A model generated the notes under the pieces. The model searched no databases, was not told where the DNA came from, and saw nothing but the letters and a program-made list of their open reading frames with translations. Shown one piece after another: positions 1 through 64,000 of a stretch of DNA of 64,000 bases (within the stretch, counting starts at the first letter, position 1; the number at the start of each line of letters is the position of its first letter). The DNA comes from Chlorobiaceae bacterium (GTDB lineage Bacteria > Bacteroidota > Ignavibacteria > UBA10030 > SZUA-254): positions 62,001-126,000 of the forward strand of contig PNNN01000051.1 of NCBI GenBank assembly GCA_013824245.1. Reading direction: 5' to 3'. Position numbers and translations under genes: made by a program.

Positions 1-454
1 TATATGCTGCGAGTGTCCATGGCGATCCGCTAAATCCGATGAGTGGAACACGATCGGAAAGAGATTTTCGGGTCAAACGCAAAGCATCCATTACAAACTT
101 TAGTTTTTCATTCGGATCAGGAACCTGAATTTTGTTTATATCTTCTTTTGATCTCAACGGTGAAGGGAATCGTGGTCCCCCTTTTCCTTCTTCAACAATT
201 AATTCCATTCCCATTGCTTCGGGGATAACAAGTATGTCGGAAAAAATTATAGCGGCGTCAACTCTAAGGATATCGACCGGTTGAATTGTAACTTCTGTTG
301 CAAGCTCAGGAGTTTTGCATAATGTTAGAAAGTCGGTTTTTGCACGAACCGCGCGGTACTCAGGCAAATACCTGCCTGCCTGGCGCATCATCCAAACAGG
401 AGTTCGATTTGTGGGTTGACGTTTACAAGCTTTAAGAAAAATATCGTTGATCAT
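1..454 (-). CDS. hemE: Uroporphyrinogen decarboxylase, N-terminal part (3' end outside window)
   Basis: Decarboxylates the four acetate side chains of uroporphyrinogen III to give coproporphyrinogen III in the cytoplasm. Translating the minus strand from the ATG at 454 gives about 151 residues that run off the window edge. Residues about 17-30 carry the HemE signature [15 protein letters not shown], whose arginines bind substrate carboxylates. Further on are the segments [17 protein letters not shown] and [12 protein letters not shown], all as expected for the first 40% of the family. It is the last visible gene of a haem operon and starts 17 bases after hemD ends. No Shine-Dalgarno sequence precedes the start. 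The identification is firm; the rest of the gene cannot be seen. Confidence 0.93.
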
Positions 455-471
455 TTGTAATAATTAAATTA

Positions 472-1257
472 TTATTGTTCATGTGTATTAAAATAACGAA
501 TTATAGATTCAATCATCGCTTCGATCGAAGATTGAGATGGTAAAATGTCTGGCTCTAAATCGAATTCTACGAGAGCAGTGGCGGTGGTTGGACCAATTAC
601 AGCTATCCTGGGCTTTGCACTAAAATATTTATTTTTATCGTTTCCGATTATTTGGAAAAAATTTTTCACCGTTGATGGACTTGTGAAAGTTATTACATCT
701 ATTTTATTAGCTTCGAGCATTGCTCGAATTATTTCCACATTTTCTCCGCTCGGAGGCAATGTTCGATACACAATAACATCATCAACAGATGCCCCTAAAT
801 ATTTTAACGTAGATGGAATTGTATCTTTTGCCAAGTCTCCTTTCGGAAATAGGTAACACTTTCCGTTAAGGTTCTCTTCCCTCATCAATCGGGAAAGATC
901 TAATGCGGTATGTTTCTCAGGAACAGAAATTGAAGTAACTCCTTGTTCAGTAAGAGCTTTCTTGGTTTTCTCACCAACGGCAAATATATTTTTTTTATTC
1001 AGCGTCGAAATCTCCGCATGAAGATATTTCATTCTTTCAAAGAAAAAAGAAACTCCATTCCAGCTTGTGAATATTATGCCATCGTACATATAAAGCTTTC
1101 CAAGAGCATGGTCTACCGGGTCCCAATTTTCAGGTGGATGAATCTCTATCGTAGGAAAGCAGATAGCCACACCGCCGTTAGTGTTGATGAGGTCTATAAT
1201 TTCAGCAGTCTGATTGCCCGCTCTGGTTATTAAGATGGTTTTTCCCGAAAGATTCAT
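472..1257 (-). CDS. hemD: Uroporphyrinogen-III synthase
   Basis: Cyclises hydroxymethylbilane and inverts ring D to make uroporphyrinogen III. The 261-residue length is normal. HemD is poorly conserved, and the call rests on the family pattern plus position between hemC and hemE. Visible family features are the N-terminal GKTILITRAGNQTAEI segment, YDGIIFTSWNGVSFFFER near residue 60, FAVGEKTKKAL around residue 92, and the second-lobe IDVITFTSPSTVKNFF and IAVIGPTTATAL segments. It begins 3 bases after hemC stops, so the two are almost certainly co-transcribed. Nothing is odd in length or frame. Confidence 0.9.
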   Translation of the reverse strand: MNLSGKTILITRAGNQTAEIIDLINTNGGVAICFPTIEIHPPENWDPVDHALGKLYMYDGIIFTSWNGVSFFFERMKYLHAEISTLNKKNIFAVGEKTKKALTEQGVTSISVPEKHTALDLSRLMREENLNGKCYLFPKGDLAKDTIPSTLKYLGASVDDVIVYRTLPPSGENVEIIRAMLEANKIDVITFTSPSTVKNFFQIIGNDKNKYFSAKPRIAVIGPTTATALVEFDLEPDILPSQSSIEAMIESIIRYFNTHEQ

Positions 1258-1260
1258 GAA

Positions 1261-2199
1261 TTAAGCAATTCGGATGCTTTCTAGAATTTCTTTGCCGCCG
1301 CTTTCATAAAGCGATTTAGCAAGTTCGTTCCCAATTGATTCGCACTTCGCGGGTTCACCGTGAATACTGCCGCGTAAAATTTTCTTGCCATCCAAACTGC
1401 CTATCATTCCGTCGAAAACAAGTTTATTTTCTTCCACTCGGGCATACGCTCCGATTGGTACTTGGCATCCGCCTTCGAGGGTTCGAAGAAAAGCTCGCTC
1501 GGCAAGCGCGGAAAATGTTGTTGCCTCGCTGATAAGTGATTCGAGAATCGATTTTAGTTCGACATCTTCAGAGCGAATCTCGATCCCAAGCGCCCCCTGA
1601 CCGACAGCCGGGAGAATTTTATTTGTCGGGATGATTTGTGTAATTCTGTTTGAAAATCCAAGCCGCATCACTCCGGCGTGGGCAAGAATCATTCCATCCC
1701 AATCGGATGAATCGAGTTTGGCAAAACGGGTGTTCAAATTTCCCCTGAGATCAATAATTTCAAGTTGAGGTTTCCAGTTTAAAAGCTGGCACTTACGGCG
1801 TAAACTGCCGGTCGCAATTTTTCCGCTCGAAGGAACGTCATCAAGATTTTTATATTTTTTTTCTGGATGAGATATGAAAACATCTCTAACATCTTCACGT
1901 TTTGGAATTGCACCAATCATCAAACCAGCGGGTAAATTTGTTGGCAAATCTTTTAAACTATGGACGGCTAAATCAACACGCTTATCGAGCAAAGCAGTTT
2001 CAATCTCTTTGGTGAATAAACCCTTGTCGCCGATCTTAGATAACGGAGAATCTAAAATCTTATCGCCGGTTGTTTTAATTATTTCCAATTCTATTTTAAT
2101 AGATGGGTGTGATTTTTGAAGTTCACTTTTTACCCACTCGGCTTGCCAAAGAGCGAGTTGACTGCCGCGGGTGCCAATTCGTAGTGTCGAATATTTCAT
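1261..2199 (-). CDS. hemC: Hydroxymethylbilane synthase (porphobilinogen deaminase)
   Basis: Polymerises four porphobilinogens into hydroxymethylbilane. The 312-residue protein opens with LRIGTRGSQLALWQA, the phosphate/substrate-binding start typical of HemC. It also has AVHSLKDLPT around residue 80 (catalytic aspartate region), ATGSLRRKCQLL near 130, and the EGGCQVPIGAYA motif whose cysteine carries the dipyrromethane cofactor. All expected catalytic residues are present and the length is normal. Its first base overlaps the last base of hemA by one nucleotide, and hemD follows 3 bases later, so expression is probably translationally coupled within the hem operon. Confidence 0.97.
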   Translation of the reverse strand: MKYSTLRIGTRGSQLALWQAEWVKSELQKSHPSIKIELEIIKTTGDKILDSPLSKIGDKGLFTKEIETALLDKRVDLAVHSLKDLPTNLPAGLMIGAIPKREDVRDVFISHPEKKYKNLDDVPSSGKIATGSLRRKCQLLNWKPQLEIIDLRGNLNTRFAKLDSSDWDGMILAHAGVMRLGFSNRITQIIPTNKILPAVGQGALGIEIRSEDVELKSILESLISEATTFSALAERAFLRTLEGGCQVPIGAYARVEENKLVFDGMIGSLDGKKILRGSIHGEPAKCESIGNELAKSLYESGGKEILESIRIA

Positions 2200-3467
2200 T
2201 AACTTCCTTTTTTTTCTAAGCCGAAAAGATGTCTCAATATATGAACTTTAGTCTGCGTTTCGTGCGTTGATAATTCTTCTGAACCGTTTTTTAAATTTAC
2301 CATAGGAGTATGCAATATTTTATTTACAATGCGCTTCGTGAGAATTTCGATTTCCTCCCGCTTCTCGGCAGGAAAATGATGAATATGCTTTTTAACTTCT
2401 TCGGTGCGGATATTTTCGAACTGGTCGCGTAATTGTTGAATTGTTGGAGTTACCTCGAGCGCGTCGTACCACAATTTAAATTGAGATAATTCATCTAAAA
2501 TAATTTGCTGAATTTTAGGAACCTCGGCTTTTCTGTGTGACAGATTAGCGTCGATAATTTGATTTAAATCGTCTATATCGTAAAGGAAAATATTTTCAAT
2601 TCGATTTGCGGAATGTTCAATATTCCGGGGAACACCGATATCGATAATGAACAGCGGCTTATTTCCTCTCTGTTTCATGGCGTTCCGAAGATCTTTTTCG
2701 GTTATGATATGACTCGGAGATTCCACGGAACTGATTACGATATCAACATGATGTAGTTCGTCAAGAATTTTATCAAAGTCGGTAACTTTACCTTCTAATT
2801 TTGCGGCAAGCTCCTCTGCCCGTGAGCGCGTCCGGTTTGCAATAATAAGATTTCCAAGATCCCGGCTCGTAAGATGCTTTGCGGTAAGCTCACCGGTTTC
2901 GCCGGCGCCTATCAACAAAGCCGATCGTTTCGTTAAATCTTCGAAGATTTTAGATGCAAGTTCGGCGGCTGCATAACTTACAGAGACGGCGCCTTCTCCG
3001 ATTTCAGTTTCTGTACGCGCTCGTTTGCCGACATGAAATGCTGTGTTGAACAATCGGTTTATCAGCAATCCGGTTGTGCGACGCTCCTGTGCTACCGTGA
3101 ATGCTTCTTTCATTTGATTGAGGATCTGGACGTCGCCCAATACCATTGAGTCGATTCCTGACGCGACGCCGAAAATATGCTTTACTGCATTGAGTGAAGA
3201 AAGAGAATAGAAATTCTCGGCGCTAAGACCATCGGCTTTTTTTTGTATAGACAGGATTTTCCACAACGGTTCGTTATTTAGAAGTTCGTTACGAAAAGAA
3301 TAGTAAAGCTCGGTGCGGTTGCATGTAGAAACCAGCACAAGTTCTTTTAGATTATTTTGCTGTAATGTCTCGAGTGCCGATACAATTTCATCGCGGGAAA
3401 ACCAAAGTTTTTCCCTAATCTCAACCGGCGCTGTGCGGTGATTTATACCGAGACAGAATATATTCAT
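2199..3467 (-). CDS. hemA: Glutamyl-tRNA reductase
   Basis: Reduces glutamyl-tRNA(Glu) to glutamate-1-semialdehyde, the first committed step of C5-pathway tetrapyrrole synthesis. The 422-residue protein has the N-terminal catalytic domain with GINHRTAPVEIREK and VSTCNRTELYY, whose cysteine forms the thioester with glutamate. SGIDSMVLGDVQILNQ follows, then the NADPH-binding domain (LLIGAGETGELTAKHL, IANRTRSRAEELA) and a helical dimerisation domain at the C-terminus. Presence of hemA rather than ALA synthase shows the C5 route is used. A ccsA/hemX-like membrane gene lies upstream on the same strand, an arrangement seen in many bacteria. Confidence 0.97.
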   Translation of the reverse strand: MNIFCLGINHRTAPVEIREKLWFSRDEIVSALETLQQNNLKELVLVSTCNRTELYYSFRNELLNNEPLWKILSIQKKADGLSAENFYSLSSLNAVKHIFGVASGIDSMVLGDVQILNQMKEAFTVAQERRTTGLLINRLFNTAFHVGKRARTETEIGEGAVSVSYAAAELASKIFEDLTKRSALLIGAGETGELTAKHLTSRDLGNLIIANRTRSRAEELAAKLEGKVTDFDKILDELHHVDIVISSVESPSHIITEKDLRNAMKQRGNKPLFIIDIGVPRNIEHSANRIENIFLYDIDDLNQIIDANLSHRKAEVPKIQQIILDELSQFKLWYDALEVTPTIQQLRDQFENIRTEEVKKHIHHFPAEKREEIEILTKRIVNKILHTPMVNLKNGSEELSTHETQTKVHILRHLFGLEKKGS

Positions 3468-3547
3468 AAGAACAATTTATATTTTGATAGATGTTATCGT
3501 TGTTCGTCCGCTTGATTCTGCAAGCATGAACGGTTCAATCGATTTTC

Positions 3548-4375
3548 TTAAATAAATTTATGGAAACTACTGAAGAAAAAATTGATGATGGTCATCGAAA
3601 AAATCGTAATAATAAATCCGATGAGAGATAGCACCATAATTCTTCGTCCCTGCCAGCCGACAATTTTTTTTGCTGTCAAACCTGCCGCATAAATTAGCCA
3701 GACTATTATTGTACTTAGAAGTTTGGGGTCTGCATATGAAAATTTTTCAATTGCGCGGGGCAGCCAGGCATATCCGATTGAGATTGAAATCGTGAGAAAT
3801 ATAAATCCGAGAACTGTAGCTGTAAAGCTCATTCTTTCGAGCATTTCAAGATTTGGAAGACGTTTGTAGATGACAGTGAAATGACTTGATTTGATATCGT
3901 GATATAACATCAAATATAGAAAACCGTAAACCGCAGAAATTGTAATGGCGGCATACCCAATAAGTGCGCTTCCAACATGAATACCAAGCAAATTGCTGCG
4001 CAAAACCTGCGGTATTTCGGTCAGTTCTTTGATGAACAGGGATGAGATTAATTGGAAGAAAAACGGAAAAATTAAAATGAAATATCCGGTTGATCTGTTC
4101 TTTGTTTGAATTTCGATGTAAGCATATGCCAATGTTACCGTAAAGGCAATCAAAGAGAAAATCTCAAAAACCGTCGTTATCGGTGGATGGTTGAATCGTA
4201 ACGTTCTTAAAACTATATACACCCCGTGAATTATCAGCGTAGTCATAAGAAATCGCACCTTTAACGATTCAGCAAGCTTCGAATTCTTAAAAAAACTTTT
4301 TGAATATGTCCAGGTTGCAATAAAATAACAAACGGGGAGAATAATTTCGAGTAGATCAATCATCATGAGCATCAT
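3548..4375 (-). CDS. CcsA/HemX-family cytochrome c assembly membrane protein
   Basis: A polytopic membrane protein of about 275 residues with eight or so hydrophobic segments, belonging by look and context to the cytochrome c assembly (CcsA/ResC/HemX) family. Conserved-looking features include HVGSALIGYAAITISAVYGFLYLM mid-protein (quoted as two overlapping pieces: HVGSALIGYAAIT and SAVYGFLYLM) and SIGYAWLPR near the C-terminal third. The ATG at 4375 (MMLMMIDLLEII) is chosen because a GTG extension to 4429 adds a lysine-rich stretch with no ribosome-binding site; neither start has a good one. Lying directly upstream of hemA it resembles hemX, proposed in other bacteria to influence HemA level. 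It may instead act in haem delivery for the many c-type cytochromes encoded here. Confidence 0.78.
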   Translation of the reverse strand: MMLMMIDLLEIILPVCYFIATWTYSKSFFKNSKLAESLKVRFLMTTLIIHGVYIVLRTLRFNHPPITTVFEIFSLIAFTVTLAYAYIEIQTKNRSTGYFILIFPFFFQLISSLFIKELTEIPQVLRSNLLGIHVGSALIGYAAITISAVYGFLYLMLYHDIKSSHFTVIYKRLPNLEMLERMSFTATVLGFIFLTISISIGYAWLPRAIEKFSYADPKLLSTIIVWLIYAAGLTAKKIVGWQGRRIMVLSLIGFIITIFSMTIINFFFSSFHKFI

Positions 4376-4465
4376 TTTTATCTGTTTTGTAATTAAGATA
4401 ATCAAATCTTGTTTGATTTTCAAAAACACGAAAACATCTTTATTTTAGCATAATAGTTAAATTTC

Positions 4466-4494
4466 TTGCATGTACTGAGGGTCTTTCTTATATT
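4466..4494 (+). promoter_or_regulatory. Predicted sigma-70-like promoter of the M20 peptidase gene
   Basis: TTGCAT at 4466-4471 and TATATT at 4489-4494 are separated by exactly 17 bases, predicting a transcript start near 4501, about 40 bases before the peptidase ATG. The same TTCTTAT-T context recurs at 36233-36261 with the same spacing. The intergenic gap is divergent with the hem operon on the other strand. Confidence 0.5.
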
Positions 4495-4541
4495 GTTGAT
4501 ACTTTAACGCGTAATCCGCTTGAATCATAACTGGTCTATCA

Positions 4542-5915
4542 ATGGAAAAAATTCTTCAATATATTAAAGAAAATCAAGAGCAATTTCTCTCAGAACTTAA
4601 AACACTTATAAGCTTTCCAAGCGTCAGTAATTCCAAAGATCATCAACCCGATATGGAACGATGTGCAAAATGGTTAGGTGATCATATCATCGGATTGGGA
4701 ATGAAGAACGTTCAAATTTTTCCCACAGCCGGACATCCTATTGTTTACGGCGAGTGGCTTGAAGCTGCAGGTAAACCTACTGTGCTTATATACGGGCATT
4801 ACGATGTTCAGCCAGCAGAACCGCTTGATCTTTGGAAGTCGCCACCATTCGAAGGCACTGTCCGGGATGGAAATTTTTATGCACGCGGAGCAACCGACGA
4901 TAAAGGTCAGCTTTTCATACATTTAAAAAGTATCGAAGCGTTCATGAAGAATTACAACTCTTTGCCGGTCAATATAAAATTAATATTAGAAGGTGAAGAA
5001 GAAATAGGAAGTGAACATCTTGAACCATTTCTTCGAGAACATAAAAACTTATTGAAAGCAGATCTGGTTCTAATCTCTGATACGTCGATGTTTGCACGCG
5101 GCGTTCCCTCGGTCTGTTACGGCTTGCGTGGATTAAGTTACATGCAGATTGATCTAATTGGTCCCGAAAAAGATTTGCATTCCGGTTCATACGGCGGATC
5201 AGTTCACAACCCGATTCAAGCATTGACAGAGATAATATCATCGCTTCACGATAAGAATGGGAGAATAACAATTCCCGGTTTTTATGACGATGTGTTGAAG
5301 TTATCGAAAGAAGAACGCGCCGCTTTTAAAAAATTACCGTGGAGCGACAAGAAATTTGCAAAAGAGTTAAGTGTAAAAGAATTATATGGCGAAAAAGGTT
5401 TTACAACACTCGAACGTTTATGGGCAAGGCCAACGCTTGAATGCAACGGTATCTGGGGTGGCTTTACAGGCGAAGGTGCAAAAACAGTTCTCCCTTCCAA
5501 AGCATCGGCAAAAATATCGATGCGCTTGGTTCCAAATCAAAAGCCAGATAAAATTGCTAAATTATTCGAAAAACATATCAAGAGTATCACCCCAAAAACT
5601 GTAAATGTATCCGTGAGAAATCTTCATGGCGGTGAACCCGCGATTACGCCTGTAGACAGCCCAGGTGTTCGAACAGCAATACTCGCCTTAGAGAAAGGTT
5701 TCGGTAAAAAACCGCTCTACCAGCGTGAGGGCGGATCGATTCCGATTGTGGTTCAGTTCAAAAAAATTCTCGGCACTGATTCTGTGCTGCTCGGTTTTGG
5801 TCTACCCGATGAAAACGCTCACGCCCCCAACGAATTTATAAATCTCGACAATTTTTTTGGCGGCATCAGAACGGTTGCACATTTTTATAATGAATTGCCT
5901 AATTTTATGAAGTGA
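4542..5915 (+). CDS. M20 family metallopeptidase (dipeptidase-type)
   Basis: A two-zinc exopeptidase/dipeptidase of the M20 (ArgE/DapE/CPG2/CNDP) superfamily, probably cytoplasmic because there is no signal peptide. Metal-ligand motifs appear in order: YGHYDVQPAEP (His, then catalytic Asp two residues on), ARGATDDKGQ (bridging Asp), LEGEEEIGSEH (general-base Glu and metal Glu), LISDTSM (Asp) and DENAHAPNEF near the C-terminus (His). DLHSGSYGG marks the dimerisation lid. The 457-residue length matches dipeptidases rather than DapE or ArgE. Substrate is unknown. It heads a short plus-strand unit with the cobalamin adenosyltransferase 10 bases downstream, though no functional link is apparent. 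Confidence 0.92.
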   Translation: MEKILQYIKENQEQFLSELKTLISFPSVSNSKDHQPDMERCAKWLGDHIIGLGMKNVQIFPTAGHPIVYGEWLEAAGKPTVLIYGHYDVQPAEPLDLWKSPPFEGTVRDGNFYARGATDDKGQLFIHLKSIEAFMKNYNSLPVNIKLILEGEEEIGSEHLEPFLREHKNLLKADLVLISDTSMFARGVPSVCYGLRGLSYMQIDLIGPEKDLHSGSYGGSVHNPIQALTEIISSLHDKNGRITIPGFYDDVLKLSKEERAAFKKLPWSDKKFAKELSVKELYGEKGFTTLERLWARPTLECNGIWGGFTGEGAKTVLPSKASAKISMRLVPNQKPDKIAKLFEKHIKSITPKTVNVSVRNLHGGEPAITPVDSPGVRTAILALEKGFGKKPLYQREGGSIPIVVQFKKILGTDSVLLGFGLPDENAHAPNEFINLDNFFGGIRTVAHFYNELPNFMK

Positions 5916-5925
5916 CATTTTTAGT

Positions 5926-6471
5926 GTGAAAATTTATACTAAAACCGGAGACAGGGGAGATACAGCGTTACTGGGCGGGAAACGCGTACAGAAGGATTCA
6001 CTTCGAATAGAAACATACGGAACCATCGATGAGTTGAACAGCGTGATTGGCATCAGTCGCTCTTTGAATGAGCATCATGAAATTGATCTCCTGTTATTCA
6101 ATCTTCAATCGGAGCTATTTACATTAGGTGCAGAACTTGCCACACCTGCGGGTGTGAAAAATTCTTCTACAAAATTTCTTTCAGATGAAAATATCATTCG
6201 TCTTGAAAAGCTCATTGATGATATGGAAACCCGACTTCCACGTTTGAAAAATTTTATTCTTCCCGGAGGAAATAAATGTGCCGCAATGCTTCATTATGCA
6301 CGGACGGTTTGTAGACGCGCCGAACGATTGGCGGTCCGTTTAGCGCGGGATGAATCGATCCGCGATTTTCCCGTAATTTATCTCAATCGCTTGTCAGACT
6401 TTCTCTTTGTAATAGCACGCCTGTCCAATTCGCTATCGAATACTCCCGAAACAAAATGGTCGGCTGATTAA
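5926..6471 (+). CDS. pduO: PduO-type ATP:cob(I)alamin adenosyltransferase
   Basis: Transfers the adenosyl group of ATP to cob(I)alamin to give adenosylcobalamin. The 181-residue protein has all PduO landmarks: the N-terminal ATP loop KIYTKTGDRGDTALLGG, YGTIDELNSVIG, FILPGGNKCAAMLHYARTVCRRAER around residues 110-135 (key Arg and Glu of the active site, cited as FILPGGNK and RTVCRRAER), and LNRLSDFLFVIAR at the end. The start codon is GTG at 5926, because the conserved KIYTKTGD begins right after it. No clear ribosome-binding site is seen, so it may be coupled to the upstream peptidase gene. It implies the cell uses B12-dependent enzymes. Confidence 0.95.
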   Translation: MKIYTKTGDRGDTALLGGKRVQKDSLRIETYGTIDELNSVIGISRSLNEHHEIDLLLFNLQSELFTLGAELATPAGVKNSSTKFLSDENIIRLEKLIDDMETRLPRLKNFILPGGNKCAAMLHYARTVCRRAERLAVRLARDESIRDFPVIYLNRLSDFLFVIARLSNSLSNTPETKWSAD

Positions 6472-6792
6472 GCTTATCATTTTTTCAACTTCAGATTTTG
6501 AGTGAATTATTTTGGTTGGAAATCTATGCTTGGAATGAAATAAAAAGAGCATTGGCAGGTGGGCATTCCAACTTGGGAGGCGAAGTCAGAAACCGTGGAT
6601 CCTGCCTAATGCTCGTTATCATTATACAACACTTTTTTGAAAAAGTCAAGAAAAAATTTCTGCGAAGAAATGATGAATAACATCTGATATATTAAGGAAA
6701 TATTTATCGATATATTTTGACTTTCCATTAGATTTTTTTAAATTGTACAGTCTAATTCTATGATATTCATCAAACGCTCAACAATTTACTAA
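6472..6792. other. 321-base gap before nuoA: one structured element and AT-rich upstream DNA
   Basis: No convincing protein gene lies here; a 60-codon open frame at 6498-6680 is rejected. The first half holds the hairpin element described separately (6547-6614). The second half is very AT-rich and should carry the nuo promoter. TTGACT at about 6719-6724 is a candidate -35 box, but the -10 hexamer 17 bases on (AAATTG) is weak, so the promoter is not assigned. Confidence 0.5.
6547..6614 (+). ncRNA. Unidentified hairpin RNA element between pduO and nuoA
   Basis: GAGCATTGGCAGG (6547-6559) pairs with CCTGCCTAATGCTC (6601-6614) to give a 13-bp stem with a single bulged base, enclosing 41 bases. 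The interior has a further 5-bp hairpin, TTCCA-ACT-TGGGA. The interior also holds GAAGTCAGAAACC, which loosely resembles a conserved 3' segment of cobalamin riboswitches. The rest of that riboswitch core is absent and the element is too short, so no family is claimed. It could be a processed 3' UTR element of the adenosyltransferase transcript, a leader of the nuo operon, or a stand-alone small RNA. The strand is assumed from the neighbours. Confidence 0.4.
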
Positions 6793-7221
6793 ATGCTTAC
6801 AGATTTTGGCAAAGTTTTCATCTTTTTTCTGATTGGGGGATTGTTTGTTGCAGCTGGATTGATTGCAGCATGGGTTATTCGTCCGAAAAGGTGGTATCCG
6901 TCGAAACTTTCTACATATGAATGCGGTGAAATTCCGGTTGGCGATGCAATTGTTAAGTTTAATATTCGATTTTACGTAATTGCCTTGATCTTCTTAATTT
7001 TTGATGTTGAAGTTGTATTTTTATTCCCCTGGGCAGTGGTGTTTAAGAACCTTGGAATGTTTGCATTTATTGAAATGCTCGTTTTTCTATCCATTTTGTT
7101 CGTTGGTTATGCCTATGTGTGGGTAAAGGGGGACCTTGAATGGGACAAGCCAGCACCGCAACTTCCATCTATAAATTCAAAACAACTAAAAATTTCAACT
7201 CCACAAACTACTCCGGATTAA
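6793..7221 (+). CDS. nuoA: NADH-quinone oxidoreductase subunit A
   Basis: Small membrane subunit of complex I at the junction of the membrane and peripheral arms. The 142-residue protein has three hydrophobic helices and the conserved loop [15 protein letters not shown] after helix 1. It also has the segment [24 protein letters not shown], cited here by its core [15 protein letters not shown]. It is the first gene of an 11-gene complex I operon. The C-terminal tail after residue 120 is hydrophilic and slightly longer than in many NuoA proteins. The ATG at 6793 immediately precedes the family's N-terminal hydrophobic segment. Confidence 0.97.
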
Positions 7222-7236
7222 ATTTTAATATAGAAT

Positions 7237-7728
7237 ATGGGACTATTGGATAAAAAATTTGACAATAGTAATATTGTTATCACATCGATGGATAATCTAT
7301 TAAACTGGGCTCGGTTGTCATCGATGTGGCCCGTTCAATTCGGGCTTGCTTGCTGTGCTATTGAGATGATGGCTACCGGCGCATCACATTACGATCTTGA
7401 TAGATTCGGAATATTTTTCCGTGCAACTCCAAGACAAGCAGATGTGATGATTATTTCCGGGACAGTTACTTTAAAAATGGCGCCTCGAATAAAATTATTA
7501 TTCGATCAAATGTCTGAACCCCGATATGTAATCTCGATGGGAAGTTGCGCTAATTGCGGAGGTCCCTACTGGGAACACGGTTATCACGTTTTAAAAGGAG
7601 TTGATCGCGTAATCCCGGTTGATGTATATATTCCCGGATGTCCACCCAGACCGGAAGCATTGTTAGAGGGAATCATGAAGTTGCAAGAGAAAATTCGTTC
7701 CGAAAGTTTAGCAAAGAAGAGTGCCTAA
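7237..7728 (+). CDS. nuoB: NADH-quinone oxidoreductase subunit B (N2 cluster subunit)
   Basis: Peripheral subunit carrying the terminal [4Fe-4S] cluster N2 that passes electrons to quinone. The 163-residue protein shows the characteristic tandem-cysteine ligand motif [11 protein letters not shown], followed by [12 protein letters not shown] and [14 protein letters not shown], which supply the remaining ligands. MWPVQFG and [17 protein letters not shown] (shorter pieces of the conserved body) also match. Length is normal. It lies 15 bases after nuoA and 3 bases before nuoC. Confidence 0.98.
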
Positions 7729-7731
7729 AAT

Positions 7732-8211
7732 ATGACTTCTCAAGAAATTCACGAAAAAATAAAATTACAATTTCCCGCCGCAGTTCTTGAATCAAAGACT
7801 GAAGGCGTGGTTGATCCATTCATTAAAATCGCGCCTGAATATGTGGCTGATGTAGCATCTTTCATCAGAGACAATGAAGAACTTGGTTTTGATTTTTTAA
7901 TGTGTCTGAGCGGAATTGATTATGGCAAAGGAACTCTTGGGGTAATATATAATATTTTTTCGATGAAACATCGTCACAAGTTGAATCTGAAAGTAGAAGT
8001 TCCGAAAGATAAAGCTGAAGTGCCGTCGGTTTCCCTAATATGGAACACAGCTAACTGGCACGAGCGTGAGGCGTACGACTTGATGGGAATTATTTTCATC
8101 GGTCACCCTGATCCCCGTCGCATCTTAATGCCGTACGATTGGGAAGGTCATCCGCTCAGGAAAGATTATAAAACTCCGGAATTTTATCAAGGCATGAAAG
8201 TTCCTTATTGA
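7732..8211 (+). CDS. nuoC: NADH-quinone oxidoreductase subunit C (30 kDa subunit)
   Basis: Peripheral-arm subunit without cofactors that packs against NuoD. The 159-residue protein is of the separate (unfused) NuoC type. The family signature is present near the C-terminus as [23 protein letters not shown] (core [11 protein letters not shown]), followed by [15 protein letters not shown]. The N-terminal half is variable, as usual. The stop codon lies 8 bases before the nuoD ATG chosen here, or overlaps a possible TTG start of nuoD. Confidence 0.96.
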
Positions 8212-8219
8212 GTGATATT

Positions 8220-9380
8220 ATGGCTGAAATTTCAGAAGAAATAATTAAAACATCTACCGGAACAACTCTTCGCCACGAAGAGATGGTTATCAATATGGGA
8301 CCGCAACATCCGTCCACTCACGGCGTTCTGCGACTTGAGGTTGTGGTCGACGGCGAAATAGTGATAGATGTAATCCCTCATATCGGATACCTGCATCGTT
8401 GTTTTGAAAAACATGCTGAATCGATGACCAACTACCAGCAGGTTGTTCCATATGTTGATCGCATGGATTATTGTGCGGCAATGAATATGGATTTTGGTTA
8501 CGTGCTTGCTGTTGAAAAACTTCTTGGCATTCAGGTGCCAGAACGTGTAGAATATATACGTGTCATCATGGCAGAGTTACAGAGGATCGCTTCACACCTG
8601 ATTGCCGCCGGCACTTATGGGTTAGATATCGGCGCCTTTACTCCATTTCTTTATATGTTCCGGGAACGTGAGCGCATTCTTGATCTATTCGAAATGACAT
8701 GCGGCGCACGACTTCTATATAACTACATGTGGGTAGGTGGAGTTTCGCACGATCTTCCACCCGGATTCATAGACAAAGCTAAAGATTTTTGTCAATACTT
8801 CAGACCAAAAATAAAAGAATACAACGATCTCCTAAGCTACAACGAAATTTTTATCAAACGAACCGCTAATGTTGGAATTCTCCCAAAAGATGTTGCAATC
8901 TCTTATGGCATCTCAGGACCGGTGCTTCGCGGTTCAGGTGTTAACTTCGATCTTCGCCGCGATGATCCGTATTCAATTTATCATAAATTCGATTGGCAGC
9001 CGGAAATCGGTAAGGGTGAAGTTGGCACGGTTGGCGATTGCTGGGATAGATACATGGTGCGAATGCGTGAAATGGAACAGAGCATAAATATTGTAGAGCA
9101 AGCGCTCAACCAAATTCCAGAGGGGAACATTGCCTCGGCAATACCTAAACGCATCAGACCAAATCCGGGCGATGTTTATGTGCGCACTGAGTCGGCAAGA
9201 GGTGAATTAGGATTTTATGTTATCAGCGACGGCAGCGGCAAACCGTACCGTATCAAAGCCCGGTCACCTTCGTTTGTAAACCTCAGCGTGATACCTGAAA
9301 TTTCCCGCGGCGGTATGATAGCAGACCTCGTTGCAATTGCCGGAAGTCTTGATATCGTGTTAGGAGAGGTCGACAGGTAA
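8220..9380 (+). CDS. nuoD: NADH-quinone oxidoreductase subunit D (49 kDa subunit)
   Basis: Forms the quinone-binding cavity together with NuoB. The protein of about 386 residues begins its conserved core at [17 protein letters not shown], where the histidine of the quinone pocket sits. It continues with [13 protein letters not shown] and [13 protein letters not shown], and ends with [11 protein letters not shown], the classic NuoD terminus. The ATG at 8220 is preferred over an in-frame TTG at 8208 that would overlap the end of nuoC, but both are possible. It is not fused to NuoC, unlike in E. coli. Confidence 0.97.
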
Positions 9381-9385
9381 ATAGT

Positions 9386-10405
9386 ATGGAACAGATTCTT
9401 AGAAATATTCTCGACAACGATTTTTTTGTTTACGGCATAATGGGTATTGTTCCGTTAGTATGGATAGTGCCGTATGCATTATTCGCAATCTGGCTTGAGC
9501 GCAAGATATCGGCGCATATGCAAGACCGACTTGGTCCTATGCGCACAGGCGGATGGCACGGATGGTCGCAAACCATTGCAGATATGCTAAAACTATTACA
9601 GAAAGAAGATATTATTCCGGCGGCGGCAGATAAAACTCTTTTTAATATTGCGCCTTATATAATCTTTGTTTCCGCATACGCCGCGTATGCTGTTATTCCG
9701 TTTAGCAGTGGATTTATTGGAGCCGATATAAATGTTGGAATATTTTATATCATTGCAGTTACATCACTTGCAGTGGTCGGAATTTTGATGGGTGGGTGGG
9801 CATCCAATAATAAATGGTCGTTGCTCGGAGCAATGCGTGCAACAGCCCAAATAGTGAGTTACGAAATTCCATCGGTGCTTGCTGTTCTTGCCGTCGTTAT
9901 GATTGCCGGTACATTATCGCTTCAGGAAATTAATAATTTACAAACCGGATGGTTTTGGAATTGGTTTGTGTTTCAGAAATTTCCGTTTGTGTTCGTTGCG
10001 TTTATAATTTATTTTGTCGCCTCACTTGCCGAGGTAAACCGTGTTCCTTTCGACATTCCCGAAGCCGAATCGGAGCTTGTTGCCGGATATGTAACCGAGT
10101 ATAGCGGTATGAAATTCGCAATGTTCATGTTTGCCGAGTTTGTCAACATGTTCGCTGTATCTGCCGTTGCGGCAACACTTTTCTTTGGCGGATGGAATAG
10201 TCCATTCGGTGAATTCTTAAGCGGACCAATTTGGGGTGTGTTCTGGTTTTTATCTAAAGGAATGATGCTCGTATCTGTTCAAATGTGGCTGAGATGGACT
10301 TTACCCCGATTAAGGGTAGATCAATTGATGTATGTTTCGTGGAAAGTCTTAACACCATGGGCATTCGCCTGCGTGATTGCAGTCGGTTTCTGGATGATGT
10401 TGTAA
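9386..10405 (+). CDS. nuoH: NADH-quinone oxidoreductase subunit H
   Basis: Membrane subunit next to the quinone site that starts the proton channel chain. The 339-residue protein has eight or so transmembrane helices. It shows [19 protein letters not shown] (first conserved loop), [14 protein letters not shown], and the loop [20 protein letters not shown] with the functional Glu/Asp residues. It ends with [20 protein letters not shown] (as [11 protein letters not shown]). All are diagnostic of NuoH. It follows nuoD by 5 bases. Confidence 0.98.
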
Positions 10406-10414
10406 GTTAGGATA

Positions 10415-11005
10415 ATGATGATGAGAAAATATTTCATTGATATTTATAAAACAATTTGGTCGATACTCATCGGAATGAGAATAACGTTTGGACATTTGTT
10501 CGTTCCGGCGGTAACAATACAATATCCCGATGTAAAACCCAAGTTGCCCGAGCGCGCTCGAAATCGTTTGTATGTGAATATGGATGATTGCATCGGCTGT
10601 TTGCAATGCGAGATGGCTTGCCCGGTTAATTGTATTGAAATTGAAACTGTAAAGTCGCTGCCGACAGACGATCTTGGAACCACATCAACCGGACAGAAGA
10701 AAAAACTCTGGGTCACAAAATTTGACATTGATATTGCAAAATGTTGTTTCTGCGATCTTTGCGTTTACCCCTGTCCAACCGAGTGTATTAAGATGACTGA
10801 TGTTTATGAATTTTCGGAATTCGACAGGAATAATTTGCTTTATAATTTTGTAACTTTAACCAAGCAAGAAGTTGAAACAGTGAAAGCCAAAGCGGCGGAA
10901 TTTGAGAAAGAACAGGCGGCTAAGAAAGCTGCCGCTGCCGCGCAGGCAAAAGCAGCACCAGTTGTAGCGCCGGCGCAACAATCGCCTCCGGCTCAACCAT
11001 CGTAA
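10415..11005 (+). CDS. nuoI: NADH-quinone oxidoreductase subunit I (two [4Fe-4S] clusters)
   Basis: Ferredoxin-like subunit carrying clusters N6a and N6b. Two ligand sets are visible, CIGCLQCEMACPVNCI around residue 60 and CCFCDLCVYPCPTECI around residue 110. The 196-residue length includes an added C-terminal tail rich in alanine, lysine and proline (about residues 160-196) that is not part of the NuoI fold. Because NuoE, NuoF and NuoG are absent from this operon, NuoI is the likely electron entry point, possibly from ferredoxin. That is inference from other 11-subunit complexes. Several in-frame ATGs at 10415, 10418 and 10421 make the exact start uncertain by two residues. Confidence 0.97.
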   Translation: MMMRKYFIDIYKTIWSILIGMRITFGHLFVPAVTIQYPDVKPKLPERARNRLYVNMDDCIGCLQCEMACPVNCIEIETVKSLPTDDLGTTSTGQKKKLWVTKFDIDIAKCCFCDLCVYPCPTECIKMTDVYEFSEFDRNNLLYNFVTLTKQEVETVKAKAAEFEKEQAAKKAAAAAQAKAAPVVAPAQQSPPAQPS

Positions 11006-11015
11006 GGTATAATGT

Positions 11016-11531
11016 ATGAATCTTGTTGATATTATTTTTTACTTCTTCGCATTAATAACTCTTGTTTCTGCGGCTATAACGGTTTATTCCCGGAACATTA
11101 TTTATTCAGCGTTCTCACTTTTATTTACTTTCTTTGGCGTTGCGGGTATTTATGTCCTTCTTAACGCCGATTTTATCGCTGTTGCACAGATATTGATCTA
11201 TGTTGGCGGAATTCTTATGCTATTGGTATTCGGAGTGATGTTGACCCATAAAGTTATTAATGTAGAAATTAAAACAGGAATATTAAATGTCGTTCCCGGT
11301 TCCATCATCACTGCCATTATCGGGGGTACGTTGTGCGGTGTTTTCGTTGTAACAGATTGGTTCATCGTAGAAGGTGTGCCGCCAATAAAATCTACGACAA
11401 CTGAAATTGGAACGATGTTTATGACAAAATATTTACTGCCGTTTGAAATAGCTTCCGTTGTTTTACTGGTAGCATTGATCGGTGCCGCATACATCGCCCG
11501 GCGCGATAAATCAAAAAATCAATCTGCCTAA
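11016..11531 (+). CDS. nuoJ: NADH-quinone oxidoreductase subunit J
   Basis: Five-helix membrane subunit of complex I near NuoK and NuoA. The 171-residue protein contains the typical NuoJ segment YVLLNADFIAVAQILIYVGGILMLLVFGVML (core ADFIAVAQILIYVGGI). The pi-bulge helix 3 that moves during coupling lies in this segment. The C-terminus is short and charged. It is 10 bases downstream of nuoI and 30 bases upstream of nuoK. Confidence 0.96.
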   Translation: MNLVDIIFYFFALITLVSAAITVYSRNIIYSAFSLLFTFFGVAGIYVLLNADFIAVAQILIYVGGILMLLVFGVMLTHKVINVEIKTGILNVVPGSIITAIIGGTLCGVFVVTDWFIVEGVPPIKSTTTEIGTMFMTKYLLPFEIASVVLLVALIGAAYIARRDKSKNQSA

Positions 11532-11561
11532 TGCTTATAAATATTTTTTATTGAAATCATC

Positions 11562-11870
11562 ATGCAAGTCGGATTATCACATTACCTTTTTTTGAGCGGG
11601 ATACTATTCGCGCTCGGTCTTTATGGCGTAATTACGCGCCGTAATGCAATACTAGTTTTAATGGGAATCGAGTTGATACTTAATGCCGCTAATATCAACT
11701 TTATTGCGTTTGCCCGATATGGCGGTATGCAAATAGACGGACAAATGATGGCTGTCTTCGTAATCATTTTAGCCGCGGCAGAAGCGGCAATAGCGCTGGC
11801 AATCGTTTTGAATATCTATAAACAATTCAAGACGGTGAATGTTGACGAAATTAATAAGTTGAAGGAGTAA
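11562..11870 (+). CDS. nuoK: NADH-quinone oxidoreductase subunit K
   Basis: Three-helix MrpC-like membrane subunit. At 102 residues it is the standard size and shows LFALGLYGVITRRNAILVLMGIELILNAAN (core VLMGIELILNAAN, with the proton-channel glutamate in helix 2). A second conserved glutamate follows in AAAEAAIALAIVLNIYK. It ends 4 bases before the nuoL start, and AAGGAG within its last codons serves nuoL. Confidence 0.97.
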   Translation: MQVGLSHYLFLSGILFALGLYGVITRRNAILVLMGIELILNAANINFIAFARYGGMQIDGQMMAVFVIILAAAEAAIALAIVLNIYKQFKTVNVDEINKLKE

Positions 11871-11874
11871 CGAT

Positions 11875-14121
11875 TTGACACCGGAACTGCTTGTAAAATT
11901 ATCACTCTTAGTACTTTTTCTTCCTCTTTTCAGTTTCATCGTTCTCGTATTTTTCGGGAAACGGCTTTCAAGGCAAGGAGATTGGTTCGGGACATCCATC
12001 CTCTTTATAACTCTTGCATTTTCTTCTATTATTCTTTATAGCAAATTAACGAGCTTTCCGGAACCGATAAATTTTAACTTTCTCTGGGTTGACTTCGGGA
12101 ATGTTCCGCTCCTCGGTACTTTGAAGATAACATTAGGATTGGTGCTGGATAATCTTTCTGCCATCATGCTGGTGGTTGTTGGCATTGTAAGTGCGCTTGT
12201 CCATCTTTTTTCAATCGGTTACATGCATGGGGATGTACGATACTCGCGTTACTTTGCATATCTCGGTGTCTTTACGTTTTCGATGTTCATGATCGTTCTA
12301 ACGAATAACTTTTTTACGATGTATGTTGGGTGGGAACTGGTCGGTTTAAGCTCATATCTTCTAATCGGTCATTGGTATGAAAAAAAATCGGCGTCGAATG
12401 CTGCAATGAAAGCGTTCATTGTAAACCGTGTTGGTGATATCGGTATGTTTGCCGGGATCTTGATTTTGTTTTATACATTTAAAACATTCGGATTCAACGA
12501 AATATTCTCGGCTATCGGTTCTGGGAAAATTCCGATGGAAAGCGAAGGATGGCTGACGGCTTCAGGTATTCTGATATTCTGCGGAGCCATTGGTAAATCG
12601 GCGCAATTCCCACTGCATGTGTGGCTGCCCGATGCTATGGAAGGTCCCACTCCCGTTAGCGCATTGATCCATGCCGCAACTATGGTTGCCGCCGGCGTTT
12701 ATCTCGTTGCGCGAACATATCCAATCATGACTGCAGATACATTGATGGTGATAGCGTATATCGGTGCGATCACCGCATTCATTTCTGCCACTATTGCTAT
12801 CGCTCAAAATGATATTAAAAAAGTTCTCGCATACTCTACCATCTCTCAACTCGGATACATGGTGATGGGTCTGGGAGTTGGGGCTTACACTGCGGGTTTC
12901 TTTCATCTAACAACTCATGCAATGTTCAAAGCCGGATTATTTCTTGGTTCCGGTTCAGTGATTCACGCGATGCACAACGCTCTTCATCATCAAAAAGATC
13001 ATCACACAGATCCCCAAGATATTAGAAATATGGGCGGACTTGGCAAAAAGATGAAAATAACTTTTATCACTTTTTTAATCTATACACTTGCAATATCTGG
13101 CGTGCCTTTTACTTCAGGTTTTTTAAGCAAGGATGAGATTCTTGCCGGCACACTTGCCTATGGTGGTTTGACAGGGCATTATTTAATACCGATTGTCGGA
13201 TTCTTTGTTGCCGGTTTAACTGCATTTTATATGTTCCGACTTGTGATTCTCACCTTTCTTGGCGCTCCGGTAGACAGTCAACGTTTAGAGCATGTACATG
13301 AATCTCCCAAAACGATGACGATACCGTTAATAATTTTCGCTGTGTTTAGTTTCTTCATTTTCTTTTCGTTCAATCCTTTTGGTGCTTCTTCGGGTTGGTT
13401 CTTCCATGCGATTGAAAGACCAGAGGCAGTTGTTCCCATTGCAGTTCAGGCGGCTAATAATGTTACGTTTGAAGAAGCGCTCCATCATTCACACACACCT
13501 GCAATGATCTTGTCGTTGATTGTTGCCGGTATAGGAATATTACTTGCTTATGCAACATACAAATGGAAGAAGATCAATGCCGATGCTGTTGCTGAGAAAT
13601 TAAATCCATTATATAAGTTCCTTTTGAATAAATGGTATTTTGATGAACTATACGATAAGATGGTTATTGGCGCAACTCTTTCGTTTACGAAAATTCTTCG
13701 GTGGTTCGATAATAATATTATCGACGGTATCGTGAATGGATCGGCAGGTTGGACAAAGGCGATTGTTTTTGGATATACGGATCATCGAAAAAATACTCGA
13801 TATAGTTCACTGATATTTATTTTATTCGGAACTCTGCTTTCGATTCTTGTCGCATTTTTTACAGGTCAATGGTTTTGGGTACAAGGTGCTATTGGCACTG
13901 CAATCATTATGGCATTGTTAAGCGGCGCCCTATCGTTCTTTTTCTTCTGGTCGGGCGCAGGCGGATTCGATAAGCATGTTGTAGATGGACTTGTGAACGG
14001 TATTGCCTATGTTTCAGGATTTTTCGGATTAATATTCCGTAAATTCCAAACCGGGCGTGTACAAACTTATATCGTGTTTGTACTCTTCGGCGTTATGGTG
14101 TTGTTCTATATTTTTCGTTAA
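11875..14121 (+). CDS. nuoL: NADH-quinone oxidoreductase subunit L (antiporter-like)
   Basis: Distal antiporter-like proton-pumping subunit. The 748-residue protein has the shared Mrp/Nuo core: MYVGWELVGLSSYLLIGHWY (key Glu in helix 5), KSAQFPLHVWLPDAMEGPTPVSALIHAATMVAAGVYL (core HVWLPDAMEGPTPVSALIHA), and AYSTISQLGYM with the channel lysine upstream at DIKKVLAYS. The C-terminal extension contains the long lateral helix. The start is TTG at 11875, supported by AAGGAG seven bases upstream; no in-frame ATG precedes the conserved N-terminal helix. It is somewhat longer than E. coli NuoL, with an extra C-terminal helical region. Confidence 0.97.
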   Translation: MTPELLVKLSLLVLFLPLFSFIVLVFFGKRLSRQGDWFGTSILFITLAFSSIILYSKLTSFPEPINFNFLWVDFGNVPLLGTLKITLGLVLDNLSAIMLVVVGIVSALVHLFSIGYMHGDVRYSRYFAYLGVFTFSMFMIVLTNNFFTMYVGWELVGLSSYLLIGHWYEKKSASNAAMKAFIVNRVGDIGMFAGILILFYTFKTFGFNEIFSAIGSGKIPMESEGWLTASGILIFCGAIGKSAQFPLHVWLPDAMEGPTPVSALIHAATMVAAGVYLVARTYPIMTADTLMVIAYIGAITAFISATIAIAQNDIKKVLAYSTISQLGYMVMGLGVGAYTAGFFHLTTHAMFKAGLFLGSGSVIHAMHNALHHQKDHHTDPQDIRNMGGLGKKMKITFITFLIYTLAISGVPFTSGFLSKDEILAGTLAYGGLTGHYLIPIVGFFVAGLTAFYMFRLVILTFLGAPVDSQRLEHVHESPKTMTIPLIIFAVFSFFIFFSFNPFGASSGWFFHAIERPEAVVPIAVQAANNVTFEEALHHSHTPAMILSLIVAGIGILLAYATYKWKKINADAVAEKLNPLYKFLLNKWYFDELYDKMVIGATLSFTKILRWFDNNIIDGIVNGSAGWTKAIVFGYTDHRKNTRYSSLIFILFGTLLSILVAFFTGQWFWVQGAIGTAIIMALLSGALSFFFFWSGAGGFDKHVVDGLVNGIAYVSGFFGLIFRKFQTGRVQTYIVFVLFGVMVLFYIFR

Positions 14122-14169
14122 TTAATTTTTTTTGAAAAAGTTTTTAATTATTAAAAAGGTTAAGTGCAC

Positions 14170-15774
14170 ATGAGTTTTCTTGGAGTCGGAATAATATCTT
14201 GGATAACATTCCTGCCAATTGTTGGAATGATTTTCGTTCTGCTTCTGCCGAAAGATAACAAGAAGGCGATACGTTGGACATCGGTGCTGTTTACTGCACT
14301 GCAAGTGATGTTAGCTGTATTCATTTATATGAATTTCAATCGCAGTCTTGCCGGGGTGAACTTGCCCGAAGGTTTTCAATATGTAGAAAAAGCGAGCTGG
14401 ATCGACATTAAATCGGTTTCATGGATCGGCAGAATTCATATAGATTATTTTGTGGGAATAGATGGGTTGAGCGTATTGATGGTGATCCTCACCGCTATCA
14501 TTTCATTCATCGCAGTGTTTGCTTCTTGGGGTATTGAAAAATCGTTGAAAGGTTATTTTGCTCTTCTCCTTCTTCTCGATGCCGGCATGATGGGTGTGTT
14601 CGTATCGCTCGATTTCTTTTTATTCTACGTCTTCTGGGAAGTAATGCTGCTGCCGATGTACTTCTTAATCGGTGTTTGGGGTGGACCGCGCCGTGAATAT
14701 GCCGCAATAAAATTTTTCCTATATACATTGTTCGGAAGCGTACTTATGCTCCTTGCAATGTTGGCTCTTTATTTCAGTGTTTCGATTATTGATCCTGCTT
14801 CTGGAGAAAAGATTCATACATTTAATATGCTCGCTATGATGAACCCGACAAATTATGATCCCGGTTCCATACTTGCGGGTGTCGGAACATCTTGGCGTTA
14901 TATGGCTTTCATTGCTTTATTCATTGGTTTCGCAATTAAAGTTCCAATTTTTCCGTTTCACACGTGGTTGCCCGATGCGCACGTTGAAGCGCCAACAGCT
15001 ATCAGCGTTATTCTTGCCGGAGTTTTATTGAAGATGGGAACATACGGCATACTTCGAGTAAGTTTTCCTATGTTTCCCGATGCAACGCTCCATTATCAAG
15101 TGCCGCTCGCTATTCTCGGTTTCATCAACATAGTTTACGGCGCTCTTGTGGCGATGGCACAGGATGATTTCAAAAAACTTATCGCGTATTCCAGTATCAG
15201 TCACATGGGAATCGTGATACTCGGCATGTCGGCGTTGAACACTCAGGGTATAACGGGTGCAATACTTCAGATGTTCAATCACGGTACAATAACGGCGATG
15301 CTCTTCTTGATTGTGGGTGTACTTTATGATCGCGCGCATACCCGCGGACTGAACGACTTCGGCGGATTGATGAACCAGATGCCGAAATATTCTGGAATTA
15401 TGACTATTGCCTTCTTTGCTGCGCTTGGCTTACCGGGTTTAAGCGGATTTATCAGCGAAGCATTCTCGTTCCTCGGCGCATTTCAGGTCGATTCGATTCG
15501 TTGGATCACAATCGCATCGTCAGTGGGAATTGTTCTCACCGCCGCTTATATGTTGTGGACTTTGCAGCGTGTATTTCTTGGAACACTTCCTGAAAAATGG
15601 AAATCATTACCCGATATAAACGGGCGTGAATTGTTTACACTTATTCCGCTGGCAATAATTGTTATATTTCTCGGAATCTATCCGTCGCCGGCTATCAATC
15701 TTATGACTTCTGCCGTTAATAATCTGGTGAGCGTGTTAAACCAAAGCGGCGGAGCAATGTTACTCGGACAATAA
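14170..15774 (+). CDS. nuoM: NADH-quinone oxidoreductase subunit M (antiporter-like)
   Basis: Second antiporter-like proton-pumping subunit. The protein of about 534 residues has FYVFWEVMLLPMYFLIGVWGG (as FWEVMLLPMYFLIG), FAIKVPIFPFHTWLPDAHVEAPTA (as PFHTWLPDAHVEAPTA), and DDFKKLIAYSSISHMG, the NuoM-specific versions of the channel motifs. The ATG at 14170 is favoured over an overlapping GTG at 14164, because AAAAAGG at 14153-14159 lies at a better distance from it. A 48-base gap follows nuoL. Confidence 0.97.
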   Translation: MSFLGVGIISWITFLPIVGMIFVLLLPKDNKKAIRWTSVLFTALQVMLAVFIYMNFNRSLAGVNLPEGFQYVEKASWIDIKSVSWIGRIHIDYFVGIDGLSVLMVILTAIISFIAVFASWGIEKSLKGYFALLLLLDAGMMGVFVSLDFFLFYVFWEVMLLPMYFLIGVWGGPRREYAAIKFFLYTLFGSVLMLLAMLALYFSVSIIDPASGEKIHTFNMLAMMNPTNYDPGSILAGVGTSWRYMAFIALFIGFAIKVPIFPFHTWLPDAHVEAPTAISVILAGVLLKMGTYGILRVSFPMFPDATLHYQVPLAILGFINIVYGALVAMAQDDFKKLIAYSSISHMGIVILGMSALNTQGITGAILQMFNHGTITAMLFLIVGVLYDRAHTRGLNDFGGLMNQMPKYSGIMTIAFFAALGLPGLSGFISEAFSFLGAFQVDSIRWITIASSVGIVLTAAYMLWTLQRVFLGTLPEKWKSLPDINGRELFTLIPLAIIVIFLGIYPSPAINLMTSAVNNLVSVLNQSGGAMLLGQ

Positions 15775-15805
15775 TATTTTCCTATTCAAGGAATGGTATC
15801 GCTAA

Positions 15806-17305
15806 ATGCTTGAACAAATATTACAAAGTATAAAATATTTTCAACCGGAAACAGCGCTGGTTGTTTCTTTCTGTTTAATAGTTATTGCTGATCTATTTTT
15901 GAAAAAACGCAATGAACTAACTTCTTATCTTGCGCTGATAGCAATACTGATAACCGCTTATTTTCTGGTACAGCAAGGAACGGTCGGAACACAATCGATT
16001 TTCTTCGACATGTTCGCCATCGATCCGTTTTCACTTTTCTTCAAGGCGATTATTTTAACAAGCTCGTTTTTTGTCATTCTTTTCTCAATCTACTCTAAAG
16101 AATTACAAGGACGACCCAAAGGGATCGGAGAGTATAATGCTCTCATAATTGCGCTTACTCTGGGTATGTTTTTGATGACCGGTGCAACAAATTTGTTGAT
16201 GATTTATCTCGCACTTGAGTTATCAAGTTTAACCTCTTACATCCTTGCCGGATACACCAACGAAGCAAAAGATTCAAGCGAAGCATCTTTAAAATATATC
16301 ATATATGGAGCGTTATCATCCGGGATAATGCTTTACGGAATCTCGATAATCTATGGATTGACAGGTTCGCTCGATCTCAACACTGTTCACCAAGCATTGG
16401 TGCTGCAAAGCGTGAACCAAGCCGCATTGATAATTGCGGGTATTTTCATCGTGGTTGGTTTCGGTTATAAAATATCGGCAGTGCCTTTTCATTTTTGGAC
16501 ACCGGATGTGTACGAAGGTGCCCCTGTTACAATCACCGCTCTTCTCTCTGTCGCATCGAAAGCCGCCGGCTTTGCAATGCTGATTAGATTTATCAAAGTT
16601 ACTTTCATCGATCCGGCAATCGGAAACCTTGGACCCGGCATGTGGGCTGTTCTTCGCGGATTTGATTGGAATTTTGTACTCGCTGTTTTATCTGTCCTTT
16701 CGATGACGATAGGAAATCTGGTCGCCCTTTCACAGAAAAACTTAAAACGACTTCTCGCATACTCAAGCATTGCGCATGCAGGATATATGTTGATGGGTTT
16801 AGTTGTCTTCAGTAACGAAGGCATTGCGGCAGTGATGATTTATTTCATAATCTATCTCTTCATGAATTTGGGCGCGTTCTATGTAATAATGTTAGTCGCA
16901 GACCGCATAGGAAGCGAAAATATTGACGACTATCGTGGCTTAGGATACCGCACTCCTCTTATCGGCGTATCTATGACAATATTTTTACTATCGCTAACAG
17001 GTGTGCCTCCAACCGCTGGTTTCATTGGAAAGCTTTATCTTTTTTCTGCGCTCATAAGTGCAAAAGTATTTTGGCTTGCGATTGTCGGCGTTCTTAACAG
17101 TGTTGTTTCGTTATATTATTATGTGCGTGTACTCAGGAATATGTTTCTCCGCGATCCTCAGCCAAATGCTCAACCGCTGCACTTTTCTAATATGGAAATC
17201 TTAATATTATTACTTCTCGTCGTTCCCACTTTTCTTTTGGGTTTATATTTCACCCCGATCGTGGAATATGCACAAGCATCAATTGGAATGTTCGGTGTGC
17301 GATAG
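15806..17305 (+). CDS. nuoN: NADH-quinone oxidoreductase subunit N (antiporter-like)
   Basis: Third antiporter-like subunit and last gene of the complex I operon. The 499-residue protein has LMIYLALELSSLTSYILAGY, KISAVPFHFWTPDVYEGAPVTITALLS (core PFHFWTPDVYEGAPV), and NLKRLLAYSSIAHAGYMLMG, matching NuoN rather than NuoL or NuoM. The C-terminal helix is normal. A strong intrinsic terminator lies about 25 bases after the stop codon. Confidence 0.97.
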   Translation: MLEQILQSIKYFQPETALVVSFCLIVIADLFLKKRNELTSYLALIAILITAYFLVQQGTVGTQSIFFDMFAIDPFSLFFKAIILTSSFFVILFSIYSKELQGRPKGIGEYNALIIALTLGMFLMTGATNLLMIYLALELSSLTSYILAGYTNEAKDSSEASLKYIIYGALSSGIMLYGISIIYGLTGSLDLNTVHQALVLQSVNQAALIIAGIFIVVGFGYKISAVPFHFWTPDVYEGAPVTITALLSVASKAAGFAMLIRFIKVTFIDPAIGNLGPGMWAVLRGFDWNFVLAVLSVLSMTIGNLVALSQKNLKRLLAYSSIAHAGYMLMGLVVFSNEGIAAVMIYFIIYLFMNLGAFYVIMLVADRIGSENIDDYRGLGYRTPLIGVSMTIFLLSLTGVPPTAGFIGKLYLFSALISAKVFWLAIVGVLNSVVSLYYYVRVLRNMFLRDPQPNAQPLHFSNMEILILLLLVVPTFLLGLYFTPIVEYAQASIGMFGVR

Positions 17306-17331
17306 ATAAATAGGTTTAATTTGATTTTTTG

Positions 17332-17362
17332 AAGCATCTCAACCCTGGGATGCTTTTTTTTT
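17332..17362 (+). terminator. Rho-independent terminator of the nuo operon
   Basis: GCATCTC (17334-17340), loop AACCCT, and GGGATGC (17347-17353) form a 7-bp stem, extended by flanking A/T pairs and followed at once by a run of ten T residues. This ends the complex I transcript. It also shows that the open frame upstream of the response regulator ATG at 17419 is not translated from 17329. Confidence 0.88.
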
Positions 17363-17418
17363 ATATTTCCTTGGTGTTTGGCAAAATATTTTGTAATTTC
17401 ATAACCGAGAAAGAGATT

Positions 17419-18147
17419 ATGCCAAAACGAAGCCCGCAAAATAATGTTAACATTCGCTCTACGCCGGTAAAGCGAGTGCATGTTTTACTTGTCGAAGATG
17501 AGCGCCACCTTGCCGAATCGATTTCTAAACGGTTGAATGAGGAAGGATATCTTGTAGATGTTACCTACGATGGTGAAGAGGCAGTGAAACTTGGTATTTC
17601 AAAAAAGTACCAATTAATTATTCTCGATCTTCTTCTACCCTTAAAGGATGGTCTGAGGGTTTTGAAAGAGCTTCGTGAAAATAAAGTGCAGAGCATGATA
17701 ATCATTCTGACTGCGAAAAGCACTATAGAAGATAGAGTGGAAGGCCTAAAAGCCGGTGCCGATGATTATTTATCGAAGCCGTTCGCCGTTGCAGAATTGC
17801 TCGCACGAATAGAATCGCTTTTGCGCCGGCAAGGAATCGGCAATGCTCCGATATTAAAAGTTGCTGACATCGAGCTTGACATTGAAACTCGGATGGTTCG
17901 CCGTGCATCACGGGAAATTCAACTGACCGCAAAAGAATTTCGCCTTCTTGAATTGTTAATGAGAAATAAAAATCGAGTGCTGACCCGACGTGAAATTGCC
18001 GAACAGGTTTGGGGATACACTTTCGATACAGGGACAAATGTTGTTGATGTGTATATTACATATTTGCGTAAAGCGATCGACGAAGGTTTTGAAACCCGTC
18101 TTATCCAAACCGTCCGCGGTGTGGGCTTTATAATAAAGGAAGAATAG
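17419..18147 (+). CDS. OmpR/PhoB-family response regulator
   Basis: DNA-binding response regulator of 242 residues. The receiver domain (about 20-135) has the acidic pair in LLVEDE, the phosphoacceptor Asp at about residue 70 in LIILDLLLP, the Thr in IIILTAKS, and the Lys in LSKPFAV. A winged-helix Trans_reg_C domain follows, with LTAKEFRLLELLMRN and VVDVYITYLRKAID. The ATG at 17419 is chosen because the frame upstream crosses the nuo terminator. It is immediately followed by its kinase gene (stop and start codons abut). Its targets are unknown; the cytochrome conduit operon downstream at 19343 is a candidate by proximity only. Confidence 0.95.
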   Translation: MPKRSPQNNVNIRSTPVKRVHVLLVEDERHLAESISKRLNEEGYLVDVTYDGEEAVKLGISKKYQLIILDLLLPLKDGLRVLKELRENKVQSMIIILTAKSTIEDRVEGLKAGADDYLSKPFAVAELLARIESLLRRQGIGNAPILKVADIELDIETRMVRRASREIQLTAKEFRLLELLMRNKNRVLTRREIAEQVWGYTFDTGTNVVDVYITYLRKAIDEGFETRLIQTVRGVGFIIKEE

Positions 18148-19218
18148 ATGTTTCGCTCATCCCCTTCCAAATTAATACTTTGGTGTACATCAATCGTCAT
18201 TCTGACTGTTTTTTTGATTCCATTCACAGTCTATAAATATTTCAATCAAATTGTTAAGGAAGCGCCGGATAAATCGATTGCAGAAGTTTTAGAACCGATA
18301 AACAATCTTTTTATCGGACTTGGTTTTGTAGCAGTATTAGTAATTATTGCCCTGTTAGTTGGTGGATATTTTATTTCGCGGAGTGCATTTTCAAAAATTA
18401 ATCGAATAGTTGATACTATCAGCAAAATTAATGTAGATCGATTATTTGAACGAATACCTCATCAAAACGGTAAGGATGAATTGGGGAAAATTATTTCATC
18501 GTTGAATGAAATGATTTCACGGCTCGACGTCTCATTCCAGCAAATGAAACAATTCTCTGCCGACGCATCGCACGAATTAAAAACACCGTTGGCGGTTATG
18601 AGAGCTCAGTTGGAAAACGGCATGAAGAGCAATGCTAACCTTACCGAACTTCGAGATACCATAGCGGAATGCCTTGATGAAACTCTGCGTATGAGCAATA
18701 TCGTTGAGAGTCTCCTTCTTCTAGCGAAGAACGATGCAGGACAACCTATCATCAAGAGCGAAATTATCAATCTCAAAGACCTGATTGAACAAACATTTGA
18801 AGAGAGTAAAATGCTCGCATCTCAAAATTCTATTTTGGTTTCTCTCACCAATATCGAAGATGCAACCATTTCCGGCGATGTAGATCGTCTTCGTCAAATG
18901 CTTTTAAATTTGATTGATAATGCAATAAAATATAATCACCCTAACGGTAAAATAGAAATCGGTCTTTGGAAGGAAAACAATCGTGCCAAGATCATCATCA
19001 CTGATAACGGCATTGGCATACCAGAAGAAGATATTGTTCGTATCTTCGACAGGTTTTATAGAGTTGATAAGGCGCGATCGCGAGAGAGGGGAGGGACAGG
19101 ACTTGGGTTAGCAATTTCAAAGGCGATAGTAGAAGCACATTCAGGTTGCGTCTATGTTCGCAGTACACCCAAAAAAGGGACTGAATTTACAGTTATTATT
19201 CCGCTCTATTCAGTTTAA
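18148..19218 (+). CDS. Sensor histidine kinase (HAMP-HisKA-HATPase)
   Basis: Membrane sensor kinase of 356 residues, partner of the preceding regulator. Two hydrophobic helices at about 9-31 and 52-74 enclose a very short external loop of roughly 20 residues, so signal detection may be in the membrane or through a partner. HAMP follows (about 75-127). The HisKA box is FSADASHELKTPLAVM with His142. The catalytic domain has NLIDNAIKYNHPNG (N box), ITDNGIGIPEED (G1) and GGTGLGLAISKAI (G2). The set resembles the CusS/QseC type. Confidence 0.95.
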   Translation: MFRSSPSKLILWCTSIVILTVFLIPFTVYKYFNQIVKEAPDKSIAEVLEPINNLFIGLGFVAVLVIIALLVGGYFISRSAFSKINRIVDTISKINVDRLFERIPHQNGKDELGKIISSLNEMISRLDVSFQQMKQFSADASHELKTPLAVMRAQLENGMKSNANLTELRDTIAECLDETLRMSNIVESLLLLAKNDAGQPIIKSEIINLKDLIEQTFEESKMLASQNSILVSLTNIEDATISGDVDRLRQMLLNLIDNAIKYNHPNGKIEIGLWKENNRAKIIITDNGIGIPEEDIVRIFDRFYRVDKARSRERGGTGLGLAISKAIVEAHSGCVYVRSTPKKGTEFTVIIPLYSV

Positions 19219-19269
19219 TGTTTTTTTTAGGAATATCTTTATTGATCCTAAAATACGTCGCCTTATCTA

Positions 19270-19298
19270 TTGATTTTCACATTTAAATTTTTGATATT
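19270..19298 (+). promoter_or_regulatory. Possible promoter of the porin-cytochrome operon
   Basis: TTGATT at 19270-19275 and GATATT at 19293-19298 are 17 bases apart, about 45 bases before the porin ATG. A small inverted repeat TTAGGA...TCCTAA lies just upstream, near 19229-19253, in the same 124-base gap after the kinase gene. Only the spacing and the partial hexamer match support this. Confidence 0.3.
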
Positions 19299-19342
19299 CA
19301 AAAACATCGTATTAATTAAACAGGAAAGGTTGAATTTACAAT

Positions 19343-20653
19343 ATGAGACGGGTGTTCATGAAAAATAAGGTTCTCTTTTTCTTGCTTCTTTCTATCTTCT
19401 TGTTCGCCACACTTTCGGTTGCGCAAAATATAAACGGACGATTTTCAACCTCATTCTATACATGGGAGAAATTCGACACTGTGAACCAATCGAATATAAT
19501 TACGCGCATTTTCCAAAATGCCGAGGTAAATGCTGCGTACGGAGATTTTTCTTTCCATACATATTTTAACGGCGCTACAGGTGGAGTAAAATCGTTGAGC
19601 GATAATGGACAGGTGAGAGTTTATAACGCTTATCTGCAATGGAAGAATATCGGCGGTATTCTTGAGGCGCGGTTAGGTCGGGTTCCGGTGTTCGCGGGTG
19701 TTGGCAACGGAATTATCGATGGCGCTCTTTTCAAATCAGAAATAACACCTCAACTAACCATAACCGGATATGGCGGCGGAAATGTATCAACCGCCCTTCG
19801 TTCAAACGGATTCGATAATATCAAAGATAATTATTTTGTAGGCGGACAGGTGGTAAGTAAATTTATCGAAGGAATTCGTTTGAGTTTAAGTTACATGAAT
19901 CGTCAACGCGAAGTGAAATCATACTGGGCGATTCGTCCCGATTCTGCATATAATCCGATAAGCACACTCATCGAACCTCCAACCCGTAAGGAACAAATTG
20001 TCGGCGCAGATGTCAGCTATGGCATCGACAATAATTATTCTGTGTACGGTCGATTGGATTACGAGTTGAACCGAAATGAGATCTTGAAAGGAGAAATCGA
20101 TGCCCGCGTGCATTTACTTTCCGATCTAACGATGACCGGAACGTTTATTCATCGGACACCGAAAATATTTTACAATACATTTTTTACACTCTTCCCAACG
20201 GAGTCGGTTGAAGAATTCGAAGGAGGTATAGAATATGCGCTCTGTCCGTGGGCAAACGCAATTGGAAGAGTCGCGTATGTTCAGTATGAAGATGATCAAA
20301 GTATGAGGTATACAGCCGGTGTAAACACGAATTATGGATCTTTTCAATATGCAGGAACAAACGGTTTTGCAGGGGAATTAAGTTCCATCAGTTTGGATGC
20401 GGTGTATCCGTTTTTTGATCGGCTTATAACTCCGACAATAGGCACCACATATTCTGTTTATGAATTATCAGACGGCAGTGGAAAAAGTGAATCTATGATT
20501 GCCGCAGTCGCAGGTATTATTGTGCGTCCGATGAAAACGTTTTCGGTAGACTTTCAAACACAGTGGATTAAAAATAAGATCGTAGAAAATGATCTGCGTG
20601 TTTTTGGAAAAGTGAACTATTGGTTCAGTCATCAATTTTCTAATCCCCAATAA
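19343..20653 (+). CDS. Predicted outer-membrane beta-barrel protein of a porin-cytochrome cluster
   Basis: A 436-residue exported protein. It has a signal peptide (basic start, hydrophobic stretch about 9-24, cleavage likely after SVAQ). The remainder alternates aromatic, glycine-rich and polar segments such as NAYLQWKNIGGILEARLGRVPVF, of which YLQWKN and EARLGRVP are typical of barrel strands. The last residues (KVNYWFSHQFSNPQ) resemble a terminal strand. It has no cysteine pairs and no haem motif. I do not recognise a named family. Its place directly before two multiheme cytochromes suggests the barrel partner that houses a cytochrome across the outer membrane. An alternative start is ATG 19358, five codons in. 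Confidence 0.72.
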   Translation: MRRVFMKNKVLFFLLLSIFLFATLSVAQNINGRFSTSFYTWEKFDTVNQSNIITRIFQNAEVNAAYGDFSFHTYFNGATGGVKSLSDNGQVRVYNAYLQWKNIGGILEARLGRVPVFAGVGNGIIDGALFKSEITPQLTITGYGGGNVSTALRSNGFDNIKDNYFVGGQVVSKFIEGIRLSLSYMNRQREVKSYWAIRPDSAYNPISTLIEPPTRKEQIVGADVSYGIDNNYSVYGRLDYELNRNEILKGEIDARVHLLSDLTMTGTFIHRTPKIFYNTFFTLFPTESVEEFEGGIEYALCPWANAIGRVAYVQYEDDQSMRYTAGVNTNYGSFQYAGTNGFAGELSSISLDAVYPFFDRLITPTIGTTYSVYELSDGSGKSESMIAAVAGIIVRPMKTFSVDFQTQWIKNKIVENDLRVFGKVNYWFSHQFSNPQ

Positions 20654-20668
20654 AAAGGAGATATCACA

Positions 20669-21685
20669 ATGCGAATTGTCAGTTTAATCTTCATTATATC
20701 ACTTCTCCTTTTTTTGTCACTCGCATGGGTTAGTGATAATCACGAGAAGCAAATAAAATTTTCGCACACTTTTCATGTAAAAGAAAGCGGAATAGAATGT
20801 AATGTATGCCATCATAATGCATCGAACAGTAAACTCTCTTCGGATAATCTTATCGGCGATCATGAAAGTTGTAAATCTTGTCACGAAGAACCGTTGACAA
20901 ACAACTGTATTTTCTGTCATATCGACCCCGATAATATTGAACCTATAAAAAATCCGGAGCGCGAAATTATTTTTTCACATTCACAGCATACTGAAAAATC
21001 AATCGAGTGCATAACTTGCCACCGCGGACTTGATGAGGTCAAATATGCCTCGGCTGCCAATATGCCGCTCATGGATGATTGCATGAACTGCCATGCTAAA
21101 AAGAATGTTTCTATCGAATGCGGCACATGCCATACAGATTTTGCAGCGTTGATACCGAAAAATCACCTAGAGGGTGAATTCAGAAAAGATCATAAACGAC
21201 AAACTCGTATCGGCGGTATTGATGCCGGTTGTTCTAACTGCCATAATGAAAGCTTTTGCCAAAACTGCCATGCCGGTATTGAGTTGCAGCGTTTCGGGGG
21301 AATAAAAGATTTGATGACCAGCCCATCAACGCGAACGCAATTAAAAGATTCGCCCAATGAATTAAAGCTTCAGCAAGTGCATAATTTGAATTTCAGATTT
21401 ACCCACGGGATCGATGCAAAATCGAAAAAAACAGATTGCTACTCATGCCACAACCAATCAACGTTTTGCGTGGAATGCCATCAATCGGGCGGGAATATTA
21501 ATCAAATGAAAATCAAACCGCCGAATCATAACGAACCGGGATTTAAATTATTTGCTAAAGGAAGCGGAGGCGGACGCCACGCTCAACTTGCAAAACGAGA
21601 CATTGAATATTGCGCTGCTTGTCACGATGTTGAAGGCGCCGATCCTGTATGTATGATGTGCCACACTGAGAAAATAGGAGATTGA
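20669..21685 (+). CDS. Exported dodecaheme c-type cytochrome (12 CXXCH)
   Basis: A 338-residue protein with an N-terminal hydrophobic export signal (about residues 4-19) and twelve CXXCH haem c motifs: CNVCH, CKSCH, CIFCH, CITCH, CMNCH, CGTCH, CSNCH, CQNCH, CYSCH, CVECH, CAACH and CMMCH. No lipobox or membrane anchor is seen, so it is expected to be periplasmic. Spare histidines such as FSHTFH, FSHSQH and FTHG, spaced with the motifs, could be distal ligands as in cytochrome c7/NrfH-like folds. AAAGGAG precedes the ATG. It sits between a predicted barrel and a lipoprotein cytochrome, the order expected for a porin-cytochrome conduit. Confidence 0.93.
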   Translation: MRIVSLIFIISLLLFLSLAWVSDNHEKQIKFSHTFHVKESGIECNVCHHNASNSKLSSDNLIGDHESCKSCHEEPLTNNCIFCHIDPDNIEPIKNPEREIIFSHSQHTEKSIECITCHRGLDEVKYASAANMPLMDDCMNCHAKKNVSIECGTCHTDFAALIPKNHLEGEFRKDHKRQTRIGGIDAGCSNCHNESFCQNCHAGIELQRFGGIKDLMTSPSTRTQLKDSPNELKLQQVHNLNFRFTHGIDAKSKKTDCYSCHNQSTFCVECHQSGGNINQMKIKPPNHNEPGFKLFAKGSGGGRHAQLAKRDIEYCAACHDVEGADPVCMMCHTEKIGD

Positions 21686-21687
21686 TT

Positions 21688-22914
21688 ATGAGAACAATTT
21701 CATTTTGGTTCGTTGCTCTCGCATTAATACTCATAAGTATAAGCTGCTCGGATTTAAAAAAGAACTTGCCTGTTGCCTCCACGGGCAGTTTAAAAATACA
21801 CGATTCCGGATGGGGTCAAGAAGATTCACCGAATTTCCACGGGAAATATTTAAAAGTTGATGATTATGATTTCAACGATTGCAAACCTTGCCACGGCTCA
21901 AATCTTGCAGGCGGAACAAGCGACATATCTTGCACCAAGTGTCATTCATCATTCCCTCATGTGAACGGATGGAATATCGATACGGCAAGTGTCGGTTTCC
22001 ACGGAAAATATTTACAAACTAAAGATTGGTCTGCAACCGAATGTAAAGCTTGTCATGGTTCCGGTTTTGACGGTGGCACGAGCGGAAAGACATGTTTTAC
22101 ATGCCATGCTTCTTTCCCGCACGAAGCGAAATTTACCGATGGACACGAAAATTATATGGAAAACAATAACTATCCATTGCCCGAATGTAAAACATGTCAT
22201 GGTACTAATTTAACCGGTGGTGAGCGCGTCAATATTTCCTGTTCGCAATCGGGTTGCCATCGCGACGCATCAAGTAATCCAAAATCACCGGAAGCATGCA
22301 ATACATGTCACGGACTTTTCAGTGCTCCTACCGATAGCGTTATTACTTGGGCGCCACCTCAATCACTTGCAGGTGATACCGCGATAACAGTGCGCGGAGT
22401 TGGCGCGCATCAAAAACATCTTGCAATTGGAACGTTAGGTAAAAATGTACAATGCAGGGAATGTCATACTGTACCGTCGACTGTTTCTGATCCAGGTCAT
22501 ATCGATTTGCCTAAACAAGTTACGGTTGCATTTCACGATACATTAGCGAATTTGGTTACGGCAAATGGAATTATAAATCCTGCTTATCAATCATCATCGT
22601 TAACTTGTAACAATACATTCTGTCATGGAAATTGGAAATTGAGAAAGTCGGCATCCGGCAGTCAATTTGCTTACGCCGATTCGATCATGATTGGAAGCAA
22701 CTATTCTCCGGTATGGACAGGAGGTTCTCCTCAATCTGCATGCGGAACTACATGCCATTCATTACCGCCGGTTGGTCATATCGCATCGACAATCAGTGGT
22801 TGCTCTGGCTGTCACTCCGGTGTAGTTGATAACACCGGTGCAATTATAAACCGCAGCAAGCATATTAATGGGAAGATAAATGTTTTCGGAAGCGAGAAAG
22901 TGTTCCCGCAGTAA
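21688..22914 (+). CDS. Multiheme lipoprotein cytochrome of the CxxxxCH/CxxCH family
   Basis: A 408-residue predicted outer-membrane or surface lipoprotein. The signal sequence ends in a lipobox (LISIS then Cys20). Eleven haem-attachment-like motifs are present: eight CXXCH, two CX4CH (CSQSGCH, CNNTFCH) and one CX3CH (CGTTCH). The mixed CX4CH/CX2CH pattern is that of the cytochrome family first noted in Geobacter. Residues about 50-200 are three imperfect repeats of roughly 45 residues, each with HGKYL-like, C-CHG-NL-GG and C--CH-SFPH elements. AGGAG seven bases upstream fixes the ATG at 21688 rather than a TTG at 21682. It is the likely outermost electron carrier of the cluster. Confidence 0.92.
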   Translation: MRTISFWFVALALILISISCSDLKKNLPVASTGSLKIHDSGWGQEDSPNFHGKYLKVDDYDFNDCKPCHGSNLAGGTSDISCTKCHSSFPHVNGWNIDTASVGFHGKYLQTKDWSATECKACHGSGFDGGTSGKTCFTCHASFPHEAKFTDGHENYMENNNYPLPECKTCHGTNLTGGERVNISCSQSGCHRDASSNPKSPEACNTCHGLFSAPTDSVITWAPPQSLAGDTAITVRGVGAHQKHLAIGTLGKNVQCRECHTVPSTVSDPGHIDLPKQVTVAFHDTLANLVTANGIINPAYQSSSLTCNNTFCHGNWKLRKSASGSQFAYADSIMIGSNYSPVWTGGSPQSACGTTCHSLPPVGHIASTISGCSGCHSGVVDNTGAIINRSKHINGKINVFGSEKVFPQ

Positions 22915-22946
22915 ACATTTCAAAGCATTGAAGTTTTAAACATAAT

Positions 22947-22985
22947 AAGGTGATGTCTGTTTGCATCACCTTTTCTTTTTTCTGT
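22947..22985 (+). terminator. Terminator of the porin-cytochrome operon
   Basis: AAGGTGATG (22947-22955) and CATCACCTT (22964-22972) form a perfect 9-bp stem with an 8-base loop, followed by a T-rich tract. It lies about 30 bases after the lipoprotein cytochrome stop and ends that transcription unit. Confidence 0.87.
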
Positions 22986-23128
22986 AAGCGGCATAATTCG
23001 ATTGATTTTTTCTTAAAGAGGGAATTTCTTATATTCATTTCATTATTTGAATTCTTTTTGTCGCTTCCGACTAATTGGTTGAAATATATGGAGTTATAGA
23101 ATATAAAACGAAAGAATGGTCGAATAAA

Positions 23129-23362
23129 TTGAAGACATCAGCGGAAAAAGAAATTGTAATTAACATATCGCTTGAAGAGTGCAATCTCTTGATATCGCTT
23201 CTTTCAAATGCGATAAGTGAATTGCGTGAAGATTTAATAAATTCAACCAATAATAAATTGTCGAAAGAGTTGAAATCGGAAGTTATTGAAATGGAAAAAC
23301 TATTAACATCAATTATTGCAACATCATTGGTTGATGAGAGAAAACCAATTTCGATTCATTGA
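23129..23362 (+). CDS. Small uncharacterised protein
   Basis: An open frame of 77 codons from a TTG at 23129; the frame extends back to a TTG at 23075, which would give 95 codons. The residues are mostly charged and predicted helical, e.g. SLEECNLLISLLSNAISELRED, of which LLISLLSNAISELRE would make an amphipathic helix. No motif or family is recognised and no ribosome-binding site supports either start. A promoter-like TATATT at about 23031 lies upstream. It may be a real small helical protein, but the evidence is only open frame and composition. Confidence 0.4.
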   Translation: MKTSAEKEIVINISLEECNLLISLLSNAISELREDLINSTNNKLSKELKSEVIEMEKLLTSIIATSLVDERKPISIH

Positions 23363-23419
23363 GAAAATTAACCGCTTTATTATTATTACAATATTTTTAA
23401 AAGATTAGGATAAATAATC

Positions 23420-24538
23420 ATGGCAAAATATAAGATAGCATGGCTCCCTGGCGACGGGATTGGCATCGAAGTTCTCGAAGCCGCAAAAATTGTTTTAGAT
23501 AAACTCAAGCTCGATGCCGAATATATCCATGGCGATATCGGGTGGGAATTCTGGTGTAAAGAAGGAGATGCATTTCCTCAGCGTACAATCGATCTTCTGA
23601 AGAATGTCAATGCGGCAATGTTCGGGGCGATCACTTCAAAACCAATTAAAGAAGCTGAAGCAGAACTTATCCCCGGATTGAGAGGAAAAGGTTTAATTTA
23701 TCGTTCACCAATCGTTCGTATGCGACAGCAATTCGACCTTTACAATTGCCTGCGACCATGTAAAGGTTATCCTGGCAATCCTTTGAACTACAAAGAGAAT
23801 ATTGATCTTGTGGTGTTCCGCGAAAACACAGAAGACCTCTATTGTGGTGTGGAATTTTCACCCGTTCCACCCGAGCTTGCCGAAACATTGTTACGTATCT
23901 CTAAACCGTTTATCGCTTTCAAAGATTTTGGAAGAGATCAATACGCGATTTCCTGTAAAATTAATACACGCAAAGGTTCGGAACGGATAGTTCGTGCTGC
24001 ATTCGATTTTGCAAAGAAATTTAACAGAAAAAAGGTAACCATTGTTCACAAGGCAAACGTTGTGCGTGCAACCGACGGTTTGTTTCTTGAAACGGCAAAA
24101 GAAGTTGCCATGAATTATCCCGGTATCGAAGTGGATGATGCCAACATCGACGCGATGACAATGTGGCTGCTGAAGAATCCTTTTAACTACGATGTATTGG
24201 TTGCACCGAATCTTTATGGCGATATCATCTCCGATCTCTGTGCGCAAATGGTCGGTGGTTTGGGCTTCGGATGCTCAGGCAACATCGGGGAGAAATTAGC
24301 GGTATTCGAACCGACGCACGGTTCCGCTCCAAAGTATGCAGGCCAATATAAAGTAAATCCGATTGCAACAATTCTTGCAGCAAAGATGATGTTGGATTGG
24401 CTCGGCGAAAAAGAGATGGGAACAAAATTAGAAAATGCCACCGCCGCCGTCATCAAAGAAGGCAAAATTCGCACGTACGATATGGGAGGAAACAGCAAGA
24501 CGCTCGATATGGCAAAGGCAATAGCGGATAAACTTTAA
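23420..24538 (+). CDS. Isocitrate/isopropylmalate dehydrogenase family enzyme
   Basis: NAD(P)-dependent beta-decarboxylating dehydrogenase, 372 residues, normal for the family. It shows IAWLPGDGIGIEVLEAA at the start and VVFRENTEDLYCGVEF. The family signature is in VLVAPNLYGDIISDLCAQMVGGLGFGCSGN (metal-binding Asp residues in NLYGDIISDL), followed by FEPTHGSAPKYAGQ (cofactor loop). The substrate loop reads SPIVRMRQQFDLYNCLRP, which does not decide between isocitrate, homoisocitrate and 3-isopropylmalate. Downstream genes include a LeuCD-type hydro-lyase, so the two may act in sequence. Calling it icd would be a guess. Confidence 0.9.
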   Translation: MAKYKIAWLPGDGIGIEVLEAAKIVLDKLKLDAEYIHGDIGWEFWCKEGDAFPQRTIDLLKNVNAAMFGAITSKPIKEAEAELIPGLRGKGLIYRSPIVRMRQQFDLYNCLRPCKGYPGNPLNYKENIDLVVFRENTEDLYCGVEFSPVPPELAETLLRISKPFIAFKDFGRDQYAISCKINTRKGSERIVRAAFDFAKKFNRKKVTIVHKANVVRATDGLFLETAKEVAMNYPGIEVDDANIDAMTMWLLKNPFNYDVLVAPNLYGDIISDLCAQMVGGLGFGCSGNIGEKLAVFEPTHGSAPKYAGQYKVNPIATILAAKMMLDWLGEKEMGTKLENATAAVIKEGKIRTYDMGGNSKTLDMAKAIADKL

Positions 24539-25035
24539 ATACGAAATTCGAATTTCGAAATCCGAAACAAACACAAATGTCCGAAAACCAAAAACCTAAA
24601 CAATATGATTTAGAAGATCGAACATTTCAGTTTGCCAAAGATGTTCGAGAATTTATTCGTAAACTGCCTAAACCTGTGGCAAACATTGATGACGTTCACC
24701 AATTGGTACGATCGTCAGGTTCTGTAGGTGCGAATTATATCGAAGCAAACGAGGCACTTAGTAAAAAAGATTTTGTTCACAGAGCAAAAATATGCCGAAA
24801 AGAAGCTAAGGAAAGCAGATATTGGCTGAGGTTGATTTATATTGAAAAGGATGAAACTCTAGAACAAAATCGTTCACGATTAATTCAAGAATCAACGGAA
24901 CTGATGAATATCTTTGGAGCAATAATTCACAAAAGCGAATAAATGTTTTTGTCATTCGTATTTAGAATTTTTGATTTGTTTCGAGTTTCGATATTCGTGC
25001 TTCGAATTTATCCATTAGATTAAGCGAGAAATTCA
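24539..25035. mobile_element. Four-helix-bundle gene cassette with imperfect inverted repeats
   Basis: The segment 24541-24573 (ACGAAATTCGAATTTCG and onward) and the segment about 24975-25010 are imperfect inverted copies. The reverse complement of the right end shares TCGAAA--CGAAACAAA with the left end. They flank the four-helix-bundle gene on both sides with nothing else between. The repeats and the gene interrupt an otherwise metabolic operon, suggesting an inserted unit. No transposase is present and no target-site duplication was found by eye. Confidence 0.5.
24577..24942 (+). CDS. Four-helix-bundle protein (S23/IVP family)
   Basis: A 121-residue all-helical protein of the family also called 23S rRNA intervening-sequence protein. 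Family landmarks are EDRTFQFAKDVREFIRKLP, VHQLVRSSGSVGANYIEAN (as QLVRSSGSVGANYIEA), FVHRAKICRKEAKESRYWL, and a final helix with LIQESTELMNIFGAII. Relatives are encoded inside rRNA insertions in Leptospira and Coxiella, and related Avd proteins assist diversity-generating retroelements. No reverse transcriptase is nearby here. It is flanked by short inverted repeats. The function of stand-alone members is unknown. Confidence 0.9.
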   Translation: MSENQKPKQYDLEDRTFQFAKDVREFIRKLPKPVANIDDVHQLVRSSGSVGANYIEANEALSKKDFVHRAKICRKEAKESRYWLRLIYIEKDETLEQNRSRLIQESTELMNIFGAIIHKSE

Positions 25036-25038
25036 TTT

Positions 25039-25944
25039 ATGCATAAAATCATAATTCACGAAGTCGGTCTCCGCGACGGCTTGCAGATGGAAAAGCAAGT
25101 CGTTCCGACCGAGCAAAAGCTTAAATGGATTAGTGGATTGATGGATGCTGGAGTTGACATTATTCAGATTGGCTCTTTCGTTCATCCGGAAAAAGTGCCT
25201 CAAATGGCTGACACTGATAAACTATTTTCGCAGCATACAAAGAACAAGACAGGCAAAACAATTCTTTCCGGACTTGTCCTCAACGAAAAAGGATTGGAAC
25301 GCGGTGAGAAGTGCGGTGTCGAGATGTACTGCATGGGAGTTTCGGCAAGCGAAACACACAGTATGAAGAACACCGGAATGAGTACAACTGAAGCTACCGA
25401 GCGGATTATTTCAACAGCAAAGCAAGCGTTGTCAGCCGGAAAAAAAGTTCAGGTTTCAGTCCAGTCAGCTTTCGGTTGCGGTTTCGAAGGACCAATTTCA
25501 TCTGAAAGGGTATTGGAGATCGTAGATAAATATCTCAACGCCGGTTTGAAAAATATTAGTCTGGCGGACACGGCTGGCCACGCAATTCCTGACAATGTAG
25601 AAAAGTTGTACGAAGCAATCTTTAAACTCGATAGCTCTGTTGAAGCCGCCTGCCATTTCCATAATACATATGGGATGGGACTTGCAAATGTTTATGCCGC
25701 AATGAAGATCGGTGTGCAGAATTACGAGTCTTCAATTGCTGGTCTCGGCGGTTGTCCATTTACAAAAGTTGCGGCAGGAAATGTTTGTACGGAAGATTTT
25801 ATTCATGCTCTTCAGAGGATGGGATTTCGAAAAGAAATAAACCTGATGAAGCTTATCGATCTTGCGAAAGAATTCTCTGTGTTTTTCAATCGCGAAATGC
25901 CGGGGCTGATTTATAAAACAGGCCCCTTAATTGATAGACCGTGA
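25039..25944 (+). CDS. Hydroxymethylglutaryl-CoA-lyase-like enzyme
   Basis: TIM-barrel acyl-CoA lyase of the HMGL-like superfamily, 301 residues. The start IIIHEVGLRDGLQMEKQ has the Arg-Asp of the catalytic site. VSVQSAFGCGFEGP, LADTAGHAIP and ACHFHNTYGMGLAN (metal-ligand histidines) follow. The active-site cysteine motif is GLGGCPFTKVAAGNVCTED, matching the HMG-CoA lyase signature. HMG-CoA lyase cleaves HMG-CoA to acetoacetate and acetyl-CoA; related enzymes act on other 3-hydroxyacyl-CoAs. The next gene is a CaiB/BaiF CoA-transferase, which could supply the CoA ester. Exact substrate not decided. Confidence 0.88.
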   Translation: MHKIIIHEVGLRDGLQMEKQVVPTEQKLKWISGLMDAGVDIIQIGSFVHPEKVPQMADTDKLFSQHTKNKTGKTILSGLVLNEKGLERGEKCGVEMYCMGVSASETHSMKNTGMSTTEATERIISTAKQALSAGKKVQVSVQSAFGCGFEGPISSERVLEIVDKYLNAGLKNISLADTAGHAIPDNVEKLYEAIFKLDSSVEAACHFHNTYGMGLANVYAAMKIGVQNYESSIAGLGGCPFTKVAAGNVCTEDFIHALQRMGFRKEINLMKLIDLAKEFSVFFNREMPGLIYKTGPLIDRP

Positions 25945-25978
25945 TTTTAATGAATAATTATTGTTGTTAGAAATCAAA

Positions 25979-27178
25979 ATGCCTCAAAAACTTCTATCCA
26001 ATATACGTGTCCTCGACCTGACAAACGTCTTATCAGGACCATTTGCAACATTACACCTCGCACTTCTAGGTGCTGAGGTCATCAAAATCGAAAATCCGAT
26101 AGGCGGCGATCTTGCGCGTGCATTAGGCTGTCTTCCCGAGTTGAACAAGAAACAAATGGGGACGAGCTTCCTTGCGCAAAATGCTAACAAGAAATCAGTT
26201 ACGCTCAATCTTAAATTTCCGGAGGGGAAAGAAATTTTCAAAAAATTGGTGAAGACTGCCGACGTGGTTGTGGAAAATTTCCGCCCGGATGTAATGGGCC
26301 GGCTGGGAGTCGGGTATAATGCACTGAAGGAAATCAATCCAAAAATTATTTACTGCGGAATATCAGGATTCGGGAAAGACGGACCCGACGCGATGAAGCC
26401 GGCGTACGATCAGATCATCCAGGGGCTTAGTGGTGAAATGGCAATCAACGGTGATGAACGATTAAGTCCGCTTCGCGCCGGCTTTCCTGTTTGCGATACT
26501 GTTGGCGGATTGAACGCGGCGTTTGCAATTATGGCTGCATTGTATTATCGGGAGAAGACGGGTGAAGGGCAGTTTATCGATATCGCATTACTCGATTCAG
26601 TTATGCCGTTAATGGGATGGGTTGCTGCGAATTTGTTGATTGGAGGTCAACAGCCGGTATTGATGGGTAACGATAATTTTACTGCGGCACCATCCGGAGT
26701 TTTTAAAACAAAAGATGGCTACATTAACATCGCAGCCAACAAACAAGAGCAGTGGGAATCGGTTGCGGATGTTCTTGGAGTTCCAGAGTTGAAAACGGAT
26801 TCGCGCTTTCAGGAACGGGATACGAGAAAGAAAAACCGAAAACTTCTCACACCGTTACTCGAAGAAAAATTGACTCAAAAGGAAACAAAGTATTGGGTGG
26901 AGAAGCTAAATGAAAACGATGTACCGTCAGGTGAAATCCTCAGTTTGGAAGATGCACTGAATCAACCGCAAATTAAACATCGCGAGACTATCAAGTCTAT
27001 TCACAGTGAAGGCATTGGTGATTTGAAGTTATTCAATTTAACAGCTAAATTTAGTAAAACACCGGGTAACATAGATGCACCGCCGCCGAAATTATCTGAA
27101 CATACAACGGAAATACTGAAGAGTATTGGATACACTGAAGAAGAAATAAAAAGTTTTAAAGAAAAGAAAATCACTTAA
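25979..27178 (+). CDS. CaiB/BaiF family (type III) CoA-transferase
   Basis: Transfers CoA between carboxylic acids through an aspartyl-CoA thioester. The protein is about 399 residues from ATG 25979; a TTG at 25961 would add six residues and is not preferred. It begins IRVLDLTNVLSGPFATLHLALLGAEVIKIENP, of which LDLTNVLSGPFAT and GAEVIKIE are the family start. NKKSVTLNLKFPEGKEIF, DVVVENFRPDVMGRLGVGY and the segment SPLRAGFPVCDTVGGLNAAFAI follow, the last carrying the region of the catalytic Asp. It lies 34 bases after the HMGL-like gene. Candidate reactions include succinyl-CoA-dependent activation of a C5 or C6 diacid, by analogy with SUGCT-type enzymes. That is inference. Confidence 0.9.
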   Translation: MPQKLLSNIRVLDLTNVLSGPFATLHLALLGAEVIKIENPIGGDLARALGCLPELNKKQMGTSFLAQNANKKSVTLNLKFPEGKEIFKKLVKTADVVVENFRPDVMGRLGVGYNALKEINPKIIYCGISGFGKDGPDAMKPAYDQIIQGLSGEMAINGDERLSPLRAGFPVCDTVGGLNAAFAIMAALYYREKTGEGQFIDIALLDSVMPLMGWVAANLLIGGQQPVLMGNDNFTAAPSGVFKTKDGYINIAANKQEQWESVADVLGVPELKTDSRFQERDTRKKNRKLLTPLLEEKLTQKETKYWVEKLNENDVPSGEILSLEDALNQPQIKHRETIKSIHSEGIGDLKLFNLTAKFSKTPGNIDAPPPKLSEHTTEILKSIGYTEEEIKSFKEKKIT

Positions 27179-27180
27179 TA

Positions 27181-27246
27181 AAAAATTTCTCGCCAAGACG
27201 CCAAGTACGCAAAGAATTTTGGCGATCTTTGCGACTTTAAGAGAGA
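27181..27246. repeat. Short imperfect inverted-repeat element
   Basis: The gap between the CoA-transferase and the hydro-lyase large subunit contains CGCCAAGACGCCAAG followed by ACGCAAAG on the left. On the right, the reverse complement reads CGCAAAGATCGCCAA, matching the left arm at 13 of 15 positions. This kind of GCCAAGACGC/CGCAAAG repeat is a dispersed intergenic sequence in other genomes. It may be the empty remnant of an inserted cassette. No gene lies inside. Confidence 0.45.
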
Positions 27247-27267
27247 CAAATAGGAGCTATATAATTT

Positions 27268-28557
27268 ATGTCAATGACACTTGTAGAAAAAATTCTTGCA
27301 AGGGCAACTGGTCAATCAGCGGTGAAAGCCGGTGATGTTCTGGAGCCAAAGGTTGATCTTGCGATGTCGCATGAGAATGCGGCATTAGTGATCAATCAAT
27401 TTTCTGAAATTTATAAAGATACCGGTATTCCGCTGAAGGTTTGGGATCCATCGAAGATCGCAATTATATTCGACCATCGTGTGCCGGCAGAGAGTGCAAA
27501 GACAGCCACGAATCAAAAGAAGATCCGCGACTTTGTGGGTAAACAAGGTGTAACAAAATTTCACGACATCCGCGGTGATGAAGGCGGTATTTGTCATCAG
27601 GTCTTACCTGAAAATGGATATGTGATACCGGGATCGGTCATCGTTGGAACAGACAGTCATACAACCAGTCATGGTGCGCTTGGAACGTTTGCATTTGGTA
27701 TCGGTGCAACTGAAATGGCAAGTGTATGGACTCTCGGCACGGTTCTGAATGTTGAAGTCCCAGGTACAATCAAAGTGAATGTCAATGGAAAATTCCCTGT
27801 TGGTGTTTATCCAAAAGATTTAATTTTATATCTAATCGGAAAACTCACTGCCGAAGGTGCGAACTTCAAGGTACTCGAATTCCACGGCGAGGCGATCAAA
27901 AATATGAGCACATCCGGTCGCTTAACGCTTTCCAACATGTCGGTAGAAGCGGGCGCAACATCCGGCATTGTGCCGCCCGACGAAGAAACAGTTCGTTATT
28001 TAAAAGAAGAAGCTGGAATTGATTTCAAAGGAGAACTGCTGAAACCCGATCTGGATGCGAAGTACGACCAGGTTATTGAAATTAATGTGGCAACACTTGC
28101 ACCGCAGATAGCCAAACCGCATACTGTCGATAACGTCAAACCGATAAGCGAAGTAACAAATGTTAAGCTGAACCAGATCGTTATCGGATCGTGCACGAAC
28201 GGACGGCTCGATGATCTGGAGGTGGCAGCAAAAATATTGAAGGGGAAAAAAGTTGCAAAAGGTGTTCGCATGTTAGTATTCCCGGCATCGTGGAGAATTT
28301 ACAAGGAAGCGCTCAAGCGCGGTTACATCGCCGATTTGATGGATGCAGGCGCTGTTATCATGAATTCAAATTGCGGATGCTGTCTCGGTGTTCATCAAGG
28401 AGCGCTGGCAGATGGCGATGTTTCGCTCTCAACAACTAATCGAAACTTTAAAGGCAGACAGGGCAATCCGAATTCCGAAGTCTATCTTTGCTCTGCCGCC
28501 GTTGCAGCCGCAAGCGCAATCACAGGTGTAATCACAGATCCGAGAGGAGCAAATTAA
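27268..28557 (+). CDS. LeuC/aconitase-family hydro-lyase, large subunit
   Basis: [4Fe-4S] hydro-lyase large subunit of the 3-isopropylmalate dehydratase/homoaconitase type, 429 residues. It has IIFDHRVPAES, GTDSHTTSHGALGTFAFGIG, the first cluster cysteine in VIGSCTNGRLDDL and two more in NSNCGCCLGVHQGAL. This is the two-subunit archaeal/Thermus-like layout rather than a full-length aconitase. AGGAG lies 11 bases before the ATG. The small subunit follows after one base. Substrate could be isopropylmalate, homocitrate, citrate, citramalate or dimethylmalate. The neighbours (dehydrogenase, HMGL-like lyase, CoA-transferase) do not form a standard leucine operon. Confidence 0.9.
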   Translation: MSMTLVEKILARATGQSAVKAGDVLEPKVDLAMSHENAALVINQFSEIYKDTGIPLKVWDPSKIAIIFDHRVPAESAKTATNQKKIRDFVGKQGVTKFHDIRGDEGGICHQVLPENGYVIPGSVIVGTDSHTTSHGALGTFAFGIGATEMASVWTLGTVLNVEVPGTIKVNVNGKFPVGVYPKDLILYLIGKLTAEGANFKVLEFHGEAIKNMSTSGRLTLSNMSVEAGATSGIVPPDEETVRYLKEEAGIDFKGELLKPDLDAKYDQVIEINVATLAPQIAKPHTVDNVKPISEVTNVKLNQIVIGSCTNGRLDDLEVAAKILKGKKVAKGVRMLVFPASWRIYKEALKRGYIADLMDAGAVIMNSNCGCCLGVHQGALADGDVSLSTTNRNFKGRQGNPNSEVYLCSAAVAAASAITGVITDPRGAN

Positions 28558-28558
28558 T

Positions 28559-29071
28559 ATGTCACATCATACATCAAAAGTTGTTGCGATAATGACAAAC
28601 GATATTTCAACCGATATAATTTATCCTGGCAGATTCATGGCGACAGTTCTTCCAACCGAAACGCCGCAATATTGTTTTGCAGATATGACTGAACTGAACA
28701 AACGGTTGAAGAACAAGGAAATCCCACCAAACAGCGCGATAGTTGCAGGTGCTAATTTCGGATGCGGATCATCGCGTGAGCAAGCCGTCTCAACCATCAA
28801 AGGTCATGAAATTGTTATCGTTGCAAAGGGATTTGCGCGAATCTTTCTCCAGAATTCAGTAAATCTTGGATTGAAAACTGTTGTTTGTCCAACAATCGAA
28901 GCGGCTGAAGGAGATGAGTTAGAAATCCTATCAGATAAAGTCGTGAATGTAACAAAGGGGAAATCATTTCCAATTGAACCCCTGCCCCAAGCCCGGCAAG
29001 CGATAGTAGATGCAGGCGGTTTGATTGCATATACAAGAAAAAGATTATTAGAGAAGACGGAAAAAAAGTAA
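28559..29071 (+). CDS. LeuD/aconitase-family hydro-lyase, small subunit
   Basis: Swivelling-domain subunit, 170 residues, partner of the preceding large subunit and separated from it by a single base. Motifs are NDISTDIIYPGRFM at the start and AGANFGCGSSREQAV, the latter holding the serine/arginine that contact the substrate. The loop after the first motif reads FMATVLPT, where many isopropylmalate and homoaconitase small subunits have YL followed by a polar residue. This hints at a different or unusual substrate but does not identify it. GAGAGGAG before the ATG is a strong ribosome-binding site. Confidence 0.9.
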   Translation: MSHHTSKVVAIMTNDISTDIIYPGRFMATVLPTETPQYCFADMTELNKRLKNKEIPPNSAIVAGANFGCGSSREQAVSTIKGHEIVIVAKGFARIFLQNSVNLGLKTVVCPTIEAAEGDELEILSDKVVNVTKGKSFPIEPLPQARQAIVDAGGLIAYTRKRLLEKTEKK

Positions 29072-29122
29072 ACAATCTTTCTCTAAAAGCCGGATTATAT
29101 AAAAGGAGAATTTGCTAAAACG

Positions 29123-31057
29123 ATGTTCAGATTATTTGTCATAGGAATTCTCCTTTGTTATTCAAAACCATCCATCGGACAAGATAAAGAATTATTTCAA
29201 TCCGAAATAAACCAGCACGAAAAACATCTTTCATTTCAAAAGCAAAACAGTATTGCAAGTTCATGGTTTGATGTTACATACTACGGTTTGAATCTTACAG
29301 TAACCACAAGCCCACAGCATCTCAACGGTGTAGTTACAATCGAAGGTATATGTCGTGAGCCGGTTTCTACAATATTAACATTCGATCTAATGAACTCTAT
29401 GCATGTAGATTCGGTAAAGGTTGATGGAGCGTTATGTACATTCGTTCAACAGCCCGCATCGTTAGATGTTAGTTTGGATGTCATATATCCGGCTGACAGG
29501 AAATTAAAAATTGAAATATATTATCAAGGATTACCGGTTGGAACAGGTTTTGGAAGTTTCATGTTCGGTATGCACTCAGATGTTCCCTGGGTTTGGTCGC
29601 TGAGCGAACCTTATGGTGCACGCGATTGGTTCCCATGCAAAGATCATCCATCCGACAAAGTAGACTCGGCAGATATAACGGTTACTTGTGATTCTTCATT
29701 CAAAGTGGGATCGAATGGAAACCTTGTCGCGGTGATAAATAACGGAGATGGAACGAAAACGCATTACTGGCAAGAACGTTATCCGATTGCTTCGTATCTT
29801 ATTTCAATTGCAATTACAAATTATCAGCAATTCTCTGATTGGTTTCATTACAGTCCTACAGACTCAATGGAGATACTGAATTATGTCATTCCAGAGCGTC
29901 TTTCTTCTGCACAGTCTGAACTTCCGAAAACGATAGATATGTTAAAAATCTTCTCTGACTTGTTTGGTTTATATCCGTTCATCAAAGAAAAATACGGTCA
30001 TGCCGATTTTGGAAGAGGCGGTGCGATGGAGCATCAAACGATGACATCAACAACAACTTATGAGGAGAACACGATTGCCCACGAGCTTGCTCATCAGTGG
30101 TTTGGAGATATGATCACCTGTAGAACATGGCCCGATCTTTGGCTTAACGAGGGGTTCGCGCAGTATGCAACGGCATTGTATCTGGAAAGAAAATACGGGC
30201 AATCGTCGTATCGGGACTATATGCAAAATCAATTGAGCAACGCTCGGCTTGCCGTCGGTTCGCTTTATGTCGAAGACACATCAACCGTGAGAAATTTGTT
30301 CGATGTTAACCGTGTTTATGCCAAAGGGGCATCTGTATTGCATATGCTGCGTCATGTATTAAGCGACTCGATATTTTTCAGATCTCTATTTAGTTATGCA
30401 AATCATCCTCAATTAAAATACTCCACAGCATCGACAGAAGATTTTAAAAATGTTTGTGAACAAATCAGCGGAACGGATTTAACTTATTTCTTCAACGAAT
30501 GGATTTATGGAGAAGGTTATCCGCGCTATTCTATATATTGGAATTTAAAAGATTCATCAAGCGGTTACGTTGTTGAACTTATGCTGAAACAGATTTCCGG
30601 AGAAATTCAGTCGAACATATTTACGATGCCCATAGATTTTAAGTTAATCGCTTCGGCGTGGGATACAGTGGTTACAGTGTTCAATAATACATCTGAGCAA
30701 ATATATCATATTCCTGTTAATCGAATTATCAAAAACATTCAATTGGATCCCGATGGATGGATCCTAAAAGTTATATCCGAGGATTTTAATCGTAACTTCA
30801 TTCTATATCAAAATTATCCAAACCCATGTGGAACATACACATGGATCAGTTACGCGCTTCCGTCACAGATGCACGTGAAACTGACTCTGTACGACCTACT
30901 CGGTCGGGAAATTAAAACGCTCGTAAATGAAACTAAGCCGATCGGTGTTCACGAAGTGAATATAGCAGAGATTGCCGAATACCCTTCCGGTGTTTATTAT
31001 TATCGACTGACCGGATTGAATCTTGCAATCACCAAGAAATTGCTTATCCTTCATTGA
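29123..31057 (+). CDS. M1-family metallopeptidase with type IX secretion sorting domain
   Basis: Secreted zinc aminopeptidase, 644 residues. A signal peptide spans about 1-20 (cleavage near PSIGQ). The N-terminal beta domain is followed by the GxMEN-like exopeptidase loop GRGGAMEHQ. The zinc site is IAHELAHQWFGDM, with the third ligand in LWLNEGFAQYATA 19 residues on. A C-terminal domain of about 80 residues begins NYPNPCGTYTWISYALP and ends with LTLYDLLGREIKTL, GVHEVNIAE and SGVYYYRLTG. This is the typical T9SS type-A sorting tail, so the enzyme is probably surface-bound or released. AAAGGAG lies upstream. No operon partner is evident. Confidence 0.93.
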   Translation: MFRLFVIGILLCYSKPSIGQDKELFQSEINQHEKHLSFQKQNSIASSWFDVTYYGLNLTVTTSPQHLNGVVTIEGICREPVSTILTFDLMNSMHVDSVKVDGALCTFVQQPASLDVSLDVIYPADRKLKIEIYYQGLPVGTGFGSFMFGMHSDVPWVWSLSEPYGARDWFPCKDHPSDKVDSADITVTCDSSFKVGSNGNLVAVINNGDGTKTHYWQERYPIASYLISIAITNYQQFSDWFHYSPTDSMEILNYVIPERLSSAQSELPKTIDMLKIFSDLFGLYPFIKEKYGHADFGRGGAMEHQTMTSTTTYEENTIAHELAHQWFGDMITCRTWPDLWLNEGFAQYATALYLERKYGQSSYRDYMQNQLSNARLAVGSLYVEDTSTVRNLFDVNRVYAKGASVLHMLRHVLSDSIFFRSLFSYANHPQLKYSTASTEDFKNVCEQISGTDLTYFFNEWIYGEGYPRYSIYWNLKDSSSGYVVELMLKQISGEIQSNIFTMPIDFKLIASAWDTVVTVFNNTSEQIYHIPVNRIIKNIQLDPDGWILKVISEDFNRNFILYQNYPNPCGTYTWISYALPSQMHVKLTLYDLLGREIKTLVNETKPIGVHEVNIAEIAEYPSGVYYYRLTGLNLAITKKLLILH

Positions 31058-31234
31058 TTGAATTGTTCATTGAGGATTAATTTTATACCGTTCTCATGCG
31101 TGAGAGTAAAAACTCTGTATATTTTTCATGAGTGAGAAGTTTAACTCGATCTGAACAATTGTATCTAACCAAACTTTTCTTTTTTTTATAAAAAATGATA
31201 CTCGGTGAAATTAGTTAAAAAGGTGGTTTATATT

Positions 31235-31873
31235 ATGCTGGCATACCAATTGATATATAAGCATGTCTGTGGAGCATATGGTTTAAATATGAAATCAACT
31301 ACTGTTATTAAAAGTAAAAAAGAAACAATTAATAGTCACAATAAGTCGGAATTAATAAAAAACAGAATTCCCGTGCAATTGATGGATCCAATTGATATAT
31401 TGATGAAGGAACACGAGATGGGATTGGAACAACTTGAGATTATAGCTCGTGCTGCAGAATCTATACAAATGCATGGGTTTTCCGGCAAAGCATTTCTAGA
31501 AATTGCTCATTCAACTCGTGTAATAGATACTGAGATGCGGTGGCACAATGAGAAAGAAGAAAAATACCTTTTCACCCTTTTGGATAAACATGTATTTGAA
31601 TCGCCTCATGTATTAAGACATAACCGCCGTGAGATGTGGCAGGCTTTCAATGAACTGATGATGTCGGTTAAGGATGTCGAGGAAGGACGGATCCACGGAA
31701 CAACTATACACGAATTAATTCATTCGGCTGAGATGGTTGTTGAGCGATTTCGAAAGCAAATAGAAAAAGAAAACACAATTATTTTTCCTATAGTGAGGCG
31801 GGTACTGACCAACGACGAATATGAACAGCTTCGACACGATATATGCGGTGTGGTTCAGGATCATCAAAGATAA
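31235..31873 (+). CDS. Hemerythrin-like (HHE) domain protein
   Basis: A protein of about 212 residues whose body is a four-helix HHE domain with candidate di-iron ligands: KEHEMGLEQLE (His), RWHNEKEEKYLF (His and Glu), a third helix around LRHNRREMWQAF, and FRKQIEKENTIIFPIVRRVL (Glu) near the end. AAAAGGTGG nine bases before ATG 31235 favours that start over GTG 31205. ATG 31289 is also possible, since residues 1-45 are not part of the fold. Such proteins bind O2 or NO or help repair Fe-S clusters, so a stress role would suit the many Fe-S enzymes here. That role is inferred. Confidence 0.8.
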   Translation: MLAYQLIYKHVCGAYGLNMKSTTVIKSKKETINSHNKSELIKNRIPVQLMDPIDILMKEHEMGLEQLEIIARAAESIQMHGFSGKAFLEIAHSTRVIDTEMRWHNEKEEKYLFTLLDKHVFESPHVLRHNRREMWQAFNELMMSVKDVEEGRIHGTTIHELIHSAEMVVERFRKQIEKENTIIFPIVRRVLTNDEYEQLRHDICGVVQDHQR

Positions 31874-31937
31874 AACTCGAAGTTGTATATAATAAATTTT
31901 TTTTGTAATACTAACGTTAATAATAATTGGAGAACCT

Positions 31938-32795
31938 ATGTATCCGATAGTAGCGAAGGAAATTCTTTCACCTACAATCACAAAATACGAAATAAAAGCA
32001 CCGTTCATTGCAAAGAAGCGCAAAGCCGGAAACTTTGTCATGCTTCGCATTGTTGAAGATGGTGAACGTATCCCAATCACGCTGGTCGATAGCGATTCGA
32101 ATGCAGGCACTATAACATTAATTGTTCAAGCCATCGGAAAAACAACCAAGCTGCTTGCAACCAAAAATGTTGGCGATAGCATTTTGGATGTTGTTGGACC
32201 TTTGGGCGTTCCGACACCGATTGAATTACACGGACAAGTCGTTTGTATCGGCGGTGGTGTAGGAACAGCAGAAGTATATCCAATAGCACGCGCATTGAAA
32301 GATGCTGGCAATACAATCTTCAGCATTGTTGGCGCAAGATCTAAGGACTTGATTATACTAGAAAAAGAAATGGGACAGATATCAAAAGAAATTTATGTTA
32401 CAACCGACGACGGTTCTTATGGCAGGAAGGGTATCGTTACCGATCCATTGAAAGATTTGCTTGATGCAAATAAAGATATTCATGCCGTTTATGCGATTGG
32501 TCCACTGCCGATGATGAAAGCAGTTGCAAATCTAACAAAGACATACGGCACTAAAACTTTAGTCAGCTTGAATGCTATCATGGTAGATGGAACCGGTATG
32601 TGCGGTGGGTGCCGTGTTTCGATTGGTGGGAAAATGAAATTTGCTTGTGTTGATGGACCTGAATTCGATGCTCACCTTGTTGATTTTGATGAATTAATAA
32701 TGAGAAACAGAACATATGTTGATCTTGAAAAAATTGCAGATGAACGTTGTAAACTCACACCATCCATCGTTGCGTTGGCAGGAGGTGTGAAATGA
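31938..32795 (+). CDS. nfnA: NADH-dependent ferredoxin:NADP+ oxidoreductase, small subunit
   Basis: FAD/NAD(H)-binding and [2Fe-2S] subunit of the electron-bifurcating NfnAB transhydrogenase (related to SudB). The 285-residue protein has a ferredoxin-reductase-like N-terminal FAD domain and the NAD-binding CIGGGVGTAEVYPIARAL. The C-terminal cluster motif is DGTGMCGGCRVSI, with a further cysteine in KFACVDGPEFD and an acidic ligand region typical of NfnA. It overlaps the next gene by four bases (ATGA), indicating translational coupling. NfnAB balances reduced ferredoxin, NADH and NADPH. A sulfide dehydrogenase role cannot be excluded. Confidence 0.92.
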   Translation: MYPIVAKEILSPTITKYEIKAPFIAKKRKAGNFVMLRIVEDGERIPITLVDSDSNAGTITLIVQAIGKTTKLLATKNVGDSILDVVGPLGVPTPIELHGQVVCIGGGVGTAEVYPIARALKDAGNTIFSIVGARSKDLIILEKEMGQISKEIYVTTDDGSYGRKGIVTDPLKDLLDANKDIHAVYAIGPLPMMKAVANLTKTYGTKTLVSLNAIMVDGTGMCGGCRVSIGGKMKFACVDGPEFDAHLVDFDELIMRNRTYVDLEKIADERCKLTPSIVALAGGVK

Positions 32796-34237
32796 ATTAC
32801 GTCAATCCAATGAAACCATCCGAGAGGATGAAGCTACCACGCCAAGCTTCAATCGAACAGATAGCAGAAGAAAGAAATAAAAATTTCAACGAGGTATCGG
32901 CAGGGTTAGATGAAGCACGAGCTTTGATAGAAGCTGCCCGCTGCCTCGAATGTAAAAATCCAGTTTGCATCGAAGGTTGTCCGGTTACTATCGACATTCG
33001 CACTTTCATCCAGTTAATATATAAAAAAGATTATATTGGTGCGGCAAATAAAATTCGTGAAGCAAACTATTTGCCGGCAATATGCGGACGCGTTTGCCCG
33101 CAGGAAACTCAATGTGAAATTGTTTGTACACTTGGAAAAAAATACGAACCTGTTGCCATCGGTAAGTTAGAACGCTTCGTTGCTGATTATGAGATAACTC
33201 ATAACCTATTTGTTCCACCGGTAATAACAAACCATATTGATAAGAAGGTTGCCGTAGTGGGTTCTGGACCTGCTGGTATAACTTGCGCTGCCGAACTTGC
33301 AAAGATAGGTTATAAAGTTACAATCTTCGAAGCACTGCATGGTCTTGGTGGTGTATTGCGATACGGTATCCCCGAATTTCGTTTACCACGAGAAATTCTT
33401 GATACCGAAATGGAGCGTGTACGTCAATTGGGTGTCGAGATTTATAAAAATTTTGTCGTTGGTCGGACAGCATCAATTGACGAATTATTCAACGAATGGG
33501 GTTTCGAAGCGATATTTCTTGGCACTGGAGCGGGTACTCCAACATTTATGGGTATCCCCGGTGAAAGTTTAAGTGGTGTCTATTCGGCGAATGAATACCT
33601 TACTCGTATAAATCTAATGAAAGCTTATCAATTTCCTGATTCTGATACCCCAATTAAAGTTGGTAAAGAAGTTGCCGTTATTGGTGGTGGAAATACAGCA
33701 ATGGATGCTGTTAGAACCTCGCTCCGACTTGGTGCTAAGAAGGCATATCTGATTTATCGCCGTTCACGAAAAGAAATGCCTGCGCGCGAAGAGGAAGTTC
33801 ACCATGCAGAACAAGAAGGTGTTGAATTTATGATGCTTACAAATCCAACCCGCATTATTGCAGATGGAAATAATTGGGTTTCAGGTATTGAATGCCAGAA
33901 GATGGAATTAGGTGAGCCAGATGAATCAGGAAGACGGAAGCCAATAGCTATCAAAGGATCTGAGTTTATCGTGCCGGTTCAAACTGTAATCGAGGCAGTT
34001 GGTCAAAAACCCAATCCAATCATCCAAACAACTACCGATGGTCTCAATGTCAGCAAATGGGGAACAATCGTAGTAAATGATGTACAGCTAACGAGTCGGG
34101 AAGGAATTTTTGCTGGGGGTGATTTGACCCGTGGCGGAGCGACAGTTATTCTTGCTATGCGTGATGGTAAAATCGCTGCCGAAGCAATTCATAAATATCT
34201 TTCTGAAAAACCAGATGCCGATACTAAAGTGAAATAA
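32792..34237 (+). CDS. nfnB: NADH-dependent ferredoxin:NADP+ oxidoreductase, large subunit
   Basis: Bifurcating-flavin subunit, 481 residues, of the glutamate-synthase small-chain family. The N-terminal part carries cysteines for two [4Fe-4S] clusters (CLECKNPVCIEGCPVTID and ICGRVCPQETQCEIVC). The FAD-binding motif VVGSGPAGITCAAEL comes next, then the NADPH-binding motif VIGGGNTAMDAVRTSLRLG and the closing EGIFAGGDLTRGGATVI. No gltB large chain is nearby and nfnA overlaps its start, so NfnB is preferred over glutamate synthase beta. It sits upstream of the kinase and transferase genes of butyrate-type fermentation. Confidence 0.93.
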   Translation: MNYVNPMKPSERMKLPRQASIEQIAEERNKNFNEVSAGLDEARALIEAARCLECKNPVCIEGCPVTIDIRTFIQLIYKKDYIGAANKIREANYLPAICGRVCPQETQCEIVCTLGKKYEPVAIGKLERFVADYEITHNLFVPPVITNHIDKKVAVVGSGPAGITCAAELAKIGYKVTIFEALHGLGGVLRYGIPEFRLPREILDTEMERVRQLGVEIYKNFVVGRTASIDELFNEWGFEAIFLGTGAGTPTFMGIPGESLSGVYSANEYLTRINLMKAYQFPDSDTPIKVGKEVAVIGGGNTAMDAVRTSLRLGAKKAYLIYRRSRKEMPAREEEVHHAEQEGVEFMMLTNPTRIIADGNNWVSGIECQKMELGEPDESGRRKPIAIKGSEFIVPVQTVIEAVGQKPNPIIQTTTDGLNVSKWGTIVVNDVQLTSREGIFAGGDLTRGGATVILAMRDGKIAAEAIHKYLSEKPDADTKVK

Positions 34238-34247
34238 AGAACTGTTT

Positions 34248-35309
34248 ATGTCTGAGCAGCATTCGATTCTAATTATTAACCCAGGTTCAACTTCCACGAA
34301 GATTGCACACAGCATCGATGGAACAATAGTTGAAAGAGACACGATACAACACACGGTAGAGGAGATTCGTAAATATAAAACACTATGGGATCAATTCCCA
34401 TATCGGCTTAAGTTGTGTGAACAGTGGGCGACTGAACGAATTACGGAATGTTCGGCAGTCGTCTCGATGGGCGGGCTGCTGCGTTCGGTAGAAGGGGGTA
34501 CTTACCTTGTAAACGAAAAGATGCTTAACGATGCACGCGCAAATCTTCAAGGAGAACATGCTTCCAATTTAGGGTGCGCACTTGCACAAACTATATCATC
34601 GAAGTATAATTGTCCCGCATATATTGTCGATCCTGTTTCAGTAGATGAGTTTGAACCACTTGCATATTATTCGGGTCATCCGAAAATCAAGCGAAGAAGC
34701 TTATCGCACGCACTAAATATTCATGCAGCAGCAAGACGTGCAGCAGAAGAATTAAAGTTGCCGTTGAGTCATTCGTCATTTGTCATTTGTCATTTGGGCG
34801 GCGGAATTTCTATTGCCCCTGTTCGGTCGGGGAAAATAATCGATGTCAATGATGCATCAAGTGATGGTCCATTTTCACCTGAGCGGACCGGTGGTTTACC
34901 TCTTCAACCGTTTATTTCCCTTTGCTTCTCTAAAGAATTCAATGAGACAGACATCAGAAAATTGGTAATGGGTAAAGGCGGACTTGTTGCTTACCTTGGT
35001 ACGAATTCAGTTGTTGAAGTTGAAAAGCGTATTGAGAATGGAGACATGGAAGCATTGAATGTGTACCAGGCAATGGCGTATCAGATTTCGAAAGAGATTG
35101 GTGCAATGGCAGCGGTTCTTTCAGGCAAGATGAATGCAATAGTGTTAACGGGTGGTATCGCGCATTCAAAAATTCTTATATCATGGATAATCGACCGAGT
35201 GCAATTCATCAGTCGGGTGCTCGTTTTCCCCGGCGAAGATGAAATGCTGGCGTTGGCTCAGGCAGGTCTGCGGGTCTTGAATCAATTGGAACAAGCAAAG
35301 GAGTATTAG
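34248..35309 (+). CDS. buk: Butyrate kinase (or branched-chain acid kinase)
   Basis: ASKHA-fold kinase making ATP from butyryl- or branched acyl-phosphate, 353 residues. It starts ILIINPGSTSTKIAHS (phosphate-binding loop). FVICHLGGGISIAPVRSG and DGPFSPERTGGLP follow, then the family end with IVLTGGIAHSK and FPGEDEMLALAQAGLRVL. This matches Buk rather than acetate kinase. Phosphate butyryltransferase follows two bases later. With PFOR-type enzymes and NfnAB nearby it likely supports substrate-level phosphorylation from acyl-CoA. The acyl chain used is unknown. Confidence 0.95.
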   Translation: MSEQHSILIINPGSTSTKIAHSIDGTIVERDTIQHTVEEIRKYKTLWDQFPYRLKLCEQWATERITECSAVVSMGGLLRSVEGGTYLVNEKMLNDARANLQGEHASNLGCALAQTISSKYNCPAYIVDPVSVDEFEPLAYYSGHPKIKRRSLSHALNIHAAARRAAEELKLPLSHSSFVICHLGGGISIAPVRSGKIIDVNDASSDGPFSPERTGGLPLQPFISLCFSKEFNETDIRKLVMGKGGLVAYLGTNSVVEVEKRIENGDMEALNVYQAMAYQISKEIGAMAAVLSGKMNAIVLTGGIAHSKILISWIIDRVQFISRVLVFPGEDEMLALAQAGLRVLNQLEQAKEY

Positions 35310-35311
35310 TT

Positions 35312-36226
35312 ATGATAAAAAACTTTGAAGAACTAATTAATGCCGCACAACAAATTAAAAACAAAAAAGTTGTTGTTGTGTTTCCCAATAACGAAGAAAC
35401 TTTATCGGCTGTAAATCAAGCATGTGAAGAAGGAATAGCGAATTTTATTCTTGTAGGTAATGAAGAAATTATTCGTAAGAAATTCTTGAGCCGTGTACCG
35501 AAGGGTGTTGAAATAATTAATGATCCGGAAGTTAACCGGGCGCTTGAAAAATCGATTGAATTAATTCGCCGTGGAGAAGGTGATATTCTACTGAAGGGTG
35601 GAGTCGATACGGGAACGCTAATGAAAGCTGTATTGCAAGATGAATCTGGAATCCGATCCGGACGGCTGCTATCAGATGTTTTCATTTTTGAATATCCCTC
35701 ACGAATTGGAAACAAACTAATCATGATCACTGATGGGGGATTGACGCTTGTCCCTAATTTAAAAGAAAAAGTTGAGTTGATAAATAATGCTGTGGAAGTT
35801 GCACACGCTTTGGGCAACGCAAATCCCAAAGTTGCAGTTCTCTCAGCAACAGAGTTTGTGAATCCTAAGCTTCAATCTACGGTTGATGCGGCAGAGCTTA
35901 CAAGAATGAATGAAAGCGGTCAAATTAAAGGATGTACAGTGCACGGACCGCTCGCCCTAGACAACGCTGTTTCTGTTGAAGCTGCCGAAGAAAAGGGGAT
36001 TAAGTCACCGGTTGCCGGGAATGCCGAAATTCTCATCCTACCGAACATCGAAGCGGCAAACATATTCGCCAAAGGTACAACATATTTTGCGGGTTATCGG
36101 CTGGCGCATGTGATAATTGGAGGGAGAATACCGATATTAATTCCATCGCGAGCCGACAAAAGCGATGCAAAAATGCTTTCCATTGCTCTTGGAAAGATTA
36201 TGTGTGAATATTATACTCGCAAATAA
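35312..36226 (+). CDS. ptb: Phosphate butyryltransferase
   Basis: Converts butyryl-CoA (or a branched acyl-CoA) and phosphate to the acyl-phosphate used by Buk. The 304-residue protein is of the phosphate acetyl/butaryl transferase family: RGEGDILLKGGVDTGTLMKAVL, FEYPSRIGNKLIMITDGGL, KVAVLSATEFVNPKLQSTVDAAEL, and near the end AGNAEILILPNIEAANIFAKG (shorter pieces GGVDTGTLMKAVL and LPNIEAANIF are the core). Strong AAAGGAG before the ATG. The ptb-buk order here is reversed relative to clostridia. It ends the plus-strand unit that begins with nfnA. Confidence 0.95.
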   Translation: MIKNFEELINAAQQIKNKKVVVVFPNNEETLSAVNQACEEGIANFILVGNEEIIRKKFLSRVPKGVEIINDPEVNRALEKSIELIRRGEGDILLKGGVDTGTLMKAVLQDESGIRSGRLLSDVFIFEYPSRIGNKLIMITDGGLTLVPNLKEKVELINNAVEVAHALGNANPKVAVLSATEFVNPKLQSTVDAAELTRMNESGQIKGCTVHGPLALDNAVSVEAAEEKGIKSPVAGNAEILILPNIEAANIFAKGTTYFAGYRLAHVIIGGRIPILIPSRADKSDAKMLSIALGKIMCEYYTRK

Positions 36227-36232
36227 TTTTCG

Positions 36233-36261
36233 TTGACTTTCATCCAACTCCTTCTTATCTT
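36233..36261 (+). promoter_or_regulatory. Sigma-70-like promoter with a long leader
   Basis: TTGACT (36233-36238) and TATCTT (36256-36261) are separated by 17 bases. It begins only seven bases after the ptb stop codon and predicts a transcript start near 36268, about 200 bases before the small gene at 36474. The shared CTTCTTAT-TT context with the promoter at 4466 supports it. Confidence 0.5.
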
Positions 36262-36267
36262 TAATTA

Positions 36268-36420
36268 AAGAATCTCGTGATCGACATAGACAGAATTCCT
36301 GAACTTATGCGGCGCGCGAGATAATACCCCGGAACGAAAACAGCAGCGCCAGCGCTCAATTTCGCTCATTCTTCAAATCTCAATTCCTGTTCAGGTATCC
36401 TTTCTATCTATAATTCGATT
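36268..36420 (+). ncRNA. Candidate structured leader or small RNA
   Basis: Downstream of the promoter at 36233 the sequence ATTCCTGAAC (36295-36304) can pair with GTTCAGGTAT (36389-36398), one mismatch. Inside that, GCGGCGC (36309-36315) can pair with GCGCC-A-GC (36346-36353). The layout of a long outer stem, unpaired middle and inner stem is like small regulatory RNAs, but no known family is recognised. No clear terminator follows, so it could be simply the leader of the small gene at 36474. No other gene lies in 36227-36473. Confidence 0.35.
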
Positions 36421-36473
36421 GCGGAAAAATATTATTCAAGGTTAACGGTGTTTTCATTTATATGGAGGGTGTT

Positions 36474-36665
36474 ATGGTAAAAAGGGATATACATAAAGGA
36501 CAAAATAGGTTGGTAACTCAACCCAACATTTTTCGGTCTCTTCAGAAATTGGAGAAAAATATTCCTGAAACGGTTTTGCAAAAGAAAATCGATCGTTTAC
36601 AGCGTTCACTTGCCCAGCGTGAGAGTGAAGTATGGACACTGAGACAACTTCTGCTTTACCGTTAG
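36474..36665 (+). CDS. Small uncharacterised protein
   Basis: A 63-residue basic, helical protein (MVKRDIHKGQNRL..., ending in a leucine-rich helix KKIDRLQRSLAQRESEVW). GGAGGG at 36464-36469 lies four bases before this ATG. An earlier in-frame ATG at 36462 overlaps the GGAGGG and is less likely. The C-terminal 30 residues could form a coiled coil. No family recognised. It has its own promoter and a long leader, which argues for a real gene. Confidence 0.5.
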   Translation: MVKRDIHKGQNRLVTQPNIFRSLQKLEKNIPETVLQKKIDRLQRSLAQRESEVWTLRQLLLYR

Positions 36666-36778
36666 CGGTTTGTTGAAATAAATTTTATTATCACATTATG
36701 GAATAATGATTTTTCCGATATCGTGGGAGATATTTTTATAATTTACAGCTATAATACTAATTTTTATCATCCAATCAG

Positions 36779-37534
36779 TTAAGGTTTTTCTGCGATTAAC
36801 ACAATATCCCGCGAACTATTAGCGCGATATCCCAACAGATCGATTCCACCATAAGATTGTTGTTTTATGAAGCCCGACTTCGAAGCGATATCCATTAATT
36901 TCTCTTGATATATAGGATAATGAATTATAGAATTGAATATGTGTGATGATGCTTTATTCGCGGGATGGTGAATTGTCAATATGTTAAAGCGGAATGTCTT
37001 TTTATAAAAATCGTAATAACGAATGCTGGTAAATTCTTTAGAATTTCTGACATTCTGAATCCTTTCACCTTCATGTAAAATTCGGTTGTAATTTAATATT
37101 TGAAATACAATTATTCCACCTGGGTGTAACATCTGGAAAAATATTTTAAATGTATTATGCAACGATTTAGGTGGTATGTGAGGCAATGAGTTACCCAAAC
37201 AAAAGATAGCATCAAATTTACATTCAATCAATTTGTGAATTGAAAGAAAATCCGATTGAACGGTTTTTATTTTAAGGTGCATTTCGCGTGCATGTTTCCG
37301 GGCTTGCTTAAGCATTTTAGGGGAAATATCGACCGCGGTAACATCAATACCAAGTGAAGCGAGCAAGAGCGAATGGAAACCTGTGCCGGCACCGGCGTCG
37401 AGTGCAGATGAGATTTTATATTTTTCTATAATCGATTTAAAATATTTTTCTTCTTTCTTAAATCGCTCATCAAACGATGTCATTCCATCGTACGAGGATG
37501 CTAAGTTATCGTAAAATTGCTTAATTGCTTTCAT
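36779..37534 (-). CDS. Class I SAM-dependent methyltransferase
   Basis: A 251-residue Rossmann-fold methyltransferase, substrate unknown. SAM motif I is SALDAGAGTGFHSLLLASLG, with the acidic residue after motif I in VTAVDISPKML. AIFCLGNSLPHIPP and the post-motif LHPGGIIVFQILNYNR follow, as in the Methyltransf_25/glycine-sarcosine methyltransferase-like group. The C-terminal half (FRFNILTIHH and onward) forms the usual substrate lid. It is the last gene of the leftward unit that starts at PFOR, six bases after the ferredoxin gene, so a role linked to redox metabolism is possible but unproven. Confidence 0.85.
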   Translation of the reverse strand: MKAIKQFYDNLASSYDGMTSFDERFKKEEKYFKSIIEKYKISSALDAGAGTGFHSLLLASLGIDVTAVDISPKMLKQARKHAREMHLKIKTVQSDFLSIHKLIECKFDAIFCLGNSLPHIPPKSLHNTFKIFFQMLHPGGIIVFQILNYNRILHEGERIQNVRNSKEFTSIRYYDFYKKTFRFNILTIHHPANKASSHIFNSIIHYPIYQEKLMDIASKSGFIKQQSYGGIDLLGYRANSSRDIVLIAEKP

Positions 37535-37540
37535 AATAAA

Positions 37541-38335
37541 TCAATATATATCAATCTTACGCGTGCTGATAATATTTCCGCTGATTCCAAAGACTGAAAT
37601 TTCAACTGGAATTTGTGCATTAGTAGCGAGGACCGCTTGTTTCGTTATCTGCAGTAACCCTGAACAGCAAGGAACTTCCATTACTAAAATTTTAATGCTG
37701 CGAGGATTCGATTGTTCGATTATCTTTTTAATTTTTTCAAAATATAAATGAGTATCATCAAGTTTGGGACAACCCACCGCGATTGGAAATTTGCTAAGAT
37801 AATCATTGTGGAAATTTCCGTATGCAAATGGAACACAATCGGCGACTAATGCAATATCTGCATTTTTGAAATATTGCGCATTTGGTGAAACAAGGTGAAG
37901 TTGTATGGGCCATTGCCGAAGTTGAGACTCGATGGAGTTGCTCGTTTGTGCACTGATTGGTTTTTGAATTACCATAGTTCGGCTTGAGGGACAACCGACA
38001 GGATGATGTTGATGGTTTGTATGTATCGCTTGTAACTTATCGTCATCCATATTAAGATGCAGGATGTGAGCATCTAATTTCTCCGGTGAATGTTGCCTGA
38101 GGTGCTCGATAACTCCTGTTTCATCGTATGCATCCGTTTCTGTTTCAATTATTGATAAGGCGTCACGTGGACATTCGCCAATGCAGGCACCAAGTCCATC
38201 GCAGAAGCTTTCTTTCACGATTTTCGCTTTACCATCTATTATTCGTAAGGCGCCTTCCGGACAAGATGTTATACATACAGCACATCCATCGCAAAGTGAT
38301 TCATCGATTTGTATAATTTTTCGTTTTACCATCAT
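37541..38335 (-). CDS. Ferredoxin-domain protein with C-terminal cysteine-rich domain
   Basis: A 264-residue protein. Residues 1-60 are a 2[4Fe-4S] ferredoxin (CDGCAVCITSCPEGAL and CDGLGACIGECPRDAL). The rest is a conserved but uncharacterised domain with further cysteines in VGCPSSRTMVI, VADCVPFAYGNFH, AVGCPKLDD and EVPCCSGLLQI. Proteins of this layout are widespread in anaerobes as ferredoxins of unknown partner. Its place beside a membrane polyferredoxin and PFOR suggests electron transfer or handling of Fe-S clusters. It has no signal peptide and should be cytoplasmic. Confidence 0.85.
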   Translation of the reverse strand: MMVKRKIIQIDESLCDGCAVCITSCPEGALRIIDGKAKIVKESFCDGLGACIGECPRDALSIIETETDAYDETGVIEHLRQHSPEKLDAHILHLNMDDDKLQAIHTNHQHHPVGCPSSRTMVIQKPISAQTSNSIESQLRQWPIQLHLVSPNAQYFKNADIALVADCVPFAYGNFHNDYLSKFPIAVGCPKLDDTHLYFEKIKKIIEQSNPRSIKILVMEVPCCSGLLQITKQAVLATNAQIPVEISVFGISGNIISTRKIDIY

Positions 38336-38368
38336 AGTTCTTTCAATCTATTAAATATTTTTAAATTT

Positions 38369-39604
38369 TCAATCATTTGGTTGATACTCAGGTACTTGAC
38401 CTCGATTGTGTTGATAAAGCGGTGTATCGAGTTCCTTGAATCGTTTCTGATATTCAGCTTTCAAAATTTGATTATGCCAATTATTTGTGAGCATCGCAAG
38501 TCCGGTGATCGCCACAAAAACGCCGATAATTAATATGCCAAAGATCCAGTTTGGTACATGTGTTTTGGTAATCGGTGTGCGGATATCAAGCGTATTTTTC
38601 ACGGGGCAAACTTGCACGCAAGCGAGGCAGTTCATGCATTCATCGCTCCACACCTTATTAACTTTGTGTACTTTGATGTTCGAAGGGCATGCTTTGGTGC
38701 AAAGTTCGCAATCGACACACGAAGTTTTGTTTCGAGTTATCTTTGTAGGACTTAACCAACTTAACGCGCCAAGCAGTGCACCGTATGGGCAGAGGTAGCG
38801 GCACCAAAAATTCTTAATGAAAAGTGAAAACATCATCAATATAATAATTGTCCAGAGCGAGAATGATGAGATGTTGGCGAAAAATAGAAACATTTTAATG
38901 TCAGCTACTTTATTATATGGACTATAGATAAATTCCATAAGCGATTCGGTGTTCATTTGCCAGATCCAGTAAGCAAAGAAGAATAGAAGCAGATATTTAA
39001 TTGACCGGAGAGGATAATCGAGCCAGCGGTTCAAATTCAAATTTTTACCAAATATTTTCCTGCCCAGCATCCACAAGCTTTCGCTTAATGTGCCAACAGG
39101 ACACAACCAGCCACAAAAACTTTTTTTAAGGAGTATACTGATTGCGATAATAGCGATGAATATGAATAAACCGGACGGATGTACGTTATTGATTACTCCG
39201 GTTTGGAGCCAATATTTTAAACTGATTAATGCGCTGATTGGTAAAAATCCTTCAACACCCGGTGGTCTTTCATAAAATGCCAGTTGGTTTTGGCTTAATC
39301 CCCATTTCATGAACAAATAAAATTCGATCCCGATCCAAATACAGAGAAGTAAAAAAACTATTTGAACGGTTGATCGAAGAAATTGTGAGTCGGTTTTAAG
39401 TCTCAAAGCAAATCTTTTGTATATATTTTTTTCATCTCTGTAATTATATTTTTCTTTCCTCAGCTTAGGGTCTATTTTTTTTACACTAAAAATATTTGTA
39501 TCGGGATCAATGGATAATTCGTCTAATGAATTGGTGAGCATAAGACTGTCGGCAGGCGATTCACTTCTACCGTTGGTAATTGTTCGTTGTAATTCCATAG
39601 TCAA
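38369..39604 (-). CDS. Membrane polyferredoxin (NapH/CcoG-like)
   Basis: A 411-residue membrane protein. The N-terminal cytoplasmic stretch is followed by about five transmembrane helices, with paired-cysteine motifs CGWLCPVGTLSE and CRYLCPYGALLG at helix ends. Two [4Fe-4S] ligand sets follow, CVDCELCTKACPSNI and CMNCLACVQVCPVKNT, and a last membrane helix (about 355-378). This is the NapH/NosR/CcoG pattern. No nitrate reductase or cbb3 oxidase is nearby, so the role is likely quinol-to-ferredoxin (or reverse) electron transfer. A 62-base gap separates it from the Rrf2 gene upstream. Confidence 0.88.
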   Translation of the reverse strand: MTMELQRTITNGRSESPADSLMLTNSLDELSIDPDTNIFSVKKIDPKLRKEKYNYRDEKNIYKRFALRLKTDSQFLRSTVQIVFLLLCIWIGIEFYLFMKWGLSQNQLAFYERPPGVEGFLPISALISLKYWLQTGVINNVHPSGLFIFIAIIAISILLKKSFCGWLCPVGTLSESLWMLGRKIFGKNLNLNRWLDYPLRSIKYLLLFFFAYWIWQMNTESLMEFIYSPYNKVADIKMFLFFANISSFSLWTIIILMMFSLFIKNFWCRYLCPYGALLGALSWLSPTKITRNKTSCVDCELCTKACPSNIKVHKVNKVWSDECMNCLACVQVCPVKNTLDIRTPITKTHVPNWIFGILIIGVFVAITGLAMLTNNWHNQILKAEYQKRFKELDTPLYQHNRGQVPEYQPND

Positions 39605-39665
39605 TTTTTCTGGTGATATATTCAGAGTATTTAGTCTGATTATTAATTAAAAAAAGGTGTGGTTG

Positions 39666-40103
39666 TTAGATGGTCAAACTGTATTGTGGCTTTTTATTGT
39701 CGTCTGCCATTTCGAGTATATTTTTTGAAGCAAGCATATGATGAATTCTTTCGCGGATTATTTCCCACTGATCGTGGACAGCACAATGATCGTCATGGGT
39801 ACAATTTGGAAAGCCCAAAACGCAACTATTTATTAAGGAGAGACCATCTATAGCTTCAACTATCTGAAGTATAGTGATATCTTTTGCAGGTACTGCTAAA
39901 CCAAATCCACCCGCGGGACCCTTATGTGAAACCAAAAATCCTTTGCGTGTGAGGTCTTGGAGTATTTTCGCTACAAAATGGTAAGGAATATCAATACGTT
40001 TAGTTAACTCTCGTATTGAAGTCATCTCATTTTGTGGTTTCAATGCCAGATACAGCACGGCTTGTAGTGCATATTCGCATTGCCTGCTAAAAAGTATACT
40101 CAT
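39666..40103 (-). CDS. Rrf2-family transcriptional regulator with three-cysteine motif
   Basis: A 145-residue winged-helix regulator. The N-terminus FSRQCEYALQAVLYLAL and the recognition region IDIPYHFVAKILQDLTRKGFLVSHKGPAGGF (core YHFVAKILQDL and SHKGPAGGFGLA) are typical Rrf2. Cysteines at about residues 93-108 lie in NSCVLGFPNCTHDDHCAVH, a spacing suited to an Fe-S cluster as in IscR, NsrR and RsrR. It lies inside the leftward PFOR unit and is the obvious candidate regulator of it. An imperfect palindrome sits just upstream of its start. The signal (NO, oxygen or Fe-S status) is not known. Confidence 0.92.
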   Translation of the reverse strand: MSILFSRQCEYALQAVLYLALKPQNEMTSIRELTKRIDIPYHFVAKILQDLTRKGFLVSHKGPAGGFGLAVPAKDITILQIVEAIDGLSLINSCVLGFPNCTHDDHCAVHDQWEIIRERIHHMLASKNILEMADDNKKPQYSLTI

Positions 40104-40115
40104 TTTAAATTATCG

Positions 40116-40132
40116 GACTATTTAATAAAGTC
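40116..40132. promoter_or_regulatory. Imperfect palindrome upstream of the Rrf2 gene
   Basis: GACTATTTAATAAAGTC is an imperfect 17-bp palindrome (GACT and AGTC arms around an AT-rich centre) 13 bases before the Rrf2 start codon, in the only 31-base gap between it and the DHOD-like gene. GACT/AGTC arms occur in Rrf2-type operators, but the spacing differs from the IscR type 1 site, so autoregulation is a guess. Confidence 0.3.
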
Positions 40133-40134
40133 TA

Positions 40135-41136
40135 TTATTTGTAGCTGTGAAGAGATTTCATATAATTCGCACGTTCAAATGCTGCCGGATCAGCCACAGA
40201 TTTCTGGCTCATGCTTCCTTTAAGTTGTTGCACCGACACATATTCGTGTTCATCCATCCATCGTTCAACTTCGGTAAGGGTTTTTTTAATATGTTCTGGT
40301 CCATATTTAAGAAGGGCAGAGCACATCATTGTAACATCAGCTCCTGCCATTAACATCTTTAATACATCATCACCATTATGGATTCCGCTCGATGCGGCAA
40401 GGTTAGCTTTAATTTGTCCGTGCAATATTGCAATCCATCGCATCGGCAATCGCAATGCTTGCGGTGAACTTAAGATTACATTCGGTTCAATTTCAAGAGT
40501 CTCCAAATCAATATCGGGCTGATAGAAACGATTAAAGAGAACTAATCCATCAATACCGATATTGTCGAATTTCCGTGCCATATTTGCCATAGTTGTAAAA
40601 AAGGCACTTAGTTTCACTGCTACTGGTATCGTAACGCTTTTCTTCACTGTCTTGACTACTTCTAAATATTTATTCTCGAGTTCTGTTGATGAAACATCTG
40701 GATTGGTTGGGATGTAATAGATGTTCAGTTCCAGTGCGTCGGCGCCGGCATCCTGAATTTTTTTTGCATACTCGATCCACCCGCCAACCGAAACTCCGTT
40801 TAGACTGCCGATGATAGGAATCCCGAGCGTTTTTTTTGCTTTTTGTATATGTTCAAGATATTCTTCGGGTCCGGTATTATATTGCTGAATTTCAGGAAAA
40901 TAAGTCAGCGCCTCGGCATAACTTTCGGTGCCATGCGATAAATAATGTAGAAGTTCTGAACGCTCGTGCGCAATCTGTTCTTCGAAAAGTGAGTACATTA
41001 CGATTGCTGAGGCACCCGCATCTTCAAGTTGTTTCATGCTGTCGAGTGAGTAAGAAAGCGGCGATGCTGATGGAACTATCGGGTTTTTTAGTTTTTTCCC
41101 TAGGTATGTTGTGGTCAGATCCATTTTTATTTCCAT
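40135..41136 (-). CDS. Dihydroorotate-dehydrogenase-like oxidoreductase
   Basis: A 333-residue FMN TIM-barrel protein of the DHOD-like family. The start is [23 protein letters not shown], with its core [47 protein letters not shown], and the phosphate-binding end [29 protein letters not shown] (core [12 protein letters not shown]) follow. It is next to PFOR, as in many anaerobic bacteria, and no other pyrimidine gene is near. The substrate is therefore doubtful; a role with PFOR or ferredoxin is inferred from repeated linkage. Start codon ATG 41136 or the second Met four codons in. Confidence 0.88.
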
Positions 41137-41176
41137 TCCTTCAATCTATAATATTATATTATTATCTAACGTAAAT

Positions 41177-44100
41177 TTATTTTTGTGCGGAGTTGTCGTT
41201 GCCACGAGCAAGATGTTCATACATCTTCCAGCGTGTTTCTATGTCGCTTTGAGCGAGAGCGCCTAATTCCTTTGCTCTCTCAGGATAACTTTTTTCGAGC
41301 ATTTTAAATCGGGTTTCTAAATCTGTAAATTCTTTTAACTTCCGGCTTGGGGCTTTCGAATCGAGTTTGAAAGGATTTTTTCCCTCAAGTGTCAGCATTG
41401 GATTATATCTATAAAGAGGAAAATAACCAGTCTCCACAGCAAGTTTTTGATTTTGCATTCCGCGCGTCATATTTATACCGTGTGCTATGCAATGGCTATA
41501 TGCTATGATAATCGAAGGACCATTATATGCTTCTGCCTCAATGAATACGCGGAGTGTTTGTAGATCGTTCGAGCCCATTGCAACTGTTGCTACATATACA
41601 TTTCCATACGCCATCGCCAAGAGACCTAAATCTTTTTTTGCCGTCGGTTTTCCGTTCGCGGCAAATTTTGCTATCGCTGAACGGGATGTAGCTTTCGACA
41701 TTTGTCCGCCCGTGTTAGAATACACTTCGGTATCTAAGACAAGGATATTTACATTTTTGCCAGTAGCAATCACATGATCTAATCCGCCATATCCTATATC
41801 ATAAGCCCAGCCATCTCCACCGATAATCCAAACACTGCGTTTCACGAGATTATCACAAAGACTTAGCAAGCTCTTAGCTTCCGGGGAAGAGATGTTCTTT
41901 AATTTATCTTTAAGAATCTGTACTCTCTCGCGCTGTGTATAAATACCGGCTTCATCTTTTTGATCGGCAGTCAATAACTCGTTTGCAAGTGTTTCGCCGA
42001 TCTGAGATTTTAATTTCTCAACCAACTCTTTTGCCATCTCGGTATGTTTATCGACAGTGAGACGCATTCCAAGACCAAATTCTGCATTGTCTTCAAAAAG
42101 TGAATTCGACCATGTTGGTCCACGACCGTTAATATCTACACAATATGGGGTTGTTGGCAAATTACCGCCATAGATCGATGAACATCCGGTTGCGTTGGCA
42201 ATGATTGTTCTGTCGCCAAAAAGTTGTGTAACTAACTTAATATACGGCGTTTCTCCGCATCCGGCACATGCACCTGAATATTCAAACAAGGGACGTAAAA
42301 ATTGTGAACCTTTAATGGTATCTACCTTAACAGTTCGTCTGTCTATATCCGGTATATTCAAAAAGAAATCGTAGTTTAACCGCTCGGATTCACGGATGGG
42401 TGGCTGCGGTTTCATATTGATAGCTTTCACTTTTGTTTCCGATTTACTCTTTGCCGGACAAATGTCAACGCAAAGACCGCATTCTGTGCAATCTTCAGGT
42501 GCGATTTGTATTGTGTACTTCATTCCTTTGTATTCTGTACCTTTAAAATCGATCGACTTAAATGTGGCAGGAGCTTTATCGAGGAATTTCGAGTCATAAA
42601 CTTTTGCACGAATTGCGGCATGAGGACATACCATAACGCACTTATTGCACTGGATGCAAATCTCTGATTCCCAAACCGGAATTTCCAATGCGATGTTTCT
42701 CTTTTCCCATTGAGCTGTGGCTGTTGGGAACGTTCCATCTATCGGCATTGCGCTGACGGGGAGTTCATCACCGTTACCTGCGACTATTTTACCAAGAACA
42801 TTTTTAACATAATCGGGGGCTTGGAGCGACACTATCGGAGGCATTTCAATATTGCTTGTAACTTTATCAGGTATCTTCACTTCGAATAGGTTAGCAAGAG
42901 TTTGATCAACCGCCTCGAAATTTTGTGTTACAATATCAGCGCCCTTTTTACCGTAAGTTTTTTCTATTGAATGTTTGATTGCCGCTATCGCGTCATCTTT
43001 CGGTAATACACCCGATATGGCAAAGAAGCAGGTTTGCATGATTGTATTTATGCGTGTTCCCATGCCGGTTTGTCGTCCGACATTATACGCATCTATTACA
43101 TAAAGTTTGATCTTTTTATCAATGATCTGTTTTTGTATATGTCGCGGAAGTTTATCCCACACTTCATTCGGTCCGTATAAACTATTTAAAAGAAATGTTG
43201 CGCCTTTAATTGCGGTTTTAAGTACATCATATTTCTCAAGAAAGAACCATTGATGACATGCGATAAAACTTGCTTTATCGATCAAATATGTTGAGTGAAT
43301 CGGTCGTGGTCCAAAACGTAAATGCGATATTGTTGTTGAACCCGATTTTTTTGAATCGTACACGAAATATCCTTGCGCATAAAAATCTGTATCTTCACCG
43401 ATGATCTTGATCGAGTTTTTATTGGCGCTAACAGTTCCATCTGCCCCGAGACCAAAGAAAATTGCTCTCACCACATCGTCGGATTCGGTTGTGAATGATA
43501 GGTCGTATTCTAAACTTGTTTTTGTTACATCATCGTTGATGCCGACATTGAAATGATTTTTGGGTTGTGTTTTTTTCATTTCGTCAAAAACAGTTTTTAC
43601 CATAGCAGGTGTAAATTCTTTTGATGAAAGACCATATCTGCCGCCGATAATTTTAGGATATGAGAATGGCAAATTGTTATTTATGAATGCTTCACTGATT
43701 GTAGTTACAACATCCTGATACAGCGGTTCACCGGTTGCTCCGGGTTCTTTCGTTCGATCTAAAACCGCGATATTCTTAACCGATTTCGGTATTGCTTTTA
43801 AGAAATGTTCCATCGAGAATGGTCGAAATAGACGAACTTTCAACAGCCCGATCTTTTCCCCTTTTTGATTGAGATGTTCTACCGTTTCGTGTGCCGCTTC
43901 TGCGCCCGAACCCATCATTATAATAATTCGCTCCGCATCAGGCGATCCCACGTATTGAAATAATTCATATTTGCGCCCGACCATTTGTTCGAACTTTCGC
44001 ATCGTTTTCTCAATGATCGCAGGGCAAGCATCGTAAAATGGATTTACGGTTTCTCTTGCCTGAAAGTAGACATCAGGATTTTGGGCGGTGCCGCGAAGAA

Positions 44101-44746
44101 CAGGTCTATCGGGAGACATAGCTCTTGAACGATGAGCGCGGATTAATTCATCGTTGATCATTGTCCGCATATCGTCTTCTGTCAGTTGTTCTATCTTCAT
44201 TACTTCATGAGACGACCGAAAACCATCAAAAAAGTGTATGAACGGAATACGCGATTCCAAAGTTGCCGCCTGAGCGATTAATGCGAAGTCCATTATTTCC
44301 TGCAGCGAATTTGATGACAGCATTGCCCATCCGGTTGATCGCGCAGCCATCACATCGCTGTGTTCTCCAAAAATTGAAAGGGCATGGGTTGCAACAGTTC
44401 GCGCGGCGATATGAAACACTGTCGACGTTAACTCGCCCGCAATCTTGAACATATTCGGTATCATCAACAATAATCCCTGCGCCGATGTGAAAGTCGTTGA
44501 TAATGCTCCTGTTTGAAGTGCGCCGTGCACCGCACCAGCCGCTCCTCCTTCACTTTGCATCTCGATCACTTGCGGTATCGTTCCCCACAAATTTCTTTTC
44601 CCGAGAGCCGACCACTCATCGGACCATTCACCCATATTGGAAGAAGGTGTTATTGGATAGATAGCAATTACTTCATTTGTTTTGTGCGCGACATATGCGG
44701 CAGCTTCGTTACCGTCTATAGTGACCATTGTTCGATTTTGTTTCAT
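41177..44746 (-). CDS. nifJ: Pyruvate:ferredoxin (flavodoxin) oxidoreductase, single chain
   Basis: Oxidatively decarboxylates pyruvate to acetyl-CoA, reducing ferredoxin, or runs in reverse. The 1189-residue protein has all domains in order: the pyrimidine-binding alpha domain (VTIDGNEAAAYVAHKTNEV, IYPITPSSNMGEW), the CoA and gamma domains, and two [4Fe-4S] sets in the delta domain (CIQCNKCVMVCPHAAI, CTECGLCVDICPAKS). The TPP-binding beta domain has CAGCGETPY, ANATGCSSIYGG and GDGWAYDIGYGGLDHV. Length and motifs match the homodimeric NifJ/Por type. It is the first gene of the leftward unit, and a perfect 16-bp palindrome lies 53 bases upstream of its start. Confidence 0.97.
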   Translation of the reverse strand: MKQNRTMVTIDGNEAAAYVAHKTNEVIAIYPITPSSNMGEWSDEWSALGKRNLWGTIPQVIEMQSEGGAAGAVHGALQTGALSTTFTSAQGLLLMIPNMFKIAGELTSTVFHIAARTVATHALSIFGEHSDVMAARSTGWAMLSSNSLQEIMDFALIAQAATLESRIPFIHFFDGFRSSHEVMKIEQLTEDDMRTMINDELIRAHRSRAMSPDRPVLRGTAQNPDVYFQARETVNPFYDACPAIIEKTMRKFEQMVGRKYELFQYVGSPDAERIIIMMGSGAEAAHETVEHLNQKGEKIGLLKVRLFRPFSMEHFLKAIPKSVKNIAVLDRTKEPGATGEPLYQDVVTTISEAFINNNLPFSYPKIIGGRYGLSSKEFTPAMVKTVFDEMKKTQPKNHFNVGINDDVTKTSLEYDLSFTTESDDVVRAIFFGLGADGTVSANKNSIKIIGEDTDFYAQGYFVYDSKKSGSTTISHLRFGPRPIHSTYLIDKASFIACHQWFFLEKYDVLKTAIKGATFLLNSLYGPNEVWDKLPRHIQKQIIDKKIKLYVIDAYNVGRQTGMGTRINTIMQTCFFAISGVLPKDDAIAAIKHSIEKTYGKKGADIVTQNFEAVDQTLANLFEVKIPDKVTSNIEMPPIVSLQAPDYVKNVLGKIVAGNGDELPVSAMPIDGTFPTATAQWEKRNIALEIPVWESEICIQCNKCVMVCPHAAIRAKVYDSKFLDKAPATFKSIDFKGTEYKGMKYTIQIAPEDCTECGLCVDICPAKSKSETKVKAINMKPQPPIRESERLNYDFFLNIPDIDRRTVKVDTIKGSQFLRPLFEYSGACAGCGETPYIKLVTQLFGDRTIIANATGCSSIYGGNLPTTPYCVDINGRGPTWSNSLFEDNAEFGLGMRLTVDKHTEMAKELVEKLKSQIGETLANELLTADQKDEAGIYTQRERVQILKDKLKNISSPEAKSLLSLCDNLVKRSVWIIGGDGWAYDIGYGGLDHVIATGKNVNILVLDTEVYSNTGGQMSKATSRSAIAKFAANGKPTAKKDLGLLAMAYGNVYVATVAMGSNDLQTLRVFIEAEAYNGPSIIIAYSHCIAHGINMTRGMQNQKLAVETGYFPLYRYNPMLTLEGKNPFKLDSKAPSRKLKEFTDLETRFKMLEKSYPERAKELGALAQSDIETRWKMYEHLARGNDNSAQK

Positions 44747-44798
44747 ATCTGTTAAATCTTGTAGTATTATGTAAGTTTTTTATGATTTGATTGGCTCA

Positions 44799-44814
44799 GA
44801 TTATTGCAATAATC
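44799..44814. promoter_or_regulatory. Perfect 16-bp palindrome upstream of PFOR
   Basis: GATTATTGCAATAATC is exactly self-complementary and lies 53-68 bases before the PFOR start codon, a typical operator position. It does not match the FNR, Rex or Fur consensus by eye. A dimeric repressor is implied; the Rrf2 protein encoded in the same unit is one candidate. Confidence 0.5.
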
Positions 44815-44932
44815 GTTCCAGAGTTATATTGATTTATCTTTAAAATTGCGGGAATAAATAGTAATTTCAGACCTATATTTCTCATTTCTGAAACCAATTA
44901 GAACCAATTTTGCAGTATTGAAATTGAATAAG

Positions 44933-45091
44933 AGAGACTTCTGAATTATTCTTTTTGTCATGTTGAGCGGAGCGAAACATCTCGATTTTAAAGTATTTGA
45001 GACCCTTCACTTCCTGCCCGCCGTCCGATATGGCGGACATTGGCAGGCGGGCGTTCAGGGTGACAGTCGGAGAGATTTTTCAGAAGTCTCT
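44933..45091. repeat. MITE-like element with 13-bp perfect terminal inverted repeats
   Basis: AGAGACTTCTGAA at 44933-44945 is the exact inverse of TTCAGAAGTCTCT at 45079-45091. Inside is a second palindrome, CCTGCC-CGCC with GGCAGG around a GTCCG/CGGAC hairpin (about 45015-45052), and the phrase GTCATGTTGAGCGGAGCG, a sequence type found as dispersed repeats in Bacteroidetes-group genomes. No open frame. This looks like a non-coding mobile or REP-like repeat. Confidence 0.65.
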
Positions 45092-45209
45092 AAGAATTAA
45101 TTCAATAAAATATTTATTGATCAGCGGTGAACGCAAAATCTGACTTAGCAATTGTTTAATCCGCTTTAGAGTTACGTTTTGGCGGAGGAGAAGTGTGGGT
45201 ACAATTCCC

Positions 45210-45239
45210 CGCCGCTCGTCTACGATTCGTGGAGCGGCG
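45210..45239. repeat. Stable hairpin next to a tRNA/tmRNA-3'-end-like sequence
   Basis: CGCCGCTC (45210-45217) and GAGCGGCG (45232-45239) form a perfect 8-bp stem with a 14-base loop. Just upstream GTGGGTACAATTCCCCGCCGC (45195-45215, quoted in part) resembles the T-arm and 3' end of a tRNA or tmRNA, which would read GGGTTCAATTCCC. No complete tRNA fold or CCA end can be drawn, so this is at most a remnant. Confidence 0.3.
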
Positions 45240-45324
45240 AGGCAGTACATTGGTTATTATCTTAGGACGGCCTATTAAGCTCCATAAATCCCAAAGATTA
45301 AAAGAGAATGAAAATAGATTATCG

Positions 45325-46488
45325 TTATCTTACAAAATATTCTGCAATCACCTTCTGCCAACTCACATCGGAAAGTTCTTCAAGTTGCCCGATATAAATC
45401 TGACCCTCTTCTATATATTCACCTTCTCGTTTTTCGGATTTCAATATATCCTTTATTAATATTTTGCAATTTTCAATATCATTCTGGAATAAAGCAACAG
45501 CAGATTTACCGATGTACATTCCTTTAATTTCGTCATCTATTTTATCCGTATCAAGAGCGCAAATCCAATTTCTTTCATAAGGGGTCATCTCTAGTGCCAC
45601 AAGATTTCTCAGCAAAACTGTATTTACCTGTGATACTTTTCCGGTAATTGGAGAATTAAAAGTAACGCTTCTGCCTCCTTGCTTCACCGTAAATAGCGGC
45701 TGACCAGCTTTTATGTTCATACCAAGATTTGGAAGTTCAATCGAATCTATTTTGCCAATTAATTTTTTAGCAAAGTCATCTATGCCAATTTTTGTAATTC
45801 CTTCTTGATTGATGCTAAACCATGTATGATTCTTAGCTATGAATACACCGCCGGGAATTGAAAACTCTCCTTTGATAAAATCATGCGAGGCTGGAAGATG
45901 AGTGATATGCACATTAGGTTTGAGTTGCTTCTGGATTTTATCCTGTCTTTTAATTAATATTTTCTTCACGAAGGCAAGAAGCTCGTCTTCGGTAAATGGT
46001 TTTTGGACATAATCCATTACACCATATTTCATCGTTTCAACAGCAGTTTCCACAGAAGCGTATCCTGTAATAATAATTACATCTATGTCGGGGCGTAAAT
46101 GTTTTACCGACTTTGTCACTTCAACTCCATCCATGAGTGGCATTTTGAGATCGGTAAAAACAAAATCGTAATGACGTTTTTGTATCAAACCGAGAGCTTC
46201 CTGACCTGTTTCTACAGTATCTATAGAGTAACCGTCAAGCACAAGAATTTTTCTGAAGCTGCCAAGAATAACTTCCTCATCATCAACACAAAGAATTTTA
46301 GCTTTTGGATTTCCGACTTCAGCACGTTTTAATGTTTTTGCCTCGCTGGTAAAATCTAGCTTAAGACTTTCCTGTAAAACAATTTCACGCTCTTTCTTTA
46401 ACTTATTTTCGGTTAAGCGCTTGCTAATCATACGGATCAAGATATCAGCAATGATGAATATAATTACTGCAAGTATTAATAATGCCAT
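45325..46488 (-). CDS. Membrane-anchored response regulator with degenerate GcvH-like domain
   Basis: A 387-residue protein with an unusual build. An N-terminal membrane helix (about 3-20) and charged linker are followed by a receiver domain at about 64-180 (LCVDDEEV, phosphoacceptor Asp113 in FVFTDLKMP, IIITGYAS, VQKPFTEDEL). A domain at about 212-316 aligns with glycine-cleavage H protein (HTWFSINQEGITKIGIDDFA, ELPNLGMNIKAGQPLFTV, SPITGKVSQVN). The lipoyl-lysine position is glycine (about residue 272), so it cannot be a lipoyl carrier by the usual residue. No DNA-binding domain is seen. It is the last gene of the kinase-cytochrome unit. Output is unknown. Confidence 0.85.
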   Translation of the reverse strand: MALLILAVIIFIIADILIRMISKRLTENKLKKEREIVLQESLKLDFTSEAKTLKRAEVGNPKAKILCVDDEEVILGSFRKILVLDGYSIDTVETGQEALGLIQKRHYDFVFTDLKMPLMDGVEVTKSVKHLRPDIDVIIITGYASVETAVETMKYGVMDYVQKPFTEDELLAFVKKILIKRQDKIQKQLKPNVHITHLPASHDFIKGEFSIPGGVFIAKNHTWFSINQEGITKIGIDDFAKKLIGKIDSIELPNLGMNIKAGQPLFTVKQGGRSVTFNSPITGKVSQVNTVLLRNLVALEMTPYERNWICALDTDKIDDEIKGMYIGKSAVALFQNDIENCKILIKDILKSEKREGEYIEEGQIYIGQLEELSDVSWQKVIAEYFVR

Positions 46489-46526
46489 GGCGTTTCTCCT
46501 AAAAAGAATAATTTGTTAAACTTTTA

Positions 46527-47348
46527 TTAAGTACGAATCTGCATTCTATCTGAACTGCAAGGAACTAAATTTTTAATTTCATAACCAAGGTCATGAGGTA
46601 TAACGCGATATACCCATCCTTCAAAGTAAGGATCTTTTTCGATCAGGTTAGAAACTAATTTAAGATTTTTATTCACATCAATTATTCTGCCTGAAACGGG
46701 AGAATGAATTTTATGTATTCTCTCATCCCTTGATTTGATTGTAAGACAACTAATGCCTTGTGCGACCTCATTTTCAAGATCGAGAAATTCGATTTCTGCA
46801 ACTGAATCAATTGTTGCAAGAAAAAAATCGCAAACACCTATTAAAACCGATCCATCCCTTTCTTCAAACAGCCAGCTTGAATGACCGAGACGATAATATT
46901 TTGCTGGGCAGTCAACATAATATAATTCATTTTTTTGATCTTTTATTAACGATTGTTTTTGCTTCTTGTTAATTTGCTGATATTTGTTCGCGCGATAAAT
47001 TGAACTCAGCAATTCGTCCACGGTAAATGGTTTGGGAATAAAATCTATTGCACCCCGGTAAAGTGAATTAACAGCGTTTTCAACAGTTGAATAGCCTGTC
47101 ATCATTATTAAAGCGCTGTCGATATTTCTCTTTTGAAGCTCATTTAAAATCTGGAAACCATCACCATCGGGCATCATAATATCGCAGATGATAATAGAGT
47201 AATATTTTTTTGAGATTTTATCAATTGCAGCCGTTACATTTAAAGCAGTATCAATTGAATAATTTTCGAGTGAGCAGATTTTAACCACTCCATCTATTAT
47301 TACACTCTCATCATCAATGACCAATATGTTCGATTGTTTATTCATCAA
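46527..47348 (-). CDS. Response regulator with degenerate GcvH-like domain
   Basis: A 273-residue soluble regulator. The receiver domain spans about 6-120 (LVIDDESV, Asp56 in IIICDIMMP, MMTGYST, IPKPFTVDEL). The H-protein-like domain spans about 152-254 (YRLGHSSWLFEERDGSVLIG, HSPVSGRIIDVN, EKDPYFEGWVYRVIP). The last motif closely matches the GcvH C-terminal DPYGEGWLFKI pattern. The lipoyl lysine is replaced by Glu (about residue 209). It is paralogous to the next regulator but lacks its membrane helix. It lies 6 bases after the sensor kinase gene, so the two form a unit. No DNA-binding or enzymatic output domain is present. Confidence 0.87.
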   Translation of the reverse strand: MMNKQSNILVIDDESVIIDGVVKICSLENYSIDTALNVTAAIDKISKKYYSIIICDIMMPDGDGFQILNELQKRNIDSALIMMTGYSTVENAVNSLYRGAIDFIPKPFTVDELLSSIYRANKYQQINKKQKQSLIKDQKNELYYVDCPAKYYRLGHSSWLFEERDGSVLIGVCDFFLATIDSVAEIEFLDLENEVAQGISCLTIKSRDERIHKIHSPVSGRIIDVNKNLKLVSNLIEKDPYFEGWVYRVIPHDLGYEIKNLVPCSSDRMQIRT

Positions 47349-47354
47349 TCAAAC

Positions 47355-49226
47355 TTACTTCTGCTGTGTAAGTGGAAGCCGGATAATAAAAGTAGTACCT
47401 TTTTCTTCTTCGCTTTCAACGCTTATAGTTCCATTATGATTATCGATTATTCCCCAGATTACAGCCAAACCAAGTCCTGTACCTTTTTGTCCTTTAGTTG
47501 AGAAAAATGGCTCAAAGATTTTTGGAAGATCATCTTTACTAATTCCGCAACCCGTATCGCTGATTCTTATTTCTATATACTCTTTTAATCCCGAAGAATC
47601 AACAAAATCCCATTTCTCCCAGTTACTGTTTTCAGAAGAACATACTTCGTAAACACCCTGCCCGCTTATCTCGAATGCAAGAACAGGCGCGCCGCATTGG
47701 GGGCAGGATTTATCGGGCTGAACAAGCGATGTATCGCAATCCGGGCAAACAAATTTGGTCTCTTTATCTATTTTAACTCCGGGATAATAATGGTTACGAT
47801 GTTTTCCGTAAACAGGATCAAGATGAATTATTCCCCCATTGCCGGCAGAAACAACTTTTACTTTCAATGCCGGTAGCCCGTCAATCTTAAAATCGTTATC
47901 AATTAGACTGTGACGTTTTGGACATGATGCTTTCTTTATCTGAGCAACTCCAAATGGGGAAAGAGAAATTTGTTTTTTAACTATTGTTATTGTTCCACCG
48001 TCTTTGCCAATTGCATCTGACGCATTTACAAAAAGGTTGATGAATACTTGTTGAATTTGATTTGAATCGACAGTTATTGGGGGAAGATTGTTTTCCGACT
48101 TTCTGATAATTTTTATTTTTTTTACCGACAACTGTTTTTCAACTACAATGATTGCTTTGTCAATAATTTCATTCAAATTTGCATTGCTTTTTCTGGGAAC
48201 GGACTGCCGAGCAAAATCCAATAAGCTTTTTACAATTTCCCGGCTTCGTATAGTTTCTCTGACGATAATATTCAGATCTTCCTGAAGTTCGGGGTTATCC
48301 TTTGTTCTCTTTAAAAGAAAGCTGCTGTAAGTCAGGACTCCGGTCAGGGGGTTATTTATTTCGTGAGCAACGCCTGCGGCAAGGCGTCCCAGCGAAGCCA
48401 TTTTGTCCGATTGAAAAAGCTGCATGCGTGCTTCTGCGAGCTTCTTTGTCATATTGTTAAATGAAGAACCAAGTTTTCCTATTTCATCATCGCTGAGATC
48501 TTTAATGGCATAATTCAAATTCCCCTGACTAACCTGTAATGTCGCATTCAACAAATCATTAACGGGATTAGATACCCAGCGTCTTACGAAGAAAGCGATC
48601 AATAATCCAACTGCGATTATTGCAACAATTGCAAAGATCACAATTTCCAATTCTCGTGTAATAATCGCGTTATCAACCTCTGCAAGGGAGATTGAAACAT
48701 CCAGAACACCAAGAACTTTTTGATTTTTCGGATGAGCATGACAGTTCGCCTGCCAACACGATGTTTCGTTGTAAATCGGGGTAATTATTCCAAGAACACG
48801 GTTGGAGTCTGGATGAATCTTGAATATTCGGGTTCGCTCGGTGATAGAGATCTGCTCTAAAGGTTGATCTTCCGAGTGGCATGCATAACAACTCTCAGCA
48901 CGCTTATCAACCATTTTATTTATGTTTTTAGAATCGGATGAATAAATAATCTCACCGATTTTATTTATGATTCTCACATCTCTTATTTGCGGCTGCGTTC
49001 CAATTGAATTAATTGTCTGTTGAATTCTATCTCTTTGATTTAACATCATATCAAACCGGGTGCTGGATATAACCGTTTCACCAAGCTGATTTGCATGTCG
49101 TTCAACTTCAGAAATCAAGCTGCTGCTCTGCGATGTAATATTGAAGTATGCAAATACGCCAATTATTACAAGCGATGTTAATGCAACAGCGAATATTAAC
49201 CGAAATCCAATCTTCTTAAAAAGCAT
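47355..49226 (-). CDS. Haem-motif sensor histidine kinase with zinc-ribbon insertion
   Basis: A 623-residue membrane kinase. Helices at about 8-28 and 195-214 enclose an external sensor region of about 165 residues that contains two haem c attachment motifs, CYACH (113-117) and CWQANCH (157-163, CX4CH). HAMP and HisKA follow (His288 in AAGVAHEINNPLTG). The ATPase domain has an N box (VFINLFVNASDAIG) and G1/G2 boxes (ISDTGCGISKDD, GQKGTGLGLAVI). Between them about 130 residues are inserted, carrying CPDC (494-497), CPQC (508-511) and a CPKRH (435-439). This suggests sensing by haem redox state or ligand, with a metal site tuning catalysis. Inference beyond the motifs. Confidence 0.9.
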   Translation of the reverse strand: MLFKKIGFRLIFAVALTSLVIIGVFAYFNITSQSSSLISEVERHANQLGETVISSTRFDMMLNQRDRIQQTINSIGTQPQIRDVRIINKIGEIIYSSDSKNINKMVDKRAESCYACHSEDQPLEQISITERTRIFKIHPDSNRVLGIITPIYNETSCWQANCHAHPKNQKVLGVLDVSISLAEVDNAIITRELEIVIFAIVAIIAVGLLIAFFVRRWVSNPVNDLLNATLQVSQGNLNYAIKDLSDDEIGKLGSSFNNMTKKLAEARMQLFQSDKMASLGRLAAGVAHEINNPLTGVLTYSSFLLKRTKDNPELQEDLNIIVRETIRSREIVKSLLDFARQSVPRKSNANLNEIIDKAIIVVEKQLSVKKIKIIRKSENNLPPITVDSNQIQQVFINLFVNASDAIGKDGGTITIVKKQISLSPFGVAQIKKASCPKRHSLIDNDFKIDGLPALKVKVVSAGNGGIIHLDPVYGKHRNHYYPGVKIDKETKFVCPDCDTSLVQPDKSCPQCGAPVLAFEISGQGVYEVCSSENSNWEKWDFVDSSGLKEYIEIRISDTGCGISKDDLPKIFEPFFSTKGQKGTGLGLAVIWGIIDNHNGTISVESEEEKGTTFIIRLPLTQQK

Positions 49227-49257
49227 ATTACGAAATTATTATTCAATTCAAATTTAA

Positions 49258-50397
49258 TTATTTACCAACTAATATCCCTGGTTTTTGCTTTGGATATACA
49301 AAGTTTTCGTGGCAACCATTGCAGCCGGGTTTAACAGAATAATCATTACCGGCATGGCAATCTTCGCAGCCAAGTTCTGAATGTGGCTCGGTAAGCCGCA
49401 AGCCGGTTACATAATGCTTAAAGGTTTCTTTTTTCCAGTTCTTATGGCAACTTACACATTGATTATTAAGTTTTTGATATGGCCGCTTTGATCCATGACA
49501 ATTAATACAAGAAAGATTAATGTGATGTTTTTTCAGCGCCCACCCAGTTCTCTTCTCATGATTAAATTGTTCAACTTGTTTATCAAGATGACATTTTGCA
49601 CAGTCATCTTTTGCGTGACAACTAAAGCATTTTTTATGGTGGTCTTCTAATGATTTTTTCTCCTTTACTAATTTTAATTTATCACTCGATGGATTATTCA
49701 CATCATGGCATTTCGTGCAGCTTTCCTGTGCATGGCAGTCAATACAATTTAATTTGAAATTTTTTACGTGGTCGTCATGATAGTAAGTTACAAACTTTCC
49801 TTTTTCATAATTTGTTTCGTAGACAATTTTAGTTGGTTCAGTAACGGGTGGATGAACTTTACCTGCTAATTGTTTTTTCGACTCCTCTTTATGTGATCCT
49901 TTTACTTCGCTTATTGGAATGTGGCAAGATTTGCAACCTGTTTCATGACTCCACTCTCGATGGCACTCCATACATTGTCTGTGATAAGCGCCTTTCAGAT
50001 CAAGAATGGCGATATTCTCTCGTTGTCTTGAGGGTTCATGACATTTGCTACATTTTAAAATTTGTTCTAAAGTATTGTGATGATGGCAATTCCCACAGCC
50101 ACCAAGCATTACGGACATCTGTGCATGGATCCTGTGTGAAAAATAAACAGGACCAAACCTCTCATTCGCTTGATCAATAATAACAAGTTCATCGGTTTGT
50201 TCGGCTTTGAGATAAACCGTAATCATTTTTTCACGAGGACAAGCTACCCAGCAAGGTTCATCTTTTGTTGGGAGACCACAAGTATGACATGATACACAAT
50301 TAATGTGCAGCTTCGCGTGATCTTTACCGGGGCTCTGCTGTGCATAAGTTCCAACTGTAAAAAATAATACAAATATAACGGCAAAAATCTTTTTCAT
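49258..50397 (-). CDS. Exported 13-heme c-type cytochrome
   Basis: A 379-residue periplasmic cytochrome with a signal peptide (about 1-19, cleavage after TYAQ). Thirteen CXXCH motifs are countable: CVSCH, CGNCH, CSKCH, CMECH, CKSCH, CIDCH, CTKCH, CFSCH, CAKCH, CINCH, CVSCH, CEDCH and CNGCH. An extra cysteine cluster near residues 37-54 (CHTCGLPTKDEPCWVAC) has no haem motif. The gene overlaps the HybB-like gene by four bases, so it is very probably a subunit or direct partner of that quinone module, as cytochromes are in Hmc-type complexes. Confidence 0.93.
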   Translation of the reverse strand: MKKIFAVIFVLFFTVGTYAQQSPGKDHAKLHINCVSCHTCGLPTKDEPCWVACPREKMITVYLKAEQTDELVIIDQANERFGPVYFSHRIHAQMSVMLGGCGNCHHHNTLEQILKCSKCHEPSRQRENIAILDLKGAYHRQCMECHREWSHETGCKSCHIPISEVKGSHKEESKKQLAGKVHPPVTEPTKIVYETNYEKGKFVTYYHDDHVKNFKLNCIDCHAQESCTKCHDVNNPSSDKLKLVKEKKSLEDHHKKCFSCHAKDDCAKCHLDKQVEQFNHEKRTGWALKKHHINLSCINCHGSKRPYQKLNNQCVSCHKNWKKETFKHYVTGLRLTEPHSELGCEDCHAGNDYSVKPGCNGCHENFVYPKQKPGILVGK

Positions 50398-51641
50398 TTT
50401 TCCACTCCTCTGATTGTATATTTTTTGGGTTGGGCAGTTTGTTGACCGGGTAAGCTTATGACAGGAAAATTCATGACAATAAATCTGTACGCGAGAACCA
50501 ACAGTGCCACAAATCCCACAGTTACCGAAATTTCACCGAATGATGGAAAATACGATTCGGTTGAATAAGGTGGCGTATATGCAACAACAAAATTATTTAT
50601 TCGGTTCAACAATACTCCGAAAACAACAAGTGCCGATGCTGTAAAAAGAAGCGGAGGTGATTTCAAAACTTTTGGTGATAAGAACATTCTTAATGGAATA
50701 ATTACGCCCAAAACAACTTCGATTGAAAACATTACGCTCGCAGTTGTAAATTCATTTAAATAAACAAACGTTTCTCTGATGAACATATCACCGATCTTAA
50801 ACGCAAGATATATTCCCAGCAATGGTGCGATCATCGAACCTAATCTTGAAAGAATGTGCATTTCAGGTTTTAACTTTAGTGAACGCGAAGCTATCAGAGA
50901 TTCAAAAATCACCATCGGGAAACCAACAGAAACCGCAGATAGTAAAAATAACAACGGGAGAACAGGGGTTTGCCAGAGCGGATGCATCTTTGGTCCGGCA
51001 ATAACCATTAATGTGCCGAGTGAAGACTGATGAAGTGTTGAGAGAACAACTCCTGCAATTATAAATATGAACATGGTTTTTGAAAGTCCGCGATCAAGTA
51101 ATCTCAATATTTTATCGGCGGGTTTGTTTAAGGCAGTGAGTAATCCGGGTAGATTAACTTTTCCGATAAATCGTTCTGTAACAATCGGAAGAAATTCAAT
51201 GTAGAGAACCGTCATATAAATCATAACGCAGATGCCGACTTCAAACAAAGCCGAATTTCCATTCCACATAATTAATGGATGCCAGATGAAGTACCATCTT
51301 CCTATATCAACAAAAACTCCTACTGCAACAAAAGTATAGCCGAGCATAGCCGTTAACAATGCGGGGCGTACAATGGCATGATATTCTTCTTTGTGCATAA
51401 CATGGCCGAAAGCTGCGGTTGTAAATCCACCAGCGGCAAGCGCAACACCGGCAGCAACATCAACTCCAATCCATAATCCCCATGGGTATTGATCGTTAAG
51501 ATTCGTTACCGCACCCAAGCCAAAGAAAAATCTTCCCATCAGGAAAACTAAACCATTGAGGGCAATTACGATGAGTACATAAACACCGGGTGTAAAAAAT
51601 TTATGTTTGATTGGAACGGGATTAACTAATTCGTGGCTCAT
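50394..51641 (-). CDS. HybB/NrfD-family quinone-interacting membrane subunit
   Basis: A 415-residue integral membrane protein with about ten helices. The start KFFTPGVYVLIVIALNGLVFLMGRF, of which PGVYVLIVIALNG is a hydrophobic helix, is followed by the family segment DQYPWGLWIGVDVAAGVALAAGGF (core YPWGLWIGVDVAAG). GRWYFIWHPLIMWNGNSALFEVGICVMIY comes next (core IWHPLIMWNGNSALFE), as in HybB. It should pass electrons between menaquinol and the adjoining Fe-S protein. No hydrogenase or reductase catalytic subunit is encoded next to it. It overlaps both neighbours by four bases. Confidence 0.92.
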   Translation of the reverse strand: MSHELVNPVPIKHKFFTPGVYVLIVIALNGLVFLMGRFFFGLGAVTNLNDQYPWGLWIGVDVAAGVALAAGGFTTAAFGHVMHKEEYHAIVRPALLTAMLGYTFVAVGVFVDIGRWYFIWHPLIMWNGNSALFEVGICVMIYMTVLYIEFLPIVTERFIGKVNLPGLLTALNKPADKILRLLDRGLSKTMFIFIIAGVVLSTLHQSSLGTLMVIAGPKMHPLWQTPVLPLLFLLSAVSVGFPMVIFESLIASRSLKLKPEMHILSRLGSMIAPLLGIYLAFKIGDMFIRETFVYLNEFTTASVMFSIEVVLGVIIPLRMFLSPKVLKSPPLLFTASALVVFGVLLNRINNFVVAYTPPYSTESYFPSFGEISVTVGFVALLVLAYRFIVMNFPVISLPGQQTAQPKKYTIRGVEK

Positions 51642-52561
51642 ATTTTTTCTTCCTCTTCTAATTCTTTACGACGTTTTGTAATCCACATGATTCCGCCCAG
51701 CAGTGCATATAAAGAAACAGGCGGAACGAAGTAAGCGAAAATTCCATGCTGGATAGATTCGGAAACACCGGGGGCAGGATTTTTTCCCAAATCGGGAAAA
51801 TCAAGTTCCTTAAATTCTTTAGAAGCAAGGTACATCCATGAAGTGCCTCCAACCTCATATTCACCCAAAATATGATTAACATAACGATTAGGATTTCGTT
51901 TAATACGATTACGTGCAATTTTAATTAGTTCATGTCTGGGTCCACATGTAAGTGCTTCAACCGGACAAATGTTAACACAGGCGGGAAGTTTTCCATCTTT
52001 TGTTCTATTAAAACAAAAATCGCATTTCATGATTAATGGATTAATTGCTTTGTCGTACTCGAATGCCGGAATCTGGAACGGGCACGCAGCCATACAATAA
52101 CGGCAGCCGATGCACATATCTGTATCCCAGATAACCGATCCGTTTTCTTGTTTAGAAAAAGCGCCAACAATGCAGGCAGAGACACAAGCCGGATGATCGC
52201 AATGCATACACTGTACTTTCACATCAACGGGAAGATTTGAATTTTTACCGTGAGGATATTCATTAACAACTGTAAGTGCTGTTTGATCAGGTCTTCTTTT
52301 AGTTTCTAGAATTTTTCTGTCTTCATAGGAATCTAAATTACCGGCAGGTAAATTATGAGCATCTTTGCAAGCCCATTCACAATTTCGACAGCCGACACAG
52401 GCAGTTGTATCAACTAAAACTCCCATCCTGTCTTCTGATAAAATATTTTTAGGTCCTGCTTTTGCTGTTGATGCCGAAAGTCCTGTAGCCACAGACCCTA
52501 TTGCTACAGATTTTTTTAGAAAATCGCGACGGCTTTTGCCAGACATTTTCATACCTTTCAA
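51638..52561 (-). CDS. HybA-like four-cluster ferredoxin subunit with Tat signal
   Basis: A 307-residue exported Fe-S protein. The Tat signal is SRRDFLKKSVAIGS near residue 9. Ligand sets for four [4Fe-4S] clusters follow: CVGCRNCEWACK, CMHCDHPACVSAC, CIGCRYCMAACPF, and CDFCFNR with CVNICPVEAL. A membrane helix near the C-terminus (about 275-297) anchors it. This is the HybA/DsrO/HmcB type. With the HybB-like protein and the 13-heme cytochrome it forms a predicted quinone-to-cytochrome (or reverse) module on the periplasmic face. It heads the six-gene leftward unit. Confidence 0.93.
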   Translation of the reverse strand: MKGMKMSGKSRRDFLKKSVAIGSVATGLSASTAKAGPKNILSEDRMGVLVDTTACVGCRNCEWACKDAHNLPAGNLDSYEDRKILETKRRPDQTALTVVNEYPHGKNSNLPVDVKVQCMHCDHPACVSACIVGAFSKQENGSVIWDTDMCIGCRYCMAACPFQIPAFEYDKAINPLIMKCDFCFNRTKDGKLPACVNICPVEALTCGPRHELIKIARNRIKRNPNRYVNHILGEYEVGGTSWMYLASKEFKELDFPDLGKNPAPGVSESIQHGIFAYFVPPVSLYALLGGIMWITKRRKELEEEEKI

Positions 52562-52627
52562 AAAGGATTAAGACAATTTAACGATAAATACAGCGGGCTG
52601 TCCATCTTATTCTAAAATTATGCCAAT

Positions 52628-52656
52628 ATTATACTGAAAACATTTAAAATAAGAAA
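52628..52656 (-). promoter_or_regulatory. Candidate promoter of the HybA-HybB-cytochrome-kinase unit
   Basis: On the minus strand TATAAT (52633-52628), a perfect -10 box, lies 17 bases after TTTCTT (52656-52651), a weak -35. Predicted start near 52621, about 60 bases before the HybA-like ATG. Confidence 0.45.
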
Positions 52657-52768
52657 GTTTGAATTTATTGATTACGTTTAGATTTGCGGGCTTTAGATTT
52701 AACTTTGTTAGATTACCACTTTAATAGAATTCTCAATATTGACAATTTAATTTTAAACAGTGATAAAT

Positions 52769-52799
52769 AAAAACCCCAGTAAGAATGACCGGGGTTTTT
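52769..52799 (-). terminator. Rho-independent terminator of the octaheme cytochrome gene
   Basis: Read on the minus strand, AAAACCCC and GGGGTTTT form a stem extended by A/T pairs around a 13-base loop, with a T-rich tail. It lies about 25 bases after the stop codon, separating this gene from the HybA unit. Confidence 0.82.
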
Positions 52800-52821
52800 A
52801 TATTGAGACTGCAATTTCAAC

Positions 52822-54237
52822 TTATTTCATCAATAACATTTTTCTGGAGAATGTCATATTGTTGGTCTCGAGCTTGTAGAAATATAAACCGCTCGGTAAA
52901 TTAGCCGGTGAAAATGTTGCAGTATGAATTCCGGCGGGGAGCGATTGATTTTTTAATATTTTTCCTACTTCATGCCCGATCACATCATACACAGTTAATG
53001 TAACAAGTGATGCTTTTGGCAAATGAAATTCGATCGACGTCGATGGATTAAATGGATTCGGATAATTTTGGAGAAGTTCAAATTTCTCAGGGACTTGATT
53101 GCCCTGTTTAGATCGAACATCAGTTGTTAAAGTTGTATCGAATCCTAACTTTGACATCTGGTATTTTGTTAACGGTGTTGCGAAAAACATCTGATGACCA
53201 TCCGGTGAGCTCTTACCAATCGGCGACCAATTTTTTGATGGAACAACTGGATCTGTCGGAGCGCCGTTGTACGTTAGATAGTCCATCTTAAGAGAACGTT
53301 GATAATCTGCCGGAATAGGAACTATTCCTGTTTTGGCTGTGATTGTGCTGTCGAGTGCATTCCACTTTGCAAAGTAGATTTCACCTGTAGCATTATACTC
53401 TGCGATTGCCGGAATGTTACCGCCAAAGTTTTGATGACAGTCGACGCATTTGCGTCCAGTTGAATCGATTGTATGCGATGTAAAAGGTCCGAATGCTGCC
53501 CAGGCATTTCCCTGAAATGTGAGGGACTGGAATGTTGCCGGATAAACTTTGTTATCTTTCGTTCGATTAACGAGCATAACAAAATTATGAAGAGTTTGTT
53601 TTGCGCGTTTCTTTCCAACAATCTGACTTTCGAGATGGCAGCTATAGCATGATGCGACTGTTTTTGCATGGCAGGCAGTGCAATGTATCTTTCCTCCGTG
53701 TGGATCATAACTAGAATGATCCGGAAGAGTTGCTGGTGAATTATGACAATTATCACAATCGACAGTTATCGCTCCCGGTTCAAGCATTGAATTATAAACT
53801 GTCGAAGTTCCGTGCATATCGGCTGATGTGTGGCAATCCCAACATTTAAAACCGGCTGTGCGATGTACATCAGTATATCCAAGCGTAACTGCTTCAGTTT
53901 TTTGGCGACTGTGGCAACCGAGACATTGGTCAACTTTAATAGAATCTGGATTGAATGCAGAGTTTGTTGGATGACAATCGACGCATCCGGGAGTATAGTC
54001 GACTGGGTAAGCAACTCCATCTGCGTCTAAAGGTCCGTGGCACTTCGTGCAACCCATACCTCCGCTGTCGATAGCGACGTTGGTCAACTGTTCAAATCCT
54101 CCATTTGCTTTACCATACCAGAAGTTTTTGCCTGCTCGAGTTTTATGTAAGCTCGTATTGAAATCAGCTTGTGAAAAAATCGTACCATACACGAAAAAGC
54201 AGAGTATTGCTATCAATAATGGTCTAAAATTTTTCAT
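52822..54237 (-). CDS. Octaheme c-type cytochrome with type IX secretion sorting tail
   Basis: A protein of about 471 residues combining eight CXXCH motifs (CTKCH, CVDCH, CLGCH, CWDCH, CDNCH, CTACH, CYSCH, CVDCH) with a C-terminal T9SS type-A sorting domain of about 85 residues (LLQNYPNPFNPSTSIEF, VYDVIGHEVGKIL, LPSGLYFYKLET). The ATG at 54237 is chosen because GGAGCT lies nine bases before it and a signal peptide (FRPLLIAILCFFVYG) follows at once. An upstream frame to 54303 is not needed. It is predicted to be exported across the outer membrane or placed on the cell surface, an unusual fate for a multiheme cytochrome. Confidence 0.92.
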   Translation of the reverse strand: MKNFRPLLIAILCFFVYGTIFSQADFNTSLHKTRAGKNFWYGKANGGFEQLTNVAIDSGGMGCTKCHGPLDADGVAYPVDYTPGCVDCHPTNSAFNPDSIKVDQCLGCHSRQKTEAVTLGYTDVHRTAGFKCWDCHTSADMHGTSTVYNSMLEPGAITVDCDNCHNSPATLPDHSSYDPHGGKIHCTACHAKTVASCYSCHLESQIVGKKRAKQTLHNFVMLVNRTKDNKVYPATFQSLTFQGNAWAAFGPFTSHTIDSTGRKCVDCHQNFGGNIPAIAEYNATGEIYFAKWNALDSTITAKTGIVPIPADYQRSLKMDYLTYNGAPTDPVVPSKNWSPIGKSSPDGHQMFFATPLTKYQMSKLGFDTTLTTDVRSKQGNQVPEKFELLQNYPNPFNPSTSIEFHLPKASLVTLTVYDVIGHEVGKILKNQSLPAGIHTATFSPANLPSGLYFYKLETNNMTFSRKMLLMK

Positions 54238-54343
54238 ATGAATAGCTCCTATATTAATTGATACATGCGGTGATTTAATATTAGTATTGATTTTATATTT
54301 CATTGATCATTGTTATAAGCACAAATTGATGCAAAATAATCTT

Positions 54344-54802
54344 CTACCCAATTGTCCATTTTTTCATTGCCTGATGTAATTTCTCCATTGCAAAAATAAC
54401 CGACTCGTCTGCGCCCGGTGGAAGTAAATCAAGAATATCCCTGTGTGCTTTTATATAAATTTGATCTATGGCGTGTTGTATTTTTTTCCCTGCATTTGTT
54501 ATTGTTATCTTCATAGTTCTGCGATCATTAACACCCAGCTCCCGCATAACAAATTTCTTTTCTACCAGACCATCAAGTATTCTGGTAAGTCGACTGCTTG
54601 AAAGCTCCATACGCTTAGCAAGGTCGCCTACGGAAAGAGAACTATCATCACGGAAACTTAGGAACAATTTAAATTCAGCAACTGTCAATCCTAAATTATT
54701 TGCCATCTGTTCTTGTTTTTGTTGGCATTGTTCAAGCAAGGCAAAAGTTAAATCTGCCATTTTCTCGGCTTGTTTATTTTTTTCTATTTCAGTGTTCTTC
54801 AT
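54344..54802 (-). CDS. MarR-family transcriptional regulator
   Basis: A winged-helix regulator of about 152 residues from the ATG at 54802; an earlier in-frame start at 54862 would add a cysteine- and histidine-containing stretch unlike the family. It has LTVAEFKLFLSF, SVGDLAKRMELSSSRLTRILDGLVEKKFVMREL (core LAKRMELSSSRLTRILDGL), and the wing with NDRRTMKITITNAGKK. It lies 106 bases upstream of the octaheme cytochrome on the same strand and probably regulates it or its own gene. The ligand is unknown. Confidence 0.9.
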   Translation of the reverse strand: MKNTEIEKNKQAEKMADLTFALLEQCQQKQEQMANNLGLTVAEFKLFLSFRDDSSLSVGDLAKRMELSSSRLTRILDGLVEKKFVMRELGVNDRRTMKITITNAGKKIQHAIDQIYIKAHRDILDLLPPGADESVIFAMEKLHQAMKKWTIG

Positions 54803-55612
54803 TTCTCGATTGCTATCAATATTTGCTACTAACAATATATGACAATGCGATATAAAAATCAAGAAAAAATTTAGAAAATATTGAAAATAGAATAAAATGC
54901 TGAATTATACCATGTTTGTCATATCTGATCGTTATTATTGTCTATTTAATTTCGTATCCTCCTCATTCACCAACCCAAATATGGTTGTTCTACTGCGTTG
55001 TGTCGGTGCACCAAATCATAGTTCAAATTGTACGTTGCCGTCAGTCTTGTCTGATTGACTATCTCTGAAATTCAGAAGAATTTTGAAACAAGTTATTTCC
55101 ATTGCGGCGCCAAGATGGGAGACACCGATATTTTATGATGAAAAGGTATCTGTTGCAACGGATATAAAGCTGTCCATGATATAATCAATGGCAACCAACT
55201 ATATATGTATCATGATTTTTTCCGGCATTCAGGGATTACACTGTCAATTCAAATGAATGCAAAATATGTTTTTCTCAACGACTCACAAGTATGTAATAAA
55301 TTCATCGATTTTTCTGACTGTAAGCTTGCAATCGTTAATTTTCGTATTCACCTGATGGATTGCAACATCCGATTTGATGACGCGCGACGCAGAGGGTGAG
55401 CATTAACTTGAAAACCTCCGGCTCAAGTCAAGTGCGACTCAGTTACAAATTTTGTCCTTCATTGAAAGTGAGTCGCACATCATAATTGAAGATACCGGAG
55501 GTTCTACTATGTGAACCACCGTGGTTTCACGAGTTTCGGGAGTGGAACTTTATTAGAGCGGTATGACCAGATCAGATTTGATTCCCAACGAATAAAATCT
55601 TACATTTTTAAC
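54803..55612. other. About 800 bases without a recognised gene
   Basis: This stretch lies between divergent genes (MarR leftward, ftsB-like rightward). No protein of plausible composition was found; a 64-codon frame at 55205-55399 looks random. The right end holds the long hairpin at 55413-55503 and a second small hairpin at 55511-55530 (GTGAACCA and TGGTTTCAC). The left part may be decayed sequence. Confidence 0.5.
55413..55503. repeat. Long two-armed hairpin upstream of the ftsB-like gene
   Basis: Two nested perfect arms occur: AACCTCCGG (55413-55421) with CCGGAGGTT (55495-55503), and GTGCGACTCA (55432-55441) with TGAGTCGCAC (55469-55478). Spacers of 10 and 16 bases and a 27-base loop separate them. 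It could be a leader RNA structure or a small palindromic insertion. GGAGG in its right arm is not placed to serve the ATG at 55613. Confidence 0.6.
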
Positions 55613-55954
55613 ATGGAAGAGCAATATTACAGAAAAGAAAAACCTAAATTAAAAACGTGGCTCACTAAGACACTTAGGAAAAAAAGCGTTCTAATCGGGT
55701 TATTAATTGGTTTACCGCTGTTGTCGTTTATGCTGTTCAGCAATAAAGGAATTTTACAGCGAATCAGTTTGGAATCGGAAAAGAAAGCCGCTGAAGAAAA
55801 AGTCAAGCTTATCAAAATAGAACAGCAAAAATTACTGAACGAATCGAAAGCACTTGATAACGACCCAAAAGCAATTGAGCGCGTAGCGCGCGAGAAATAT
55901 GGCATGATTAAGCAAGGCGAAACGGTTTATAAAATCAAACGGAAGCAGGAATAA
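55613..55954 (+). CDS. FtsB/DivIC-like septum formation protein
   Basis: A 113-residue single-pass membrane protein. A basic cytoplasmic tail is followed by a membrane helix (VLIGLLIGLPLLSFMLF, about 27-43), a coiled coil of about 40 residues (SLESEKKAAEEKVKLIKIEQ and onward), and the conserved end AIERVAREKYGMIKQGETVYKI, whose core ERVAREKYGM is the FtsB/DivIC signature. It takes part in the FtsQLB division complex. The open frame continues upstream to 55511, but that extension crosses a hairpin and has no membrane logic, so ATG 55613 is used. Confidence 0.88.
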   Translation: MEEQYYRKEKPKLKTWLTKTLRKKSVLIGLLIGLPLLSFMLFSNKGILQRISLESEKKAAEEKVKLIKIEQQKLLNESKALDNDPKAIERVAREKYGMIKQGETVYKIKRKQE

Positions 55955-56022
55955 CCACGCGAAACGCGGTTCAATAAAAATCATCATTTCACAGTTTATC
56001 GATCATATGATCATATACCGCG

Positions 56023-57360
56023 ATGGAATTATTTGAAAATACTCCCCCGATAAAAAATCCCGAATCGCATCACGCTTTCGCTCCGCTTGCCGAGCGAATG
56101 AGGCCCTCTTCGTTGAACGAATTTGTGGGACAAAGCCATCTTGTAGGAACCGATAAGCCGCTTCGCTTATTGATCGAGCGTGATGAAACGCCATCGATGA
56201 TATTTTGGGGTCCGCCCGGTTGCGGTAAAACAACGCTTGCCAGAATTATTGCCGCACAAACAAAAGCAGATTTTCATCAGTTGAATGCCGTCTCTTCGGG
56301 CGTTCAGGATGTGCGAAAAGTTATTGAGCGTGCAACAATAAATAAAAACCGTTTGAATAAAAAAACTATTTTGTTTATCGATGAAATACACCGATTCAAT
56401 AAAGCACAGCAAGACGCACTTCTTCACAGTGTTGAAGATGGGGTGCTGGTTTTAATCGGCGCTACAACTGAAAATCCTTCTTTCGAAGTCATATCTCCGC
56501 TTTTATCGCGCTGTCTTGTTTATCTTCTTAATCCATTAAGCGCTGAAGATCTTAATTTGTTAATCGACTCTGCCCTTAAATCGGATGAAAAATTAAAAGG
56601 ATTGAAAATTGAAATCGGAAGCGAAGAGAGATCGCAATTAATGCTTCTCGGTGGAGGAGACGCGCGCATAGTGTTGAACGGTTTAGAAACCTCGATCAGG
56701 TTGGTGAAACCGGAGACGGATGGCAAACGTATATTAACCACGCGGCATATCGAAGAAGCGTTTCAGCGGCGGAATTTGAGATACGATAAAAACGGTGAAG
56801 AGCATTACAATATTATTTCCGCGTTCATTAAGAGCATGCGCGGATGTGATCCAGATGGCGCGGTGTACTGGTTGGCAAGAATGCTTGAAAGCGGTGAAGA
56901 TCCAAAATTTATTGCTCGGCGTATGATTGTGCTTGCCTCTGAAGATATCGGTAATGCCGATCCGCACGCGCTGCCGCTTGCAACAAGTTGTTTTACGGCA
57001 GTGGATTACATCGGGATGCCCGAAGCAAGAATCATTTTGTCTCAGACTGCGATTTATCTCGCAAGCGCTATTAAAAGTAACGCATCGTATCAGGCAATAG
57101 AGTCGGCGCTTGGTGATGTAAGAGAAGGTGTTAGGGGAGATGTGCCTCTTCATCTAAGAAACGCCCCTACTCAACTGATGAAAAATCTCAATTACGGGAA
57201 AAATTACAAGTACGGGCATTCGTTCGAAAATCATTTTACCGAACAACAATATTTACCCGATGAACTAAAAGAAAAAATATATTATATTCCATCGGATGAA
57301 GGGGAAGAAAAACAGATTAAAAAACGACTTAACGAATTATGGAGTAAAAGGCAGCGATGA
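56023..57360 (+). CDS. rarA: Replication-associated recombination protein A (AAA+ ATPase)
   Basis: Clamp-loader-like AAA+ ATPase (MgsA/WRNIP1 family) acting at stalled replication forks. The 445-residue protein has the N-terminal PLAERMRPSSLNEFVGQSHL, Walker A FWGPPGCGKTTLARI, Walker B ILFIDEIHRFNKAQQDALL, sensor 1 IGATTENPSFEV, and the family-specific C-terminal region (MRGCDPDGAVYWLARML, IVLASEDIGNADP). Length and motifs are normal. Its stop codon overlaps the ATG of the ROK gene by four bases. Confidence 0.96.
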   Translation: MELFENTPPIKNPESHHAFAPLAERMRPSSLNEFVGQSHLVGTDKPLRLLIERDETPSMIFWGPPGCGKTTLARIIAAQTKADFHQLNAVSSGVQDVRKVIERATINKNRLNKKTILFIDEIHRFNKAQQDALLHSVEDGVLVLIGATTENPSFEVISPLLSRCLVYLLNPLSAEDLNLLIDSALKSDEKLKGLKIEIGSEERSQLMLLGGGDARIVLNGLETSIRLVKPETDGKRILTTRHIEEAFQRRNLRYDKNGEEHYNIISAFIKSMRGCDPDGAVYWLARMLESGEDPKFIARRMIVLASEDIGNADPHALPLATSCFTAVDYIGMPEARIILSQTAIYLASAIKSNASYQAIESALGDVREGVRGDVPLHLRNAPTQLMKNLNYGKNYKYGHSFENHFTEQQYLPDELKEKIYYIPSDEGEEKQIKKRLNELWSKRQR

Positions 57361-58325
57361 GTGTTCCGAAAAAATTTTCGATAGGCGTAGATTTAGGAGC
57401 CACAACCGTCAAAGCTGGGATTGTTGCATTAAATGGAACGATACCCGATCAGATATCTGCCGATGCTAAGGCAAAAGAGGGACCAAGAGCCGTTATTCAA
57501 CAAATCTCTTTCGTGATCAATGAACTGTTGGGAAAATCTAAAATTTCTGAATGTATCGGAATCGGAATTGGCGCGCCGGGGATAATTTCGGCAATCGACG
57601 GAACTGTAAATCATCCTCCGAACTTCAGCGAATGGATACGGGTCGATGTTGCGAAAGAAATCAGAAAAAAATTCAATATTCCTGTCGCAATCGAGAATGA
57701 CGCAAATTGTGCGGCGATAGCTGAAGCGCGGTATGGAGCCGGCATCGAGTTTAAAGATTTTCTGTTCGTAATTTGGGGAACCGGTGTAGGCGGAGGAATT
57801 ATTTTTAACCGGAAAATTTACCGCGGACCCAAAGGGGGCGCCGGTGAGATCGGGCATGTTTCAATCGATTACAACGGACGATTATGTAATTGCGGCAATC
57901 GCGGCTGTATAGAAAGTTATATCGGTCAAAAATATCTCTCGCACCGGACGAAAGAAATATTACTCGGTTCTGACAGGAACAGTGATGAAAACCATCTTGA
58001 AAAATTAGTCGGTGGAGATTTTAGCAAACTTGAACCGGCAATAATATCGCAAGCGGCAGAAATGGGTGACCCAATAGCCATTAATGTTTTGGAGGAAGCA
58101 GGGGATCTGCTGGGATGCGCGCTGGCCTCGGTAATGAATGTGCTCGATCTCGATGTTGCAGTGATTGGCGGTGGAATTTCGGCAGCGCCTGCATTCGTTT
58201 ATGAAGCGATAATTAAAAGTCTGCGTGCAAGAGTTTTAACATCGCACAAAGAACATATCCGCGTGATTCGAGCTAAATTAGAAAACACAGCCGGCATTGT
58301 CGGTGCGGCAAGTTTGGTGATGTAA
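57357..58325 (+). CDS. ROK-family sugar kinase (glucokinase-like)
   Basis: Phosphorylates a hexose, probably glucose, with ATP; 322 residues. It has the ATP-binding start IGVDLGATTVKAGIV, IGIGAPGIISAIDG, catalytic Asp in IENDANCAAIAEARYGAG, GTGVGGGIIF and the ROK zinc motif GRLCNCGNRGCIESY (CXCGXXGC type) around residue 180. There is no N-terminal helix-turn-helix, so it is an enzyme and not a NagC-type repressor. Exact sugar unknown. It overlaps rarA by four bases. Confidence 0.92.
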   Translation: MSVPKKFSIGVDLGATTVKAGIVALNGTIPDQISADAKAKEGPRAVIQQISFVINELLGKSKISECIGIGIGAPGIISAIDGTVNHPPNFSEWIRVDVAKEIRKKFNIPVAIENDANCAAIAEARYGAGIEFKDFLFVIWGTGVGGGIIFNRKIYRGPKGGAGEIGHVSIDYNGRLCNCGNRGCIESYIGQKYLSHRTKEILLGSDRNSDENHLEKLVGGDFSKLEPAIISQAAEMGDPIAINVLEEAGDLLGCALASVMNVLDLDVAVIGGGISAAPAFVYEAIIKSLRARVLTSHKEHIRVIRAKLENTAGIVGAASLVM

Positions 58326-58330
58326 CAAAA

Positions 58331-60814
58331 ATGCGATTTTTCTTTCTTCTGATATTCATTTCTTTGTTTGCTTTCCCTCTTTGTGGAAAAAATATTGTAT
58401 GGCTTGATTCCGTAATAGTTAAGTCGGATTCAATCAAGACCGATACAACAGCTATTCGCGATTCTACTACGACGACAGGCATCGATACGGTTGTAATATA
58501 TTCCGCCGCTGATTCTATAATTTATACACCCGATTCAAAGACAATGACGTTATATTCGAAGTCAGATATCAAATATAAAGATATGGATTTAGCGGCAGAG
58601 ATTATCGACATCGATTGGGACACCTCGACATTAACCGCGAACGGAGTTGTTGACAGCGCCGATACAAGCGGAAAGATGATGCGCGGAAGTCCGGTTATGA
58701 AAGACCGAGGCGAAGCTTACGAGGGTAAAGAGATTGGTTATAATTTTAAAACCAAACGTGGAAGAATTGTTGTCGCCGATACCAAAATGGATGAAGGGTT
58801 TTATCACGGTGAGAAAATAAAAAAATTAGGCAAGGATGTTCTCTTTGTGGAAGACGGCAGGTATACAACGTGTGATAGGGAAGAACCTGATTACTATTTT
58901 TATTCCCCAAAGATGAAAGTGATGATGCAGGATAAAGTTGTTGCTGAACCGATTTACATGTATATCGAAGATGTGCCGGTATTCTGGTTCCCCGTTGCGG
59001 TCTTTCCGAATAAGGGCGGACGCAGATCTGGTATAATACCGCCTGCGATAGCAGAAGACGCAACACACGGGCGCTTATTGAGGCGTCTGGGATATTACTG
59101 GGCGATGAACGATTATATGGATTTGAGCGCTACCACCGACCTTTACACAAAAGGTAGCTGGGCTTTGTTTTCAAATTTCTCTTACAATCTTCGCGATAAT
59201 TTTTCTGGTGGTCTTTCGGGTGAATATCGTAAAATGTTGGAAGGCGAATCGAGCGATCCGAATCGGAAAAAAGTTACATCATATAATTTTCATATCGCAC
59301 ACCACCAGGAGATTGATCCAACTTCCCGCTTCGATGTCAATTTCACATTCGCCAGCAACAATTCATATCGTAACACTATCGATCTAAATCAGGCGCTGAA
59401 TCAGGAAATAACATCGAATGCAACCATCTCAAAATCGTGGGAAGGAACGCCGAATAGCATCAGCATCAATGTCTCACGCAGACAAAATCTTTTAAGCGGA
59501 AACATCAATGAAACTCTTCCATCAATGAATTTCAATCACAGCCAGAGTTATCCGTTCCGATCATCAAAGAAAAAATCTTCCGCGTCAGGCGATCTTTCTT
59601 GGTACGAGATGATTGGTGTAAATTACCACTCGAATTTTTCAAATAACCGATCTAAAACAAAACAAACGGTGAAAATTGATACACTCACAAGTGTTGAAGA
59701 TTACCGGATTGATCGCAATTACAGGTTGTCTCAAGGTACGAGTGTAAGCATTGCACCGAAGCTGGGTTACTTCACAATTTCACCCTCGTTTAATTACAGT
59801 GATGAACGATCGCTTATCAGAAATACCATTCCTATCAGTTCTAAAGGTACGCCTGTTGATAGCATCGATGAGCGATGGCTGCGGCGCGGAGTGTTATCAA
59901 CGGGTGTTTCTATAAATACAAAACTGTATGGAATATTTCAACCGCAGATGTTGGGTGTGGCTGCTTTTCGTCATACAATGACTCCCAGTCTCAGTATCAG
60001 CTACTCGAAAGAAATAGTGGGAGATAAGAATAAACCGAAACAAATGATGGCAAACTTTGGGTTGGGGAATAATTTTGAGATGAAGACAATTCCCAAATCG
60101 GAAGATAAAGAGGGAGAAAAAATTCAGTTGTTGAATGTAAGCACCGGTATATCTTATAATTTCTCTGCCGATTCTTTGAATTTTTCTCCGTTTAGTTTGA
60201 ATTACAGAACAAGCATCGGAACACTCCTCGATGTTGGCGGTTCAGCCGGCTTCGATTTATATAAATTGGAACAAGTAGGTCCGGGTGTTTATAATAAAGT
60301 GAATAAATTTCTCATCGTGGAAGAAGGACGTCTTGCGAGGATGACAAATTTCTCGATAAGCTTATCTACATCTCTTTCTGGTGAGCGTTTGAAGGGAAGA
60401 AATGAACAAAGCGATACTACAGCGCCTGTTGCGTCTACATCGGCATACCGCGGATTAAAGCATGAATTGGAAGATCCCGATTTCAGTATTCCGTGGAATC
60501 TTTCACTTTCGTGGGATTATTCTGAAAATAAAGTTCCGCCAGGGCGTTCACGTTCATCTAATTTGCGAGGCAATCTTGATTTCAATCTCACAAAGAACTG
60601 GAAGTTTTCAGTAAGCGGCGGTTACGATATTATGAATAAAGAAATCGTAGTTCCGCAAATCAATGTGAGCCGAGACCTTCATTGCTGGAGTTTGAATTTT
60701 AACTGGGTGCCGATCGGAGTGTACCGGTATTATTCGTTCGAGTTAAGATTAAAGGCGCCTCAACTGCAGGATATCAAGGTTACGAAATCGGGAAGCGCAA
60801 GCGGAATTTACTAA
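58331..60814 (+). CDS. lptD: LPS-assembly outer-membrane protein LptD (OstA-like)
   Basis: Outer-membrane barrel that inserts lipopolysaccharide into the outer leaflet. The 827-residue protein has a signal peptide (about 1-19), then an N-terminal OstA/jellyroll domain (SDIKYKDMDLAAEIIDIDWD, VDSADTSGKMMRG) and the LptD-type entry to the barrel, VPVFWFPVAVFPNKGGRRSG. After that come some 500 residues of alternating barrel strands rich in aromatic residues and serine. The cysteine pairs of E. coli LptD are mostly absent; only CDREE and a late DLHCW cysteine are seen. Follows the ROK gene by five bases. Confidence 0.87.
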   Translation: MRFFFLLIFISLFAFPLCGKNIVWLDSVIVKSDSIKTDTTAIRDSTTTTGIDTVVIYSAADSIIYTPDSKTMTLYSKSDIKYKDMDLAAEIIDIDWDTSTLTANGVVDSADTSGKMMRGSPVMKDRGEAYEGKEIGYNFKTKRGRIVVADTKMDEGFYHGEKIKKLGKDVLFVEDGRYTTCDREEPDYYFYSPKMKVMMQDKVVAEPIYMYIEDVPVFWFPVAVFPNKGGRRSGIIPPAIAEDATHGRLLRRLGYYWAMNDYMDLSATTDLYTKGSWALFSNFSYNLRDNFSGGLSGEYRKMLEGESSDPNRKKVTSYNFHIAHHQEIDPTSRFDVNFTFASNNSYRNTIDLNQALNQEITSNATISKSWEGTPNSISINVSRRQNLLSGNINETLPSMNFNHSQSYPFRSSKKKSSASGDLSWYEMIGVNYHSNFSNNRSKTKQTVKIDTLTSVEDYRIDRNYRLSQGTSVSIAPKLGYFTISPSFNYSDERSLIRNTIPISSKGTPVDSIDERWLRRGVLSTGVSINTKLYGIFQPQMLGVAAFRHTMTPSLSISYSKEIVGDKNKPKQMMANFGLGNNFEMKTIPKSEDKEGEKIQLLNVSTGISYNFSADSLNFSPFSLNYRTSIGTLLDVGGSAGFDLYKLEQVGPGVYNKVNKFLIVEEGRLARMTNFSISLSTSLSGERLKGRNEQSDTTAPVASTSAYRGLKHELEDPDFSIPWNLSLSWDYSENKVPPGRSRSSNLRGNLDFNLTKNWKFSVSGGYDIMNKEIVVPQINVSRDLHCWSLNFNWVPIGVYRYYSFELRLKAPQLQDIKVTKSGSASGIY

Positions 60815-60864
60815 TTGATGTTATGCAAAACTATTTTATCTCCTGATTATGGTTGCAACACAAA

Positions 60865-61010
60865 GTCCTGTAGGGACGTAATGTTTGTAGAATTTGATAT
60901 TCTGTTTAAAAAGCCCCAGAGGGGCGACATGGAAAAAGGGACATTTCGCTCCTGCGGAGTTTAAAATGCTTTCTTTAAAAACTCTATTGACATTACGCAC
61001 CTCTGGTGCG
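60865..61010. repeat. Cluster of four short REP-like palindromes
   Basis: Four small palindromes occur in the gap after lptD: GTCCTGTAGGGAC (60865-60877), GCCCCAGAGGGGC (60913-60925), CTCCTGCGGAG (60949-60959) and CGCACCTCTGGTGCG (60996-61010). The first two are followed by CGTAATG- or CGACATG-like tags and the last two are preceded by CATTTCG and CATTACG. The set thus forms two units facing two units in opposite orientation. The neighbours converge (lptD right, clpX left). Confidence 0.6.
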
Positions 61011-61042
61011 TGGCATCAGTTATTAAGTTGGTTAGAAGAAAG

Positions 61043-62299
61043 TTAAGCCGAAGCTTTTCGTTCTTTGAATAGGTAAATAGGTTCTTTCTTTTTGAGAACT
61101 GTATCTTTCGTAATAGTGCATTTCGAGAGATTCTGGCGTGAGGGAAGGTGGAACATAATTTCGAGCATCATATCTTCCATAATCGATCTGAGTGCGCGGG
61201 CACCTGTTGAGCGTTCGATTGCACGAGCAACAACAGCTTTCAATGCATCATCCTCAAATTCTAATTCCACTCCTTCGAGTCGGAATAATTTTTGATATTG
61301 TTTCACCAAAGCGTTCTTTGGAACAGTTAAAATATTGAGAAGCGCCTTTTCATCCAACGAGTGAAGTGTGGCTACCACATGCAACCGTCCGATGAATTCG
61401 GGAATCAAACCAAATTTCAATAAATCATCCGGTTCAACCATCGGAAGATATTCATCGCTGGAATGATCTTTTTTACCTTTAATAACAGCACCAAAACCTA
61501 TAGGATTTGTGCTAACACGTCTGGCAATAATTTTTTCGATTCCCTCGAAAGCTCCGCCGCAGATGAACAAAATATTTTTTGTGTTCACCGAAATCAGACT
61601 TTGTTCGGGATGCTTTCTTCCGCCTTTCGGCGGGACACCTGCCATTGTTCCTTCTAATATTTTCAATAATGCCTGCTGAACGCCCTCGCCCGATACATCC
61701 CGCGTGATAGATGTGCTTTCGCTTTTTCGTGCAATCTTATCAATTTCATCTATGTAAACGATGCCTCGTTCAACCCGGTCAACATCATAATCGGCTTTTT
61801 GCAAAAGGTGCACGAGAACAGTTTCCACATCATCACCAACATATCCTGCCTCAGTCAAAGTTGTCGCATCGGCAATTGCAAAAGGAACGTCGAGTATGCG
61901 CGCGAGTGTTTGTGCCAACAATGTTTTACCTGTTCCGGTTGGTCCTAATAATAAGATGTTGCTCTTTTCAATTTCAACATCGTCGATATGATTCTGGGTT
62001 TTTGTATCGATACGCTTGTAATGGTTATAGACTGCAACCGCGAGTGTTTTCTTCGCAACTTCCTGACCAATGACATAACTATCGAGCGCTTTTTTAAGCT
62101 CGATTGGTGTGAGCAAACCTTTTTGATTGCGCTTATTAGGCATTGCAGCCAGATTTTTACGCAGAATATCGACTGAACTTGAAACACACGAGTCACAAAT
62201 GTATGCTTCAGGTCCGGCTATTAAGCTTATAACTTGATCTGCGTTTCTCCCGCAAAATGAACAATGAATCTGACCTTCAGGTTTTTGTCGTTGTGCCAT
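61043..62299 (-). CDS. clpX: ATP-dependent Clp protease ATP-binding subunit ClpX
   Basis: AAA+ unfoldase that feeds proteins to ClpP. The 418-residue protein has the N-terminal four-cysteine zinc domain ([20 protein letters not shown]), Walker [18 protein letters not shown], Walker [14 protein letters not shown], pore and sensor regions including [18 protein letters not shown], and [10 protein letters not shown]. The C-terminal small domain has [17 protein letters not shown]. Complete and standard. It begins four bases after clpP. Confidence 0.97.
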
Positions 62300-62303
62300 T
62301 ATC

Positions 62304-62927
62304 TTACCTGTCTTTTTTCTCGACTTTGGGTTTTTTGAAAAGCAAGTTATCTATTAGTCCATATGACTTAGCTTCTTCCGAAGATAAATAATAATCGCGG
62401 TCGGTGTCTTTTTCAACCTGTTCAATCGGCTTGCCGGAATGATGGGCAAGAATTTCGTTGATACGTTTTTTCATCCGTAAAATTTCTTCCGCCTGTATGC
62501 TTATATCGGTCGCAGTTCCTTGAACACCGCCCCACGGCTGATGAATCATTATGCGTGAGTTCGGAAGAGATTGGCGTTTTCCTTTTGTTCCACCTGCCAA
62601 CAATACAGCCGCCATGCTTGCCGCCATACCTATGCAAATGGTGGAGATATCGGGGCGGATATATTGCATGGTATCGTAAATTGCCAAGCCGGCCGAAACC
62701 GAACCGCCGGGACTGTTTATGTAAATATTTATATCTTTATCCGGATCTTCAGATTCTAAAAAAAGAAGTTGCGCGATAATTAAACTCGCGATCATATCGT
62801 CTATCGGTGTGCCGATAAAGACAATTCGCTCTTTCAGCAGGCGTGAATAAATATCGTATGCCCGCTCGCCTCTGCCAGTTGATTCAACAACTATCGGCAC
62901 CAACTGATTCATTATTTTTTGACTCAT
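62304..62927 (-). CDS. clpP: ATP-dependent Clp protease proteolytic subunit ClpP
   Basis: Serine protease forming tetradecamers with ClpX. The 207-residue protein has the nucleophile Ser in [16 protein letters not shown], the His in [11 protein letters not shown] and the Asp in [11 protein letters not shown]. The N-terminal part has [17 protein letters not shown] and [18 protein letters not shown]. Complete and standard. It is followed by clpX and preceded by tig, the classical tig-clpP-clpX order. Confidence 0.98.
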
Positions 62928-62960
62928 TTATTTTCCCTTTAAATTAATTTCTTGGAAATA

Positions 62961-64000
62961 TCAATCGATAATTTTTTCTGTTACAACTGCTGAATTTTTA
63001 AGTGTTGCCATCAGTTTATCTGTGAGGATCCGTTCCTGAACTGAATTAGATGTTTTGTAGAATTCGATTAATCGCGCTTTATCGATCCCAACTTTTCCTG
63101 CTTCTTTCTCAGCTTGCAGATCTAAGTCGGCATCTTCAACCTTGAGTTTTTCTTTCTCGATAATCTGTTCGCGTATTAAAAACCATTTTGCCTGAAATAA
63201 AGCGTATTCACGGTTCTCTTCGCGGTATTTTTTTTCATCAAACGATTGCGGTAAGGTTTTATTGGGGTATTGATATTTTAACTCTTCCACAAACGAATCG
63301 AGAATGCTTTTAACGAGCGATTCGGGGACATCGAATGTATGCTTTTTAACAAGTTCGTTTATCAGGTTGTCCGCAAATTTACGGTCGGAATTTTCTATCC
63401 AGTAATTTTCAATGTCTTTTTTGATCTGCGACGTGAAATCCTGAACGGTTGCAACTTTATCTTTGGTCACTTTTTTTACTAACTCATCCGTCAGCTCGGC
63501 AGGAACAATCTGATCTATTTTCTTTACCGTGATTTCAAGATTCTCGGTATGCTTATGATCTTCGTGCTCGCGCTCGATTTTCACTTTCTTCGTTTCGCCA
63601 ACCGAGCAACCTATAAGCGCGTCGCGAATTTCGGGATATAACGATTCGCTTGCTAAATAAATTTTTGTATCGGTTGTTTTTTTGCCGATTATTGGAGTTC
63701 CGCTTTCGTCTACCGGCTGAATATCTGTCATCAATATATGTTCGGAGTCGGTTGCTTTTTGAGCTTCGACAGTTGTATGATTCGCTTTGCGTATGCGGGT
63801 TATTTCTTCATCAATTTCTTTTTGCGAAACGGTGTGTTTAATTTTTTCAATCGGAATTCCCGTATACTGTTGCAACTCAAAAACCGGTTTAATTTCGTAC
63901 TTCACTTTAAACGATAAATTTTCACCGGGTTTATAATCCACATCGATGAGTGCCGGCTCGCCAATCGGATGTATATCGCGGTCTTTAATAACCTGTCGGT
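62961..64000 (-). CDS. tig: Trigger factor, C-terminal part (5' end outside window)
   Basis: Ribosome-associated chaperone and prolyl isomerase. About 346 residues are visible and the frame stays open to the window edge, so the N-terminal ribosome-binding tail is missing; a GTG at 63941 is not the true start. Visible residues run RQVIKDRDIHPIGEPALID, then the trigger-factor segment FKVKYEIKPVFEL. A PPIase domain begins near TTDTKIYLASESLYPEIRDALIG (core LYPEIRDALIG with ETKKVKIE), and a long helical C-terminal domain follows (SILDSFVEELKYQYP, ALFQAKWFLIREQIIEKEKL cited in part). The tig-clpP-clpX order confirms it. Confidence 0.93.
   Translation of the reverse strand, partial: RQVIKDRDIHPIGEPALIDVDYKPGENLSFKVKYEIKPVFELQQYTGIPIEKIKHTVSQKEIDEEITRIRKANHTTVEAQKATDSEHILMTDIQPVDESGTPIIGKKTTDTKIYLASESLYPEIRDALIGCSVGETKKVKIEREHEDHKHTENLEITVKKIDQIVPAELTDELVKKVTKDKVATVQDFTSQIKKDIENYWIENSDRKFADNLINELVKKHTFDVPESLVKSILDSFVEELKYQYPNKTLPQSFDEKKYREENREYALFQAKWFLIREQIIEKEKLKVEDADLDLQAEKEAGKVGIDKARLIEFYKTSNSVQERILTDKLMATLKNSAVVTEKIID

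What the first reader, a model, noticed from the sequence alone, without database searches (positions are those of the whole stretch)
45325..47348. GcvH-like domains that have lost the lipoyl lysine
Both regulator C-termini keep H-protein landmarks (HTW or HSSW start, SP-x-(S/T)GK/R-(V/I), and in one DPYFEGW) but the lysine that carries lipoate is Gly (about residue 272) in one and Glu (about residue 209) in the other. The fold may have been recruited for binding in signalling. H-protein-like domains as response-regulator outputs are not a standard output class I know.
Basis: partly seen in the sequence, partly recalled or inferred. Interest (0 to 1): 0.82.

Follow-up and report, generated by a model that had tools for sequence, protein, structure and literature searches.

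The report
Lysine-less GcvH domains on response regulators
Two signalling proteins next to a respiratory electron-transfer operon end in a domain borrowed from the glycine-cleavage H-protein that has lost its lipoate-carrying lysine; the arrangement is conserved in hundreds of bacteria and suggests that a kinase switch acts directly on a membrane electron-transfer complex rather than on genes.

Summary
Both proteins are receiver (REC) plus GcvH-fold domains (Pfam E 4e-17 and 4e-15; Foldseek top hits are H-proteins, TM about 0.9). The lipoyl site is Gly272 in the long protein and Asp208/Glu209 in the short one; Lys269 lies off the hairpin tip. None of 233 related domains carries the canonical lipoyl motif (Lys in the column: 1/87 short, 15/93 long, 0/53 stand-alone; true GcvH 27/27). 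The genome keeps a normal GcvH elsewhere, and the lysine-less domain is under purifying selection.

The real finding is wider. Both genes close a conserved six-gene operon (HmcB-like, HmcC-like, 13-haem cytochrome, di-haem sensor kinase, REC-GcvH, TM-REC-GcvH; 47 of 54 eligible loci, several phyla). Related clusters carry both GcvH types without REC, still beside HmcB/HmcC; 92 of 103 lysine-less GcvH domains in the order lie within 6 kb of HmcB/C. In three genomes without the kinase, the REC lost its phosphorylation site but TM-GcvH stayed.

Best explanation: the GcvH fold is a cytoplasmic docking part of an HmcBC-type quinol-oxidase complex under phosphorylation control. Direct binding is inferred, not shown. 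No literature report was found.

The parts
45325..46488 (-). TM-REC-GcvH protein ('RRlong', 387 aa)
46423..46488 (-). N-terminal transmembrane helix (residues 1-22), positive residues after it, so REC and GcvH are predicted cytoplasmic
   Evidence: topology by positive-inside rule (inference)
45949..46302 (-). receiver domain, residues 63-180; Asp69, Asp70, Asp113, Thr141, Lys163 invariant
45514..45867 (-). GcvH-fold domain, residues 208-325
45673..45675 (-). Gly272 codon, at the lipoyl-lysine position (hairpin tip)
46527..47348 (-). REC-GcvH protein ('RRshort', 273 aa from TTG)
46989..47327 (-). receiver domain, residues 8-120; Asp12, Asp13, Asp56, Lys106 invariant, Thr84 at least 90%
46575..46898 (-). 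GcvH-fold domain, residues 151-258, with the EKDPYFEGW signature
46722..46727 (-). Asp208/Glu209 codons, at the lipoyl-lysine position
47355..49226 (-). sensor histidine kinase: periplasmic CxxCH and CX4CH motifs, HAMP, HisKA, HATPase with an inserted double CxxC ribbon
49258..50397 (-). periplasmic multihaem cytochrome c (13 CxxCH in orthologues)
50394..51641 (-). HmcC/HybB/NrfD-like integral membrane quinol oxidase
51638..52561 (-). HmcB/HybA-like 4Fe-4S protein with Tat signal and hydrophobic C-tail

Best explanation
Both C-terminal domains are true GcvH-fold domains that no longer carry lipoate. Most likely they work as cytoplasmic protein-docking modules of a membrane quinol-oxidase/cytochrome complex of the HmcB-HmcC type. 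In this operon each has a working receiver domain attached. The di-haem sensor kinase reads the periplasmic redox state or electron flow and phosphorylates the two receivers. That changes how the membrane-anchored (long) and soluble (short) GcvH domains sit on the cytoplasmic face of HmcC, and so tunes assembly or electron flow without a transcription step. Shown here: fold, loss of the lipoyl motif, intact receiver residues, operon conservation, receiver-free counterparts next to HmcBC, and decay of the receiver where the kinase is missing. Inferred: physical binding to HmcC, the sensed signal, and the direction of control.
For: Fold. Lipoyl motif lost in 233/233 domains against Lys in 27/27 true GcvH. 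Purifying selection, dN/dS 0.05-0.17 in GcvH domains. REC catalytic residues conserved. Six-gene operon in order in 47/54 eligible loci of Ignavibacteriota, Elusimicrobiota, Calditrichota and others. Receiver-free TM-GcvH and soluble GcvH flank HmcB-HmcC in other clusters, whose kinase instead pairs with an NtrC-type regulator; 92/103 lysine-less GcvH domains lie within 6 kb of HmcB/C, and several of the exceptions are at contig ends. The long-type GcvH domain groups with the TM-GcvH proteins encoded beside HmcB (94/87; 98/84 with L079). G160, G244, G250: operon without kinase or short regulator, sensor not found in the genome, D113 changed to G/G/S and D70 to K, while TM, GcvH, HmcC and MHC (and HmcB in the two operons seen whole) remain. 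The TM anchor and the lack of any DNA-binding domain argue against a transcriptional output.
Against: No direct evidence of binding; operon proximity can also reflect regulation in cis. In the type of this window HmcB carries a Tat signal, so only HmcC offers a cytoplasmic surface, whereas in receiver-free clusters HmcB lacks a signal; the docking surface may differ between the types. One family of the class has kinase plus REC-GcvH pairs with no HmcBC nearby, so binding HmcBC cannot be the only function of REC-GcvH proteins. The kinase-loss case rests on three genomes of two genera, one of them only 83% complete.
Confidence: 0.5

Rival explanations
1. The GcvH domains are general protein-binding outputs that contact another regulator or enzyme (for example a sigma-54 activator, a protease or a metabolic enzyme), and the HmcBC genes are merely the regulated operon.
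For: REC-GcvH proteins exist beside PAS-type kinases without HmcBC. In some loci a second kinase and an NtrC-type regulator sit next to this operon.
Against: Receiver-free GcvH proteins stay with HmcBC; the receiver decays while TM-GcvH remains with HmcC and the cytochrome. The long protein is anchored in the same membrane as HmcC.
Confidence: 0.25
2. The domains still bind lipoyl-handling enzymes (LplA, LipA, dihydrolipoyl dehydrogenase) or glycine-cleavage partners as decoys, and report lipoate or glycine metabolism to the regulators.
For: Foldseek hits include H-proteins from LplA and LIAS complexes, so the overall surface shape is kept.
Against: No glycine-cleavage or lipoate genes beside the operons; the recognition motif around the lysine is lost in all relatives.
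Confidence: 0.07
3. The domain is still lipoylated, or carries another adduct, on a different Lys of the hairpin (for example Lys269 or a neighbouring Lys).
For: Lys269 is K or R in 54 of 62 relatives; 15 of 93 long-type domains have Lys in the lipoyl column.
Against: Arg, Thr, Ser or Asn replace Lys269 in relatives and it is not at the hairpin tip; Lys in the lipoyl column is a minority state without the Glu and Ala neighbours; the short type has Asp/Glu there.
Confidence: 0.04
4. The short regulator is a phosphate sink and the GcvH parts are inert remnants.
For: Two regulators share one kinase, an arrangement known for sinks (background knowledge).
Against: Purifying selection on GcvH in both; signatures such as EKDPYFEGW and IPGGVF conserved across phyla.
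Confidence: 0.08

Closest known systems
GcvH, H-protein of the glycine cleavage system (Pfam PF01597, TIGR00527)
   Same: Fold, HxW start, G-D/DPY-GW landmarks, hairpin with SPxSG after it; top sequence and structure matches.
   Different: No lipoyl motif, no glycine-cleavage neighbours, fused to a receiver and in the long form to a TM helix; NCBIfam GcvH subfamily score about half its cut-off.
Other GcvH-related families without a settled role: TIGR03077 (not_gcvH), NF045810 (GcvH_rel_desulf), and LbpA of the sHdr pathway
   Same: GcvH paralogues used outside glycine cleavage; receiver-free relatives of this family match the first two weakly.
   Different: All far below the cut-offs. LbpA keeps a strictly conserved lipoyl Lys and sits with hdr-like genes (PMC6067878); here the Lys is lost and the neighbours are HmcBC.
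Response regulators with FixJ/NtrC-type receivers
   Same: Complete receiver active site and adjacent cognate kinase.
   Different: Output is a GcvH-fold domain, not a DNA-binding, enzymatic or RNA-binding domain.
Hmc complex of Desulfovibrio and HybA/HybB-like quinol-oxidase modules (PMC10924467)
   Same: HmcB-like Tat iron-sulfur protein with C-tail, HmcC-like quinol oxidase, multihaem cytochrome; regulators next to hmc are also known (rrf1/rrf2).
   Different: 13-haem instead of 16-haem cytochrome; no HmcD, HmcE or HmcF; HmcB and HmcC below their NCBIfam cut-offs; GcvH-bearing regulators added.

Membership tests
GcvH (glycine cleavage H-protein) | GcvH fold | tested here: met
   Pfam, PDB profile search, AlphaFold plus Foldseek
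GcvH (glycine cleavage H-protein) | Lipoyl lysine in E-[SA]-V-K-A-x-S motif | tested here: not met
   Gly272 and Asp208/Glu209; 0/233 relatives have the motif
GcvH (glycine cleavage H-protein) | Neighbouring gcvT/gcvP genes | tested here: not met
   neighbours are HmcBC, cytochrome, kinase
Response regulator | Receiver with acidic pair, phospho-Asp, Thr/Ser, Lys | tested here: met
   invariant or nearly so in 62 and 57 orthologues
Response regulator | Cognate histidine kinase | tested here: met
   kinase gene adjacent in 64/64 eligible loci
Response regulator | Phosphotransfer from the kinase | not testable with these tools
   needs biochemistry
Hmc complex | HmcA-F set with 16-haem HmcA | tested here: not met
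   only B- and C-like subunits plus a 13-haem cytochrome; scores below the equivalog cut-offs
LbpA of the sHdr pathway | Conserved lipoyl Lys and hdr-like neighbours | tested here: not met

The most novel reading that the evidence does not exclude
Lysine-less GcvH proteins are an unrecognised cytoplasmic subunit family of HmcBC/NrfD-type quinol-oxidase complexes, and in the type seen here two of them carry receivers, so a haem-based sensor kinase controls a respiratory or extracellular-electron-transfer complex directly by phosphorylating its own subunits, bypassing transcription.
Probability: 0.4. Interest if true: 0.8.

Novelty: new variant of a known kind. Interest (0 to 1): 0.62.

Why it matters
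It would add a response-regulator output class built from a metabolic cofactor-carrier fold. It also gives a concrete, testable case of two-component control acting on a membrane electron-transfer complex itself, in bacteria known for cytochrome-based extracellular electron transfer. And it assigns a likely role to many proteins that automatic annotation may name 'glycine cleavage system protein H'.

Tried and rejected
Lipoylation at Lys269: rejected, off the hairpin tip and replaceable by Arg/Thr/Ser/Asn. DNA-binding output: no such domain, long form membrane-anchored. Pseudogene or relaxed domain: dN/dS 0.05-0.17. Literature: ten full-text searches found no report of REC-GcvH or of GcvH proteins with HmcBC; the library holds open-licence papers only, and the last of them matched its terms poorly. 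The direction of REC insertion versus loss could not be fixed, because the domain tree (113 columns) is not safely rooted. The genome was not available as a file, and a Foldseek library of cellular predictions was not on hand.

Full report
OBSERVATION. The window carries two adjacent minus-strand genes, 46527-47348 (273 aa) and 45325-46488 (387 aa). Each has a receiver domain followed by a GCV_H domain above Pfam's cut-off. The only other GCV_H match in the genome is an ordinary GcvH in a 141-aa open frame on another contig, with the lipoyl motif EAVKAVSD. AlphaFold models (mean pLDDT 82 for the long and 92 for the short protein) return solved H-proteins as best Foldseek matches at TM 0.90, normalised to the target, and a profile of the long-type GcvH domain finds H-proteins first in the PDB (E 9e-18). 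The fold assignment is therefore firm.

LIPOYL SITE. In the long protein the match to GcvH around the site is gap-free and puts Gly272 on the lysine; in the model it lies in the turn between strands 264-270 and 273-278. In the short protein the hairpin is one residue longer, so the site is Asp208 or Glu209. In 27 true GcvH sequences of the class the column is Lys 27 times. It is Lys in 15 of 93 long-type, 1 of 87 short-type and 0 of 53 other domains (mostly receiver-free), and none of the 233 has the canonical E-[SA]-x-K-[AVSM] motif. Close relatives are included in these counts, so they are not independent events. GcvH-domain dN/dS between near relatives is 0.05-0.17: the domain is maintained.

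OPERON. A scan of GTDB species genomes found at least 456 relatives; the 80 kept are mostly Ignavibacteriota but include MAGs labelled Elusimicrobia, Calditrichia, Gemmatimonadetes and Xanthomonadales. The order HmcB-like, HmcC-like, multihaem cytochrome, kinase, short regulator, long regulator is complete in 47 of 54 loci with enough upstream sequence. In many Melioribacteraceae it runs on into large multihaem cytochromes. HmcB and HmcC homologues form quinol-oxidase modules with periplasmic cytochromes (PMC10924467). The kinase has a periplasmic CxxCH plus CX4CH in 64 of 64 orthologues, so a di-haem sensor is likely. Receiver active sites are conserved in both regulators.

RECEIVER-FREE COUNTERPARTS. 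Other genomes of the class carry a second type of cluster: one or two TM-anchored GcvH-like proteins, HmcB-like, HmcC-like, a soluble GcvH-like protein, a related di-haem kinase, an NtrC-type regulator and an archaemetzincin. In the order sampled, 92 of 103 lysine-less GcvH domains lie within 6 kb of an HmcB or HmcC homologue; several of the exceptions are at contig ends. In a domain tree the long-type GcvH groups with the TM-GcvH proteins encoded beside HmcB (94/87; 98/84 including L079). The long regulator therefore looks like such a TM-GcvH protein with a receiver placed between TM and GcvH; whether the receiver was gained or lost elsewhere is open.

NATURAL EXPERIMENT. In G160, G244 and G250 the operon has no kinase and no short regulator, and the genomes hold no real match to the kinase's sensor region: only the HAMP part is hit, apart from one weak 21%-identity match. 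There the long protein's receiver has D113 changed to G, G or S and D70 to K, while the TM helix and GcvH fold remain beside HmcC and the cytochrome. This is what one expects if GcvH serves the complex and the receiver serves the kinase. It is three genomes of two genera, so it is suggestive only.

MECHANISM. The favoured explanation is a docking module of the HmcBC complex under phosphorylation control, with the sensor reading periplasmic redox state or electron flow. The binding partner, the signal and the direction of control are inferences. The main difficulty is a third context in one family of the class: PAS-type kinases paired with REC-GcvH and no HmcBC nearby, so the domain may bind other partners too.

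NOVELTY. No publication describing REC-GcvH regulators or GcvH proteins with HmcBC was found in ten searches of the open library. Known GcvH paralogues such as LbpA keep the lysine (PMC6067878); TIGR03077 and NF045810 match far below their cut-offs. I rate it a new variant of a known kind.

Noticed in passing
window 47355-49226 (-): The kinase has a double CxxC (zinc-ribbon or rubredoxin-like) insertion between HisKA and the end of the HATPase domain, found in 61 of 64 orthologues and in none of 8 related type II kinases; possibly a second, cytoplasmic redox or metal input.
   Followed up: partly
L085 14252-14791, also L082, L095, L097: Type II clusters end with an archaemetzincin (peptidase M54) after the NtrC-type regulator; its link to the electron-transfer complex is unknown.
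   Followed up: partly
L093 6494-9108, L196, L197, L198, L199: Stand-alone pairs of PAS-type kinase and REC-GcvH without HmcBC in family f20; the kinase read in full (L093) starts with a Rossmann-like stretch.
   Followed up: partly
L095 1273-7868: Molybdopterin-binding-like protein, pentahaem cytochrome, iron-sulfur and NrfD-like proteins flanked by two GcvH-like proteins, resembling a complex-iron-sulfur or alternative-complex-III type cluster with GcvH subunits.
   Followed up: no
window 37541-44746 (-): PFOR, dihydroorotate-dehydrogenase-like protein, Rrf2 regulator and a YccM-like ferredoxin follow the operon and are also together in L100.
   Followed up: no
window 52822-54303 (-): Multihaem cytochrome with a type IX secretion sorting tail upstream of HmcB, a likely cell-surface cytochrome.
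   Followed up: no
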